DNA from: Jaapia argillacea MUCL 33604
Taxonomy: Eukaryota; Basidiomycota; Agaricomycetes; Jaapiales; Jaapiaceae
Reading direction: 5' to 3'
DNA: 64,000 nucleotides
Assembly (NCBI GenBank): GCA_000697665.1
Contig: KL197762.1
Coordinates: forward strand, 89,281 to 153,280
Shown here: positions 1 to 64,000 of the stretch, one piece after another
How positions within the stretch are numbered: position 1 is the first letter of the stretch
How the letters are laid out: each line of letters begins with the position of its first letter
The notes under the pieces: model-generated
The model's input: the letters and a program-made list of their open reading frames with translations, nothing else
Databases searched by the model: none
Told to the model about the DNA's origin: nothing
Position numbers and translations under genes: made by a program

Positions 1-138
1 AAGTTTGATAGTCAACGGAATGTTGTCCCTAGTCATGGAGGCATATTCAGCTTTTGATGAAAGTATAGTCCTCAGTGATAAATGTCTACTGGCTATGATC
101 AGCTTTGGACCCAACACTCCCAGTACTCTGCTATTGTC

Positions 139-320
139 TATCTTGAACTATATAATTGTCTTGATGACTTGTCTTCGCCAAGATCTCCTGTACCCTGAAA
201 TCCAAGTCTTGGTGTATTGGAATCAATCTTTGGGTTACAATGACATGGACCAAATGGAAGATTGGCAGAAGATCCAAGGGTTGTTGAAGTCTTGGGGGGC
301 TGGGAGAGATGTAGACCATT
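139..320 (+). repeat. Internal direct repeat, copy 1
   Basis: About 180 bp that align with 3291-3475. Shared landmarks, in order, are GAACTATATA, CCAAGTCTTGGTGTA (copy 2 CCCAGTCTTGGTGTA), a GATTGG block, and CTTGGGGGGCTG followed by GAGAGA/GTGAGA. The homology is visible by eye but diverged, with small indels, and fades outside these limits. Confidence 0.6.
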
Positions 321-3290
321 TAAACAGACACTCAGAGGATAAAAACAACCATTGGGATCAGGTATGGCTAGGATGGCGTAGTTCATTATCCCCATCTCCT
401 ACTTGTACAACACCAGCGAGTCTATACTCCCTTACAACCAAGGGTTCTTTCACAATCAGATCCTTGAGTGGATGTCCATTTCAGACCCCACTATCAGAGG
501 TTGCACTTATCACTTTCAAGTTCACCCAGGGATCGGCACCTTTTTGTCCTCAACTTCCTATCCTCATATGTAGATCCAGAAGTCCAGAATCTACAAATTT
601 GGTAAACTGGTTGAACCAGCTGGCTACACTCTCAGCAGCAAAATTTTCTCAGGCTACAAGTTTATCACCCATCCTCAATCGCATTTTGAACCCTCCAGAC
701 AGTGAATGGCTCCCACTCTTGAATGAAGTTCAAAGATGTGAACCTGGCTCTAAACTGGTTTTGGTCTCCATTAATGCTGGTGCTCCTGGCATGTTCCATG
801 CAGGTTCACAATCCCAGTGATTGGTTACTTCACTGAACACGAGATCTCTACCCTCCTCAATCCTATCAAGCCCCTCATTGTCCACCTCTCTTCTTTACCC
901 AGCTGCAGACATCGGTTCAGGCACCCAGAGGCAGCTCAGGCAAGAGCAAATACCTATTGGGTTCTCAACTGCAACTAGCACCAACAATGTTGCACTCTTG
1001 TTGTCGCTTACTTGAGAATATCTACATTCAGAGCCTCCCCTCCAACAACAATACCCCCCTGACTCACATTCTTATGAGGTCCTATCTATGCTTGCCAGTT
1101 GTCCTTGGGCATTGACAAGTGGAAAGGTCCCAGAATTCACTACTGTTTCTTATGTCCAGCATCCAAGCTCTCTGGCTCTCCCTGCCAACTCAGGAACCAC
1201 TCTGCTGAACTTGATTCTAAAACCTTTGTTTGTGGACAGGCTACCTACCAGGACACACAATACTCAGCTATACAGAGAGGAGCCACTGAGCCACTGGGGG
1301 TTGGAATGAATACAGATAACATAGACAAGGCCTCAAGAGTTAGTCCTCAATCCACAAATGACTGGTGCAGTCAACAAGGCCACTCATAGACTTTGCAAGA
1401 AGATACACAAGTCATATTGTTTTCTCAAGAGTTTGGACTTCTTGGATTGATGCTGTCCCTCATCGATAACTCCCTCGCCCATACACCTTTTGCAGACTCA
1501 CACTCCCAACAACAGTTTGCTCCACAACCTCCTCCTTGCTTGCATACAATGCTCCCCATGATCTTTGGGCAAAGGTAGTCAATGGCGCCCACCTTAGTTA
1601 ACTATTCAGCTCTGTGCAGTCTCCTTCGAGTCACCAAAGTGCTCAAGGACCCTAACAAGTTTACTGAGCTAGCCTCGCCAATGTAGGATGTGTACATAGG
1701 TACGCATGCCTTATGATTGTCTTCTTCTGTGAGTTGTGACAGCGCAGCTCCAAAGACATGCTTTGCGTGTGTGACAATTGCTGGTTACCTATGGGAATCT
1801 CTGTCTTTAGGATGGAACTGGAATCTGTGATTGTCAATATCCTTGTGTGCTCTTCAAGGCCTCTGATGTTACCTGTTCCGTCTTCATCTCCAGCACCTGT
1901 CTTCTCAGCCAGTGCTGCTTCCCCTTCATGCTCCTGGAGACAAAAAACAACTGCAGATACAAGTGTATTGACCACTGATGGTGAAGCCCCCTCACTGATG
2001 ACAATGCTAGATCTGGAACCTTCTTCTTGTCAGCCTACTCAACTACATAAAGATCAATTTGCACTGTGTATCAAGGCTACCCTCCCTGATTGCTCGCTAC
2101 AGACACCATCTACAAGTGCTCTAGCCTTATATGATCTTCTTGATGCACCACCTACCTCCAAATCAAATTTTCTCAGCTCTGACAAGACTCCATGGAGTCC
2201 ACCTAGCAATTTGGGCAAAGGTGTCAAATGTTCTGCTAGTCTGGAGGACCCTGGCAAAAGCCAAACAAAGGCAAGGGGACGGTCAGAAACCCAGAGGGCT
2301 ACAGAGGAGTACAAAATACATCAGAAATGGGGCATCCCTCATGCTGTAACAAACACTCCAGTCATGGATGATTGGTGCAGCCAGTGAAGCTCCCCTTGGA
2401 TCAGACAATGCAAATCACAAGTGATATCATCCCATCTGAAGTCTGAATGCACTGTGGCAAGTGCTACCCTTGTTTCTCATTTGTTCTTATCAGGTATCAG
2501 GGGCTACCTCCTTGGCCAAATAGGCAATGAGAACGAAAGTTTTACCTCTCCATGTGGGCACTCAAGCTTGTTGTCTCACTCAATTGTCTATGCTCCAAAT
2601 AGCAAAGCCCCATTACCTTACATGATCTCAAGCTCTGTGTCATGTCCCCACAGGAATTCCATCTCACCTTGTCAACGACCCTCTGAACCATGGACAATGA
2701 GAGTACAACCTTACTGTTGTCTACTTGATTCCTTTGGCCCCACCAATGAGACCTCATCCAATCTCAGGTCCCTCTCACTTTCTGAGCATCACTCAATGGT
2801 GATACGAGATTTCGCTGCAACATTCACTAATGCTTCCCTTGCCATTCTACTTCTGCACTTCGGCACCAAGATAAGCTCCTCCATGCTAAAGGGCCCTATG
2901 GATGCTTGCTTGCATGCTCATTCCACATCAAGAATGGCTGTCAATGGCTGTGCCAAGGCTTGGTCCCTGGCTCTTCAGAGACACATTTACCCTGGGCTTC
3001 CTTCCTCTCAGACTCTACCACCAGCAATTAAACAATGCGACCACCCTCAAGGGTCGACCAGCATTTTGCCTCTGCCTATCACTTCTCATGCACAAACGCC
3101 TACCAAATTATGCCCTGCTAGCTACGACGCCTCTTCCTCTCAAGTATTATCTGGCAATATATTCAACTGTAACTGTGGCCACTTCTCGGAAAGCTGTCTT
3201 CACAGCTCAGCTACAGCCACCTCCAGCAATTATTATTTGGGGCATACACATAGGTGTGTCAGGTGCTCGCACTCCTTGCCCTTTGTCACC

Positions 3291-3475
3291 CTCTATCGTG
3301 AACTATATAGTTGTTTCAATCACTCCAAATCTCCACCAACCTCTCCTGTGCCCAGGAATCCCAGTCTTGGTGTACTGGTATTGGTTCTTGTGTCCCAGCA
3401 ATGCAAACAAACAAAAGGATTGGTGGAATATCTGAGGATTTTTAGAACCTTGGGGGGCTGAGTGAGACACAGGCC
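3291..3475 (+). repeat. Internal direct repeat, copy 2
   Basis: Diverged partner of 139-320, about 3.15 kb downstream in the same orientation, with the same order of landmarks ending in CCTTGGGGGGCTGAGTGAGA. The G-rich end resembles a polypurine tract. Two such copies could mean nested or tandemly duplicated elements. Confidence 0.6.
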
Positions 3476-4034
3476 ACTCGAACAATGGAGCGTCCTCTCC
3501 CCACTCACTCCTCTCAAACTCTTGGTCTTTACGGCAATCTACTCCTTCGGTTGCATCACCATCGTGCTGGCTCACTAGATCTCTCAGTGAGGGTAACACC
3601 AGTATTTTGGTTTCCCACATCCATTCTTGCACACTCACACCTACCAGGAGTCCTGGCTCAACAACTACTTGTTGACTACCCATTCCACCATGAGTCCAAG
3701 CCCTTGGACCTCATCCAAAACTATGAATGCTGGTACCCCAGCTTCCATGGATGTTGGGCACTTAGCAACTTAACCCCATTTGAGTACATATTCTAAACAA
3801 GACTCCTTGGCTCTCTTCCTCTCAACCATGAATGATCATTATAGTCAACATAGCACTACTAATGCTCACCTTCATGCCTATAGCCTACATTTTTCAATCC
3901 TTATCTCCCTTTCTAATTCACCCTCAACTTTTCTACTGGACTATATTGCAGAGAGGTGTTACAGAGACATGAGTAATTTCTGACCAGGGGAATGGGGGGC
4001 TGATACAGAGTGGATACTTGAGAGTGGGGGGCTA

Positions 4035-4766
4035 TGTGATGGGTGTTTACTGGAGACTGTTACTCTCCAGTATCACTCTGTATTGAGTGTGGAAATAGGT
4101 TGAGCAGAGTTTGAATTGCTTCATATATTCGCGTAGTTACTCCTTCAGAATTCATTCATCATTATCTGCATATTCACCTTCGGCCTCCTCATAGAGTGCG
4201 CCGACTGTGTGAAGTAGGCTATCGTTTAAACTTACAGGTCTTCTCAAGACTCAGCCCCAAAAGAGGGTTGAGTAGCAAGACTCTTTCTCTATTGGAATGC
4301 AACTAGGTCGTGTTCCTCCTCACTTAGGGTGTATGCAAAGATGTGCACGCCAAGTGGTCGTTCACCTCCCGAGACTGCAGACAGCTGCAGGCTCAGGAGC
4401 ACGTTTATACGTGCGTAGCAACTACAGGCTACCTGTGAGTAAACCAAGGTCCTCACACCTTGATTCCAGGCTCTAGGCTCACCAGCCCCTCTGACAACAC
4501 TGCAACCTCCCCTTGTGGCATGGCAAGATGTTCCTTGCCCATCACAGCTAGTGGTCATAATAACCAGCCATAATAGATATGAGTCACCTAGTTCATGCAA
4601 TTGACACACTCAGTTAAGAGGTTGATTCATGAATAGGCAGCAAAGATGATGTATTTGAAAGAGAAAACTATGCAAATGCATAAGTAAATTAAAACTCTGA
4701 CACCTGGCTTCCCACACTCAGTCCAGAGTGATACTGGAGAGTATTCCCCAATAACCACCTGTTACA
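4035..4766 (+). mobile_element. LTR-like block with long subterminal inverted repeats
   Basis: It starts TGTGATGGGTG right after a purine run (GAGAGTGGGGGGC) and ends CACCTGTTACA, so it has TG...CA ends like an LTR preceded by a polypurine tract. Unusually for an LTR, about 60 bp at each end are inverted copies of each other; the core TACTCTCCAGTATCACTCTG (4061-4080) pairs perfectly with 4724-4743. A non-autonomous TIR element of about 730 bp is the alternative. No second copy is present here, so LTR identity rests on the ends and the purine tract. Confidence 0.45.
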
Positions 4767-6196
4767 CCTACTGAGTATGTTATCCATGCATTGTTTTCAC
4801 TGTTGACCATTGCATTGTTCTGAATACCTCAGCACTGCCAATAGATATGTCATATTGACATGTGGTTTTGCAGAGATTATGATCTACTATTACTGTTTCA
4901 AACCACAAGAAGACCTACAGCATAGGCTGCTAGGGTCTGGGACCAGGCAAGGTAAGTGATAATGCAATGGTGCAAGGAAACATCAGGTTAGTAGACCATA
5001 TGTTTGCCAACTCACTGGGTACATGAGTACTGAAGCAAATCTGTTAGGATGGCTCACTCTCAGTTTCAAATACTTGCCCTGTCTGCTTGATATGGGTGTA
5101 GATGTATATGGGATTTGAATGTTAGATTTCTGTCTCCTCACCCAGGTGCACCAAAACACTCAGTGCTGCTGACAAGACTTGTAGTTGGCTTACTTTCATA
5201 CCTGTTGTTGAACACCTAAGTTAAGAGGATCTTTCACTAGCTAGATGTGGAAGAATTGAATGTCTCCTCCAATGGGCCTCAGAGTGGCCAATCTTTGATT
5301 GGCTGCAGAGAGGTTACCCTTTGATGTCAATCATTAAAGCATGTTTCATTCTATACTGTTACAATACAGCATGTCCATGGCCAGAGTCACAGGTATCTGC
5401 TAGTAGTTCCATAATTTCTAGCTTAGGCCTACTTAACCATATTAAGGAACCAAGACCACCAGCCCACTCATCATACACAACCCATAAACCTATATGGGCC
5501 CAGGTGGGCTCCACCATGGAACATAATACATTGTCACTATGGGCTGACCATAAAGTATGAGAAAAGCAGCTAAATACCCTCCAGGGAAAAGGTTTTCTTA
5601 TCCCTTTTGCTTAAGTTAGGAGAACTTGGTGAATTTTTGGACAAGGACAACTCACCAGGTAGAACAGACTCCAGACTTACTCCAATATTTATAGAGATTC
5701 AACACTCATACCAGCATTGTATGTGTAAGATAACAGTTAGAAACTAAATATCACAACCAAAGTGATGCAATTTTAGAAATATTTCCTCTTTCAAAAACTT
5801 CAGAAGCCAGACGTCAAAGCCAATTTTCACCTGCATATATAATAATATTTGTTGTGACAATACAGTACATGTGTACAGAGATGAAAGCTAATAGAAAACC
5901 ATTGAGTATTACAATGATTCATCTTGAGACAGAGATAAAAAAAACAACCAAATGGCCTAGAATATTTAACAAAACCTTTACAATGTTACAGAAAAAGGAA
6001 TACAGGTGGAAGTATGTAGACAATGCCTGACATGATAGTGATGACAAATGTATTTTGAAAGAGTAGCTATATGAATGCATTAAGATCTTCCTCAAAATGT
6101 ATTGTAGGATAAGTGCTTATAGATGTTTTTATCTTGGTACTGAATACTTTATAGTTTATCCATCTTGATATATGTAGATACTCTCATGACAAGCTT
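4767..6196. other. AT-rich intergenic, no gene seen
   Basis: CpG-poor, AT-rich sequence between the LTR-like block and the 3' end of the NLR gene. Open frames are short and lack any codon pattern. The part next to 6197 (AT-rich, with several AATAAA-like strings) should include the NLR 3' UTR and polyadenylation region. Confidence 0.6.
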
Positions 6197-9100
6197 CTAT
6201 TGGCCTCTCTCCATGTAAAGATGCGCCAATTTATTCCTGACTAGGCAAGTGTCATTGTGATTTTCACCCAGCACTCTTTTCCTTATCACTAATACATCTT
6301 CTAGAAGATCTTCTGCCTCTTTCCAGAGTCTCTGCTTAGAATACAGTGTAGAAAGAGTAATCATAGTTCTTAGTACATCTTCATGATCTTCATCTAACAA
6401 CTTCTGCCTGGCCTTTAATACCTCTGCAATCAGAATCTCAGCCTCCTTCCATTGTTGTTGTTTGAAGTAAACAGAGGCCAGATTCTCCATATTTTTAAGA
6501 GTGCGACTGTCATCTTCACCCCACACCCTAAGACTAAACTCTAGAATCTTCATCTGAAGCTCTGCTTCATCTTCCCACAAATTTTGATTTGAATAGAGTA
6601 ATGCTAAGTTGGCCATACTAGTAGCCACACCTAAGTGATTGGCGCCTAACAACTTCTCCTTAACTATAACCACTCTCTTCCATAGTTCTGCTGCTTCATT
6701 CCATTGACCCTTCATTTTGTAGATTTGTGCCAAATTTGACATACTATCAATTGTGTTGATGTGCATCTCTCCAAAAGTGTCAGTGCTAATCTGCAAAATC
6801 TGTCTCTCTCGTGTTGCAGCCTTTTCCCATAACTTTAGATGAGAATATGTAGACACTAGCTTATGGATACTATCAAGTAAATTGGGATCGTTGACACCAG
6901 ACTGGACTTCCTCAATCTCAACTACCTGGACCCATAGCTTTGCTGCCTCACTCCATTGCTCTTGTGCACTCCATATTGATGCTATGCTAGACATAGTATC
7001 TAATGATGTTGGAAGTATCTGGCTAGCAATCAGACTATCAGCCATTAATGCATGAGTTTCAAGCTTTTGAGCATCTTCTAGTTTTCCTAAATGGCGGTAT
7101 ATGGATGCCAGATGGCCCATGCTGACCAAGGTGTGAGGATGATTCTCACCTAGTGTTGACTTTCGTTCTTGCATGACTTGAAACTCCAGCTGCTCTGCAT
7201 CCTCCCACTCATCACATTCACGGTAGACCTGTGCAAAAGCAGCAGCAATCCAAGAACTCACACCATCTTTTGCATGTGCTTCTTTAATATGTGGAAGAAG
7301 TGATCTTCTAAAAGCCATCCCCTCCCACTGTTTATGTGGATATATGGAAAGAGCCAATATCTGCATGGTACAGTTTCGAGTTCCTTGTGGATTATCAACT
7401 TGCCCACAAAGCCATTCATGGAAAAGTGTGTGAAGAGAGTATTTTTCAATGTCTTTGTCAATTGTAAAGAGAGAGTGCTGCTGAGCCTCATTGATGACAT
7501 CCATAAACTTCAGTGAGGACCAGCAACCATTCACAGATTTGAAATTTAACAGAAAGTCAATGACCTCTCCATTAGACAGCTTCTTAGAGTCAGATACATT
7601 GATACCAGCAAAGGCACTCTGGAAGATATCTTCAGATATTCCCTCATGGTGTAGAAATGCACATATCTGCAAGAAAAATCTGGCAAGATGACTCAGCTTA
7701 TGAAAGGTGATCTTCCACATCTTGTACAGAGACCATGGATATTGGTCCTTCTTTTGCACAGTATCTACAGTTAGTAGATCTGTGCGATTGACTCTATATA
7801 TCTGGAGAAGCTTGCTAAGAGTGTACATATAGGTTGCAATTATTCTACCTGCTTGATCTACTGCCAGTGGAAGATAACCAAGTTCACTGACAATTGCTGA
7901 AGCTAAATCTTGTGAAGATTCCCCTTGATTCTCTCCTATCACCTTTAAAAGTAGTTCAATTGCCTCATCTGGCCTCATTTGTAAGATTTCATATGCTGAT
8001 TGAGAATGAAGGGCATGAATACGAGTTTCATAGTTTCTACTAGTAATAAGAATGTTTCCATGTTTACACTGAGGAATGAATTGATGGAGATTGACTTTAG
8101 GATCATTAGCATTGTCAATCAGCAATAGCCATTCTTGACATTGGCTGTGAAGCCACATAATAGTATCCTCCCATTTTGTTCCAATACCATTCCAAGCAGC
8201 TATAGCACGAAGGCTTGATTGAAGAGTCTTCTCAGAAGTACCATCTATCAAAAAGACATGCCAAAAGCTTGAACAAAGTCAGCATGCTGAAATTGCAAAT
8301 AGTAAATAACTAACAAAGAATCATTCATTTCCTGGCATTCCTCAACAAACTTTAATGCAATCTGAGTTTTCCCTACTCCTCCAAGTCCATGAAGCACAAA
8401 GATCCGCTGTTTATGACATTTGACAGATGACAAAGAGGGACCAAAAAAAGTGTGGAGTTCCAATAATATGTCCTCTCGCCCAGTAAATGTAGGTGTTGGC
8501 AGAGGGCAAATGTTAGAATCTAAGAGTGCAGCAAAAGATTCCAGTAAGATTGAATAATCATAATGATCATAATGAGTATCTTTCACATACTTTGTTTCAA
8601 GCCACCACCTTGTTCCTCTGAAACAGTAGAGGTCCCTTCTTGCCACTGTTTGATGACTCCATGCCTATTAACCTCATCATGCCCAGATATAATTGCATGC
8701 ACAGCTTCATCAACTTTTTTCTTTATATGAAACCGCTGCAAATAGCTAGTTGTATGACTTTTGACTTCACCCAACCTCTCCCATTGAGCCATTGTCACAT
8801 TCTGTAACCCTTGTTCCACATTGAAGCGGAAATACTTCCTGTCCTGATCAACAAAATCCCTCTCCATCCTCTCAGCTGTTGCTTCACAATCAGTAGCAAT
8901 TTGCTGAAGTGCCTGTAAAATGTCCTTGGGTAGAAGTCTAGTGAAAAGATTACTATGGGTTGGAAGTTTGATAGTTGCTGCTTGACCCGCTCCAATGCTA
9001 ATAATGCATGCAACTTGTCAGTTTGGAAAAGCCAACTTTGCTTCTTGCAGGACAACCTGGATTGGATTATTGCAACCAATACTACCAGCATCAACAAAGG

Positions 9101-9868
9101 CTTCCTGCATATTGGGCCTGCCTACTAGCATCTTCTTGAAAAAGGTTGGGGATGCAGATGTAGCACGAGCGGCCTCCCATATGCAGCAGTCATCAGTTGC
9201 ATTGTGCGAAACAGTGTACGTGCGGAAAAGGTGAGGGGTGGCAGATGAGATGTTGTTTGCAGCTGCAGCGCAAACAAACCTGATTTTCGGTTAGTTGCAT
9301 TCTATCAAGGTGTTGATATTCACTCACGTTTTACAGGCTTCAGGCCCAGGGTCCAACATCGGGGCATGAGGATCTCCCGTCGACGACATCACGATATGCT
9401 TGAGAGCCTCTTCCAACTTCGTCGCCTTGAACTTCCCTTCCTGACATCTGAACTTTTGTTCCGAGAACACTTGTCTTACCATTTCAGCGTATAACCGCGT
9501 GGCATCTTCCACAGACAGACGCAGACGCCCAAGCAACAGGGCAATTAGTCTATCCAGAGCGTACATTAGTGGAGGAAGACATGCTGAAGACTGCTTGCGT
9601 ACCCTCCAGTACTTGTTCCGCCAATAAGATCAAAGTATTGGCAGGGATACGGAACTTTACCAGGTTCAGCCAAGTAATCGTTTTCCTGTATTCCAGCCAT
9701 GATTTCGCCTAAGATGACCAGTTCTGATAATCCGCGTATCCCGCCTCCATCTAACACACACCAACCAACTCCTTAGTGTCTCTGCTGGAGCTTCCAAGAC
9801 GGATGGAACATACCAAGAGAGAGCAATCTCAATCCGCTGGAAGGATGTGGGGCGAAGGGTTGGGACAT
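6197..9868 (-). pseudogene. Patatin-NB-ARC-TPR (NLR-like) gene with one in-frame stop
   Basis: Six exons: 9868-9814, 9750-9603, 9549-9328, 9279-8591, 8519-8315 and 8267-6197. They sum to 3,390 nt (1,129 residues) with every junction in phase. Residues 13-228 are a patatin-like phospholipase: DGGGIRG oxyanion loop at 19-25, nucleophile Ser65 in GTSTG, catalytic Asp205 in VDAG. NB-ARC follows: Walker A GLGGVGKT (416-423), Walker B LLLIDN (487-492), TSR sensor (515-517), LPLA (572-575). About 760-1129 are kinesin-light-chain-like TPRs. Family members are fungal STAND receptors; effector lipase, switch and sensor roles are inferred. Codon 229 (9018-9020) is TGA where relatives typically have Arg, consistent with CGA to TGA. 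Translation would end inside the patatin domain unless this is an assembly error, suppressed, or the NB-ARC-TPR part is made separately. The frame is otherwise clean, so the lesion is recent. Confidence 0.85.
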
Positions 9869-10265
9869 GGTAGCCGATAGTTAAGAGCGAGCGTGGGAAC
9901 GAAGATAGCATTTCTTTGATATAAGAATGAACAGGCTCACTCCACGCATACGAACGTGGGTGGAAAATATTGACCCGCTCCGCCCTCCGTATCTTATGCC
10001 CCCACTCAATCCTTACATTCACTTCTGAATTCGCTCTATCTGGGGCCAAAGACTCGAAAGCGGACAAGTGTTCCGATCCTGTCAACTTCCGTCAATGAGT
10101 TACTTGATGTTCTCCCAGTGAAAAAACCATGTTTGATCGTCACGAGTATTTTTCACTCCACCCGAAACCGTTACGCCAATTTATCGACGGATTCCTCATT
10201 GCTAACCCCCAGGAGATATCACTGAAACTGTTCTTGGCTCCACGCTGTATCCCGATGTTGAACGT
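9869..10265 (-). other. Coding-like fragment of unknown family upstream of the NLR gene
   Basis: Two minus-strand open segments, about 10265-10166 and 10085-9869, read as protein-like sequence. They join in frame if an intron runs from a GTGAAA donor near 10166 to a GACAG acceptor near 10087. Visible blocks include SDISWGLAM, RIEWGHKIRR and RSYAWSEPVHSYIKE. I do not recognise the family. The open frame runs on across the NLR start in a different phase, so this is either a truncated gene fused against the NLR gene or chance. The plus-strand gene starting at 10355 leaves no room for a full 5' part. Confidence 0.25.
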
Positions 10266-10354
10266 GTCGCAAACACGAGGTGGGATAACAGCCTACAAAC
10301 ACCGCTCCCCACGACCTTAACGTCCTGGGCGTCTAGCTTTCTTTTCGCTCATCC

Positions 10355-12080
10355 ATGGACCAACAACCAGATTCCCTACGACGAGTAATCACCGCTCATG
10401 AAAATATCCTGAAGGCGTATGTTTAAAGTCATTCTTTGTCAGGCCGACGCTGATTACATGTCGAATTAGGTTTCAAACCCTCGGGGTTGGCTATGTCGAG
10501 CTTTCTGACGCCCTCCTCTCATGGGCATCCGAACAAGAACCCAAACTCTCCGTGAGTTGTCTCTTCTCTTCCTTCGCGTCGCGCCTCTCACTTCCAGTCA
10601 ATACATCGCGAAATGATCAGAATACAATCCCATCATTTGCATCCGTCCTGAGGGACATGTCGTTCTCCTACAATCGTCTCACAACTGACCTCGAGCAAGT
10701 ACCCTACTATCTTGAACCTCTGGATGCGATGGAGCGCTCACTCCGCCAACTCAAGAGCGGCAAGCAAGCAGCCATTGCTGCGATCGAAGTCCGACAGCAG
10801 CAAGATAAGGCGGCGGCGGAGGCAGAGCCGTCTGGACAGGTTTCACCTGGTAACCTTCGAGGAGAGATATTTCGCATGAGAAAAGAAGTCAGGAAGTTGA
10901 ATGCGAAGATCATTGCTGAAGAGGATATGCTTCCGGATTCAAAGAGAGTCGCTATCAAGCATTCTATGGATGCGGTATTTGGGGGGATCTTGGCTTGTTC
11001 TCAGGAGCTCATTGTGAGTTATTTCGGGCCGTCTTCTCGGCCCTTGTTGGAAATTGGAGATTTGCGCTCATACCTAAAGTTATCAAGGTTCTGACCGAGG
11101 ACGGAACCCAGGCGCTGGATGCATTCATGGAAGACACTCGAAGAGAACGATGGTCACGCCCTGGCGCTGGATATCATACATCGTCTGTGTCTCACGCAAC
11201 GGAATCGGAAGCTCATGGTATTGGGGAATCACCATCAGAAGCCCACCTCCTCGACTTCCCTCAACCACCCCAAAATAACCTCACTCCGCCTCTCCATTTT
11301 CCGGGTCATTCGGGTTCAAGAACTAACGTTAACGGGGAGGTCAATGGCAATGGCGTAGCTTCTCCTTCCTCGTGGCGACTTCCAACTGTAGGACAGCCCG
11401 TCCGACGCTCATCCACTTCCCGAAGCGCCACGGAACAGACTCGCACTGCTTCTGGCAATTCCACTACCTCTACCGCACAACCACAGACATATATGTTATC
11501 CGTCGACCCTCCCTTGAACTTAGCGAGTCCTGCCAACTCCGCAGTCGATCACACGACGCCCACTCCCACTCCGACTACAAAAGCACCTCCGACGCAGTAC
11601 GTTCGTTGGGCCACTGGGATATTCGGGCGTCGGCATGGTAGGAAGGGATCCACCGCCGGGGCTGGCGGAGATGGTGGCAGCAACGAAGGTCCTGATTTGG
11701 ATACACGTGTCTATCCGTATGACAGGGATGAGCGCGATGATCCCTTCGGGAGGAACGTACGCAATGGAGGCCTTAGGAGGGATACTCGACGAGGAAGCGC
11801 TAATGGCGAAGGGGGTCGCACCAGCGAATTCTCCATCCGGCGTAGACCTCCGCCGACAGTTCGAATCGATGATCGCCCTCGTCTTGCTAATGGGTTTGCT
11901 GAGCCAATCCCTGAGGGAGGTTCCGAGACGAACTCGAATGGCGTTGGCGCTACGACGAAGAGATTACCGGAGGTGCCCCCCGTTGGGAGTAATCATCCTA
12001 CACCGACTGTTGAAACGGACGCCGGAGGAGGAACGAGTGAGGACGTTGAGTATTTTGAAGTCGACGCTTCAGGGAGTTGA
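10355..12080 (+). CDS. BAR-like helical protein, paralogue 1
   Basis: Exons 10355-10416, 10470-10551, 10621-11013 and 11088-12080 keep phase and give 509 residues. The first 180 or so residues are predicted helical with charged coiled-coil character and share blocks with the two neighbours: SLRRVI, a YLEPLD/YFESLN block, a charged linker and K(H)SM..(L/V)F.GIL. The last ~330 residues are Pro/Ser/Thr/Gly-rich and probably disordered, with a basic patch (VRWATGIFGRRHGRKG). A BAR/I-BAR membrane-shaping fold is my guess from helix pattern and length, not from a diagnostic motif. The start ATG is the first in frame and matches the paralogues. It forms a three-gene cluster with 12474-13707 and 14190-15350. 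Confidence 0.75.
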
Positions 12081-12473
12081 GCAGGTTGTGGTTGTGTGTT
12101 GATTCTGTAGCTTTCAAGTTGTTGCATTATCTATTCCGTAGAAATGTAAGTGTGGGAAATCCTGTAATGTTGTCGACGTTGGGGATTGTGGACTGCGTCT
12201 TTCCTGTACTTTCCTCTGCGTTGTCATTCCCTTGCCTCCTCTGTATATCCGACGAATGGCCGAATAGCTTTACTTCATGGTCTTACTTCTCCTTCAGACA
12301 TGCCTTGAACTTAGCGTTCTCTGAGCTAGGGGTCGGCGCCTACCGCTAATGGGATGCTGTACAAATGAAGCCGACAGTGCTAGCTTACCTGGATACGCTG
12401 TCGGAAGCGAGGATACCATCCTTCCTCATCCCCCACCATCACCAGTCGACACTATAGAGATTCGGATTTAGAC
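12081..12473. other. Intergenic, paralogue 1 to paralogue 2
   Basis: 3' end of paralogue 1 and promoter of paralogue 2. No coding sequence or repeat recognised; C/T-rich just before the 12474 start. Confidence 0.6.
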
Positions 12474-13707
12474 ATGCAGCCGACGGACGCAGAGCAAAGT
12501 TCTCTCCGAAGAGTAATCTCCGCACAACAGAACATCGTGCATTTGTACGCCCAATAGCCCCCTTTCAACGTTTCCCTTGACTAAGATCTGTTTCAGCCTT
12601 CAACAACTGGTTGATGGTTTCAAGCAGCTCTCGGGTGCACTGTTAGTCTGGGGAGAGGAACAGGATGGAGAGCAAGGGTTATCGGTACGCCCTCCCTATA
12701 TGCTCGTCAGACGAACTCCCCATTCACCCCTATTCCTTCTTACAGCAGAACATCCCAGCCTTTGCTCGTAATTTGGAGGATTTATCCCTCCCTGTCGAGC
12801 AACTATCCTTCGTACTCAAAGTGATTCCTCATTATCTGGAGCCCATTGACTCTATGGAAGCATCCCTGCGCGACCTCAAGAGGCGGGGTAAGAACATTCT
12901 CGATTCTATCACCCTGCTAGAGAAAGACCCAGGTGTATCTGATGAATCGTCGGAGGAGATGGCGCGTCTGACCAAGGAGATGATGGAAGTTGAACCGAAG
13001 ATCCAAGCCGAGAGGAATATTCTGGCAGATTCTCAAAGATCGGCCGTCAAGCACTCCATGGATGCATTGTTTGGGGGTATTCTGGAGTGTTCGCATGAGC
13101 AAGAGGCAAGTAACGTCAACCCTTTCTGGTGTTGTAGTTGGTTAATCCATACACATAGAAGGTCGCCAGGGAAGGAATGAGAGTGCTCAACACTTTCATC
13201 GAAGATACACGACAAGAGATGTGGCAACCACGCCATCTCCCGAATCCATTCGTAACCCGGTTCGCATTCCCTCTCATCGTCCCTCCATCTCGAGGCCAAA
13301 CAACTCCTCCCAGCCCCATCATCACGGCCTCACAAACTCCCACTCGCCCTACATCACCAACAAAGGCGGTACCACCCAACGTGAACGTACAAGATGCGCC
13401 TTTCTTGAAGTCTCCTCGCTTACGTTGGGCAAGCGCGATCTTCCGTCGAAGGAAAGACAAACCAAACAACAGCACAGATGATATTGGGAAAGACGCCCTC
13501 GTTGTCGTTGATGAACCAACGTCGCCAGGTCGTCAACCCACCTCGGTATACGATGGACCAGGTATTGGGCTGGTGACTAGGCGTGTCACGAAAAGCCTGC
13601 CGAACGTGGCGAGGATGCATGAACTTTGGGAGAATGCTGATGGTGATGAACCTGACTCTGATAATACTCGAGATACACGTGTCACCGTCCTACATCTCGA
13701 GCGTTGA
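12474..13707 (+). CDS. BAR-like helical protein, paralogue 2
   Basis: Exons 12474-12544, 12597-12684, 12749-13105 and 13162-13707 give 353 residues in phase (354 if the alternative acceptor three bases upstream at 12746 is used). Intron positions match paralogue 1. The third intron (13106-13161) has a GC donor, AG|GCAAGT, the known minor GC-AG class; a GT donor would break the paralogue alignment. The N-terminal helical half is conserved (SLRRVIS, PHYLEPIDSMEASL, KHSMDALFGGILECS). The C-terminal tail is shorter than in paralogue 1 but keeps the basic RWASAIFRRRK block. Function unknown; tandem duplication is the obvious origin. Confidence 0.75.
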
Positions 13708-14189
13708 CTCCTTGCGACGGCGCTCTTGCCTCTGGCGAGAGTGGGATAGCATCGACGAGGAGTAGACGACGGGAAAATAGGGAGTGATGGTACTGGAGAT
13801 GGTCGATCAGAGATCGCAGTCTGTTCAGAGTTGTGATTGAAAACCCCAGAGTGCTTCGCGGCGATGTGGAATCCCCTACGAATTCTTGCGACCCCCGACG
13901 TCCCAGCACCCAGAACCACTCGTCATCCTCCGACGATAGACATAAACAAGCCTCACCGATCCCAAACCAAATGACATCCGGTCCTAGCTCAGTTCATCTG
14001 TTCTCCGCTCGTGTGCATCTTGAATCTTGACGACACGAAGGGTGGATACCGAAGAAAGTCGGCGGGGACTTATCGAATCTCCACGCCAGAACTGGCAAAT
14101 AGCCCGCTGGAACGTAGCTGAGGGATGACGAGCCGAGTTCCTATCTTCCGTCAGGAATGGGTGGACAGAGTCGTCAGGAAATATCCCAT
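13708..14189. other. Convergent intergenic region
   Basis: Lies between the 3' ends of paralogue 2 (plus) and paralogue 3 (minus). Several frames stay open for short distances but none has a plausible start, splice pattern or similarity to the flanking genes. Confidence 0.55.
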
Positions 14190-15350
14190 TCAGGGCTCCT
14201 CCGGTTCGAGGACGGTAACGCCAGTCACTACCGTTTCATGTACCGACGCGGCACCGAGCTGGAGGGACGATTCTGGTGGATGAGACCCTTCGTGCTGGAG
14301 GGGCGACTCCGACTCTTGATGGACAGGATCAGGGTCGGGCGGACCATCACTGGTTTCACCCGGCAAATTTTCGTCCCCCACGACCAGAGGTTTTTCTCGC
14401 CTTTTACCAAAAATCCTAGTTGCGACCGTCCCCCAACGGACTGTCGGGGTGTGAGGTCTGAATCGTGATTTACCGGATTTGGTGCTGCCTGTGCTCCCTT
14501 GAAGGTCGTTAAGAGTTGGTGTGGTTGCTGGGGTTGGGTGGTAACCTGGCGTTGTGCGGTGACCTGGTGTCGAACTGCGGAATGCGGGTGTGGGGGGCTT
14601 GGGGGATGGCGATCGATGGATGGGAGGATGTTGGTGTTGGTGTTCGACTGGAGGAGTAGGTGCTCGACGACTTTCTTTGAACGCGTCGAGAGTTTTTATG
14701 CCGTCTTCACCGAGAAACTATCGGCGTATCAAATTTAGAGTTATGGACTAAGTACGTTGGGGAAGCGGTACTCACCGTTTGTTCCTTTAAGCATTTGAGG
14801 ATGCCTGTGAAGAGTGTCTTCATAGAATGTTTGATCACAGATCTCTTCGTGTCTGGAACTAGATGTTCCTCTGCGATGATCTTTGCATTTAATGCTCGTA
14901 GATCTTGGTCGAGAGGAGATTGACTGGTTCGTGTGGAGAGGAGGTGGTCTTTCCGAGCTCGGAGATTGTGTAAGGATCGTTGGGTTGCGTTGAGAGATTC
15001 GAAGTAGTGCGGGATTACTTCTAGTTCGGTGGATAGAACGTCGAAGGAGAATGATAGGGCGCCAAGGATGGTAGCGAACGAGAAGATGTGCTGCTATACA
15101 GGCCTTGAGCAACATTTGAAGCCTCAGTAGACCAAGATGGACGTACCGAAAGTCGATCATCTTGCTCTTCTTCCCATGAGAACACTAGCAGAGCGTTTGA
15201 CAGTTCGTTGAAACCGTCTCCTACGCTCTTCAACCTGAGATTTGTGTTGGTTGACTACGCGAGAGACGAAATTAGATGGGGCAGGTTTGGGACGAACGAT
15301 TGTAGGACCGCGTGGTGTGCTGCGATAACCCTTTGGAGAGCGGTTGCCAT
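14190..15350 (-). CDS. BAR-like helical protein, paralogue 3 (inverted)
   Basis: Exons 15350-15298, 15234-15147, 15090-14776 and 14717-14190 sum to 984 nt, 327 residues. The start MATALQRVIAAHH aligns with SLRRVI of the other two, and all three introns fall at the same places. Conserved blocks: FNELSNALLVF, VIPHYFESLNA, DTKRSVIKHSM, FTGILKC. The tail is Pro/Ser/His-rich with the same aromatic-basic block (VRWGTVATRIFGKRREK). It is inverted relative to its paralogues, so the cluster arose by tandem duplication plus inversion. The donor after the first exon (GTTCGT) is non-optimal but needed for phase. Confidence 0.75.
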
Positions 15351-15586
15351 CCAGATTGTGGGAGTGGCTGCATACGACGGGAATGATCAGGTTGAACGAC
15401 GCTGGAGTTGCAAGTACAAGGTTGAGTACAATGCTGAGAGGATGAGAATTCCCACACTCAAGATTACAGTGAGTGCGGGAACATTTTGTCTCGCTCAAAA
15501 AGTCAATCATAGAAACGCACGTTCTGCAACGCCATCTGTTCGACCACATCCTGCCTCTCCCGATACAAGCGAACATCAAGGCTTGA
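15351..15586. promoter_or_regulatory. Short divergent promoter region
   Basis: Only 236 bp separate the start codons of paralogue 3 (minus) and the cyclin-domain gene (plus), so both promoters must share this space. Shared regulation is possible. No TATA box or recognised operator stands out. Confidence 0.5.
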
Positions 15587-18500
15587 ATGTCTTACTCGTG
15601 GCACGACTCTCCCTGCCTTGACACCGATGCTGAGCTTTCCCCTGCTGGATCTCGCATACCCCAGCGCTGGACAGACGACCCGAACGACCCAAGCCAGTAC
15701 GACCCAGCAGCACCCTCGCCAATATCTTACAGACCTACTGTCGACCAGCTCTACCGCTCTCAGCAAACCTACTCTGACCGTGCCGCTCCGGCTTCATCTT
15801 CTCCGCTGGCTATATGCGCTCCCCTGACCTCCAATTACGAAGCGCACGATCAATATGTGGACGAGGAAGATACATATGATCCCATACCAATTTCCAGCAC
15901 TCCAGATCTTTCTTCTTCCCCTTCCGATGCTTACAACGACTTCGACGATCCTGATGGGCAATCTCTGACTACCTTCGTACTCAACGATACCAAACCCAAT
16001 TCTGTTGAGGAGAAGGGAGATGAAGACTTGCAATCCCTTCACGACGACCGGAACGGAATGCACTTCAGCGACATCAACTATTGTCAGAATTATTCGACCT
16101 TGACTCTTGCTTTGGAGCATATACCCACTCATCGCTGTCCCATCCGTCCGCGCCGGGACAACAATGGCGACTTTCCTTCGCCTGACGCGTCGCGGACAGC
16201 CTACCCTCCACACCAGCCGAAGAGGAAACGAGATACTCTGTCTGGATTCGTCAAGGCTTCTGACATACCTTCCAACGTCAACGTTCAACCAGAATCCTTC
16301 TCTCGTGGAGTCCTTCTGGAATCTAGGAAGAGTAACGAACGCGAGACGAAGAGACCTCGAGTTGGGCCTCAAACCACGTCATACGAGCGTACTACCGCGC
16401 ATACATCCCACTATACACGCGCTGGTGCCTCTGCTCGCGTCTTGAGCTCTGATAGCCGTGGTCTCGATCAGGAGGTAACACCTTTCTTCGTTCCCTCAAA
16501 GTAGCTCCTCAGCTCACTTGGTGTTGCAGAACATCGACACCCGTGACCAACCAGCTTTTCAACCTCCTCGCCATCGACCGCATCAACCCTTCATCAACAA
16601 GACATCCTCCAAATTCTCCCGCAAATACTCTGATATATCGACTTCCCTCATATATGCTTCTCGTTCTGACCTCCCTTCTAACCCTTCCCGCTCTTGGTCT
16701 TCATCAAGTTCCTCTGACAATACCTTGGATTCTCGATCGCTTTCGCAACATGTGATGACCTCGTCGGAATTATCCTTTGCGTGCGACCTTGACAAACGTC
16801 TACGTGGTGTCTTGGAGGATGCTGCGCAGCCACGAGTGTTCTACGATGTCTACGCCGAGGACGAGCCTCCCACCATCACTGCTCAAATTGATTCTAAGAC
16901 TTCAGCCGAACGACCTCAGGTCCTGCAATCTGATTCTAGTTTCACTCGACGTCTTGATGGACTTTTGTTGGATGTTATTCATGAACGACAATCTGGGGCG
17001 CCTCTTCAGCTGTACTATGAGGGCTTTCCTAGTTCCCAAGCTGCTTCTACCAATCGTTCATCCCATGATCGCAATGGATCTACCTCCGAACGAACTGGAT
17101 CTTCCGCCTCTGATATCTCTGCTACTACTGATTGCCGGTCCTTCGTTTCCTCTGATTCTGGTTCTCAACAAAGCTCTGGCGACGTGGAGATGAGAGATTT
17201 CTTCGATTGGGGTTCTAGGAGATGGGATCCACGTGACGAACAGGACCGCTGCGATTCGGGTGAATCTTCGCGTGGGAGTTCGGATGACGAGACGAGGCGC
17301 CCTATCGCAGAGTCTGGAGTTGGAGGGCCCCATCAGGTATCACCGCGGAACGTACTCGAGACGAATCGTCTGAGAGATGGTGGAATACCGCTCTTGGCGA
17401 GAGTGAAGTCTCGGACTGTTTCTGTTGGGAAACCAAGGTTGAGCCGGGAGCGTGTGCAGAGTCGAGTCTCCATCGAAGAGTTCGTTACTGGGCATCCTTC
17501 GGATCGGACCGAGAGGGAATCGGCTAGTTTGCGGAGGGCGAGGTCTTTGAGATCTGAAGTCGGGGAAGAAGATCTTAAGGTGATTTTGGTTTGATTGGTT
17601 GTTGGTTAGGGACAGACATTGATTGGAGGGATGTTTAGGTTTTCGATGGAGCTGTTCGGAGAGAGTTCGAATTTGCTGGCCACTCCCGCCCATCGTCCAT
17701 TTCGAGTGATGGAACCTCGTCGACCTTCACTTCCTCGGAATATACGTTCGTACCGACACTACCCTCCTCACCGACCCCCACCACTAAGAACCATCATCCG
17801 CTCAATCACGTCCCGATCATCGCACCCCCGCCTTTTGACCTTATCCCACATGCTCCGTTGACGGAAGAAGAAGCTGCTGAGAGGAGGTTGTCAATTTTGT
17901 TGGAAAGAGAGAAGAGGGAGAGGGGAGGGGACGAGCTTGATCAGGGTGTGTTGTTTGAAGCCCAGGTTGGGGAGAATGGGATGTCGAGTGTGAAGGAGGG
18001 GTGGCTAGCTGCTTTTGGGACGGGGGATGACTTGAGGGTTGAAATCGTGGAATGGTTATTGGGCGTGCGTCCTTTCTCCGTCCGCTTTGTCGCTGTCGTT
18101 GTGGCTAATTGGTTCATTTAGGTCCTTCCGGAGATTGATAACAACAAGCGACACCCTCTATCCCGCGATTTGTACGATCAGCTTTCTCGGTCTCCTGAGA
18201 CGAGGTTCCACGCTGCGTACCTGTTCACCAGGTTCTTCTGGCGAGTTGGGGCTGATGGATCTACCCATTCTCCCTCAATCAATAATGTCGATGAAGACGA
18301 TGAGATGGGGGATCTGGACGCGGCGATGGAGAGTTATGTGTGGGATGTAGCAGTGGCTTGTCTGGCGTTGAGTGTAAAGGTGAGAATGTTTTTGACTACG
18401 TTGTATGACGTTTGATGCTCAGTTTGGGAGGGCTTTTGTAGTTTCATCGTGATTTCCTGGAGCCATTGTACCCCGTGTACGCTTATGAGTATCTAATATT

Positions 18501-19094
18501 GGCTCCTACCGTGATGTTACACGAGCATTTGGAGGTAGTTCTTGTCTTGTCGTCCTTTGATCTATCTACTCACAACATTCATACAATAGACGGCGCAGCG
18601 GGATGTCCTGGAAGCTTTTGCTTATTCCCTCGCATGCAACACGCCATCTCCTTTCTTCGAAGAACTATACCTCGCTATCCCAGCCCTTCGCAAACTCACT
18701 GATTCACGAAAAAATTGGCTGATGGTCCAACGAGCGGCATGGGACACCATCCTGGGATCGTTATACGAACCAGACGTTTTGCGGTTCCCGGTTTCGTTGT
18801 TGAGTGCGGTGGTGTTGTATGACGCGGTGGTGGATATGCTTGTTGATAGGTATTCGGAGGCTTCTAGGGGGAAGCGATGTAGTTGTGAGGAGTTGCCAGA
18901 GTTGGAGGTGGAGTTGAAGGCTTTGGAGAAGTGGAGAGTTAGAGCTGTGAAGGTGGCTGAGGGGGTTTTGTTGGATTTGCTGGATCTTTTGAAGGTCTCG
19001 GAAGTTAGTTCGTTTGGTTTTGAGATTTCGTGCGGCGTCTGATGACTTGGATTTTTAGGCTGATTTTGAAGAATGTCGGAGGTGGTTGGGGTAA
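15587..19094 (+). CDS. Large disordered protein with C-terminal cyclin-like domain
   Basis: Exons 15587-16474, 16530-17579, 17639-18064, 18122-18379, 18442-18534, 18590-18994 and 19059-19094 sum to 3,156 nt, 1,051 residues, all in phase. Residues 1 to about 700 are Ser/Asp/Arg-rich, low-complexity, with basic nuclear-localisation-like patches (PKRKRD, KRPRVG). About 790-1050 are helical, with blocks AYLFTRFFW, VACLALSVKFHRDFLEP and LEAFAYSLACNTPSPFFEE that look like a cyclin box. A cell-cycle or transcription-CDK partner role is inferred. Reading on past 17579 gives a near stop, which would split this into two genes; the spliced join (AAG|GT donor, TTTAG acceptor) keeps frame and is preferred. 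Confidence 0.7.
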
Positions 19095-19422
19095 GGTATT
19101 AGCGTGTTGTTTGCATCTTGTTCTCCTCGAAAGTCTTGTTCCTGGTCATTTTGGTCGTTGTGCGCATTCGGGAATGTCTCAGTATCGCAGGTGATTGTAC
19201 ATTTAATCGTCGCCTAGGCCAAACCTAAGCCCCTATCTTCCAAAAAGTGTTGATTCACTTCCAAATCCGCCTCCGGATCCTCTTTCTTGAGCCTTAATCA
19301 CCACCTCTCTTCTTACCTGCTGCGACGAGAGAAATATCTCACTCACAACACGAAGTTTCCCTCCCCTCCGAAAGGCGTCTTCCTCCCGTAATCGATACTC
19401 AGTGATCCTTTGCCACTGTTCT
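19095..19422. other. Intergenic, no gene seen
   Basis: 3' end of the cyclin-domain gene and promoter of the kinase-fold gene. Rich in C/T towards 19400. No repeat or RNA gene recognised. Confidence 0.6.
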
Positions 19423-20322
19423 ATGGCATCCATTCCCAGCTACTACAGTCCAAACTCCCGGTTTTCCCTCAAGCTTGCACAGGGAGAACTATGGGTCACG
19501 GTCGTCCAAGCATTCACCCCGTTCAACATGAGCCAAGCCCTCCTCGTCCGGGTTGTAGAGCAAACGCCTACACTTCACCTCCTCCCTGGCTCCCTCGTCA
19601 TCGCTAAATTCTACGATCCTCGTTGCATGGCCCAACGAAAGGGGCATAAATACAGACCTGCCATGCCTTGGACATACGAAACGGAGCTAGAGTCAGCGCA
19701 GCGGCGCCGCCCCCCACCAAACTCATCGATTTACCATTGGGATTTGACTGATACTCCGGAAGATGATGACGACGTCGTGGGGTGGGAGGAGGTTTTCTAT
19801 CAGAAATCACATCGTCTGTTTCGGGCTGAGGTGGAAGCCTACAGACTCCTCGAGCCATTGCAGGGATCGGGAATCCCCCAGTTTTTCGCCTCTGGGACTC
19901 TCAATCTCCCACCTTCGGAACCTCGTGCCATTCCCATCAATGTCGTTCTCCTGGAGCACATCCGCGACTCGATCAGTGTAGGGGAACTTTCTGAGTCTCC
20001 ATCGCCTCCCCACATTCCCAAGGAGCTACTCGAGTCGCTCTTCGAGACAGTCAGCCGCTTTGCGGGTCTTGGAGTAGCGCACACTGATTTGAACCTGGGA
20101 AACGTCCTGTTCACACCAGCTGAACATTATACTCGTGCTTGTGTCATTGATTTTGGTAATGCGATTGTCAGGGAGCCTGATCGCACTGAAGAAGGGTGGG
20201 GACGAGTTGTCGACTGGTACGACGATTTAATGGGGTTGAAGTTGGTTTTGGAGAGGGCGTTCAAGGATTTATCGGAGCTTGTCGACCTGACGAAGTACAT
20301 TCCAGCTCAGAGACTCAAATAG
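19423..20322 (+). CDS. Kinase-fold protein, atypical (HTDLN catalytic loop)
   Basis: Single exon of 299 residues, unusual here because neighbours are intron-rich. Protein-kinase-like features: LVIAKFYDP with the probable ATP-binding Lys near residue 60, catalytic loop HTDLNLGNVLF in the last third, and IDFGN as the DFG equivalent. HTDLN in place of HRDLKxxN is typical of atypical fungal kinase-like families. No signal peptide or membrane segment. Substrate unknown. The start is the ATG that opens MASIPSYY; a few more codons are open upstream but have no ATG. Confidence 0.75.
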   Translation: MASIPSYYSPNSRFSLKLAQGELWVTVVQAFTPFNMSQALLVRVVEQTPTLHLLPGSLVIAKFYDPRCMAQRKGHKYRPAMPWTYETELESAQRRRPPPNSSIYHWDLTDTPEDDDDVVGWEEVFYQKSHRLFRAEVEAYRLLEPLQGSGIPQFFASGTLNLPPSEPRAIPINVVLLEHIRDSISVGELSESPSPPHIPKELLESLFETVSRFAGLGVAHTDLNLGNVLFTPAEHYTRACVIDFGNAIVREPDRTEEGWGRVVDWYDDLMGLKLVLERAFKDLSELVDLTKYIPAQRLK

Positions 20323-20841
20323 ATGAATAAAATATTCTTGATATCTACCGTTGAGCCCGTATTTCCACATGAAGAGGGAGTGGGACGGGGCCAATAATGT
20401 TTTGTCTTCCTAAGCGACGACTGACTTGCTATTCCCGGCCCTTCTCTCCTGCCTGCGATCATTCCTGCGTTCAACAGTGTGGTCCTTTATGGATTGATCA
20501 TCGGTCCATCCTACGGTTGGCTTGTCTATGCCTCGAGTAAGCTTCAGACACTGAGACAGCTGATCTTCAGGTTCGGCGGGGCGATTTATTTAAATATCAC
20601 CCTGCAGGCCTGATAAAAGCTGTGACCTCACATCGTGCCTGGAACTGATTGTCGTCTACCTTTGCTACACAGCTCTCTGAGCATCGAGTCACCAACGTGT
20701 AAGTACTGCACAATTTAACTCTTGGACTGTTCTATTTTACTTCGACGCTCCTCCTTACACTCCCGATTTCAGACGACTTCAAACCCAGGGTCGGCCAAGG
20801 TTAATTAAAGGTCCAGGTATCCAGTATCACTATAATCATCG
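20323..20841 (+). promoter_or_regulatory. Upstream region of the Kin1 paralogue with a probable 5' UTR intron
   Basis: Noncoding. A good intron candidate lies at 20699-20772 (donor GTAAGT, acceptor TTTCAG, 74 nt), so the 5' leader of the gene at 20842 is probably spliced. An AT-rich stretch (TTTATTTAAATAT, about 20585) may be core promoter. Confidence 0.45.
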
Positions 20842-22458
20842 ATGGGTGAAGATCCCCAGGATTCGACGCAGGCGAAACATATGACTCATCTTGCTGTCGG
20901 GGATTATACCCTCATTCGAAACCTCGGAGTGGGAAGTTCGGGTAAGGTCAAGCTCGCTCGTCATAACACCATTGGTAAAGAAGTAAGTCCCCCAAGTCTG
21001 ATTTCAATTGGATGTGGCTGATAGTCATCGGTGCTATGCACAGTTCGCCATCAAGGTCATCTCCCGAGCCCAGTACGGAATGACACCACCTTGCAACGCT
21101 GGTGGCCCCAGACCATATAAAAAGAATACTAAGGACCTCTCTGCGGAAGCTCGGGTTCTCCGCGAAGCGTCTATCACCAAGCTGCTCCATCACCCCAACA
21201 TCTGCAGCCTTCACGAAATATTCATCCACTCAAATCAATATTTTCTCGTGTTCGAGTACGTGAACGGGGTTCAAATGCTCGATTACATTATTAGTCGAGG
21301 AAAGGTGAAGGAGAGGACTGCAAGAAAGTTTGCGAGACAGATTGGGAGTGCGTTGGAGTATTGTCATCGGAACAATGTGGTTCACCGGAGTGAGTGTCTT
21401 GTTCATCCTTTTCACGTCACCGTCACACCTTCTTTGGCATAGATCTTTGTCTCGAGAACATCCTCGTATCGGAAACCACCGATATTACAATTATCGACTT
21501 TGGCCTCTCCAACCTCTTCGACCTCTCTGCCTGCCTCGATACTTATTGCGCGACCCACTATTTCCCCGCTCCGGAGATTCTCGACGGTGTGCCCTACACT
21601 GGTCCCAAGGTGGATGTATGGAGCTTCGGAGTCGTGTTGTATACTATCGTTTGCGGCAGAGTTCCGTTTGATGCGGAGAATCTACCTTTGTTGCACGCCA
21701 AGATCAAGCAAGGGTTATTGAAGTACCCTGTTTGGATAACTAAAGGTGGCTTTCATGATTCTTCTCAAGGATGTATTTTTGACCTCTCCTTCATTTCCTG
21801 CCTGACAGAATGCAAGCATCTCCTTTCCCGAATGTTGGTCACGAACTCATCCACGCGCGCTTCCTTATCGGAAGTACTCTGCCACCCATGGATGGTCCGG
21901 GGTTTTTCTGGTCCGCCAGACCCTCACCTTGGCCCAAGAGAACCCCTTCGATCGCCAGAAGTATTGGACCGTGGAGTCATCAACAACATGAAAGGCTTCG
22001 ACTTTGGCACGCAGGAAGAGATCGAAAGACGCCTTACTGGCATATTGGAATCGGAGTCATATCTCAGCGTGGTAGAGCGTTGGGAGGACAAAAATCGCAC
22101 GCTGAGTGATGATTTCGATGGTGTTGGAGGTATTGATACTTTCAGCCCGTCAAGGGCAAGTCTTGCGGTTTCGGATGATGCAACCGTAGTTGCCGAGGAC
22201 GAGACGAATGAAAATAAGCGACTATCGGACTCTGCAAACCCAGGAAGGAGTCGGTTCTCCATTCTGAGATCATTCCCCCTTAAATTCTTGTCGCCCGTCG
22301 TCCAGCCCCCAGCCGAACCGTGCATCCCTTCCTCGTGTCGCCTAGATGTGGAGAGGGAACAGGCAGATCCGACCGGCGGGTTTCATCCCCTCCTCTCGGT
22401 GTATTATCTTACGAGGGAGATTTTGGAAAGGGAAAGGGCAGCGAGACTTTCCAAGTGA
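20842..22458 (+). CDS. Kin1/PAR-1-type kinase paralogue, probable pseudokinase
   Basis: Exons 20842-20982, 21044-21389, 21443-21745 and 21809-22458 give 479 residues. Introns sit where those of the full-length Kin1 at 36658-41031 do, and exons 2-3 are close to its (346/303 versus 358/303 nt). The Gly loop GVGSSG, FAIK lysine, DFG and APE are present. The HRD motif, split by intron 2, reads HRN: A at 21389 plus AT at 21443 makes AAT. The next Lys (DLK) is Cys. The Kin1 copy splices to GAT, HRD. The activation segment also diverges (DTYCATHYF versus GTFCGSLYF). The protein stops soon after a shared GGFHPLLS block and lacks the long linker and C-terminal KA1 domain. Likely catalytically dead or weak, perhaps a regulator of Kin1; that is inference. 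Confidence 0.85.
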
Positions 22459-22946
22459 TTTTAGTCTGTGGAGACCCCTTGGTACTTCACGACAATATTT
22501 GCCTCTCTGCTCCTTTCGCTCTCCATCACCCTCTTGCTGCGGACCCCCCTTCGGTATATAGTACCACCGGACTTGGACATGCAGGAGCTTCAATCTCACA
22601 CAACTGTTCCTTTTCTTCTCGCCCCACTTTACCATACTTCAGCTCCTACGATGCAAAACGATCAAGTATTTATGAACCGTTCTACATTTTATCATTGTAC
22701 TCGGGGCATCGCCGTGAATCTCTCAGTCTATCTCGGTCCTCGCCATGTGGCGTTTCAAATCGCCCGAGCTGAGAATGAGGTTCGTCCAGACCGATTTCTT
22801 CCATACAACTGTCCGACTCTCCGATAGCTCTAAGAATACTTGTGACGCTCCGGACGTGTCAATAGAGGCCGACTCTCAGAACTTCAGGATGATCTGCTCA
22901 GACTTGTCTTCCGGTGCTAGGCACATATATGATGACATCTCGACCC
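22459..22946. other. Intergenic, kinase paralogue to F-box gene
   Basis: 3' UTR of the kinase paralogue and upstream region of the F-box gene. Several frames are open but short, and none splices to the F-box exon. Confidence 0.5.
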
Positions 22947-24914
22947 ATGAAGTCGCCGTCGTATAAGTACTTTGAGTCCGAGCTGCCTCCTTACAAAACA
23001 TTCTCATCACCTCGAACTTACGTCGAACTCATGCTGAGACCCGATGACATCGATCCCTCGAATTGGCTCTGTGATTTGCCCACCGAGGTCATCTTGGGTA
23101 TCCTGGGCTTTCTCTCGTTGAACGATCTCTTGAGTATTCGCTCAGTAAGCACGCCGCTGAACACTTCTGGGCCACTGAACTTAAGGGAAGCTAATCTTTG
23201 TACCAACTCTTCAGGTGTCAAAATGCCTGCATATGATATCTGAAGACTTGGCGACTTGGCAAAGGCTCCTCTCACGACTACTCACCCTCTCTCCCACTCA
23301 ATCCACGATTCCTCTCACACTCGGCTCTCTCCCAGTGACAGTTTCCGATGTTCGTCGCCAATGCCTTACCTCCACTCACCTTGAGGCGGAGTGGGATCAA
23401 GACAACATCGTTCCCAAACGTCTTCAATTCGTACCATGCACCCCTCATTTGAGGAGTGTTTTAATTCTGCCAGGAGGTGGGTGGCTGGTTTTGATGTCCA
23501 TTAGCTTGAGTGGGAACGTCTGGTTGCACCTGGAGAGGATGAACCGTCGAGATACTCAGGTAACCGGACGGGGTGCTCGTCAGAGCATGGAGAATGGAAA
23601 GGGGATCTCTTCAGGCCAGGGTATAGAGCGTGTCTGCGCTGTGATGATGGATATACGTGCAGACGCCTACGAGACGTTCAGGGGAAGTTGTTTACATCTC
23701 ACGCCTGACAACGAAGTGATTCTTGTTTATCTATTTTCAAGCTGGTGAGTTGGCGTCATCAGGTGCAACTATTTATTCTTTTGAAGAACCATTGCTGATG
23801 GTGGGCTTTACCACTGAATTTAGTATTATCATATATACGGTCGGCGTCCACGAGGAACTTGCAATCCAATTTGTTATGAAAGCGCTGTGTCCTCATCCGA
23901 AGGCTCGAGTGACTATTGGAGGCAACATCCTGGGATTTCACTGGATCGACCCTAATCGAGACCACTTCCTCCGTTTTCAGCGCATTGAGAAGGGGACAGT
24001 CTCTTCAGCAGGAAGGCCTCCGTCAGTTACCGTGTGTCTTGGGGACACATCTCCTGATGATTTCGTGAGTAACTGCTCTCTGACTGGCACATCACCGGAA
24101 TGATTTATCCGAACCCGCGATGCGGTGGAAGTCACCGGACCAGCGAGCGGTCAACGCTGAAGTACATCTATTGTCGTCAGACCGCGTCATGGTCTCATCG
24201 TCAGAGTGGATATCGATATATGACATTTCCTTCTCAACACTTGGCACGACGGAGACCACTGGCAGTACTCCCTTGGAAATCCCGACAGTGTTGCCAATAT
24301 CAGCGTTCCCCATACCGCGGCCTTCTCCCTATTTTCCCCTGCGCGAAAATCATAGCACGATCACTTCGGTAATCTGGCCCTCTCCCCGAGGGTTCTCTCC
24401 ATCCTTATCCGGCCCTCTGCACTTATTCCTGGCAAGTCATGGGATGGGAGTCCTTCGCCCTGTCCAACTGTCGACGGATCTAAATACAGTTGACGAAGTG
24501 GAAACATGGGAAGTTCTCAGTTGTCGTGGGGTTCTGAACGGAGAAGGAAGTTGTGGAGTGAAATTGGGTACGAGGAAGGCAATGTGGGCTAGTTATGCGT
24601 CCAGAGACGGGATGGTTGTAAACACTTGCAACCTTCCTCGAAATCTCTGTCCGACACCTGACCTCCTACCGACTCCACCCCCTACGCCACCTACTGGGAC
24701 GACTGCTCCGATCACTGTGGTCGATGGGACCACGGCTCTTACCCGAAAGATAGCTCGGAGAATCAGAACAGGATCGTTCGGGCTTGTCGGAGGTGAGAGC
24801 CTGAGCGTTGCAGATGCGAGTTTCGACGAATGGAGTGGGAGGGTGGCCTTGTTGGTTGACGAGGTCTGGCCGCCACAGGGAAGGATGTACGTTGTCATTG
24901 TGGATGTCATCTGA
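22947..24914 (+). CDS. F-box protein
   Basis: Start taken at 22947 (MKSPSYKYF); an upstream ATG at 22914 is also in frame. The F-box lies at about residues 34-68 (LPTEVILGILGFLSLNDLLSIRSVS), interrupted by an intron at 23145-23214. Later introns run roughly 23561-23620, 23671-23728 and 24065-24141; the last is phase-clean (DDF joined to RAVNAEVHLL), the middle two less certain. The remaining ~500 residues look like the beta-rich C-terminal half of basidiomycete F-box proteins, without recognisable WD or LRR repeats. It should link Skp1-Cul1 to an unknown substrate. Stop TGA at 24914. Confidence 0.7.
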
Positions 24915-27900
24915 GTCGCCCAAGCTTGGTTTCCTCGCACTCCTGTGATGTATAGCTGCAGACTACAATAGTGTATTAGTCGGTCGAACCGACTGTCTCG
25001 GTTTTGTGATGATGAGTTCATGTCGCAGGTCGACGCTACGAAGACAGGCAATAGCAGGTGGGAAGAAAAGGCGTGTACTACACGTTTTAACAAGCATATC
25101 CAACTCTGGCTTCTCGTCTCAGTTCTATTATTCAGGAATCAGTTCCGGGGAGGGTTATTAGGGGAATGTCCGTTAATTTTGTTCCGGCGAGTCGTTGTGT
25201 GGCCGTTGATCGTTATGGCACATGTAGCACGGCGGGAGTCTCGGAGAGGCCAAACAACCATCCATTTCATGTCAAACGAGTCGTTCGTCCAACCCACGAA
25301 ACTCATTTCACGGAATGAATGTCGGATAAAAATTCCGCGAAGCTTGTCGTATCTGGCGAGGGGGAGAATGTGTGTAGCTTTGGTACAAGACTCCGCCATT
25401 AACATTAGAGGGATAGTAAGGGATGAAGGTCTGGGTGCATAAGGAAGCTAGGTCGTTTGAAGAGTTATGCATTTATGAGTGCCGTAAGATACTGATGGGT
25501 AAGGCATTGCAGGGTACCGAAGTGAGATTTAAAAGGTAATCGAACTCCCAAATCCAAGTGAATCGGTATCCAGCAAGATCTCGGTTATTGTTGGTTGACA
25601 GTGGCTGTGCACGGGCAGATATCCCGCGAAGCTCGCGAGAGGCAGGCACGGGGAGTTGGCGACGAAGGTTCTGTTGGACGGTACTTCTGCAGCAGTTGAT
25701 GGAGCAATTGATGGTGAGTAAAGTATGGCAAGGCAACCTTCCGATGGATGGCCTACAGTGCTGGAAGGACCACCTGGAAACGATCCGGGATCTCGGGTGA
25801 TTTGGTGGGACAGTGCTGTCAGAACGATATGATTGACCAGTCCAACATTCGACAGGCTGCGCAAATGCGAATGGAATCTGTCAAGGTCCATGTATGGTGG
25901 GAGAGACAGGATCAAGTAAGCGTAGATGGCTTGTGATGAATCTGGGGTGGTAATGTTGCTTCGGCATACCCATTCCTGAGTGGTAGTTTGTCACGTTCGG
26001 TCAACTGGGGGAGGGGGGGGGAGTCCGGGAAAGCATGAAAGACAACAACTGAGGACGATAAATTGTGAATCAAGGAAAACTGCTCGGGATGGGGCGAGGC
26101 CAGGATTCGGGGATGATTTTCTCTGCCGGGCGAGGGGTCCAACGTCATTCCCATCGTTTATCACCAGGCCAAGCACTATGTGAGGAGTCAGGCGAACTCC
26201 CGGGCGCAATATTGCACGAATGATTCCAAGGACAGACTGACATCTCAAGCCGGCGGCAGGAGTGAGAAATTTAGAGGCGAGGTTGTCCGGCACCCGATGT
26301 CGCGAGAGGGGATTCAATTTTTGATGGATGCAGGGTAAGACTAGGCATTTGACGAGTTAAGAGTTCCATAAGACGTTGGTGCTGATGGGATCATCGTGTC
26401 GAGATGTCGCGTGGATCCGAATCGAGGTTTTGAGATGCCGGAAGAATGAGAAAAACCCATGTTCAATCAGGGAATGATTAACAGGGTTGTGCGGGAGGAG
26501 TTCTCCCGCGAGCCTCGCATGAGATGGAAGCAGAGACGGAGATAGAGCCAGAGTTCTTCGGTACCGTGATGGCGGTTTAATGTAGGGATGGCGAATTATC
26601 CTTGCTCTGCTCCGTTGGTCAGAGTGGGAATAAGGTGTGACATAGTTGTAAGTGGATGGAACCGTAATGGTAGATCGGGAAAAAAATGGTCTTCGGACTT
26701 GAAACGCATTGAAGGGGATGGATCAGCGCATACGAATTGAGGGACGACCTGACCTGGTCGTGCAAGTTACAAGGGATGATGGAGTAAGAGCGCGTTGGAA
26801 TGTAAAGGTAAAATGACCGGCGATGACTGGACCGAAGCTATGCCTGAGTTCTTGTCTGTCAGCAGCGGGCGGCTCGGGGGCGTACGTCCAAGTGGAAGCA
26901 AAAGTCGTTCGGGAGGCGAACTGGGTGAATGGGTATGTGCTGCGGTTGCAGGGCTACACCGGCTTTGAGCGAACCGACATCGGAGTTAGCTTCTCGTAGG
27001 TGGGGACAAAAGTGATTTAAACTTTTTCCGTTTGTCCAGGATTAATGCGATCTTCAATGTGTCAAAAGATCGGGAATTCTTCTTAATGATTGTAAGGGTT
27101 CCGGCGATAACTGAGTGTCAAACTCCGAAGTTATTGGCCACGGTGCCCAGTCGGCTTCTTCCTGATAATGTGGGTCGACCCAAGGGCGAATTTGAGTTAC
27201 TCGATTCGCCAGTCAGGGGTGAGAAAGGTGCGGGGTTACGACTTGCAATTGCGACACATCGACTTTGACGAGCCAACTCCTCCCAGACCTTCTCCCGCAG
27301 TCGGGATACTGTCAATGATTTTTGAGCCCCAGGACAGAGTGAATTTCGATCCGAAGCTTAAAGGTGATATGCCGCAGTTAAGGACCCGGTGTGGTGGTGT
27401 GTCCGTCTGGTTTATCGGGATCAGAGTGATTAACGAATAGGCAAAGTGATGCAGTGGATCATCACTACGACGGACAAATTATTGAACGCCGCAGAAAGCC
27501 GGGCTGTAAATTGAATGCAGGGCCACGTCTCACTGTGAAATGTTGTGCGTTGTTCGTTCGAGCGGTGGATCGGATGTAGCCAGAGGCAAGGCTGCGGAAT
27601 CAAGATCGGATGATCAGATTTAGGGCCGCCTAGCGGTGCGTTTCCGCTGGTGGAGTAGTGAAAGTCAAGGATGAAGAATTTGATGAAGTCTCCGGGTGCT
27701 AAGTGAACAGTTTCCTTGTGGGGAGGAATGGTTCCGATAGAGTAAGATAGGAGTGGCTGTGTTTGTTTCCTTGGGTTGCAAAGTGGAGAGGATTACCGAT
27801 GATCGCGGGTTGTGTAATTTTCTAGAATCGTGAAAAAGGGATGCTTCGTCGAGGTCAGATAGAGTTCGCGAGCCACTTGATTAAATCGCGGTTGCAGTGT

Positions 27901-29911
27901 CCAAGTCAACGAAAGGGATGGTATATCCTATCATGATTGCTATGACAGGTGTATGGAATGGAATGGGTATTCAACATTCGATCCGGCAAAGAGAGACAGG
28001 ATTATTCCTTGTCAACAAAAATTGGAGGGCTTGTGCTGAAGCTTGACGAATCAGGTGAACGGTTCCGCCCCTACCAGCGTCTCGAACTTGATGCCTGAGC
28101 CTTACCAACAGGATAGAAGGCGGATGGGCCGCATCGACCGGTCGGATCAATCAGGTGTGTCCGTTAACCGCGTCATTTAATGGGTCTGCCGGGGCGTCGA
28201 CTTCGAGTGAGAGCCCAAACTTCAGATTGACGCGTTCCGACAAGAAAGAAGGTGGGGGACCCGCATCAGCCGGCGGTCCTCGACACGGCGACGAATCTTG
28301 TGCCCCATAAACCGCGTCATGACCTTGATTAAAGCAACGGCTCCAGTCAGCATTCGTTCATTGACCGATGGCATCCCTCATACCAAGCCAATTTGACGGA
28401 AAGTAGAGTAGTAAGAAAAAACGCACATCTTTTCTTTCACATTTTTCTTACATGTTCTGCCATGGATTGACGGGAATCGAACAGAGTTGTTCTGATTGTT
28501 GGTGGTCTCACCAAGTTGTCTGAGTCAGGGAACCGGCCCCGCTTCGTATGAAGCCGGTAAGGATGACTGGGTATATGCTCAGTATGACCAAGGATAGCAC
28601 AGGACTTGGACAGAGAGAGGATAACAATGCAATTGGCGGTGTAAGAAATCGTGTAGTTAGGCTCGGTATGTAAGGGGAGGCGATGTCGCCGCTATCGGAA
28701 GTGAACGTGCACCGATAATGATCGACGCGGAGGCAGTTACAACGTGTAATCAGGTTTAAACGGAGCTTGAATATGGAAGGGACCCCGAGAGCTGCCGAGT
28801 GATGTAACGGCACGTGTCAATAGTCACATCGCGCTTGATGCCAGCGACGATGTTAAGCGCTTTCCCTTAGCGACCAGCCGTGAGTCTCTGACGAGGACGG
28901 TATCACTTTCTCTGCTTTTTCCTGTTGGACTGAGCTGATAGAGGGCGTATTAGAGGCTGATTTATCATCCTCCATACCAGCATGTCGCAACCGCGAAGCC
29001 CGGGGTGTTGTGTGCTTCAGCCTCCAACAATACCTGAAGTTCGTCCGAGTGGTGAGACGGCTGAGCTTCTCGTGCCATGACAGACGCAAGGTAAGCGCCC
29101 AATCATGATTTTTCCTTGCAAATCTATCTCACTGCAATTTCCCGTTTGCCTGACACAACCTCCCTCGCAGGTCCCCACCCAACAACCAATCTATCATAAA
29201 CTTTGCGAATTCCGATGTTCTTCTTGCGTGGTTCCGTAATCCACTCTTGAGAAGTGGAAGCATGATTCTCTCAGCGTCGTCGTGTGTGTGGAACATGATC
29301 GGCATTCCGTTATTCGCCTCATGTGCAGAGTCACAATCACAGTTTTATGGTAAGTTTGGAACCTCTCAGATTGATTATATGCGCCGCTAACAACAACATT
29401 GTGTCATGCTCCAATTGATCTTCCTCGCTACCTCGGGTCGTCAAGAAGAGTGGTGGATCACTTGATTGCTCCCATGCGATGAGGTATACCGACCTTAGCA
29501 TATAACTTGAAGGGTCAAGAACCTGAGGACGACCACGTCGATATCGTCTACCCAGCTGGCCTTTCGGGTGAGTTTCCTCCTTCGCAATCTATCACTCATC
29601 CAAGCTGACCCATCTTAGTATTTTGAACCAACGGTATCCGGGGTCCCGCTTCACGTGGTCACTTTTATCTACCATCGACCGTGTCAGCCAGGCCGAATCT
29701 TTTCTGAACCTTTCCCAGCCTTTACCTCGAGGTGAGTAAATCTCCACCTTTTCTCCTTAACAACGTGCTCACGACATCGAAACACAGCTTTAGGTTTCCA
29801 GCCACTGAGCGAACCCCACTCGTGCAGTCATAACCTCGTAAACTCCCGATTACTTTGAGACCTTGCTATTTGAGGCTGTGGCACCTGCCTACCTGGCTTT
29901 GTACAGCTTAG
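24915..29911. other. 5-kb region without recognisable genes, upstream of the PriB-like factor
   Basis: Open frames are short on both strands and none joins into a protein I recognise. CpG is normal, so this is not deaminated repeat DNA. From about 29,085 onward, GT...AG pairs resemble small introns (GTAAGC after 29,089 to CAG at 29,170; later GTAAGT, GTGAGT and GTGAGT donors near 29,350, 29,569 and 29,732), suggesting a multiply spliced 5' leader for the gene at 29912. The rest could be long promoter, a noncoding transcript, or both. No tRNA, rRNA or transposon was found. Confidence 0.5.
28125..28325. repeat. Imperfect tandem block with repeated TGACGCG motifs
   Basis: Two related stretches, about 28130-28180 and 28258-28325, share CCGCATC(G/A)(A/G)CCGG and end with ACCGCGTCAT. 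The heptamer TGACGCG or its complement occurs at 28169-28175, 28228-28234 and 28313-28319. TGACG is the core of CRE/ATF-type sites, so a bZIP-bound element is possible. Confidence 0.4.
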
Positions 29912-32900
29912 ATGGCCGATTCGCCGAATTCGAGTTCTTCCTCGAATCCCGACCCACAAAAGTCGCGAACTGTCTTTGAGTCTGTCCATACAGCCCCCGT
30001 CCAAGACTATAATATCACTTCCGTCCCTCCATCTGACTCTCCTCTCCGTCCTCATCATAATCCCCACCACCTCTCATCCTCAAACGCAGTCCTGAGTGGT
30101 ATCCCGCATAATCGGCCGCTTCTCGGATTAGATTCGTGTTTAGGATCACCATCACGACTTTCCACATCCGGCCAACTTTCTCATTCTCTTCATCCCATCT
30201 CGAGTGGTGGCTGGCAACTCCCTAGCGCTCAGGAAGTTAACGTTCCTGTTCCTGGCGTCCCTGCGCAACATCATCAGCATCATCAACATCGTGACCGATT
30301 ATTACGTCCACCGATTTCCTATCCTGACTTTTCATCTGCGCCCACAACCACGCTAGCTTTACCACCCCAATCCTCTTCAGTAATGATACCACCTCCGTCG
30401 TTTTACGATCACAACCAACACGATCAGCCCCTTGCCCAACCTGTGGAATACGATTGGATGCAATATCAACAGCAGATGGGGTACGGGACTGGCGTTGGTG
30501 TTAGTGGAGTCGGAAGCGAAGAGCAGCAGGGAGCGTTCCACGAGGTAGACACCGAGATGCTTCCTCCTCATCCACCATCCCTTTCTCATCATGCACAGAA
30601 TATACCTTCACAGCCGCCGCCGCCCATGCAGTTCCAAGCCCAAACGACATATCATCCGGCTTCGCATTACGTACCGGAGTTTGAAAGCGCTGGCGGACCA
30701 TCGATCCAGCTGCAGCAGCCGTCGATCAGGCAGCAGCAACAGCAGGCTGGTCAGCCATCGCCGATCCAACAGCAGATCCCGTACATATCGGACCAAAGAC
30801 GTGTTCGGAGACAAAATCCGCATTCCCATGCACATACCAGGCACGCTCAAGTCGGAGATCCATCTTCCTCGATTCCTTCGACTTCTTCGAGTACCTTGAT
30901 AGGTGCTATCGCTTATCCCCAACCCACACACCACACCCACTCTCATCGCGCCCACCAGCAACCTCAAGTTCAACCGCAAAGTCAGTTCCAGACCACCCCT
31001 TCACCGGGTGACCATAGTACGAGCATGTATTACAACCTTCCGTACACGTATGCTCCGTCAAGCGCTGGCGGGAGTACAGGCATGGCCACGACGGCGATGT
31101 CGCAAGATGGAGCTTTCCCGACTACGCCCAGCGTTTCGGTTTATAGCAACACCCCACAATCCGAAACTGCCACTTTACCTTCGCAAAACCAGCACAGTTC
31201 GACAAACTCGTCGCTTTCACCTCCATCCTCACACTGGCGAGAAGCAGAATCGACAACCCAGACCCAACAAGCCACTTCAGCTGCTCACCAACCACGCCCC
31301 TCACAAATGCACACTCACCGCCCAGTCCCATCAGGTACCTCAGCATCTACAGTCCGCGCACCTGCGCCAACCTCCACCCGAGGTGCCAAAAGACCAGGTG
31401 CCCCTCTGCGTGGTGGCGGAGCTGCAGCGAAGAGAGGGACGAAACGCCCGCGACATTCGGGCCGTGGAGGAGGGGGAGGAGATGGATATGAAACCGCCAG
31501 TTCCAGTGACGACGAGCAGGGAGGTGGGGGTGGAAGTCCGGGGGTGAATAATGGGGGAAATGGGAGATTGTGAGTGGTTTCTTCGCTTCTTTTCGTTCTT
31601 CTCCTTTGTTTGGGTTTGGTGGGTTTGGTCCGAGATGCTTATAACTCCGCATCTCGTCCTCTTGCGGTTGTTCGTGGATGATCTGCATTTTTGGTGGTTC
31701 CTTGGTCGGTTTCGCGTCCGCGGGGTTTTTGGATCTGCTTGCTTCTGGCCTTTCGGGCTAGTTTCCGAGGGGAAGGCGATTCAAGCTCTCGCGAGGAAGG
31801 CTATCTTGCCTTGCATTCCAAGGTTTATTACCCTGCGTGGGCGATTCATTGCGAAACCTTGAAATGGGGCCTATGTGAATCACCCTCACCCCCAATCTCA
31901 CCTCTGAATTTCGGGGTTTCTTATCCCTTTTTCACTCCGCGCTCTTCGGGATGTGAACTTGTGGTCCCGCAATGAGGACCACACGCTTGCTCTTCGTTCC
32001 ATTCAGTAGTTTTTTTTTCGCTGACGTCGATGTTCATGCGACGTCGACGTGGTGCGTACTCCTTCTAACCCGGCTCATTCGTACGCCTGCTTTCTCATTT
32101 GGTGATGTTCCGTGCTTTCTTTGCTTTCTTGCTATAACGCCGGAGGATAACAAATTCTTCCTCCTACCAATCGGGCATATCGGGACATGCTGCGCCCGCT
32201 CCAGATGATGCAAGGGCGCAAAATTGTCAGATTGTCGAGGTCTGCGCTCTCAGGCTGCATTGCCTTGGAGTGGGATCGATATTTGCGGCTTCCCTTCTTT
32301 TTTTGACGCGACGCCGCGCCTTCGGAGTGGCAGACATTTTGGGGGCCAGGTGCCATCACCATCCCCGTCTGAGGCCCAATTTCGCTTGGGTTGCACTGCC
32401 ACTCCGTCAGATGAGCGGCAGTTCGCAACCTCCGACCTGCCCCCCTTCCTTCTTCGTTCCCGCATCTTCTCCATGTCTATCTTCGATATTGATCTGGATC
32501 TGATCGCTGATTCGCTGCCATGATGCAAATCTACACAGGCCCGGAGCGTGTACTTACTGCAAGAAGCTCAAGGTACGTTAACTCGACTTGTAACATTGCA
32601 ACGAGGCACACTCACATGATCTCTATCTCTGTTTATCACTTTCCCTCCGTATGTTTGCGTACACCTCGCCCCCTTCCGGTGTTTTGCGTCACCGTCACCC
32701 TGTCCATTTTGCTCATCAACTTGCCTTGGTGCCACCAATTTTCGTTTCCCCGGACTCGGACTCGCGCGCTCGCCTCATGACCTTGCTACCCCTGCGGATA
32801 TCTTTGGTTAGATGAGATGCGAGTTCCCGAAATCGGGCAATGACAACGTGTGCAAGAGATGCAAAGCCCAGGGACACGTCTGTGTGGTGGAAGGTAGGAA

Positions 32901-35900
32901 GCCGAGGACAGCCCCTAAGTGAGCCTTTCAATCCTTCTGCCTTCGGCCGGTCTCTACTTTAAAGTCTGGTTGCTTCTGTGATTGTTCGGCGCTCTCGCCA
33001 GATTTCACCATGCGTTCCTCACCTCCATCTCCGCTATCTTCTTCATGGTGCTCGTCGCCATTCTTCTCTTCCTCCTCCTCCTCCTCCTCCTCCTCCTCCT
33101 CCTCCTCCTCATCGTCGTCGGACGAAGCTGACGATGACTTTGTTGCGGTTCCCCGCCCTGCCAGCAAACGAGAATATCTTCTTGCTCAGATCAAACAAAA
33201 GGATGTTATCATTGATTCACTGCTCAAGCAGGTATGTGTCATTTTCATTAAGCGCCTTCCTACCTGCCCTTATGAGCTACTTGTCAGATTCACAACCCTT
33301 ATCTGGCGACGCCCCTGTCAATCGCCTCTTACCGCATGGCTACTTCGCCGTCAGATAAGAACAATCAAGATGTGATAGCTTGGCTGGATCGTATGCAGGC
33401 TTCGGTCCGAACGCGACCAAGCGCTCCCAACCCTGCAGCCTATAAACCGAGGCAGCAAGATGAGCAACGAGATTCCGAGTCGGAGGAGCACGAACCCGAG
33501 AAGGACGGAGGAGACGATGACGTCGACGGAGAGGACGAAGTTGGGCCTACACTTCCGGATGCAGCTGTTCCGATTGGTTTGTTCGCCAACCTCAGCTTGG
33601 ATAACAACGCCTCTCAAGCGAAGGGCAAGGGTAAGGGTAAGGCTCAACAACGACCACGACGAAATGATAGCTTGGATGATGAGAACGATGTGGTGAGTTG
33701 TTTGTCGTTCACTGATTTGGGCATCAATTTGATATTACGACCTGCAGGGCGTTGCAAGCGCTGGTTATTTCCTGCCTGGACCTGCAAGTGACCTCAACAT
33801 TCGTGCGAAACTCATCGAGCAACACAGTCCACCAGAGATTTTGGTGCATGGCCTTGTCACCCCCGTCGACGTTGAAAAGCTTTTCGACATGTACGTTACT
33901 CTGTTCCTGTTCAACGACTAATTCTCACTTGTCGAGCACAGTTTTTATGCAAAGATCAACGTGTGTTACACTGATTAAGACCCTCCCATCCTTCCCTGAC
34001 ACTTTTATCCTACAGCCCTTCGTTTCTCTGTTGGATCGTACCCTTCATACCCCTGCCACGACGTTCACCCGCTGTCCGTTCCTCTTCACCGTCAGTGCGT
34101 ACATTTCGAGTCTTCTGCTACGTATTCTCCCAACTCATCTCTCGTCACCATAGTATGCGCAATTTCATCTCGTTTCTATCCGGAGAAGTCAGAGATCTAT
34201 GCGATTGCCATGCATTTCGCTAAGAGTGAGGCTGCAAACGCGCTAATTAATGGATGGAAGTCAGTCGAGCTATGCCAAGCTTACCTCCTGATGAGCTACT
34301 ATTCGGTACCTGCGAAGAGATGGGAGGAAGATAGGAGCTGGTTGTACACTGGGCTCGCTATAAGGTTGATTCCCGACAAATTCGGAAGCGAGTTGCAGGC
34401 TCATATGTCCTTTAGGCTCGCTACAGATCTCAGCTTGCATCAGCCAATGAGGTCGAAGGCTCAGCCATCTGAGAAACAAGAAAGGGAAATGTTGAACAGG
34501 ACCCGTACTTGGATGATATGTTTCAACTTGGATCGATCCGTCGCCACCCAGTTTGGCAAACCCTCCACTATCAAGGACGACCAGTAGGTCTCCGTACTAT
34601 TTTCGTATCTCCTTCGCCCTAATGATTCTCCTAGCATTACTCGCAATTGTAAGGATTGGTATACGAGGTCGCGGTGCCAGCACAAGGTATGGACAAACCG
34701 GTCCTCGTCATTCCAAATCTAACTTGATCGCAGTACGATATCCATATATGCGCCTACTCCACTCTCCTCCGTCTCGTTCACGAGTTCCATGAAGTCATTT
34801 ATTCTGATCGGGATTCACCATCCGGCTTGAACAAGGTGCGCGTTCTGTAATGGTTATCAAGAGGGTAAGGCCAACAGCATTTCAGAATATCAATTTCCGC
34901 GACGTTACTCTGGAACACGATGCCAAGTTGACCGCTTTTCATCAAGAGTGGTCGGAAAGGTTCACTCGGGACTCCGATCACGAAGGTTCGTTGTCGTCGC
35001 ACCTCGAACGGTTAAGTCTGTACTAATCAGAGTCTCCAGATCTTGCCTGCGAGCTCCGAGTGGCGCTCCTTCCATTGTATGTCGTCTCTCTCCCCTTATC
35101 GGCGTTCCTGTCTTAACTCATATGAATCCTCAGTCTCGTCAATTATTCTCGTCTCGTGATGTACTCCTTTGGGTTCCAGCAAGCGTTTGAGAGGGGATTT
35201 GAGAATGCTGATGAATTATTCTTCACGAAGGTCCGCCGTGCTTATCGTCTCAGGTCCCCTCTATGAATGAAACTGACCTGTCTGTAGTGCTTGAATTCTG
35301 CAAAAGCTGTTGTGAAGGTTATGATCGAAAATCTCGCGCCAACAGGTTACATGCGATACTCGCCCGATGGTGGGTTTCTATGAAGTATGAACGACCTTTT
35401 CACACCATGACACTATCTTACAGGTTACTTCGTCTTTACGGCGTTTGCCTCTGCTTTTCTTCTGAAAGTGAGCCCCTCCTGATTCCCGAGCGTTGACCTC
35501 GCTGACTTTACTACAGCTTCTTCGACCGGAGTTCAACACACTCTTGACGCCTGACGTGAAGACCGAAATATTCGATCTTATTTTACGACTCATCCAGACC
35601 CTGAGCTCGTCTGAGATCGCCATTGACGATCGACACACGCCCAAACTCTACGCTCGCTTCCTCAACGGACTACTGTCGAGACACCGACAAGATGGAGCCA
35701 CCAGTGGGCGTTTGCACACACATAACCCCCCGAATGCCCATCCTGGTCAAGGTGGGACTTCAGCAGGGTTCACCATTCCCCCGGGATCCACGTCGTCAAG
35801 TCAAGTTTTCTCTATCGCACCACCCCAAACTGGTTATCAGGACAGAGGCCATACTCGACCGCAGGGTCCAGTGTCCAGTCCAATCTACGAACAAGAGACG

Positions 35901-36233
35901 ACTTACACGCCAGCGACGGGACCAATCACTTTGGGCGGGTTATCGGACGGTGGCATGGGTTTAGGCGGATCTAGTGGATATGACGATGAGCTCCTTGCCA
36001 CTATCCAGTCCCTTAGAAACCCCGCTTGGTGGGACAATATGATGATGCCAGGGTATTTAAACCGCCATGTCGTCCTTGCTTGCTAATATAACACTCTCCC
36101 ATTACCTTGGACCAGGTTCTCATGGTCGGACGACAACTCCCAAATGGCCACTGGGATGGAACATTACGGGAGTAACCTCCCACTAATGAACGGCTTTCCA
36201 AGCTTGAGCATGGCACAAGTCCAGATGGGATAA
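29912..36233 (+). CDS. priB: PriB-like Zn(II)2Cys6 transcription factor
   Basis: About 18 exons, roughly 1,350 residues. Checked exons: 29912-31569, 32539-32572, 32812-32918, 33165-33231, 33288-33692, 33748-33890, 33942-33960, 34016-34094, 34154-34364 and 34416-34583; the last ends at 36233. Exon 1 (552 codons) is a His/Gln/Ser/Pro-rich region. The zinc cluster is Cx2Cx6Cx10Cx2Cx6C at about 557-588, spread over exons 2-3, followed by a KREYLLAQIKQKD coiled-coil linker. The middle is a fungal-specific transcription factor domain with blocks IEQHSPPEILVHGLVTP, PFVSLLD and TWMICFNLDRS, which I recognise from Lentinula edodes PriB, a zinc-cluster protein from fruit-body primordia. The tail is Gly/Pro/Thr-rich. 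A nuclear, developmental role is inferred from PriB. Confidence 0.85.
31570..32538 (+). other. Unusually long first intron (969 nt) of the PriB-like gene
   Basis: Donor TT|GTGAGT at 31570, acceptor CTACACAG ending 32538. Phase is exact: TT plus G gives Leu, then PGACTYC. Most other introns here are 47-75 nt. No second gene is convincing inside it. It separates the activation-type N-terminal region from the zinc cluster, so an alternative start downstream could make a shorter PriB-like form. Confidence 0.6.
33070..33110 (+). repeat. (TCC)n microsatellite inside an intron
   Basis: About 13-14 TCC units. It lies in the 246-nt intron 32919-33164: donor AA|GTGAGC, acceptor GCCAG|C restores AAC and the family-like PNKREYLL. 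If retained it would encode poly-Ser or poly-Pro depending on frame. Confidence 0.8.
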
Positions 36234-36657
36234 CTGAACGCCAAGTGGCCGTGAGGGAGTCGCGTTGTAGGATAGCGATGAATGTGTACAACAATATGAA
36301 CGCTATGTATCACCCCACGTTGTTAGATATTGTATCGATTTTGTATTAGCCCTTGATCACCTGTTTGCTAGCGCTGTCCTACTTCTCATTCATCCCGCAT
36401 TCATCCGATAAACACCATTGAATAAGTAGCAGAGCATTGAGACTGATATCGTGAACACATGCGAAGACGATGTAACCTCGCGGCGACGGTCTACCCCGGA
36501 GACAGACTTCAAGCGGAGCAAGAGATCAACAGCATACAAAAGCGCTCGAAAATAAGCGTACTAAGCGGCCCACAAGGCTATTATAAGAAGAGTGGTCATG
36601 AGAAGCGTGAGCGACGATAAGGGTAAACTGATAAAAAGAATGTATTTTGGGGAGGCA
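36234..36657. terminator. Convergent 3' region between the PriB-like gene and kin1
   Basis: Both neighbours end here on opposite strands. AT-rich stretches around 36,320-36,430 should carry both polyadenylation signals. No gene seen. Confidence 0.5.
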
Positions 36658-39600
36658 CTATAACTTCAGCTCTGTCAACACGCGCCGTGCCAACATTTGG
36701 TATTGCCAACCATCCCCACTGGCCCTTCGGAATTGGATACCGTGCAAGGGTAACCACGGAACCTGATTGATAAATGTGAGTTCCATGCGGGGACGACGAG
36801 AAGTAGAGGGGACGTACCTTGACGACGTTAATCTCAAACCGAACAGCCAAAGAATTGGTGCGAATGCTCTCAAACACCTCCCGGTCAACCTCTCCAGTTG
36901 GTAGCGGTGCCGGTATTGGTGTTATGGGTCGTGGTGACGACGCAAAGTCGCGGGGTATAGGGGGGAGAATTTTTGATCCAACAGGGGACTGGGAACGTGG
37001 GGTGGGTTCTTCATTGATCGTGACCGACGCAACGTCGTCCGTCGTATTGTCTGCACGTCGAGGACCATTGCCAACAATAGTATGCGCGTTCGATGAAACA
37101 TTGAAGAATGAGGACGAACCACTACTAGCTGTAGCGCTCAACATCGTACCTCCTGACGGCCGACTAGGGAGCTCCTTTTCCTTATCCGTCGAGGTAGAAG
37201 TCGTTTGCTCCTTCTCCCTCTCCCGCTCCTTGCCCTTTTCTCGCAACTCCTTGCTCTTCATGCCAAAGGAGAGCTTCGAAGGGCGCTTGACGATGGATCG
37301 CCGAGTGGTGGTGGTACCGGTTTCGTTTGAACCAGAAGAACCCTGTTTCTGGTGATGACCACGCCGGCGATTCTGTAGGGCCTGCGTCTCTTGAACAGAC
37401 GACACGTCGATCGACGGCAAGTGAATGCAATCAAAGCCAGCCTTGGTTTCCCGATACTGAACGGACATTCGGTCAAGAACTCGTCGGATATCAGTCTTGA
37501 GCAGCTGAGGCGGTTTAGTAGAAGTAGTAGCGACGCTAAACAAAATCACATCAAAAGAATCATCATTAAAGATCTGTTCCATCAAAGAAAAGCTGATCCG
37601 ACGAACCTGAATAAACCCTTCATAAACACAGGCTTAAAGTCCTTCTCATCCTGTTCGTCATCAGTCCTTCCACCACCATTCACACCCATCTCGTTATCAG
37701 TCTGATCGTCTTCGTCTTGTTGCTGTTGACCTTCATCCTCCTCATCCGTCCTCCCGAACAACCGATCCCCAAGCCCCTTGGTCGTCCCACCAAACCCAGT
37801 CGAAGGTCTTCGATGCCGACCAATCGACCCAGCACCAAAGAAAGCAGCCCCAGTACTGCTCCTCCGTTCATGCCTCGTAGCCCGACCTTGAGTATCCAAA
37901 ACCGTAGCCGCTCGTCGATGAACACCCTTGCTAGGCGTAACAGGAGCATCCTCATTAACCTTCTCCTTCCTCTCACCCATCTCACCCACATCCTCCTCAA
38001 CAGCCTTCTCATTCAACTCTTCCAACGGCTTCCTCTCCTTCTCCCTCTCAGTCCCAACATCAGTCGAAGGCCTAGGCGACAACCCTCCAAAAACACTAAC
38101 CCTCCTCCCAACAGTCCCATGTCGCTTCCCATCATCACCCCTCCCCAACAAACTCCCAAACTTCCTAACCAAAGTCGCACCAGCGGCAATAGGCGAAACA
38201 GGCGAAGGCGAACCAGTCCTCTCCGGCACCTGTTGACGATGCGAAGAAGTAGGCCTCCGTCCCTGTTCCCTATCCGACTCCATCTTCTCAACAAACGCAC
38301 TAAGCTCCGGACCAGCAGACCTAGGCACTTCCATCTCCTTCTCTCCACGTTCCGATACCTCATTAGCACCACCACCACCCATACCAAACCATCCCCTAGT
38401 GGTAACAGTCGGTCTCTGGCTCAAACTATGACTCCTCCTATGAGTCGAAGCCGGTGGCGCTCTAGGCAACAACGTCGTCTTAGTAGCAGGACTACTAGGA
38501 ACGCTCTGCGCCATACCACCTCCCGCACCACTAACAGCAACAGTCGGGACATCCGGTCTCTTGGGCACAGCCAATCCTTGTCCCGCATCCCTAGCTCTAG
38601 GCTGGGGATGCAAAAACGTAGGTGACGTAGGAGAAGCAGTGGCCTGAGGCTGAGTAACGTCATACGACATTCCCGAAAAGTGTGATGTAGCAGGGGCAGG
38701 AAGCCTAGGCAATGGCATGGAATAATCCGCTTTGCCACTAACAGGCTCCTTCTTGCTGGCAGCAGGAGCAGCAGTAGTCGTCGTCACCGCAGGTTGGGAA
38801 AGTGGTTTCGAAGTGATGGGAGGTGGGACAGGAGCTTCGGATCCAGGTGCAGGTCGTACACCATCCACCGATACCTGCGAAGAAGCGAAATGACCGGGTC
38901 CATAAACTCTCTCCCTCTCCAACTTTTCACGCGCGAGGAAATACATTGAAAGGAGTGGATGGAACCCCCCAGTAGGGTCCGCCGGTTCCCTCTGCGCATC
39001 CGTCAAAGATGAATGCGAAAGGTGTGATTGGGATGTCGGTGGGGAATGTGTAGGCGTCGTAGGTGGTGAAGACGAAGGGGAGAAGAATTTCCTCCTATAA
39101 AAGTCGAAACCCGAGAACCGTTTCGATTTCTGTTTCGTAGGCGTCCCAGGAGGGTTATTCATATCATACTTCCCATTCACCCCCGCATTCGCATCATACG
39201 AAAGCGCCAAACTCGAATTCGAGAAGCTCTCTCCCCATCTACCATTCGATCCATTCCTACCACCTAAACCGTCCCTCTTCCTCTCCCAATATTGGACGGC
39301 ACGGATATAAGATTCGGTTTCTAGGATTTCGACGAGCTTTCTTTCGACTTCGTCATCTGATCCAAACTCGAAACCTTTCATGCCCTTGATGACTTGGCGA
39401 TCGAGGTCTTCTGGAGATCGGAGTGGCTCTCGACGGACGAGGTGAGGGTCTGGAGGACCAGAGAAACCTCGGACCATCCATGGGTGTGAGAGGACCTCAG
39501 CTAGGGGTGCACGGGCGGAAGGGTTCGTGACGAGCATCCTTGAGAGAAGGTGCTTGCATTCTACCAAAATCCAATCATAGATCAATAAGTAATATCTGAA

Positions 39601-41031
39601 TCCCAACGAATTCTACTCACCAGCGCTTAACCAAACCGGATACTCCACCAACCCTCGTTTGATCTTCGCATGCAACGCCGGCATACTCTGATCATCAAAC
39701 GGGACTTTACCACAAACCAGTACATAAAGCACTACACCAAAACTCCAAACATCCACTTCAGGACCAGTGTAAACTTTTGCGTTCAAAAGTTCTGGTGCGG
39801 CGAAATATAGGGAACCGCAAAAGGTACCGAGATGGTGAGCGGGGTCAAAGAGATTGGAGAGACCAAAATCGATGATTTTGATGTTGCCGGTTTGGGAGAT
39901 GAGGATGTTCTCGATTTTGAGATCTAAAAGCAAGAGTATGTCAGCGATGTCAGATGGGATGAGCGGGAAGGGAAAGCGCCCGAACCTCGATGAACGACAT
40001 TATTCCTATGACAATACTCCAACGCACTCCCAATCTGCCTCGCAAACTTCCTCGCGACTCGTTCTCGCAGCCTCCCATGACTAATAATGTAATCCAACAT
40101 CTGACCTCCGTTGACGTACTCGAAGACCATGTAATAATGATGTTGGTGGATTATCATCTCGCGCATGCCGCAGATGTATGGGTGGTGGAGGAGCATGGAG
40201 AGGGCAGCTTCGCGGATAGTGCGGATTTCTTTTGAGGCGTCTTTGTTGGCTTGTTTGGCTTGGGCATCGGGGTTGGTGGAAGTACCGTTGGCGGAGGAGG
40301 GTGTAGCGCCGGGGTGCACGCGAGGTAAGATCTTGACAGCGAACTACCCAAAATACGTATTCATTAGTATCGGTGCACACGAGAGCGGCAAAGCGTACCT
40401 TTTCACCGGTGATGTTATGATGAGCAAGTTTCACTTTACCCATACTCCCAGCTCCAAGAGTCTTACTGAGCGTATAATCGCCCAACACCCTGTTCGAACC
40501 CCTGGACTTGCTCGTCTGTCTTGATTTATTAGAAGATGAAGTAGTAGTATGTGTATCGTCCATGGCGCCTTGTGAAGGAGGCGGGGCAACGGAGGCGTAG
40601 TTATTGGGCTGAGGAGGCATGGACATTGGCCTCGGCCGATGAGTCGACGCCGGGTCCCTTGATCGCGGTTGTATCGTGGCCGTAGCTGCAGTTGTCGTCT
40701 GTGACATCTCCGCTGCTACTGCTGGTCCTGATTCCTGATGATGTGGCACCTGCTGTCGCTGTTCTGGTCGTCGTCGAAACTGCGCGTCGTCGGGCCCGAT
40801 ACCGTTTGTCTGCGCGGGGTTCGAACCACGCTGGAGGTCGTTGCGATGGCTATCGTCGACGTCGAGCTCGCCGTTGTCGTTGATGATGAGCGGTTGTCTG
40901 TGGTGTATGGGAAGGTCGTATTCGTTGCCGACAACGACGACGCCGCCGTGAGAAGGAGTTATTGAACCGGAATCCTGTTCCTCACTGACTTTGGTCAGAT
41001 GTGAAGCCAAACGAGTCGGGTACATTTGCAT
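36658..41031 (-). CDS. kin1: Kin1/Kin2 (PAR-1/MARK family) Ser/Thr kinase
   Basis: Exons 41031-40399, 40343-39986, 39923-39621, 39560-37607, 37535-36818 and 36762-36658. The N-terminal ~170 residues are disordered. The kinase domain follows: GAGSMG loop, HRD split across the second intron (CATCGAG + AT), [28 protein letters not shown] activation segment. A very long Ser/Pro-rich linker precedes the C-terminal KA1 domain, ending [16 protein letters not shown] and a basic/leucine end (RRVLTELKL); a final intron interrupts KA1. Yeast Kin1/Kin2 and fission-yeast kin1 act at the cell cortex in polarity, septation and exocytosis; KA1 binds acidic lipids. The paralogue at 20842-22458 shares three intron positions. 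Confidence 0.92.
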
Positions 41032-41922
41032 TTCGCCTGAGCACAGCCTAAAAAAGAATTATACGCGTAAAACAATAAAAAAAACCTCAAGGTCTCAGTC
41101 CACGGTCAACTTGGTCCGTGCTTTTCCCCGGAGCCTGAACGGACAATGGACCTGGGTGAGTACGGTTGCAGAGAAAAACAAAACGATAGGGCAGTGCGAA
41201 CTCTGACTATAGCCTACGCTAGCCTCAACTACAACTTTCCCTGAAATCTTTGCTAAGCACCGATATTCTAATTTTTCACCCAAGGCGATGTTCTCCCCTT
41301 CTCCATCAAAACTATATCTCACCAACTCTAGATTCTCCGAGCCTACTGTATCCATATTCGTATCTGGCATCTCCCTCTCATGTGGGGGTCAAACCGTTCT
41401 GTCTTTCACTTATCAACGTCCAGTATCACGAGGGTAGACTTGAGGAGGATATATTTAACAGAGGGAGACATGACGGCCTTGACAATGGCATTCGATCCAA
41501 TCCCGGCCTGATAGAGCATGATCGTGCCAAGGGACCATGTGGACAGGTACGACAGAACTACGTGGGCACATCTGCCTGCGAGAGATCACACGGTAATCGC
41601 ACACAGAACTCCAGGACCCATTCTTCTCAGAGTCTTCTTTGAGGGGTCGTTGGAGGTTGACTAGAGGTGGGGGGGTTGGAGCCAAAATTGTAGGATGGTG
41701 TTGCTCCAAGCCAGTTCTCAAGAAGTTCAAAGGACCAAAGCTTAAGACACCACGCATTCGGGCACGCCTCCCTCCCTTCAACTTTACGCAGGGAATAACT
41801 ATCAAAGGTTGTTGCCAAACCCATTAATATAGTCGCACAACTACAACGTACAGCGACATCAATAAATACTTCTCATCCTCCATTCATCGCAGATCATGTC
41901 GCTAACAAACCCCCTCCCCTCA
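41032..41922. promoter_or_regulatory. kin1 upstream region and permease 3' flank
   Basis: No coding sequence recognised. The part next to 41031 holds an A-rich tract (about 41051-41090) and serves as the kin1 promoter. The part next to 41923 is the permease 3' flank. Confidence 0.5.
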
Positions 41923-44114
41923 TTAAATGGCATTACTCGCACAAGAAAACGCACTCCCAACAGCGTTCGCTTGATAACTATCAATAATAGACTGGACGGA
42001 GACCTATAGAGGAAAGGGTCGATCAGTTCTGTGATAAACGTGAAGGGTGAAGGGTGAAGGGTGAAGGGTGAAGGGTGAAGAGGAATCGAGGGTAGGCATA
42101 AAATGAAAGGAGAATGGAGCACGGAAAATGGAAAAAGGAGCAATGGAGGAAGGGGAATATGGAGAGATGATACGCACATAAGTCCCAGCAACCAACATAT
42201 AAGCACCAAATAGAATCCAGAAGTAATTGATCAACGTCTCCAGCGACCTCCAAATCCCATCCCATTTCTTCCCTCCGGGGTAGAGTGTGAGGTACGCCAT
42301 TCCCCAAAATATAAACCTACACACATCATCAGCTCGATCTCACCACACCAGAACCAAAACTCAAAACGTACCCAAACCAACAGTCTAAACACCAAGAAGA
42401 CATAAGCGTAGGACAAGGGGAATGAGAGAAGAGAGCTCACCAAACAACGAACTCATCAAACTCAACATATCAGAAAAGAACGGAATCACTTCCGCAATCA
42501 CGAACGCAAGAACCCAAGTAGTAGCCACGATCGCTACCCAAGTCGACCACGCAGTGAACGTATTAGAGTGTTTATGATGCGAGTTTTGGAAGATGCGGAA
42601 GAAGATGAAGCGGGTTGTTACCGACTGACAACAACAAGTCAGCGCAATGATGTGATATGGTGAAGGAGGGAATAAAGGAGAGGCAGGGCGAGAGGGTTGA
42701 CATACAGAGTAGAGAGCGCCGAGGAAGACGATTGTAGGTATCGCGAAAGAGAATGCAATCTTCTTGTAGACGGGTTGTAGCGATCCGAATGCAGGTGCGG
42801 TGACATACTGGTTACCTGTCAAACCACATAAGGAATCAGCATCCAAGGCCTACAAGAAGCACACGAAACATGGTACTGACCAACGAAATGATACATGATA
42901 GCACCACAAAGTGAAAACACGATCACTTCAGCGATAGTCACAGCCCACAAAGCTTCGGAACAACAGTCGAAAGTCAGCGAAAGGCTCGAACCGAAAGCGG
43001 GCGGGAACTTACCTTTAGGGAAATCTCTAGGGTCCTTCATCTCAGCAATAAACGAAGGTAAAGTGATTTGTCCAATCAATGTATAACTGATATTCAAAAA
43101 CGCCGACATCCCTACCCAACCAAGCTGGTCAGCTCAACCCCAAACACCCCATCCACCAAAAAAAGACACATACCAGTAACGAAAGTAGTCCCTTTGACAG
43201 GCCAAGCAGTAACGATGGGTGCTTCACCCGCGATATACCCAAACGGATGATCCTGAACTCCGCTGAAGATGATAGCAAGGAGAACGGCGGTACCCATGGT
43301 CACGGCACTGAATACTCCGAGACCACTGAGCTGGTTGAGGGTTCGAGGAAGGGAGACGAAGAAACATATAAAGGCTGAGATGGCGCTGAATGCTATCGTA
43401 CAAGCCGCAGAGTTCGAGAGGGTGTTCAGGAGCTTTGCGCCGACGAGACAATGTAGAGCTATAGCGATCAAATGTGAGTGAAGAATAGAGTTTGACGACG
43501 AGAAAGGAAACAAACCTTGAATGAAAGTATTATTCAATAGGAAAAATACGGCCGTTAGGTTATACGCCAGTTTCGAACCGCCGAAGAGGGCTTGTCCGAT
43601 ATCACAGACATCACGCATTTCGGGGTGTTTGAGGCAATATCGCCAGAGGATTAGAGAGGTGTATTGGACGCTCGCGGCGACGACGATCGTTAAAATAATT
43701 CCGGGTACCAAACCCAATACCGAGTAAGACCTGTTCACAAGTACAAGAATGATCGTGTGAGCGAGAGTGGGGGGCTTTGGGTGGGGTGGAGGAGGAGGCT
43801 TACCATGGGAAGGAGAGGATGGCGAGGCAGATGTATTCCGAGAATAGTAGCGCGGCTGTCTGAGAACGGTGGGGAGCGGGTTGAATTAGAAGTGGGGTTA
43901 AGGTGACTATACGAGGGAGGCTAACCTTTTGCCAAGAACAAGACCGATACTTGATAGCGTGACCACTTTCCTCAGCGAGTCGTCTCTCGATACTCACAGC
44001 ATCCGCCGAATCAGCACTCCCAGTCGTACTCTTCTCCAAATCCGAGTGATCAAGTTTGTCGGAGGGTAAGCCTCCACCGACCTGAGAGTGCTTCGTATCC
44101 GTATAGGTGGCCAT
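41923..44114 (-). CDS. Amino acid/auxin permease family transporter
   Basis: About eleven small exons. The start MATYTDTKHSQ at 44114 leads into a hydrophilic N-terminus (~60 residues), then AALLFSEYICLAILSFPWSYSVLG, the usual first helix of AAAP (Aa_trans) proteins. About ten more hydrophobic helices follow, e.g. LGLVPGIILTIVVAASV, MGTAVLLAIIFSG, WVAIVATTWVLAFVIAEV and a last one near YFWILFGAYMLVAG. The C-terminus (SVQSIIDSYQANAVG..., ending SCASNAI) sits on a separate last exon after a 174-nt intron (42004-42177). It probably imports neutral amino acids with protons at the plasma or vacuolar membrane; the substrate cannot be read from the sequence. Promoter region shared with nothing close. 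Confidence 0.85.
42040..42080 (+). repeat. (GTGAAGG)n heptanucleotide minisatellite in the permease last intron
   Basis: Nearly six perfect GTGAAGG units inside intron 42004-42177. This intron is about three times the usual length; repeat growth may explain part of that. Confidence 0.85.
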
Positions 44115-44920
44115 TAAAAGTCAACGTAGGGGGTGGAAGTTATCCCTTATCTCCCCGTCGAGCGCGAAAAGGGTTTAGAGAAGCTCAATGAAGAAGCCTG
44201 TCTCTTGACATCATAACTTTTTCCAGTATTTAAAGAAACGATGGAGCAAAAGGTGATATTGCGTGATTTAGCCTCCCTCTGGCGAACTTGAAGAAGGGCC
44301 TTCCTCGACTCGCTGTTTTCCTGGTGAGCAGCATGGACAGGCACCGGGGCCCTCGAAAAGTGTGAAATTAGGAGATGCGGGATAGAGTCGAAGCCGGGAT
44401 GAGCTATATCCCTAGTGTTTGTGGGTTGAGGAGGTGGAAGTATTCTTGCGACGAACGGAACCGGAGCCGGTCTTCCGCTCGTCACGCTGTGATATGCCAA
44501 AGGCTGACTGTCACATGTGTGGCGTCGGGGAATTTCCTGGAATTTCTGAGCGCTGGTCGTGCAGCGGACACTTCAAGGTTCAAGACCGTTCAAGGCTTAA
44601 ACATTATACAAAGTGAAGATCTCGTTGACATCCGCCAGGGACGTCTAACCTAATTTTCGAAGCTGACAGACTCTGTCATATGTCCTTCAACGAAGGAAAC
44701 CCCCGAAAACGGACGGAAAGCTCTCTATCTCCCGCTTTCTGGATTAACGGAGTAGTAAACGGGCGAACAATGAAGATGGGCGCTTGAATCAAATCTCAAG
44801 ATGAAGATCACAAGTGGTCCCGGTTGATGGAGGTACTAAACTTTATCGAATAAACACCGTACAATTCTTTTATCAATTCTCTTCTTTTGTCCCCACCGTC
44901 TTACACACGGTCCAACTCAA
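44115..44920. other. Intergenic, no gene seen
   Basis: Upstream region of the permease (minus) and downstream flank of the dioxygenase (minus). Open frames here are short and without splice support. Confidence 0.55.
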
Positions 44921-46431
44921 TCAAATATCAATACCCAAAGCTTCCCTCCTCGACCTCGACTTCGGATCAAAGAACGGTTTCTCCCCCAAACTAACCGCCC
45001 GATTCCCCTGACGAAGCTCATCATAATCATTCCTATGCCAACACCACCGTCAGCCACACACCAAAGGCTAAAGAAAGGAAGAAAGGAAGACGTACGTCGC
45101 GGTATGATAAGTTGACCTGTTATCCCAGATCGCCAAACCATCTTGGCCCCAGCGGTACCTCACTTGGAAATCATGGTTCTCCGAAACGTGACGGAAGAGA
45201 TAATCGAGGACGTTATCAGACTCGTCAGGTGTGAGCTCGACGATTCGTTTCGTGAATCTACCGAAGGAATCAACAGGTTCAATCTTCGGGAAAGAAAGAT
45301 GACTTGTGGTAGGTGACTCACCCTTTGTTGACGAAGATAGTCTTGAAACCGGTCACAGGGTTGGTTCGAATCACCGGGCTAGCATCGCACAATTCATCAA
45401 GACGATTCGCGGGGTTCGCTGGATTGACCACTCACTGGGTAGCTGTCAAATTAGATCCAGTGTTCTCTGGAGAGCCCCGAATATCTTGGATCGGAAAACC
45501 ATGCTCTTTCGCGTACTAGGGGTATCATCACTCGTGTCAGGGTCCCAGACAGGATTATGTAGGGAGGAGAAGGCTCACGTCGACGAAGAAATTGCCGTCA
45601 TGAACGGCTGTGAGACTCTCGAGGAATTTCTTGTATGCTGGAGACAGACGATCGTAGGCTTCGTAACCACTAAAAGTCCGTGAGTACTTTCGTTCCACAA
45701 TTCGATCAACCAAGTCCTCACCTAGCCCACTACAAAACAATAGTCGATTTCAGTTGGAAGAGCAAAACATTCGAAGAAGACTCACGAGAGTATCTCCTCC
45801 AACTGTGCCAAGAATATATCAGGATCAGCGATAAATGACCGACCCGCAAACGTACCTTTTGGTAAAGTGTGCATTTTCAAGATCTGTGGGGTCCATACGC
45901 TATCAGAATCATGTGGACATCTTGGTGGTAGAAACTTACGGCATAATCTGAAGGAATGCGTTCGAAGGTGATATCAGCATGCCAACCAGCACTCGCTCGT
46001 GTATTTCGGACGTATCCAGCCCTCGCGATCCCTCTACAATCGAACAGATCAGTGATGGGGTCAAAGACTCGATGAGAGGATACGAACCCTTTCGACGAAA
46101 TCACCGACACATCGGCCCCCAACTCCGGTGTACTCTCCGAGATGGGATGGATATGCAACTTGCTCGTCTTTGGTTTCCCACTCAACTCTCCCAACTTATC
46201 AGCCAACTTCTTCTGTTGTTCCAAAGAGATGTTTTGTTTGGTGAAGAAGACTACTCCGCGTTGGGAGACGAGGGTGGCGAGGTCTTTGATTTGTTCATCG
46301 GCGTTGGATGAACCGAGGATGGTAGAGAGTTGGACGGAGGAGTTAGGGAATGAAGTGCCGATATGTGTTGTCAGATCTAATGATTCGTATTGAGAGAGTG
46401 AACCGAGGAATGACTCTGGAGCAGGTGCCAT
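44921..46431 (-). CDS. TauD/TfdA-family Fe(II)/2-oxoglutarate dioxygenase
   Basis: Start chosen at 46431 (MAPAPESFLGS); an in-frame ATG at 46506 would add 25 residues. About nine exons, some tiny: a GGDTL segment and then two codons of the next exon before SGYEAYDRLSP, all between introns of about 50 nt. The Fe ligands are visible: HxD in GWHADITFE, the distal His in STYHTAT, and the 2-oxoglutarate-binding Arg in GNRAVSLGE near the end. Blocks VVFFTKQ, VIRTNPVTGFKT and RYRWGQDGLAIWDN are family hallmarks. Such enzymes hydroxylate taurine, sulfonates, alkyl sulfates or other small acids, often for sulfur use; the substrate is not evident. C-terminus GIDI then TGA (44921-44923). Confidence 0.88.
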
Positions 46432-47485
46432 TGTATCGAGTTGTGTATGGAAGGAGTTGAAGCAGCGGGGATGGTTTGAGCGTGAATGGTATGGGGAGAT
46501 CGACATTTTGGATACGTTTGCATTTATGATGATCGGCCTACTTCAAGCACGCAATCTTTTACGATAAGACGCGGAGGTGAGGCCAACACATGCCACTGGC
46601 ATATCACTGGCATTCCTGGGGTCTTGTCGCTTAGCATTGGGATTCGGATGCCGTCTCGCCTGCTAGAGAACCAGATGAATGATATCGATGGCACGGCCAC
46701 CGACATTCGGTCTACGATGTCGTCACCCTCGCTCCTCTTGCGTGATCATTTCGAGTCTGGATCATTGCCGGCGGATTGGGCCAGTCGTGTGGTACGAAGA
46801 ACACAGTCATGGGCGACCGCAGGATGACTTGGGTTGGGCAGAAAGTGGAGCGAGAACTTCAAGGACAGCACATGTCGGCGATTGGATCGCGGAGAACTAG
46901 ACAAATTTGAGTTTTCGGCATGGGGAGCTTCAATACTACCCAATATCCTATATTCAATAGTCGCAGGTTGGACGGATGTGTGTTGTGTGATTAGGCGCCC
47001 CCATGCAGGGTGAGTTCAAGTAAACTTTGTATTTGCCTTTTTCATTGTTGAACTTGAACTTGAACGTCAACGGTAACAGCCTGTTTGAAATCTCAATGCC
47101 GACTGTGCTCCCCGCATGTCTCAGAAATTGTCAAACACCCGAACCCCTTCATCGACCCACTCATTTCTTTCCAAGTGCCTGACGCCTCTGACGACATCCC
47201 GCTCTACTCGTGTCTATGCGGCCTCCGTCAGCATCCGTCCCAGAAGCAGCTCTCGTTTCTTCTCCCGCCTGAGCCTTGAATCTATATGCCGACTCAATGT
47301 TCGATGACCAGGATAAATCCTTACCTCCTCAAGGCTCGCCGGTCAGCCGTTCCATTGCGGGAAGCACTGGTTTCCGCAGGTCGGGAGGGGCTACATAATG
47401 GCTGAAAGACAAGGTCATCCTCCACCACTATCACGATTATCTCCCAACAGTATCCTCAAATTTCCTCCATCGACTACGTTTAAGT
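46432..47485. promoter_or_regulatory. Divergent promoter region, dioxygenase and secreted protein
   Basis: About 1 kb between divergent starts. No gene recognised. The segment 47,030-47,070 carries TTGAACTTGAACTTGAACG, three near-perfect TTGAAC hexamers. Confidence 0.5.
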
Positions 47486-47976
47486 ATGGTTTCCCGACGT
47501 TCATCAATTGTCCTCGCGTTCTCCATGGTAGCAGCACTCGGTATGGGTTAACCGTCTTGTTAACGCTATCCAATTCATCTCATCTGGTTTCTTCAGGAGC
47601 ATCGGCGGCGCCTCTTGTTTTGCCTGCAGACGTAAGTCCTCCTACTAACCTCTGAACTTCCTTGTCTGATCGTTGCATCTCTACCTCCCCCCACCAGTCC
47701 ACATCCCCAATGCCTGCGGTCCCTCTGCCTATGCAAGTCGAAGCTGAGAAGGTTTCATCAGAGAAGGCAGAGGTGAGTTCTGGTCAAACTCAAGCAGACC
47801 AATACACTGACTCGGCCGTTTTTGTTTCATAGGTCGATTCTTCCATTCCTAGACGGATCAGTGTTGACAGTCGCGTACCATATCGGTTAGAACGGGAAGC
47901 AGAACTTGTGAATCTCGATATAAGTCGCGATGCATTTCATTCAGGACGCGACTCGGACATAGAGCTTGTGAGCTGA
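47486..47976 (+). CDS. Small secreted protein
   Basis: Exons 47486-47540, 47597-47631, 47698-47772 and 47833-47976 sum to 309 nt, 102 residues, all in phase with good GT-AG sites. The N-terminus MVSRRSSIVLAFSMVAALG then ASAAP is a textbook signal peptide, with cleavage likely after ASA (about residue 22). The mature ~80 residues are acidic, Ser/Val/Glu-rich, lack Cys and contain a possible dibasic processing site (PRRIS). No family recognised. Four exons for 102 residues argues for a real gene rather than chance frames. Effector, hydrophobin or pheromone identity is not supported: there are no Cys and no CaaX. Confidence 0.7.
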
Positions 47977-49423
47977 ATCACTTGTCGTTGAACGAGCCTA
48001 TAGATTTGACAACTCCCTTTCTTAGGTTGCCGATACCTTGGATTGAAGCGTGTTGCATTCTCGATGTTATGGAATCTCGTACTACCTATAGATGATAGAG
48101 TTCTCATTGATTGTTGTTCGCCCCTGACAGGGTTTCGGCGATTATCTCCTCTTCTTTCCGAACTCCATGTTGATGATTTATAATATTTATTCAGTTTGAT
48201 ATATCATCCTTCCGCATGTGCGAGATATGGTACTTGTCTCTCCTCTTCTTATGTTCCCCTGTTGCCTTCGACCACATCGGTGGCCAGCGCATTGCGGATC
48301 GCTTTACTCCCACATGTGGTCTGCGACATCACCGTTGTCAGGCGAGTCATTTATTCCCTCTGCTCTGAATCCTCTTTCTCGAGCCCTCCTCTTCGATGAA
48401 TAGAAACTTCGTCTCATGTCCAGGAAGATCCGGCCGAATGCAAGAGAGACTCGTACCCGTCGATGCTATGGGCCCCTTTCTATCTACTTTTCGAGCGATT
48501 TCGAGAACCACCACTTCCCCCTCTACCTCATCATCCCACGTTTCAGAAACACTCTCTCCGTCTAGCAAGGTCCTGGGGCCAAGAAGGCAATACCTCGATA
48601 TCGAAAATTCCTTGATAGAGTTCGACTATGGACCTGCAAGGTTCGATTTTCTTCGTGGTCCCCGGCGGCCACGGTTTTTACGCACAGGTTCTCTTTAATG
48701 CCAGGCCCGCCGAAATGACCAAACTCCTCCTGGGGCGTTCAGAGTCCTTTCGACATCGTCACACCACCCTTCGAGTTCGATCCAGAACGCATCTATCCAT
48801 CAGCAGTGGGACCCATCCCTCGAAACGTCGTGCATTAGGGTTTGCGACTGCCCCAAGAGCTCCCACCATTCTCTCCTCGTCCATTCCGGCCGTTTCCCTC
48901 AGGTTTATTCAACCTGGGGATGGTTGGCATCCAGATGGCTTTGCCTCCATTTTTGGTGGAAGAGTAGAGAGCAATGGTGGTCATCGCCAAGTCGTTGCCA
49001 CTGCTCTACTACCTAGTGTATGGAACAGCATTACTCGCGAGGACTCAGAAGCAAATTGCACGGAGCCAACTTGAATCCTTCAGATACAAAGGCGAAACCT
49101 GCTTCCCCTTTGCTTCGTTCCTGGTGGTATGCCACTAGTGTACTTTGACTTGGAATGGCGTCCCAATCATACGAGAGAAATTGAAGATTAATATTTGGAT
49201 TGTTTATCGTGGATACGAATGGGTACTACGTAGTTAAAGTGACCAGCTCACTCAGCCAGGACTACATAGCCGGCGCTGAAGTTGTTCATAATAACATCCA
49301 CGTTGCAGTAATGTACCACCCCTGAAGGCAGCTCAAGGCCTCACCGTGACCTCGTTTATCCTCGAGTCGTCGACAGTATCAGCATCCGAATCTCGAGCTG
49401 TTGAAACATATTCGACGCCAGAT
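47977..49423. other. 1.4-kb stretch with doubtful open frames
   Basis: Plus-strand frames at 48396-48698 and 48628-49074 are open for 100-148 codons but overlap each other in different phases, resemble no family, and I found no splice joining them. A third frame near 48,770 reads FEFDPERIYPSAVG. There may be a decayed or unusual gene here; I cannot support one. Confidence 0.35.
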
Positions 49424-51073
49424 ATGGCTCTACACATCTCAGAAATTTGCCGAGAGATTTGCTTGCAAGTCAAGGGCGATGGGTTTAGTAATACGAAAGC
49501 CTGGCGACGAACCTTGTCCGTTCTCGCTCGAACTTCTCGAGCGTTCTCAGACCCTGCTCTCGATATCCTTTGGGAGGAGGTACATGGGTTTCAACCACTT
49601 CTCGACTTACTCCCAGACTTCCTCACAAACAGCCAAGATCATGTTCTCCACTCTGAGTTTGATGAAGATGTAGTGGTGTCGGTGAGTTTTGTATTTACTG
49701 TTGCCCTCCGATACGAATGAGCTGATTGGACTTCGAAGACCCTTTCCCGACCCGTTCGCCCTGAAGAGTGGAATCGCTTTGACATCTATTCGCCTCGCAT
49801 TCGGGTCTTCCACTATAATCATGACAAAGAATGTTATCTCGCGCAGCTGTACAACGACCTGGCTGCTTCAAAAAATAGGCCTTTGCTGCCCAGACTGTCA
49901 TGTCTGGTTTTCCGGTTCTCTTACTCCCCTCCATTTTCGACACTACTCCTATCATTGGCTATATTTCGAACCACGACATCCACCTCTCCAATCCAGTCGT
50001 CTGTGTGGCTTCAGAAACTCGCCCTCGAGATAGATGCCTCTTCCCATCAGGAATCTCTGAAGGACAAGGCTTTCTTTGATAGCCTCCCTTCTCATTATCC
50101 AAACATCGAAGAATTCGTCTTGCCTATCCTTCATTCCATCCCAGCCCTCGATTTTCTCCAGGACTTTGGGCATCTCCGATCTTTGAAAATCGTTTCTGCT
50201 TTCGGTTTATTCCACAACCGTCGCAGATACGACATGGACTCTCAGGCGCTTAAAGTGCTTTCCAGCCTACCATATCTCACATCGCTTTCGATACGAACAG
50301 ACGTCCGACTCAGTACCCAGGTGGAGATCCCTTCCCCGCCTGGATTTCCACTCCTCAACTCTTTGCTCATCACTCGCTGCGATGCGTCCACCATTCAAAT
50401 AGTCTTCCATAACATCTCATCTTCCCATCTATCGACAATTTTCGTCAATATCAATCAGGGCGATTGGCTTCAAGTTATCCCCTCCCTCGCTTTGATGTCG
50501 AGAAAATTCAATTCGTCGCTCAAATCGCTGACTTGCATTACATCTCGTGGCATCCGCTACCCGCCAAATGATCTGGTGGGCGGAATAGTGAGGATGGGAG
50601 TCATCACTCCATTCCTCCCGCTTCGCCATCTCACGCATCTCGAGCTGAGTTATTATCCAGCTTCACTCTCCCTGGAGTACAGTGCTATACTCAGTGTCGA
50701 AGAAGCAAAGGAGATGTCTTGTGCTTGGGCCCAGCTGGAATTTTTTACGCTCGACACAGATTGGGCGGCCTTCTCCTTCGCTTCATTCGCCACCTTTGTT
50801 TCTTCGTGCCCACATTTGACCCGTGTCATACTTTCTCGACTATTGGTCGACAAGCAGCCAGAAGATTCCATCGCACACATTCCTAGGTCCACTACTCCGC
50901 ACCCACTTGATTTTCTTCGAGTCGATGAATGGGCCAAAGAACCTGCGTACGATATCCCACTTGCGAACTGTTTGGATCGGCTATTTCCCCACTTGAACAT
51001 ATCGCTTTGGGAAAGTACTGGTGATCTTAGAGACGTCAAGAATTACATCATGGAGTTACGGGCTGCTAGATAG
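49424..51073 (+). CDS. F-box/LRR-like protein
   Basis: Exons 49424-49681 and 49739-51073, 530 residues, in phase. The N-terminus (HISEICREICLQV... then LSVLARTSRAFSDPALDILWEEV) is the divergent F-box-like start common in Agaricomycetes. The single intron falls just before LSRPVRPEEWNRFDIYSPRIR, also usual for that family. The rest consists of Leu-rich stretches (LRSLKIVSAFGL, LPYLTSLSIRTDV, LRHLTHLELSYY) typical of irregular LRRs. A substrate receptor of an SCF ubiquitin ligase is likely; the target is unknown. These families expand quickly by duplication, and two other members lie at 57373-58631 and 61249-62535. Confidence 0.8.
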
Positions 51074-51666
51074 GCAATGGGAAATCGGAGGCGGACACCT
51101 TCGTTTAGCTATAGTACCTCGGGAGTCATTATAGTCGTGAACTATGTTAGTCCCTGGAGCTTTCCCATCTACTATCCGTCTTTCCTTCCTCGTTTTTGTA
51201 TTCCATGCTGGCGGTCTTTTCGTGTCGGACTTTGGAGGTACTCTGATGATTGAATTCTTTCATATTTCTCTACCCCTGAGAAGAACACCAGGGTGTGCCA
51301 ACCGGCGTGGATCATCAACTAAGACGGTTGGTAAGCTTAGGAATGGTTGTGTCGAGAAAAGAGACGGCGCTTCTTGAATTCATTGGCAATGGAAAGGCAA
51401 CAATAGTAGAGTATGAGATGATAGCTTTTGAAGGTCGGTATGAAAGGGAGAGACGCAAAGAAGATCGGGGCAATACGAACACAAGAGTACAAATGCAAGG
51501 CGACGAGGAACGAGAGTGAGTGAATTACGTGATAGATGTGAAGGAGGGGAAAGATCATGGGTATGTATGATGTACCAGAAGAAAGTGATGTAGCGATTGC
51601 GAGAGCACAGATCGTGACAATCATTGCGGGATTCTTCACGTCGATCTCGAGGCCTAGCGCTTTCCC
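51074..51666 (-). other. Convergent 3' region with an open frame continuing past the next gene's stop
   Basis: On the minus strand the frame stays open for about 110 codons directly after the TAG (51669-51667) of the neighbouring large gene, down to 51337. It begins GKALGLEIDVKNPAM and includes a hydrophobic helix (MIVTICALAIATSL). It has no ATG of its own near the start. It may be chance, a lost C-terminal region, or a readthrough extension. The rest is 3' flank of the F-box/LRR gene. Confidence 0.3.
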
Positions 51667-54600
51667 CTAGACAACGGCCACCTCGTCAGGTCGATGGCCG
51701 ATAGCAGGAGTGAGAAGGGGAGAGTTGACTTCGGAGACGGGTGTCAGGAGGGACCCGAGCATTGCTGAGGGAGAGGGTGAGAGTTTGCCGTTGGGGTGAC
51801 CAGGAGAGTGGCCGTGGCCGTGACCATTACCGTTGGAGTGGCCATTGGCTTTCAGAGATTTATTATCCGAGTCGGCACCGTCGCCTTTGGACTTGTCCCG
51901 ATGGGCCTCTTGGGTGCTCTCTAAGTCGTGACCGGCGTCCTGAGCGTGGCGCATGGCTATGAGGCAAAGCATATGAGATGGGGCCTTGAGTCTGAATGAA
52001 GAGGAAGCAACATACGCGAAGGTTTCTTGTTGGGCACGGCCGGGCGGGTAGTCGCCGGTGCAAGGGCGCAAGTTACAACTTCAATCTTCGGCGCCTTCCC
52101 GACACCGGTAGCCTTCTTCGGCTTGGGAGGAGCAATCTTGCTAGGTTCAGCATACTTCTTCAACTCGAACAAGATGTCTCCCTTCGAGTTGAACACAGGG
52201 TTTGCCAAAGCAAACGCTCCTATGCTGGGGAAGCAATGCGACCAAACTCCGCCGAAAGTCTCCTTCATCTCAGCGGCGATGACAGAGAGGTCGACGGAGA
52301 GGAGAGCGTGGAGGTGTTCGAAGTTGATAAGGTTGTCCATGGCGGATTCTATTTGCTGAGATGTGTCGAAGGTAGGTTTAGTGACACCAATGATGTCGAC
52401 TTCCATGCCAGAGGGAGTGGAGGACATGCAAAGATTGACCTTCCATTGAGCAACCGCGTGGGTGCTGAAAGGAAGACAAGACTTAGATGACTATGATCAG
52501 AGTCGGGAAAGTTACTTACCTCCACTTCCTATGGTGGCCCTTGAACCCGAGGTGTACCGAAGTTTCACCTGACATCCAAATGTCGAGGGTTCCGTGGTTG
52601 AAACCAGTAGGGAGATCAAGTTTATTGTTAGTCTGGCCTGAAAAAAAGTTAGCAGGGGATTCAAGGCGGCGTCCTGGCCAACACTCACAATCAATAGTAT
52701 ATGTCCCGTTGTTCTTGTCATCGCAACTCCCCTCATGCTCATAGCTCCACTTATTATGATGGCTCCACTTGTATTGATGGTGATTACCCTTGACGGCCTC
52801 CCACTTACATTCTCTCTTCTTGCGGTTCGTGTTGCGCTCGCCCCAGGTAGTGAGGCCGAGCTCCCATTCACCATCCTCAAGTCCAGTGAACACCTTGGCA
52901 TATTGGAACTTCTCGTCTTCAGTTCCGCGGAAGAAAGGAACGATGGTCGTAGCCTCATTGACTTTGGCAAGAGCGATAAGGAGCCGTTCATCGAGGAAAA
53001 TCTTCTTGGAAAGACAGATGGTACCATGCGAGAAGCCACGTTTAAGACGAACGATCCATTCGGTGGTGTAGTCCATGCGAGTAGGGGGCATGTGTCTGAA
53101 ATTGGTCATGCCGAAGATGACGATGCTAGTCTCAGCGACGGTGGAGGCGTGGCGGCAGTTGTCGCGGTGGTAAGTATGCTTCGAGTAGACATGGAAGTTG
53201 ACTGAGGTGAGACCGGTTGAAGGAGGTTTGGAGCCCTCCTTCCAGATAGGGATGGAACAAAGGATATGGTGACCGTGGAGAATGAGGGTGGGGAAGTAGT
53301 GCTTGCTCAAGTAGTGGGCCGTCGACTGGACAAGGTCTAAAGCTTCGCGGTTGCCGAGGCAAAGACCATCGAAGCTGGACAACTTGTAGATAAATTCAGC
53401 CTCTGAAGTAGATAGAAGGTAAGGGTGAGACGACAAGAAAAGAACTATGGCAATTTTGACTGACTTGTGAAATCCAAGCACAAATGCCTGATGAGACGAG
53501 TCTCATGATGGCCGTGGCCATGCTCCTTCCAGATCATCGAATCGACGAAACGGGAGAGCCAGGAAGTAGACTTTTTGGCGACTTCATGGTGGTCGTACAT
53601 CTTCAGATCGACCTCGAACGCCAATCGCCAGTTGGAGAGCTTGTGCCGCTTCGACTTGTCGGCGCTGAGATTCCCAATATCAGCACACGAATGCACGAAA
53701 GAGGTAATGGCGCCATACCAAGACAAGGGGAGGAAGGAACCTTCCTGGAGGTGCACCCAGACGATGACCTTGCCGCTGGACAACAAGCGGAAAGTCAAAG
53801 GACCGAACGTCGCCTCAAACTCGCGCTCGTGCGACCACTTCGACATGCACCTCGTGTGTTCATGAACATGCTTGGTCGACGTTTCACACATAATCCTGAA
53901 CTGCTCGATGATCGCCTCCAACGAAATGACTTGCACAAAGTCGAAGCCACAAGTATCCGTCTTCTTGATAACAACTTCCCAAGGTTTGGGCTTCCTATCG
54001 GGATGGTGTTCAACCGCGTGATCAGACTCCGATTCACTCTCATCGCTGGAGTGATGATGGGCAAAATGATGGTCGTGCTCAACGGTCCACCGAAGGTCGA
54101 AGTGGTAGACGATGTGGCATTTGGCAGCCTCGAGGATGGACGAGTAGTAATACTGGATGAACTCGATGACGGTAGACTTGAGGGCGGCCGCCCACTTCAA
54201 GGAGACGTCGAAACCAGTGAAAGTGCAGAGGTCCTCACAGATACGTATGGCTAAGCAGCTCTGATTAGGTCGAATCTGCAACGTGAATGGGGAGATTAAC
54301 TTACTCGTCATATCGAGTTTGACGGTCTTGACGTTCCCGCATGCCGAATTCTCAAGTATGAGATCGACAACGACGGCGATTTCCCAGTCCTTGTAGGTGT
54401 GCTTGGGTTTGCTACCAGATAGGATGAGACAAGGTGATGAAGAGGTATCTCGGTGGGAAACTGACGCTTCGAAGTCATGTCCATCATAAACCAGCAACTC
54501 ATCAATCTTGAAGTAAAGGACGACTTCGCGCTTGCAAATCGCATCAACTCGAGGGGCCCCGAACTTGATATGGAACTGGATTTCGGCATGATCGCCCAAG

Positions 54601-55536
54601 GCAGTCCAAGTGCTGCGATATTCGGAGAGGCAGATGGCGTCGCGAGATGCGTGACCTTCACCTCTAGTCAGAGCCTCAGCCTCCAGGTAGGCTTCGAGCC
54701 AACGGCCAGAGAGATGTTCGTTGATTCTCTCGACGGAGACACCGCAGACTTCCGAAATGTTCAAGTCGATGTTGTGAAGGTGACGAGGCATGAGGGAATA
54801 GTCAATCAAAATGTCGAGGCGGTTATCATCGAAGTCTGGAAGGGAGAAGAGGACGTGATGGCCAGCGTGGTGGAGATAATCCAAGTACTTCTTCATGTAT
54901 GCGATAAGTGACTCGCGACCTCCCTCCTTCAAGGTAACCTTGGAAGCGAACTCGGCAGCTACATACGGCTTAATGAGTAGGTGGATGAAAAGCAAAATAG
55001 GACACGTACTGTCGAGCTTAAGCACCAACATTTGGATGACGTGTGCGCCGTTTCCAATGTCGGAATGCATCGAACGGAGACCAGTGACGGTGAACTCCAT
55101 ACGGAACACAACCTCCAAATCATGAAGGGGGATGTTACGATCCCTACATCCCACCGTGAGTCAAAATCAACGCAGACAAAAGGAGGGGGACGAACCGAGT
55201 TGGCAAGAAAGATGTGGAGGAAGCTTTAGAGTGATCGAGGTTAAGGTGGCCTTCCTTGATCTTCAAGTGTAGAACGGCCTCGTGATTACAGACAAACTCC
55301 AATCTAGGTTTGCCAAACACGGCGTGGAACATGGTATCCTCCACATGCTGGACGTTGGAGCGCTGCTTGGCACCAACGGCGAATTCAGCGAGGGCAAAAT
55401 CGTAGCGGACGCGTTCCAAGGGCTTCAAACCGGGACCAGTGTGCTTCACACATTCGACGGAGTTATCGTAGAGAGCTCCGAGCTGAGCGTTGATATAATG
55501 CACGGCAAGATGTGCAGAGTTTTGAGTGAGAGACAT
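51667..55536 (-). CDS. Large protein of unknown family (about 1,140 residues)
   Basis: About nine exons, starting MSLTQNSAHLAVHYINAQLG at 55536. First exon 55536-55196, intron 55144-55195. Later junctions I checked keep phase (LKLD|TAEFASK, EA|KPKHTYKDW, DMT|IRICEDL, DFT|KAEFIYK, ID|CQTNNKLD, KW|STHAVAQW, KKPS|PMRHAQ). The interior seems to hold three or four diverged copies of a beta-rich module: a hydrophobic run such as VVLYFKIDE or VIVWVHLQE, then a basic patch and a W(E/R)xAxxVDL strand. The C-terminus is His/Gly/Asn-rich (NGHGHGHGHSPGHP). No signal peptide. I do not recognise the family. Clean splicing over 1,100 residues and a partial paralogue at 59671-60008 show it is a real gene. 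Confidence 0.75.
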
Positions 55537-56515
55537 GCGGGCTGTTGATAATAAAGCAAGAAAGGCCAGAGAGGTCAGGCAGCTGCGAGCGGCGTGAATC
55601 GACTGAAACCTACACGATTAACCAAGGGTTCGAACGTTGGATGGTCGAGTAAGGTTGGCAGGTGTCCAACAAGTGATGAGGATTCGAAGCGATCTGAACC
55701 ACCGTATTTATACCAGTAGCAAGGTTTCACGAGATCGGCGAAGTGTTACCTCCATCGGTTCCTCCTCGTGAGGGGAAAGAAGGCGGACGATCGGTCCTCC
55801 CGACAGAAAGATCTGATTTTAGCAAGGTACATAGATCGTCTCCGAGTCATGCCCAAAGCTTGGAGGAGAGTTCGCCGGTATTGCGGTGCAAGAGGTATGA
55901 AGAAGGTTCAAAACAAGCTCTGAGGATGCTATATCTACGGCCGTAGAGAGGATATATCTCGAGTGAGTGGTTTTTAGGTGCCTCATGATTTGGCGATGAA
56001 CCACTAGAATCTCAGGGACTAGCAGAGGCGCCTGGGAGCAGGATCGTGGCCAAGAAAACCCGTGAGCATCAAGGAACTTGGGTATAGGTCCATCACAGAT
56101 CTCGACACAGGTCTTCAATGAAGAATAAGTGCACGTTCCTTGCTTTGGGAGATCCAAGGATCAAATCCCCCAGCAAGTCATTTTGCGGGGGTGCGCGGTC
56201 TGAGAAACCTCGTCGGGTTGAGCGAAGCACCGTGACGTGCAATTCAGCCATCGTTCATAATCAGGGGGGTGTGCCTTGCCACTTTGTCAGAAATGAGAGT
56301 TCGGAATAGCACAATCAGCGAAGAAGCAAACGTTGAGAACAAAGTTCCCCTGAGGCTGAGTGGCTGGACAAACGTGGACAAAACTTGAACAAACAAGTCG
56401 CGGAGTTTTGAATCGTTCTGTTGAGTCACCGGTCACAGTGGTTGAACCGTTGTGGGAGGTTGGGTTGCTGTGAAATTCCTTTGACTCGAAACATATATAG
56501 GTTATCAGGGAGTAT

Positions 56516-57181
56516 CACGGTAAACAAGCGCGACTTTGTTGCCGCAGCAAAGTCTCAATTAGCGACGCTGCATTGCCTGCATTTGTCATCGACTGTGAAG
56601 TGAAAGCATAGCTGACAACGAGCCTTAAATATACTGTTGGCTTTGCTGTAGCCTACAACTCTAACCACATATTTTGAATATTGAAACCTACCACATATTC
56701 TAAGTTTGCTGGCTGAAAATGCCACCCCGGCTTTTTCCACAACACAGCCAGAATATGACGAAAGCTAAAATGTCACAACAAGCTGAGACTTTGTTGTGAC
56801 GAAATACTTTGAATTTGTTGTGGTGACTTATTCGATTTTTGGCAGAGTAACCATGGTAACGAAGGATAAGTCACCACAACAAATTCAAAGTATTTCGTCA
56901 CAACAAAGTCTCAGCTTGTTGTGACACTCTAGCTTTCGTCATACCCTGGCTGTGTTGTGGAAAAAGCCGGGGTGGCATTTTCAGCCAGCAAACTTAGAAT
57001 ATGTGGTAGGTTTCAATATTCAAAATATGTGGTTAGAGTTGTAGGCTACGGCAAAGCCAACAGCATATTTAAGGCTCGTTGTCAGCTATGCTTTCACTTC
57101 ACAGTCGACGACAAATGCAGGCAATGTGGCATCGCTAATTGAGACTTTGCTGCGGCGATAAAGTTGCACTTGTTTACCGTG
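56516..57181. mobile_element. 666-bp foldback element (non-autonomous, 3-bp target duplication)
   Basis: Two inverted arms of about 316 bp (56516-56831 and 56866-57181), nearly identical, around a ~34-bp centre. Termini are CACGGTAAAC...GTTTACCGTG. Flanks are TAT on both sides. Copy B of the duplication has the unfilled site near 61056-61072 (GGGAGCATTAGGG), equal to copy A without the element and without one TAT, which confirms insertion with a 3-bp duplication. CACGG ends with a 3-bp duplication resemble CACTA-type elements, but PIF/Harbinger types also make 3-bp duplications. No transposase. A 61-codon frame present in both arms is a by-product of the symmetry. Confidence 0.9.
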
Positions 57182-57372
57182 TATTCGGGTGTGCTGGAGA
57201 GCATAAGTGCCTGTCAATTTGGTTGAGCTTCACGCAAGCGAAGCACTGTGACAATGCGAGTTCGTTCGAAAGCCTCTGAGGGCTCGAAAACATCACTGGC
57301 TGCACATTCCAACCTCAATCAAGATCATCCCTGTTGTCGACAACCTAAAAACACAACACCAGTGCGGGGAGG

Positions 57373-58631
57373 TCAGCGGTCAGTTTCCCTTTCCTGACCC
57401 CTCCTCCTCAATTCCAGAACCTCCATCAAGTTCTCTAATGCTCTCACATCATCCCTCGCCCCCTCCAAATTGTCCTCAATTAAGATATATCCACAATCGG
57501 TGTCACAATACGAATAATGCAGCTTTCGGTGCGGCTCCAAACCCTGGTGATTGCACCCATAACCGCTCAGAAGGGTCAAGGACGTCAACGCAGGACAGTC
57601 TGTCACAAGACGTCGGAAAAAGGTCGACCAGAAGAACGATGGATTATCCGAAACTTCTTGATAGTCTTCGGGGAGGATATAAGGGCAGGCGTGGAGCACA
57701 ATGTGTGTGAGGGTGGTCCCATGTTTGAATATGAATCGATCCACCTCCATCTCCCCAAAGACCACATTCTCAAGGCTGAGCGAAGTGAGTGTTGGAAAGT
57801 ATAGCGTGCTCAAGTAGATGTTGGGTACACATCCGACTTCTTGGTCGCTCTTGACGGTTAAAGAAGTGAGGTTGGCTTGAGTTGGGGGTAACAATTGTTT
57901 GGAGACTGTGCCTTCCCAAAAGTCACGCAGTGTGTCGTTAAGGAAACCACCCTCAGGCAAGTCGTTCTCCAAAACCACCTCTAAGACCAAGACCTCCAAA
58001 CTACTGAGGATGTCACGAAGGCCCTGGGTATCGTAGACTTTGTTGTTGGGTAGAGTGGAGATATTCTCCAATACTAGGGTACGAATTGCGTGAGGAGGAT
58101 TAACGCTAATAGCGGTCAGGATGTCCCATTGGAATCGGAGATCTGGTGAAGCTTTTTCGGGGAATTCGTATGAATCAGCTTCCACAAAGTGGGGGACGAA
58201 TTTGAGGTTGAGGGTATGCAAAGAGGGGAAGGAAGGAAGCTGAGAGAATGCCCTTGTCAGGGCTGTTGTCATTTCCCAGATCTCTGGAATTGCTCATAGG
58301 TGAACTCCTTTGATGAATAGTTGTAACAAATAATAATCGACTTGCCTTCAATCATTTCTGCCTGACGAGCTTCCCTCCTAAATATATACTCCCCCTCGAC
58401 AGCAACAACTTCCAGCCAAATCTCTTCTACCAACTCGCTCACTTGTTTGTTTTGTGATATCGCCTCTAGCGAGGTTGCACATCTGACCATGTCCTTGAGC
58501 TTGATGATGCGGAAAAGTGATGGCGTAATGAGGTCGTAGAGACCCTTGTTCGTTCCTCGCAAAGCCGCAAGGGTAGAAGGCAGGGAGAGAGAAATGATCT
58601 GTCTCAGTAATTCGAGAGGGAGGTGCTGCAT
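57373..58631 (-). CDS. F-box/LRR-like protein, copy A (intact)
   Basis: Exons 58631-58346 and 58292-57373 sum to 1,206 nt, 401 residues. The F-box is at the very N-terminus (MQHLPLELLRQIISLSLPSTLAALRGTNKGLYDL). The intron has a GC donor, GAAG|GCAAGT (58293-58345, 53 nt), and joins IEA to IPEIWEM in phase; no GT donor gives an open join. The C-terminal two thirds are Leu-rich (LPSFPSLHTLNLKFVPHF, LTSLSLENVVFGEM, CPALTSLTLLSGYG). Likely SCF substrate receptor. The duplicate at 61249-62535 is disrupted. Confidence 0.8.
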
Positions 58632-59399
58632 ACCTTGTAGATGGGTCTATGAATCAAGTCGCGCGTACCGATAGAGAATTGATACTGTGAGGGGTAGCTC
58701 GGCGTCTTGACAACACGGTTATTACCATCGGTCCAAAGTTGCCGGCCATCTTTCGCCGTCGTTGTTACCTTCCTGGTCCTTGGCCAACAACAAGTAGCTT
58801 TGCATGCCGGCGACTCACGAGCCCTGTTCTGAGTCGAAAAGCCGTATTCCAAATATTGGTGTGATGACAGCGAGAACTTAAAGGGTCGTTTGCATTGAAG
58901 TGTGGTCGCATTCTTTCGAAATTCAAATGTCCACCTCAGTGCCAAAAATCCACCCCGACAATTTCTTGTCCAGCTCAGTCTGACGAAGGTTCCATAGAAT
59001 TCACTGCTAAGATCTCTCAATATCGTCCATCAATCAAGAATCAAATGTTCAGTCTGCAATTCTGCAGTGCGGGCTTACTTATTTTCGGATACCATTCCAC
59101 TCCAGCTTCTTCGGGCGCTTGTGTATGCGTATCAGCTTCATCAACAGCCTTAACAACAAAAGCTTCATCTGACCCTTGCCACCAGCATTGCTATATGTTG
59201 GCGCCTTTCGATTGAAACTTCCACTTCTTGATGGTATATCGTGGTGACATTCTCTCAAGTTGATCTCGGATATCGATCCCAGTGGGCGACATCTCAAACC
59301 TGGGCCCGAAAGGTGGATATTTGTTAATTCCATGAATTTATGCTGGGTTGTCTAACCACTATTTACGATGTCGTGGTCATGACTCTAGGTACTCAGACA
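58632..59399. other. F-box copy A upstream region and edge of the duplication
   Basis: Homology to the copy B upstream region runs to about 59115 (the AGCTTCTTC block) and then ends. 59116-59399 is unique to this position and includes the start side of the truncated F-box gene. No RNA gene seen. Confidence 0.55.
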
Positions 59400-59621
59400 A
59401 TGAGGCTCTTTGACCTTAATCACAACGTGCTGTCTATCATATTATCCCATCTAGAACGGGAGGATTATCCACATATCGTGCGCATGTGTAGGACAGCATA
59501 CTACGTCGGAATGCTGTTTCTGATGACCACCATTGAGTTGAAGTTATATCAGATCGGGAGCTTCTGCACGTTCATGGCCACCGAGGCATCATCACGCTGG
59601 GTGCCTTCTGTGGGCAGCTAA
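59400..59621 (+). pseudogene. Truncated F-box gene, 5' part only
   Basis: ATG at 59400 opens MRLFDLNHNVLSIILSHLER, a canonical F-box start (LFDLNxxVLxxILSxL), followed by CRTAYYVGMLFLMTTIELK and QIGSFCTFM as in many agaric F-box proteins. About 10-20 codons later homology to any protein stops, and at about 59634 sequence homologous to copy A intron/exon on the opposite strand begins. The gene therefore appears cut by the duplication junction. It is not related in sequence to the F-box genes of copies A and B. Confidence 0.65.
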
Positions 59622-59670
59622 CTTCTGCCGTAAGTCGAAATCAACACTATCAAAAAGGCAGGGCACTAAC

Positions 59671-60008
59671 CAAGTTGGCAAGAAAGACGTGGAGGAAGCT
59701 TTAGAGTGATCGAAGTTTAGGTGACCTTCCTTGATCTTCAGGTGGAGAACAGCCTCATGATTACAGACAAACTCCAATCTGGGTTTGCCAAACACGGCGT
59801 GGAACACGGTATCCTCCATATGCTGGATGTTGGAGCACTGCTTGGCACCAACGGCGAATTCAGCGAGGGCAAAATCGTAGCAGACGCATTCCAAGGGCTT
59901 CAAACCGGGACCAGTGTGCTTCACGCACTCGACGGAGTTATCACACAGAGCTCCAAGCTGAGCGTTGATATAATGCACGGCAAGATGTGCAGAGTTTTGA
60001 GTGAGAGA
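59671..60008 (-). pseudogene. Orphan first exon of the large unknown gene
   Basis: From 60008 (MSLTQNSAHLAVHYINAQLG) it matches the first exon of the gene at 51667-55536 over about 113 codons with few changes (e.g. Arg to Cys or Trp at several CpG-derived codons). The donor is GTTAGT in place of GTTCGT. Nothing of exons 2-9 follows; the sequence breaks off within the former intron 1. The promoter side is duplicated too, so it may still be transcribed. Confidence 0.85.
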
Positions 60009-60904
60009 CATCGGGGCTCTTGATAATAAAGAAAGAAGGCTAGAGAGGTCAAACAGCTGCAAGCGGCGTGAATCGACTGGAACCTACACGATTAACCAAG
60101 GGTTCGAAAGTTGGATGGTCGAGTAAGATTGACAGGTGTCCAACAAGTGATGAGGATTCGAAGTGATTTCAACCACTGTATTTTTACCAGAAGCAAAGTT
60201 TCACGAGATCGGCAAAGTGGTACCTCCATTGGTTCCTCTGCGAGTGGGGGAAAGAAGGGGGAGGATCGGTCCTCCCGACACAAAGATCTGAATTTAGCAA
60301 GGTACACAGATCGTCCCCAAGTCACACCCAAACCTTGGAGGAGAGTTTACTGGTATTGCGGTGCAAGAGATATGAAGAAGGTTCAAAACAAGCTCTGAGG
60401 ACGCTATGTCCATGGCCGTAGAGAGGATCTATCAAGAGAGTGTGGTTTGTAGGTGCCTCGTGGTTTGTCGATGAACCACTAGAATCTCAGATACTCCTAG
60501 AGGCGCTGGGAGAGGGGTCGTGACCAAGGAACTGGACTACAGGTCCATCACAGATCTTGACACAGGTCTCCAATGCAGAACAAGCGTTGCATTCCTTGGT
60601 TTGGGAGAACCAAGGATCAAATCTCCCAGCAAGTCATTTTGTGGGAGTACGCGATCTGAGAAACCTCGTTGGGTTGAGTGAAGCACCGTGACGTGCAATT
60701 CAGCCATCGTTCATAATCAGGGGGGTGTGCCTTGCCACTTTGCCAGAAATGAGAGTTCGGAATAGCACAATCAGCGAAGAAGTAATCATTGAGAACAAAG
60801 TTCAACTTGAGGCCGAGTGGCTGGACAAACGTGGACAAAGCTAGGACAAACAAGTCGCGGAGTTCTGAATCCCCCCGACGTTAACGTTGAGTTGCTGTTG
60901 ATTG

Positions 60905-61002
60905 CTAGGCTAGTCACCAGCCTGTCTATAAGAGATCAGTATGGTGCAAAACAGCTTTGCACCATACTGTTGTTGATCATAGCCAGGTTTGCCCCAGCCT
61001 AG
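60905..61002. mobile_element. Hairpin MITE with 8-9-bp target duplication
   Basis: An imperfect palindrome of about 97 bp: ends CTAGGCT...AGCCTAG, with a perfect central stem CAGTATGGTGCAAA (60937-60950), a 5-nt loop and TTTGCACCATACTG (60956-60969). It is flanked by direct copies of TTGATTGCT (60898-60906 and 61003-61011). Copy A has no such insert. An 8-bp duplication suits hAT-type transposition; no coding capacity. The transcript would form a strong hairpin. Confidence 0.8.
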
Positions 61003-61248
61003 TTGATTGCTGTTGGTTTGTTTCCTGGTTGACTCAGAGGATATGTAGTTGATGTGGGAGCATTAGGGCGCGCTGGAGCCTGAGAACATAAGTTCTTGAA
61101 CACTTGATTGCGCTTCACGCAAGCAAGACATCGCAACAATGAGAGTCGCATGAAGTTGCCATCAGCTCCTTAGGAACCCTCGCTGGATACACTCCAACCT
61201 GAGTCAACATCGATGACCACCTAAAACACAACGCCAGTGCGGGGGAAC

Positions 61249-62535
61249 TCAGTGGCCAGTTTCCTCATCCTGACCCATCCTCCTCGACTCCAGAACCTGC
61301 ATCAAGTTCTCCAATGCTCTCATATCGTCCCACGCCCCCACCAAATCTTCCTCAATCAAGATATATCCACAATCGGTGTCACAATACGAATAATGCAGCT
61401 TCCGGTGCAGCTCCAAACCCCGGTGATTGTGCCCATAACCGTTCAGAAGGGTCAAGGACGTCAACACAGGACAGTCTGTCACAACTCGTCGGAAAAAGGT
61501 CGACCAGAAGAACGACGGGTTATCTGAAACTTCGTGATAGTCTTCGGGGAGGATATAAGGGCAGGTGTGGAGCACAATGTGTGTGAGGGTGGTCCCATGT
61601 TTGAATATGAATCGATCCGCCTCCATCTCCCCAAAGAGTACGTTCTCTAGGCTGAGCGAAGTGAGGTTTGGAAAGCATAGCGTGCTTAAGTAGATGTTGG
61701 GTACACATCCGACTTCTTGGTCACTCTTGATGGTTAAAGAAGCGAGGTTGGCTTGAGTTGGGGGTAACAATTGTTTGGAGACCGTGCATTCCCAAAAATC
61801 GCGTAGTGTGTCGATAAGGAAACCACCCTCAGACAATTTGTTATCCGAAACCACCCCCAAGACCAAGACCTCCAAACTACCGAGGACGTCGCAAAGGCCC
61901 TGGGTATCGTACACTTCGTTGTTGGGTAAAGCGGAGAGATTCTCCAATATGAGAGTACGAATAGTGTGAGGAGGATTGGCGCCAATAGCTTTTAGAATGT
62001 CCCATTGTAGTCAGAGATCTAGTGAAGGTTTTTTAGGGATTTCGAGGGAATCGGGTTCGGCAAAGTGGGGGACGAATTTCAGGTTGAGGGTATGCAAAGA
62101 GGGGAACGAAGGGAGTTGAGGGTATGCAAAGAGGGGAACGAAGGGAGTTGAGAGAACGCCCTTGTCAGCACCTCTGCTTTGCAGATCCCTGAAATCCCCC
62201 ATGAGCAAACTGGGAAAGGAGTCGTAGTAAATAATGGACCCACCCCCAGCCATGAATATTGCCGCCTGAAGGGCCCGCCTCCAATGTATATTCTTCCCCT
62301 CGACAGTAACAACTTCCAGCCAAATCTCTTCTACCAACTCGCTCACTTGTTTGTTCTGGGAGATTACCTCTAGTGAGGTTGCACATTGGACCGTGTCCTT
62401 GAGCTTGATGACGCGGAAAAGTGACAGCGTGATGAGGTCGTGGAGACCCTTGTTCGTTCCTCGTAAAGCCGCAAGGGTAGAAGGTGGGGAGAGAGAAACG
62501 ATCTCTCTCAGTAATTCGAGAGGGAGGTGCTGCAT
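61249..62535 (-). pseudogene. F-box/LRR-like protein, copy B (disrupted)
   Basis: Same N-terminus as copy A (MQHLPLELLREIVSLSPPSTLAALRGTNKGLHDL) and the same Leu-rich body to 61249. Three lesions are visible: the GCAAGT donor of copy A is lost; a 32-bp tandem duplication at 62089-62152 shifts the frame; and a TGA stands where copy A has CGA (DL*LQWDIL versus DLRFQWDIL) near 62010. Downstream of these the frame is still open for about 240 codons, so inactivation is recent. Confidence 0.85.
62089..62152. repeat. 32-bp perfect tandem duplication in the copy B F-box gene
   Basis: Unit GGTATGCAAAGAGGGGAACG plus 12 more bases occurs twice head to tail (62089-62120, 62121-62152). Copy A has it once. 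32 is not a multiple of three, so it breaks the frame; replication slippage is the likely cause. Confidence 0.9.
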
Positions 62536-62945
62536 ACCTCGTAGATGGGTCTATGAATCAAGTCGTGGGTATTGATAGATTTCAAGTTGAGGGGTTGCTC
62601 GGCGTCTTGACAATGCAGTTATTACTATCGGTTCAAGTTGCCAGCCATCTTTCGCCGTCGTCATCACCTTGGTCAACAACTGTGCAAGACTTCCGCGGGC
62701 GGTTGGTTTTTCACAACTTAAAGTAGCTTTGCATACCGACGAGCCCTGTCGTCCGAGTCGTAAAGTTGAATTCCCGTGGTTGATTGGTGTGATGCAGCAG
62801 CGAGAACCCGAAAGGTCGTTTGCATTGAAGTTCTGAATCGGAATTCTTGCAAACGTTCATCAAGCAAGAACCATGTCCAGTCTGAAATTCCGTGCAGTGC
62901 AGGCTTATTTTCGGATACCATACATATATAGGCTCCAGCTTCTTC

Positions 62946-64000
62946 ACCTTATGGAGGCTTTCTGGTTACGGTTCGCCGAAGGTTGGATGCCGAAGATGCC
63001 AAGGTCCCAGCTGATGGGAACCCTCGAACACCCTGTTTGGCAGTGATGGCATCGGCATTTCGTCAAATGATGCCGAGACTGCTTCCGCAACACCAAACCT
63101 TCGCGCTCACTGTCAGCAACGACGGTGACGAATGTGCTGCCCAATATTGATGAAATATATAGATAAATTTGCGATTTTTTTCTCATGTGAAACAGGGGTA
63201 CTACTGTTGGATCAGAGCATTGATTCCATGGCTGCTTGCCTGGTAAATGAGTTAATAAAAGTGAAAAAAGCGAATTAATTCAGTTTAAGATATACTAATG
63301 TATCAGAGTATTAGGGGATGCTATAAATGCAGGCATTGTGTACATCAGAATTGTTTCATTGTTTCAAGTATGTTCTCAATCCAAGGAAAGGAGATTTCCC
63401 AAAGCTGAGTGATGTGGAGGCAAAACAGTTGACAAGGAGTCTCTGGATGAATCTCAGAGTATAAGTGGATGGAAAACCAAGGATCTGAGGGCATGCAGAG
63501 TAGAGCTCTGATCTGTACAGTAAATACATGGATACTGACACCTGTAAACAATACATCCCAGTCCCCATTCAGTGAGTACATTGTGGGGAACCCAATCCAC
63601 CTACACACAGAATTGTGCTGTTCTACTATTTCAACCATATCTCCATCAAATTGAGCAGACAGCATCCCCTCTCTTCAGCCTGAGTCGAACTTGCCAGTTT
63701 CATAAAATTTCAGACTCAACGTCCCGTTCCCTCACTTCTGACAATCACACAACACTCAGTTCCATCTCAAACGAAACTCGACTTTCAGTAATTCACTTCC
63801 TCATCATTCCGGAGATATGTGAATATCCGAAGGCATGCCTAATCTTCCTAACAAATCAATTGTATTCTAGGTGATGTTTGAATTTCCTATCTGCTCCAAC
63901 TCCAAGATTCCTCCCAAGACCAGACATCCACTGCTTTGCCTCCACATTGCTCAGTATCAGGAATTCTGATGTTATTGAGTTAGGAAAATATTTGAGCTGA
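62946..64000. other. Gene-less right end, CpG-poor from about 63,170
   Basis: No coding sequence recognised on either strand. From about 63,170 the sequence becomes AT-rich and CpG-poor like the left end, suggesting repeat or heterochromatic DNA that continues beyond the window. No terminal repeats or transposon motifs visible. Confidence 0.5.

What the first reader, a model, noticed from the sequence alone, without database searches (positions are those of the whole stretch)
6197..9868. Patatin-NB-ARC-TPR receptor with a single CGA-type nonsense mutation
Three modules are intact by motif (GTSTG and VDAG patatin dyad, GLGGVGKT Walker A, TPR tail) over six phase-clean exons. Codon 229 is TGA, followed at once by QVACIIS, where patatin relatives usually have Arg. 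One C to T change at a CpG would create it. Either this allele is a newly dead NLR, or the lesion splits it into a patatin and an NB-ARC-TPR product. Loss-of-function NLR alleles kept in a population are of interest for nonself recognition and heterokaryon incompatibility.
Basis: partly seen in the sequence, partly recalled or inferred. Interest (0 to 1): 0.75.

Follow-up and report, generated by a model that had tools for sequence, protein, structure and literature searches.

The report
Fungal immune receptor broken by deamination
A fungal immune-receptor gene carries one premature stop codon, and several sister copies in the same genome carry similar stops, apparently because most of each gene lies in DNA where CG pairs have been lost by mutation.

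Summary
Minus strand 9868-6197 encodes a six-exon patatin-NB-ARC-TPR receptor (1129 codons) with one in-frame stop, codon 229, TGA at 9020-9018. Nine in-genome paralogues read through this position with no intron; the codon there is CGA in 2, CAA in 3, AAA in 4, so Arg is not the usual residue, though it is that of the two copies whose patatin groups with this one.

The lesion is not isolated. Five of the six members whose NB-ARC can be read carry stops, 14 in all; the five TGA stops each sit where at least two relatives have CGA. CpG observed/expected is 0.85-1.05 over window 10-56 kb but 0.13-0.19 over 1-8 kb; the drop falls inside the gene near 9160, 140 bp before the stop. All eight NLR-type copies show such a step near the same point; two patatin-only paralogues do not.

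Best reading: a recently broken receptor, hit by C-to-T deamination in a probably CpG-methylated gene body. A functional split into two proteins is not supported. Methylation, expression and strain data are missing.

The parts
9814..9868 (-). exon 1 (ATG at 9868)
9603..9750 (-). exon 2, patatin GGGIRG and GTSTG motifs (Ser65 codon 9613-9611)
9328..9549 (-). exon 3, patatin
8591..9279 (-). exon 4, patatin with VDAG (Asp205 codon 9092-9090), holding the stop
9018..9020 (-). premature TGA, codon 229
8315..8519 (-). exon 5, start of NB-ARC with the P-loop GLGGVGKT
6197..8267 (-). exon 6, rest of NB-ARC and the TPR tail
1..9160 (.). CpG-depleted domain (7.4 CpG per kb against 65.1 between 9160 and 12000); it continues left of the window at three of four places sampled
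1..6000 (.). flank 3' of the gene, rich in repeated sequence (95 matches listed in the own genome, 40 of 81 candidates scored)

Best explanation
This is a patatin-NB-ARC-TPR NLR gene of a filamentous fungus (probably an agaricomycete, an inference from intron pattern and gene content, not tested) that was inactivated recently by one nonsense change. Shown: one stop in an otherwise open 1129-codon model; sense codons at that column in nine paralogues; strong loss of CpG, with TpG and CpA in excess, from exon 4 to beyond the gene's 3' end; the same step in the other NLR-type members; stops in four other members, with TGA at columns where relatives have CGA. Inferred: that the depleted stretch is or was CpG-methylated, that deamination of methyl-C in a CGA codon made the TGA, and that the transcript now yields at most a 228-residue patatin fragment or is destroyed, so that the receptor is null in this strain. 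By analogy with Neurospora PLP-1, the intact protein would be a receptor whose activated NB-ARC switches on a membrane-damaging phospholipase and kills the cell.
For: Gene model and single stop; domains; column codons; grouping with the CGA-bearing pair C10a/C10b at 100/99 support. CpG step at 9160 (dlnL 137.4); CpG o/e 0.69 in the CDS before the stop and 0.15 after it. Where C10a and C10b both have CG, the eight depleted copies keep CG in 17 of 221 cells, and 94 of 221 are CA or TG; GC, CC and GG together are kept in 298 of 724. Stops: 5 of 48 CGA-or-TGA codons against 7 of 504 CAR-or-TAR codons (Fisher P 0.002; collapsed to three TGA columns P 0.04). The two members with one stop each (this gene and C17a) both have TGA. 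C-5 cytosine methylase matches over cut-off at 3 places of the genome.
Against: No reads, methylation data or second strain: an error in this base call or silence of the locus cannot be tested. Nine of the 14 stops in the family are TAA or TAG, which CpG deamination alone does not make (7 at CAR, 1 at TGG, 1 at AAA). The copies and their cells are not independent, and the denominators come from hand-cut exon segments. C10a and C10b are themselves 88% identical repeats, yet not depleted, against a simple repeat-triggered process. Four of 18 other NB-ARC/NACHT loci show no depletion. The left flank is repeat-rich, so for this gene alone closeness to repeats could explain the depletion.
Confidence: 0.72

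Rival explanations
1. The lesion yields useful products: a short free patatin, or a downstream NB-ARC-TPR protein begun at an internal Met.
For: Pfam's patatin match (16-218) and both catalytic residues lie before codon 229. Two patatin-only paralogues exist in the genome (C10a, C10b; no NB-ARC match near them).
Against: The patatin-only paralogues remain 50% identical (56 of 111) to this gene beyond the stop column, so the module runs past it; that segment holds the strand VACIISIGAG, a core strand of the patatin fold (recalled). An NB-ARC product would have to restart at codon 280 or later.
Confidence: 0.08
2. The stop is bypassed at the RNA level: spliced out, read through or edited.
For: 36 in-frame GT-AG pairs of 35-200 nt could remove the stop. 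The context UGA-CAA is of a leaky type (recalled). Frames stay open over long stretches of the stop-bearing paralogues.
Against: None of the 36 donors reads GTNNGT, which 4 of the 5 model introns have, and each would delete residues that the paralogues encode without an intron. Stops recur at different places in other members and include TAA and TAG. TGA also ends 8 of 11 window ORFs examined, so it is not visibly reassigned.
Confidence: 0.08
3. Sequencing or assembly error, or a minority nucleus caught in a consensus.
For: A draft of 95 contigs with N runs inside paralogues; no reads are available.
Against: Five TGA stops at CGA columns in five family members, in a domain with matching CpG loss, is not the pattern of random base errors.
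Confidence: 0.06
4. Classical CpA-type RIP, as in Podospora NLR pseudogenes, made the stop.
For: C-to-T changes in a repeated NLR family; TAA and TAG at CAR columns in C36, C17b and C58.
Against: After the stop, TA/AT is 0.67 and (CA+TG)/(AC+GT) 1.73: CpA is kept and CpG lost, the opposite of CpA-type RIP.
Confidence: 0.03

Closest known systems
Neurospora crassa PLP-1 (patatin-NB-ARC-TPR NLR that recognises SEC-9; PMC12881547 and PMC10197012, passages seen)
   Same: Same order of domains; catalytic motifs and P-loop present in the sequence
   Different: This copy has a premature stop; ligand and role in incompatibility unknown; no direct sequence comparison with PLP-1 was made
Podospora anserina NWDp1 and NWDp2, NLR pseudogenes inactivated by RIP (PMC1805685, passages seen)
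   Same: An NLR family holding copies with nonsense changes made by C-to-T mutation
   Different: There CpA-biased RIP with stops accumulated in the NACHT domain of NACHT-WD genes; here CpG loss, with the 5' ends of the genes spared, in patatin-NB-ARC-TPR genes
CpG-to-TpG hypermutation in Rhizoctonia solani AG8 (PMC4014442, passages seen)
   Same: CpG-biased C-to-T change in genes of a basidiomycete; TGA named there as the main nonsense product
   Different: There spread over genes and repeats of a heterokaryon; here confined to sharp-edged domains that include NLR bodies
Methylation of multicopy paralogous genes in Coprinopsis cinerea (statement in PMC8889193, passage seen)
   Same: A modified-cytosine mark on multicopy genes of an agaricomycete
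   Different: No methylation was measured here

Membership tests
Patatin-NB-ARC-TPR NLR (PLP-1 type) | N-terminal patatin domain with GGGxRG, GxSxG and DxG | tested here: met
   Pfam Patatin 60.0 bits over cut-off 27.7; motifs in the model
Patatin-NB-ARC-TPR NLR (PLP-1 type) | Central NB-ARC with P-loop | tested here: met
   NB-ARC 40.4 bits over 23.5; GLGGVGKT
Patatin-NB-ARC-TPR NLR (PLP-1 type) | C-terminal TPR array | tested here: met
   TPR_10 173.5 bits, 5 stretches
Patatin-NB-ARC-TPR NLR (PLP-1 type) | Made as one protein | tested here: not met
   TGA at codon 229; it is a broken gene of this family unless the stop is bypassed
Patatin-NB-ARC-TPR NLR (PLP-1 type) | Cell death on allorecognition through SEC-9 | not testable with these tools
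   needs strains
CpA-type RIP product | High TpA, low CpA and TpG | tested here: not met
   TA/AT 0.67, (CA+TG)/(AC+GT) 1.73 after the stop
CpG methylation-deamination footprint | CpG deficit with TpG and CpA excess | tested here: met
   CpG o/e 0.15, TpG+CpA o/e 1.38 in the CDS after the stop; 0.85-1.05 for CpG over 10-56 kb
CpG methylation-deamination footprint | Measured 5-methylcytosine | not testable with these tools
   no methylation data; methylase-like genes present

The most novel reading that the evidence does not exclude
In this genome NLR receptors are marked, in a programmed way, by CpG methylation that spares promoter and first exons and covers the regulatory and sensor part, so that CGA codons there turn into TGA again and again: a built-in generator of null receptor alleles, the CpG counterpart of RIP on Podospora NLRs.
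Probability: 0.35. Interest if true: 0.7.

Novelty: new variant of a known kind. Interest (0 to 1): 0.5.

Why it matters
Broken NLR alleles are usually treated as random loss. Here the stop falls in a sharply bounded CpG-depleted body that recurs across the family and in 11 of 18 other NB-ARC/NACHT loci. If the footprint is methylation, an epigenetic mark on immune receptors would set where they break, and the question of how fungi make and keep null recognition alleles could be tested with methylation maps and a few strains.

Tried and rejected
Splicing around the stop: 36 in-frame GT-AG pairs listed, none with a GTNNGT donor, each cutting residues that the paralogues encode. CpA-type RIP: rejected on dinucleotide indices. 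Arg as the general residue: rejected (2 of 9). Reassigned TGA: 8 of 11 window ORFs examined end in TGA (mechanical ORFs, not curated genes). Simple repeat-triggered mutation: C10a and C10b, 88% identical, are not depleted. A whole-body rule for all NLRs: not borne out; four of 18 other loci show no depletion, two only a dip in the last bin (L073, L074), and in one (L079 continued in L088) CpG recovers downstream. A first Fisher test counted all nine TAR stops against CAR codons; two proved to lie at TGG and AAA columns and the test was redone. Pre/post-stop identity showed no clear excess decay after the stop in this gene: 49 of 84 before and 56 of 111 after against C10a, close to other members. 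Eight paper searches (listings and abstract starts seen) showed no paper on a CpG step inside basidiomycete NLR genes; that is a limited library. Pfam gave nothing for two ORFs of the left flank.

Not resolved: a change of frame in the TPR part of C58 may be a frameshift or an intron; paired one-base gaps in nucleotide alignments were taken as alignment artefacts and not examined further; the tree is midpoint-rooted and this gene's branch is long (0.7).

Full report
What is there. The window is a 64-kb piece of contig C54 in a 43.7-Mb, 95-contig fungal genome. On its minus strand a gene runs from an ATG at 9868 to a stop at 6197. The model has six exons and five GT-AG introns of 47-71 nt, 3390 coding bases and one in-frame stop, TGA at codon 229 (9020-9018). 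Read with X at that codon it has a patatin domain, an NB-ARC domain and a TPR tail, each above Pfam's cut-off. The best solved relatives of the first 345 residues are bacterial CapV-type patatins. Motif names such as the catalytic dyad are recalled.

Is the stop real in the sequence? Yes. In nine paralogues in the same genome the coding sequence runs across the position with one codon opposite the stop and no intron. That codon is CGA in C10a and C10b, CAA in C36, C17a and C17b, and AAA in C23, C28, C58 and C64. On a protein tree of exon 4 the window gene groups with the C10 pair (100/99), on a long branch and with midpoint rooting. CGA gives TGA by a C-to-T change on one strand and CAA by the same change on the other, so the column itself looks like CpG decay in two directions; this is an inference. 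Whether the base call is right cannot be tested without reads.

The family. Of eight NLR-type copies, NB-ARC sequence can be read in six. The gene here (1 stop), C17a (1), C58 (2), C36 (5) and C17b (5) carry in-frame stops, 14 in all; C23 has none in the 840 codons read before its gap. C28 and C64 end in runs of N after the patatin part (307 and 219 codons read, no stop) and are counted as NLR-type because they group with C23 and C58. C17b is also interrupted by several kilobases, partly N, between patatin and NB-ARC. The five TGA stops lie at three columns: this gene's; a patatin Arg in C58 and C17a where five relatives have CGA; and an NB-ARC Arg in C36 and C17b where three relatives have CGA. 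Of the nine TAA or TAG stops, seven lie at CAA/CAG columns, one at TGG and one at AAA. Per codon, stops are commoner at CGA (5 of 48) than at CAR (7 of 504; Fisher P 0.002, or 0.04 if TGA is counted by column). These counts rest on hand-cut exon segments and on related copies.

The CpG step. Over window 10,001-56,000 all 23 two-kilobase bins have CpG observed/expected of 0.85-1.05; over 1-8,000 the four bins have 0.13-0.19; over 56,001-64,000 they have 0.66-0.79. A change-point fit puts the edge at 9160, inside exon 4 and 140 bp before the stop, with 65.1 CpG per kb on one side and 7.4 on the other. In the other seven NLR-type copies the edge lies 260-420 nt after the DGGG motif, from 222 to 59 nt before exon 4; C17a is a weaker case, its 5' flank being partly depleted already (17.9 against 2.4 CpG per kb). 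C10a and C10b, patatin genes with no NB-ARC match near them, show no step (dlnL 0.9 and 1.4). TpG and CpA are in excess in the depleted part (1.38) and TpA is not raised, which fits deamination at CpG and not CpA-type RIP. Aligned to CpG sites common to C10a and C10b, the eight depleted copies keep 17 of 221, and 94 of 221 read CA or TG, against 298 of 724 kept for GC, CC and GG. Left of the window three of four places sampled are depleted (L084, L085, L087) and one is mixed (L086). The left flank is full of repeated sequence.

Is it special to this family? Of 20 NB-ARC loci fetched, two are this gene and C23. Of the other 18, 11 drop from near-normal values to 0.25 or less within the locus (L065-L068, L071, L075-L079, L083), two show only a dip in the last bin (L073, L074), one is low nearly throughout (L069), and four show no drop (L070, L080, L081, L082). 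For L079 the dip is short and CpG recovers downstream (L088). So the pattern is common among these loci but not universal. In the 50 NACHT matches, four have a stop inside the matched stretch and 46 have none; those stretches are short and this is only a loose yardstick.

How it most likely works. The intact form would be a receptor of the PLP-1 kind: in N. crassa PLP-1, cell death needs both the patatin activity and the ATP-binding motif of the NB-ARC (PMC12881547, passages). In this copy translation would end after 228 residues. The catalytic residues lie before that point, but the free-standing patatin paralogues remain similar for a further 111 columns, so a stable enzyme is unlikely. I take the gene to be a recent null: one stop, canonical splice sites, motifs intact on both sides. 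The cause that best fits is deamination of a methylated CpG. C-5 methylase-like genes are present, but methylation itself is not shown.

What is known. Podospora NLR pseudogenes inactivated by RIP (PMC1805685, passages) and CpG-to-TpG hypermutation with TGA as its expected nonsense product in Rhizoctonia solani (PMC4014442, passages) are close precedents. Modified cytosine on multicopy paralogous genes is reported for Coprinopsis (PMC8889193, passage). Dyrka et al. report that patatin NLRs are almost always of the NB-ARC type and usually one or two per species (PMC4986451, passages), so eight NLR-type copies would be an expansion. Published surveys may miss such genes: the Sordariales study removed sequences with premature stops (PMC12258605, passages). 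What I did not find in eight searches is a CpG step inside basidiomycete NLR genes with spared 5' ends; the library is partial.

Verdict. The reading as a newly dead NLR is likely, the split into two products unlikely, the claim about populations untested. A new variant of a known kind, of moderate interest.

Noticed in passing
C23, C28, C58, C64 (loci L057, L061, L058, L056): These four patatin domains have GGG or GGS where the others have DAG, so the catalytic Asp is missing; C58 also has GTGTG for GTSTG. Their enzymes may be dead while the rest of the receptor is kept.
   Followed up: partly
C36:128795-133700 (locus C36_125828): A very long TPR array that is open for over 1,600 codons apart from five stops.
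   Followed up: partly
C17:390,000-400,900: C17b is interrupted between patatin and NB-ARC by a stretch with near-normal CpG content, partly N, while both of its flanks are depleted: it looks like a late insertion.
   Followed up: no
window 4035-4767: A repeat present at many places in the genome with inverted ends (arms 4061-4095 and 4709-4743, 91% complementary): perhaps a foldback element.
   Followed up: partly
window 57373-58293 and 61249-62010: Two similar LRR-like ORFs (weak match to PF24758, below its cut-off) in a stretch with mildly reduced CpG, 0.66-0.79.
   Followed up: no
C10:199,700-208,500: Two patatin genes in tandem, 88% identical, without NB-ARC and without CpG loss; their patatin groups with that of the window gene.
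   Followed up: partly
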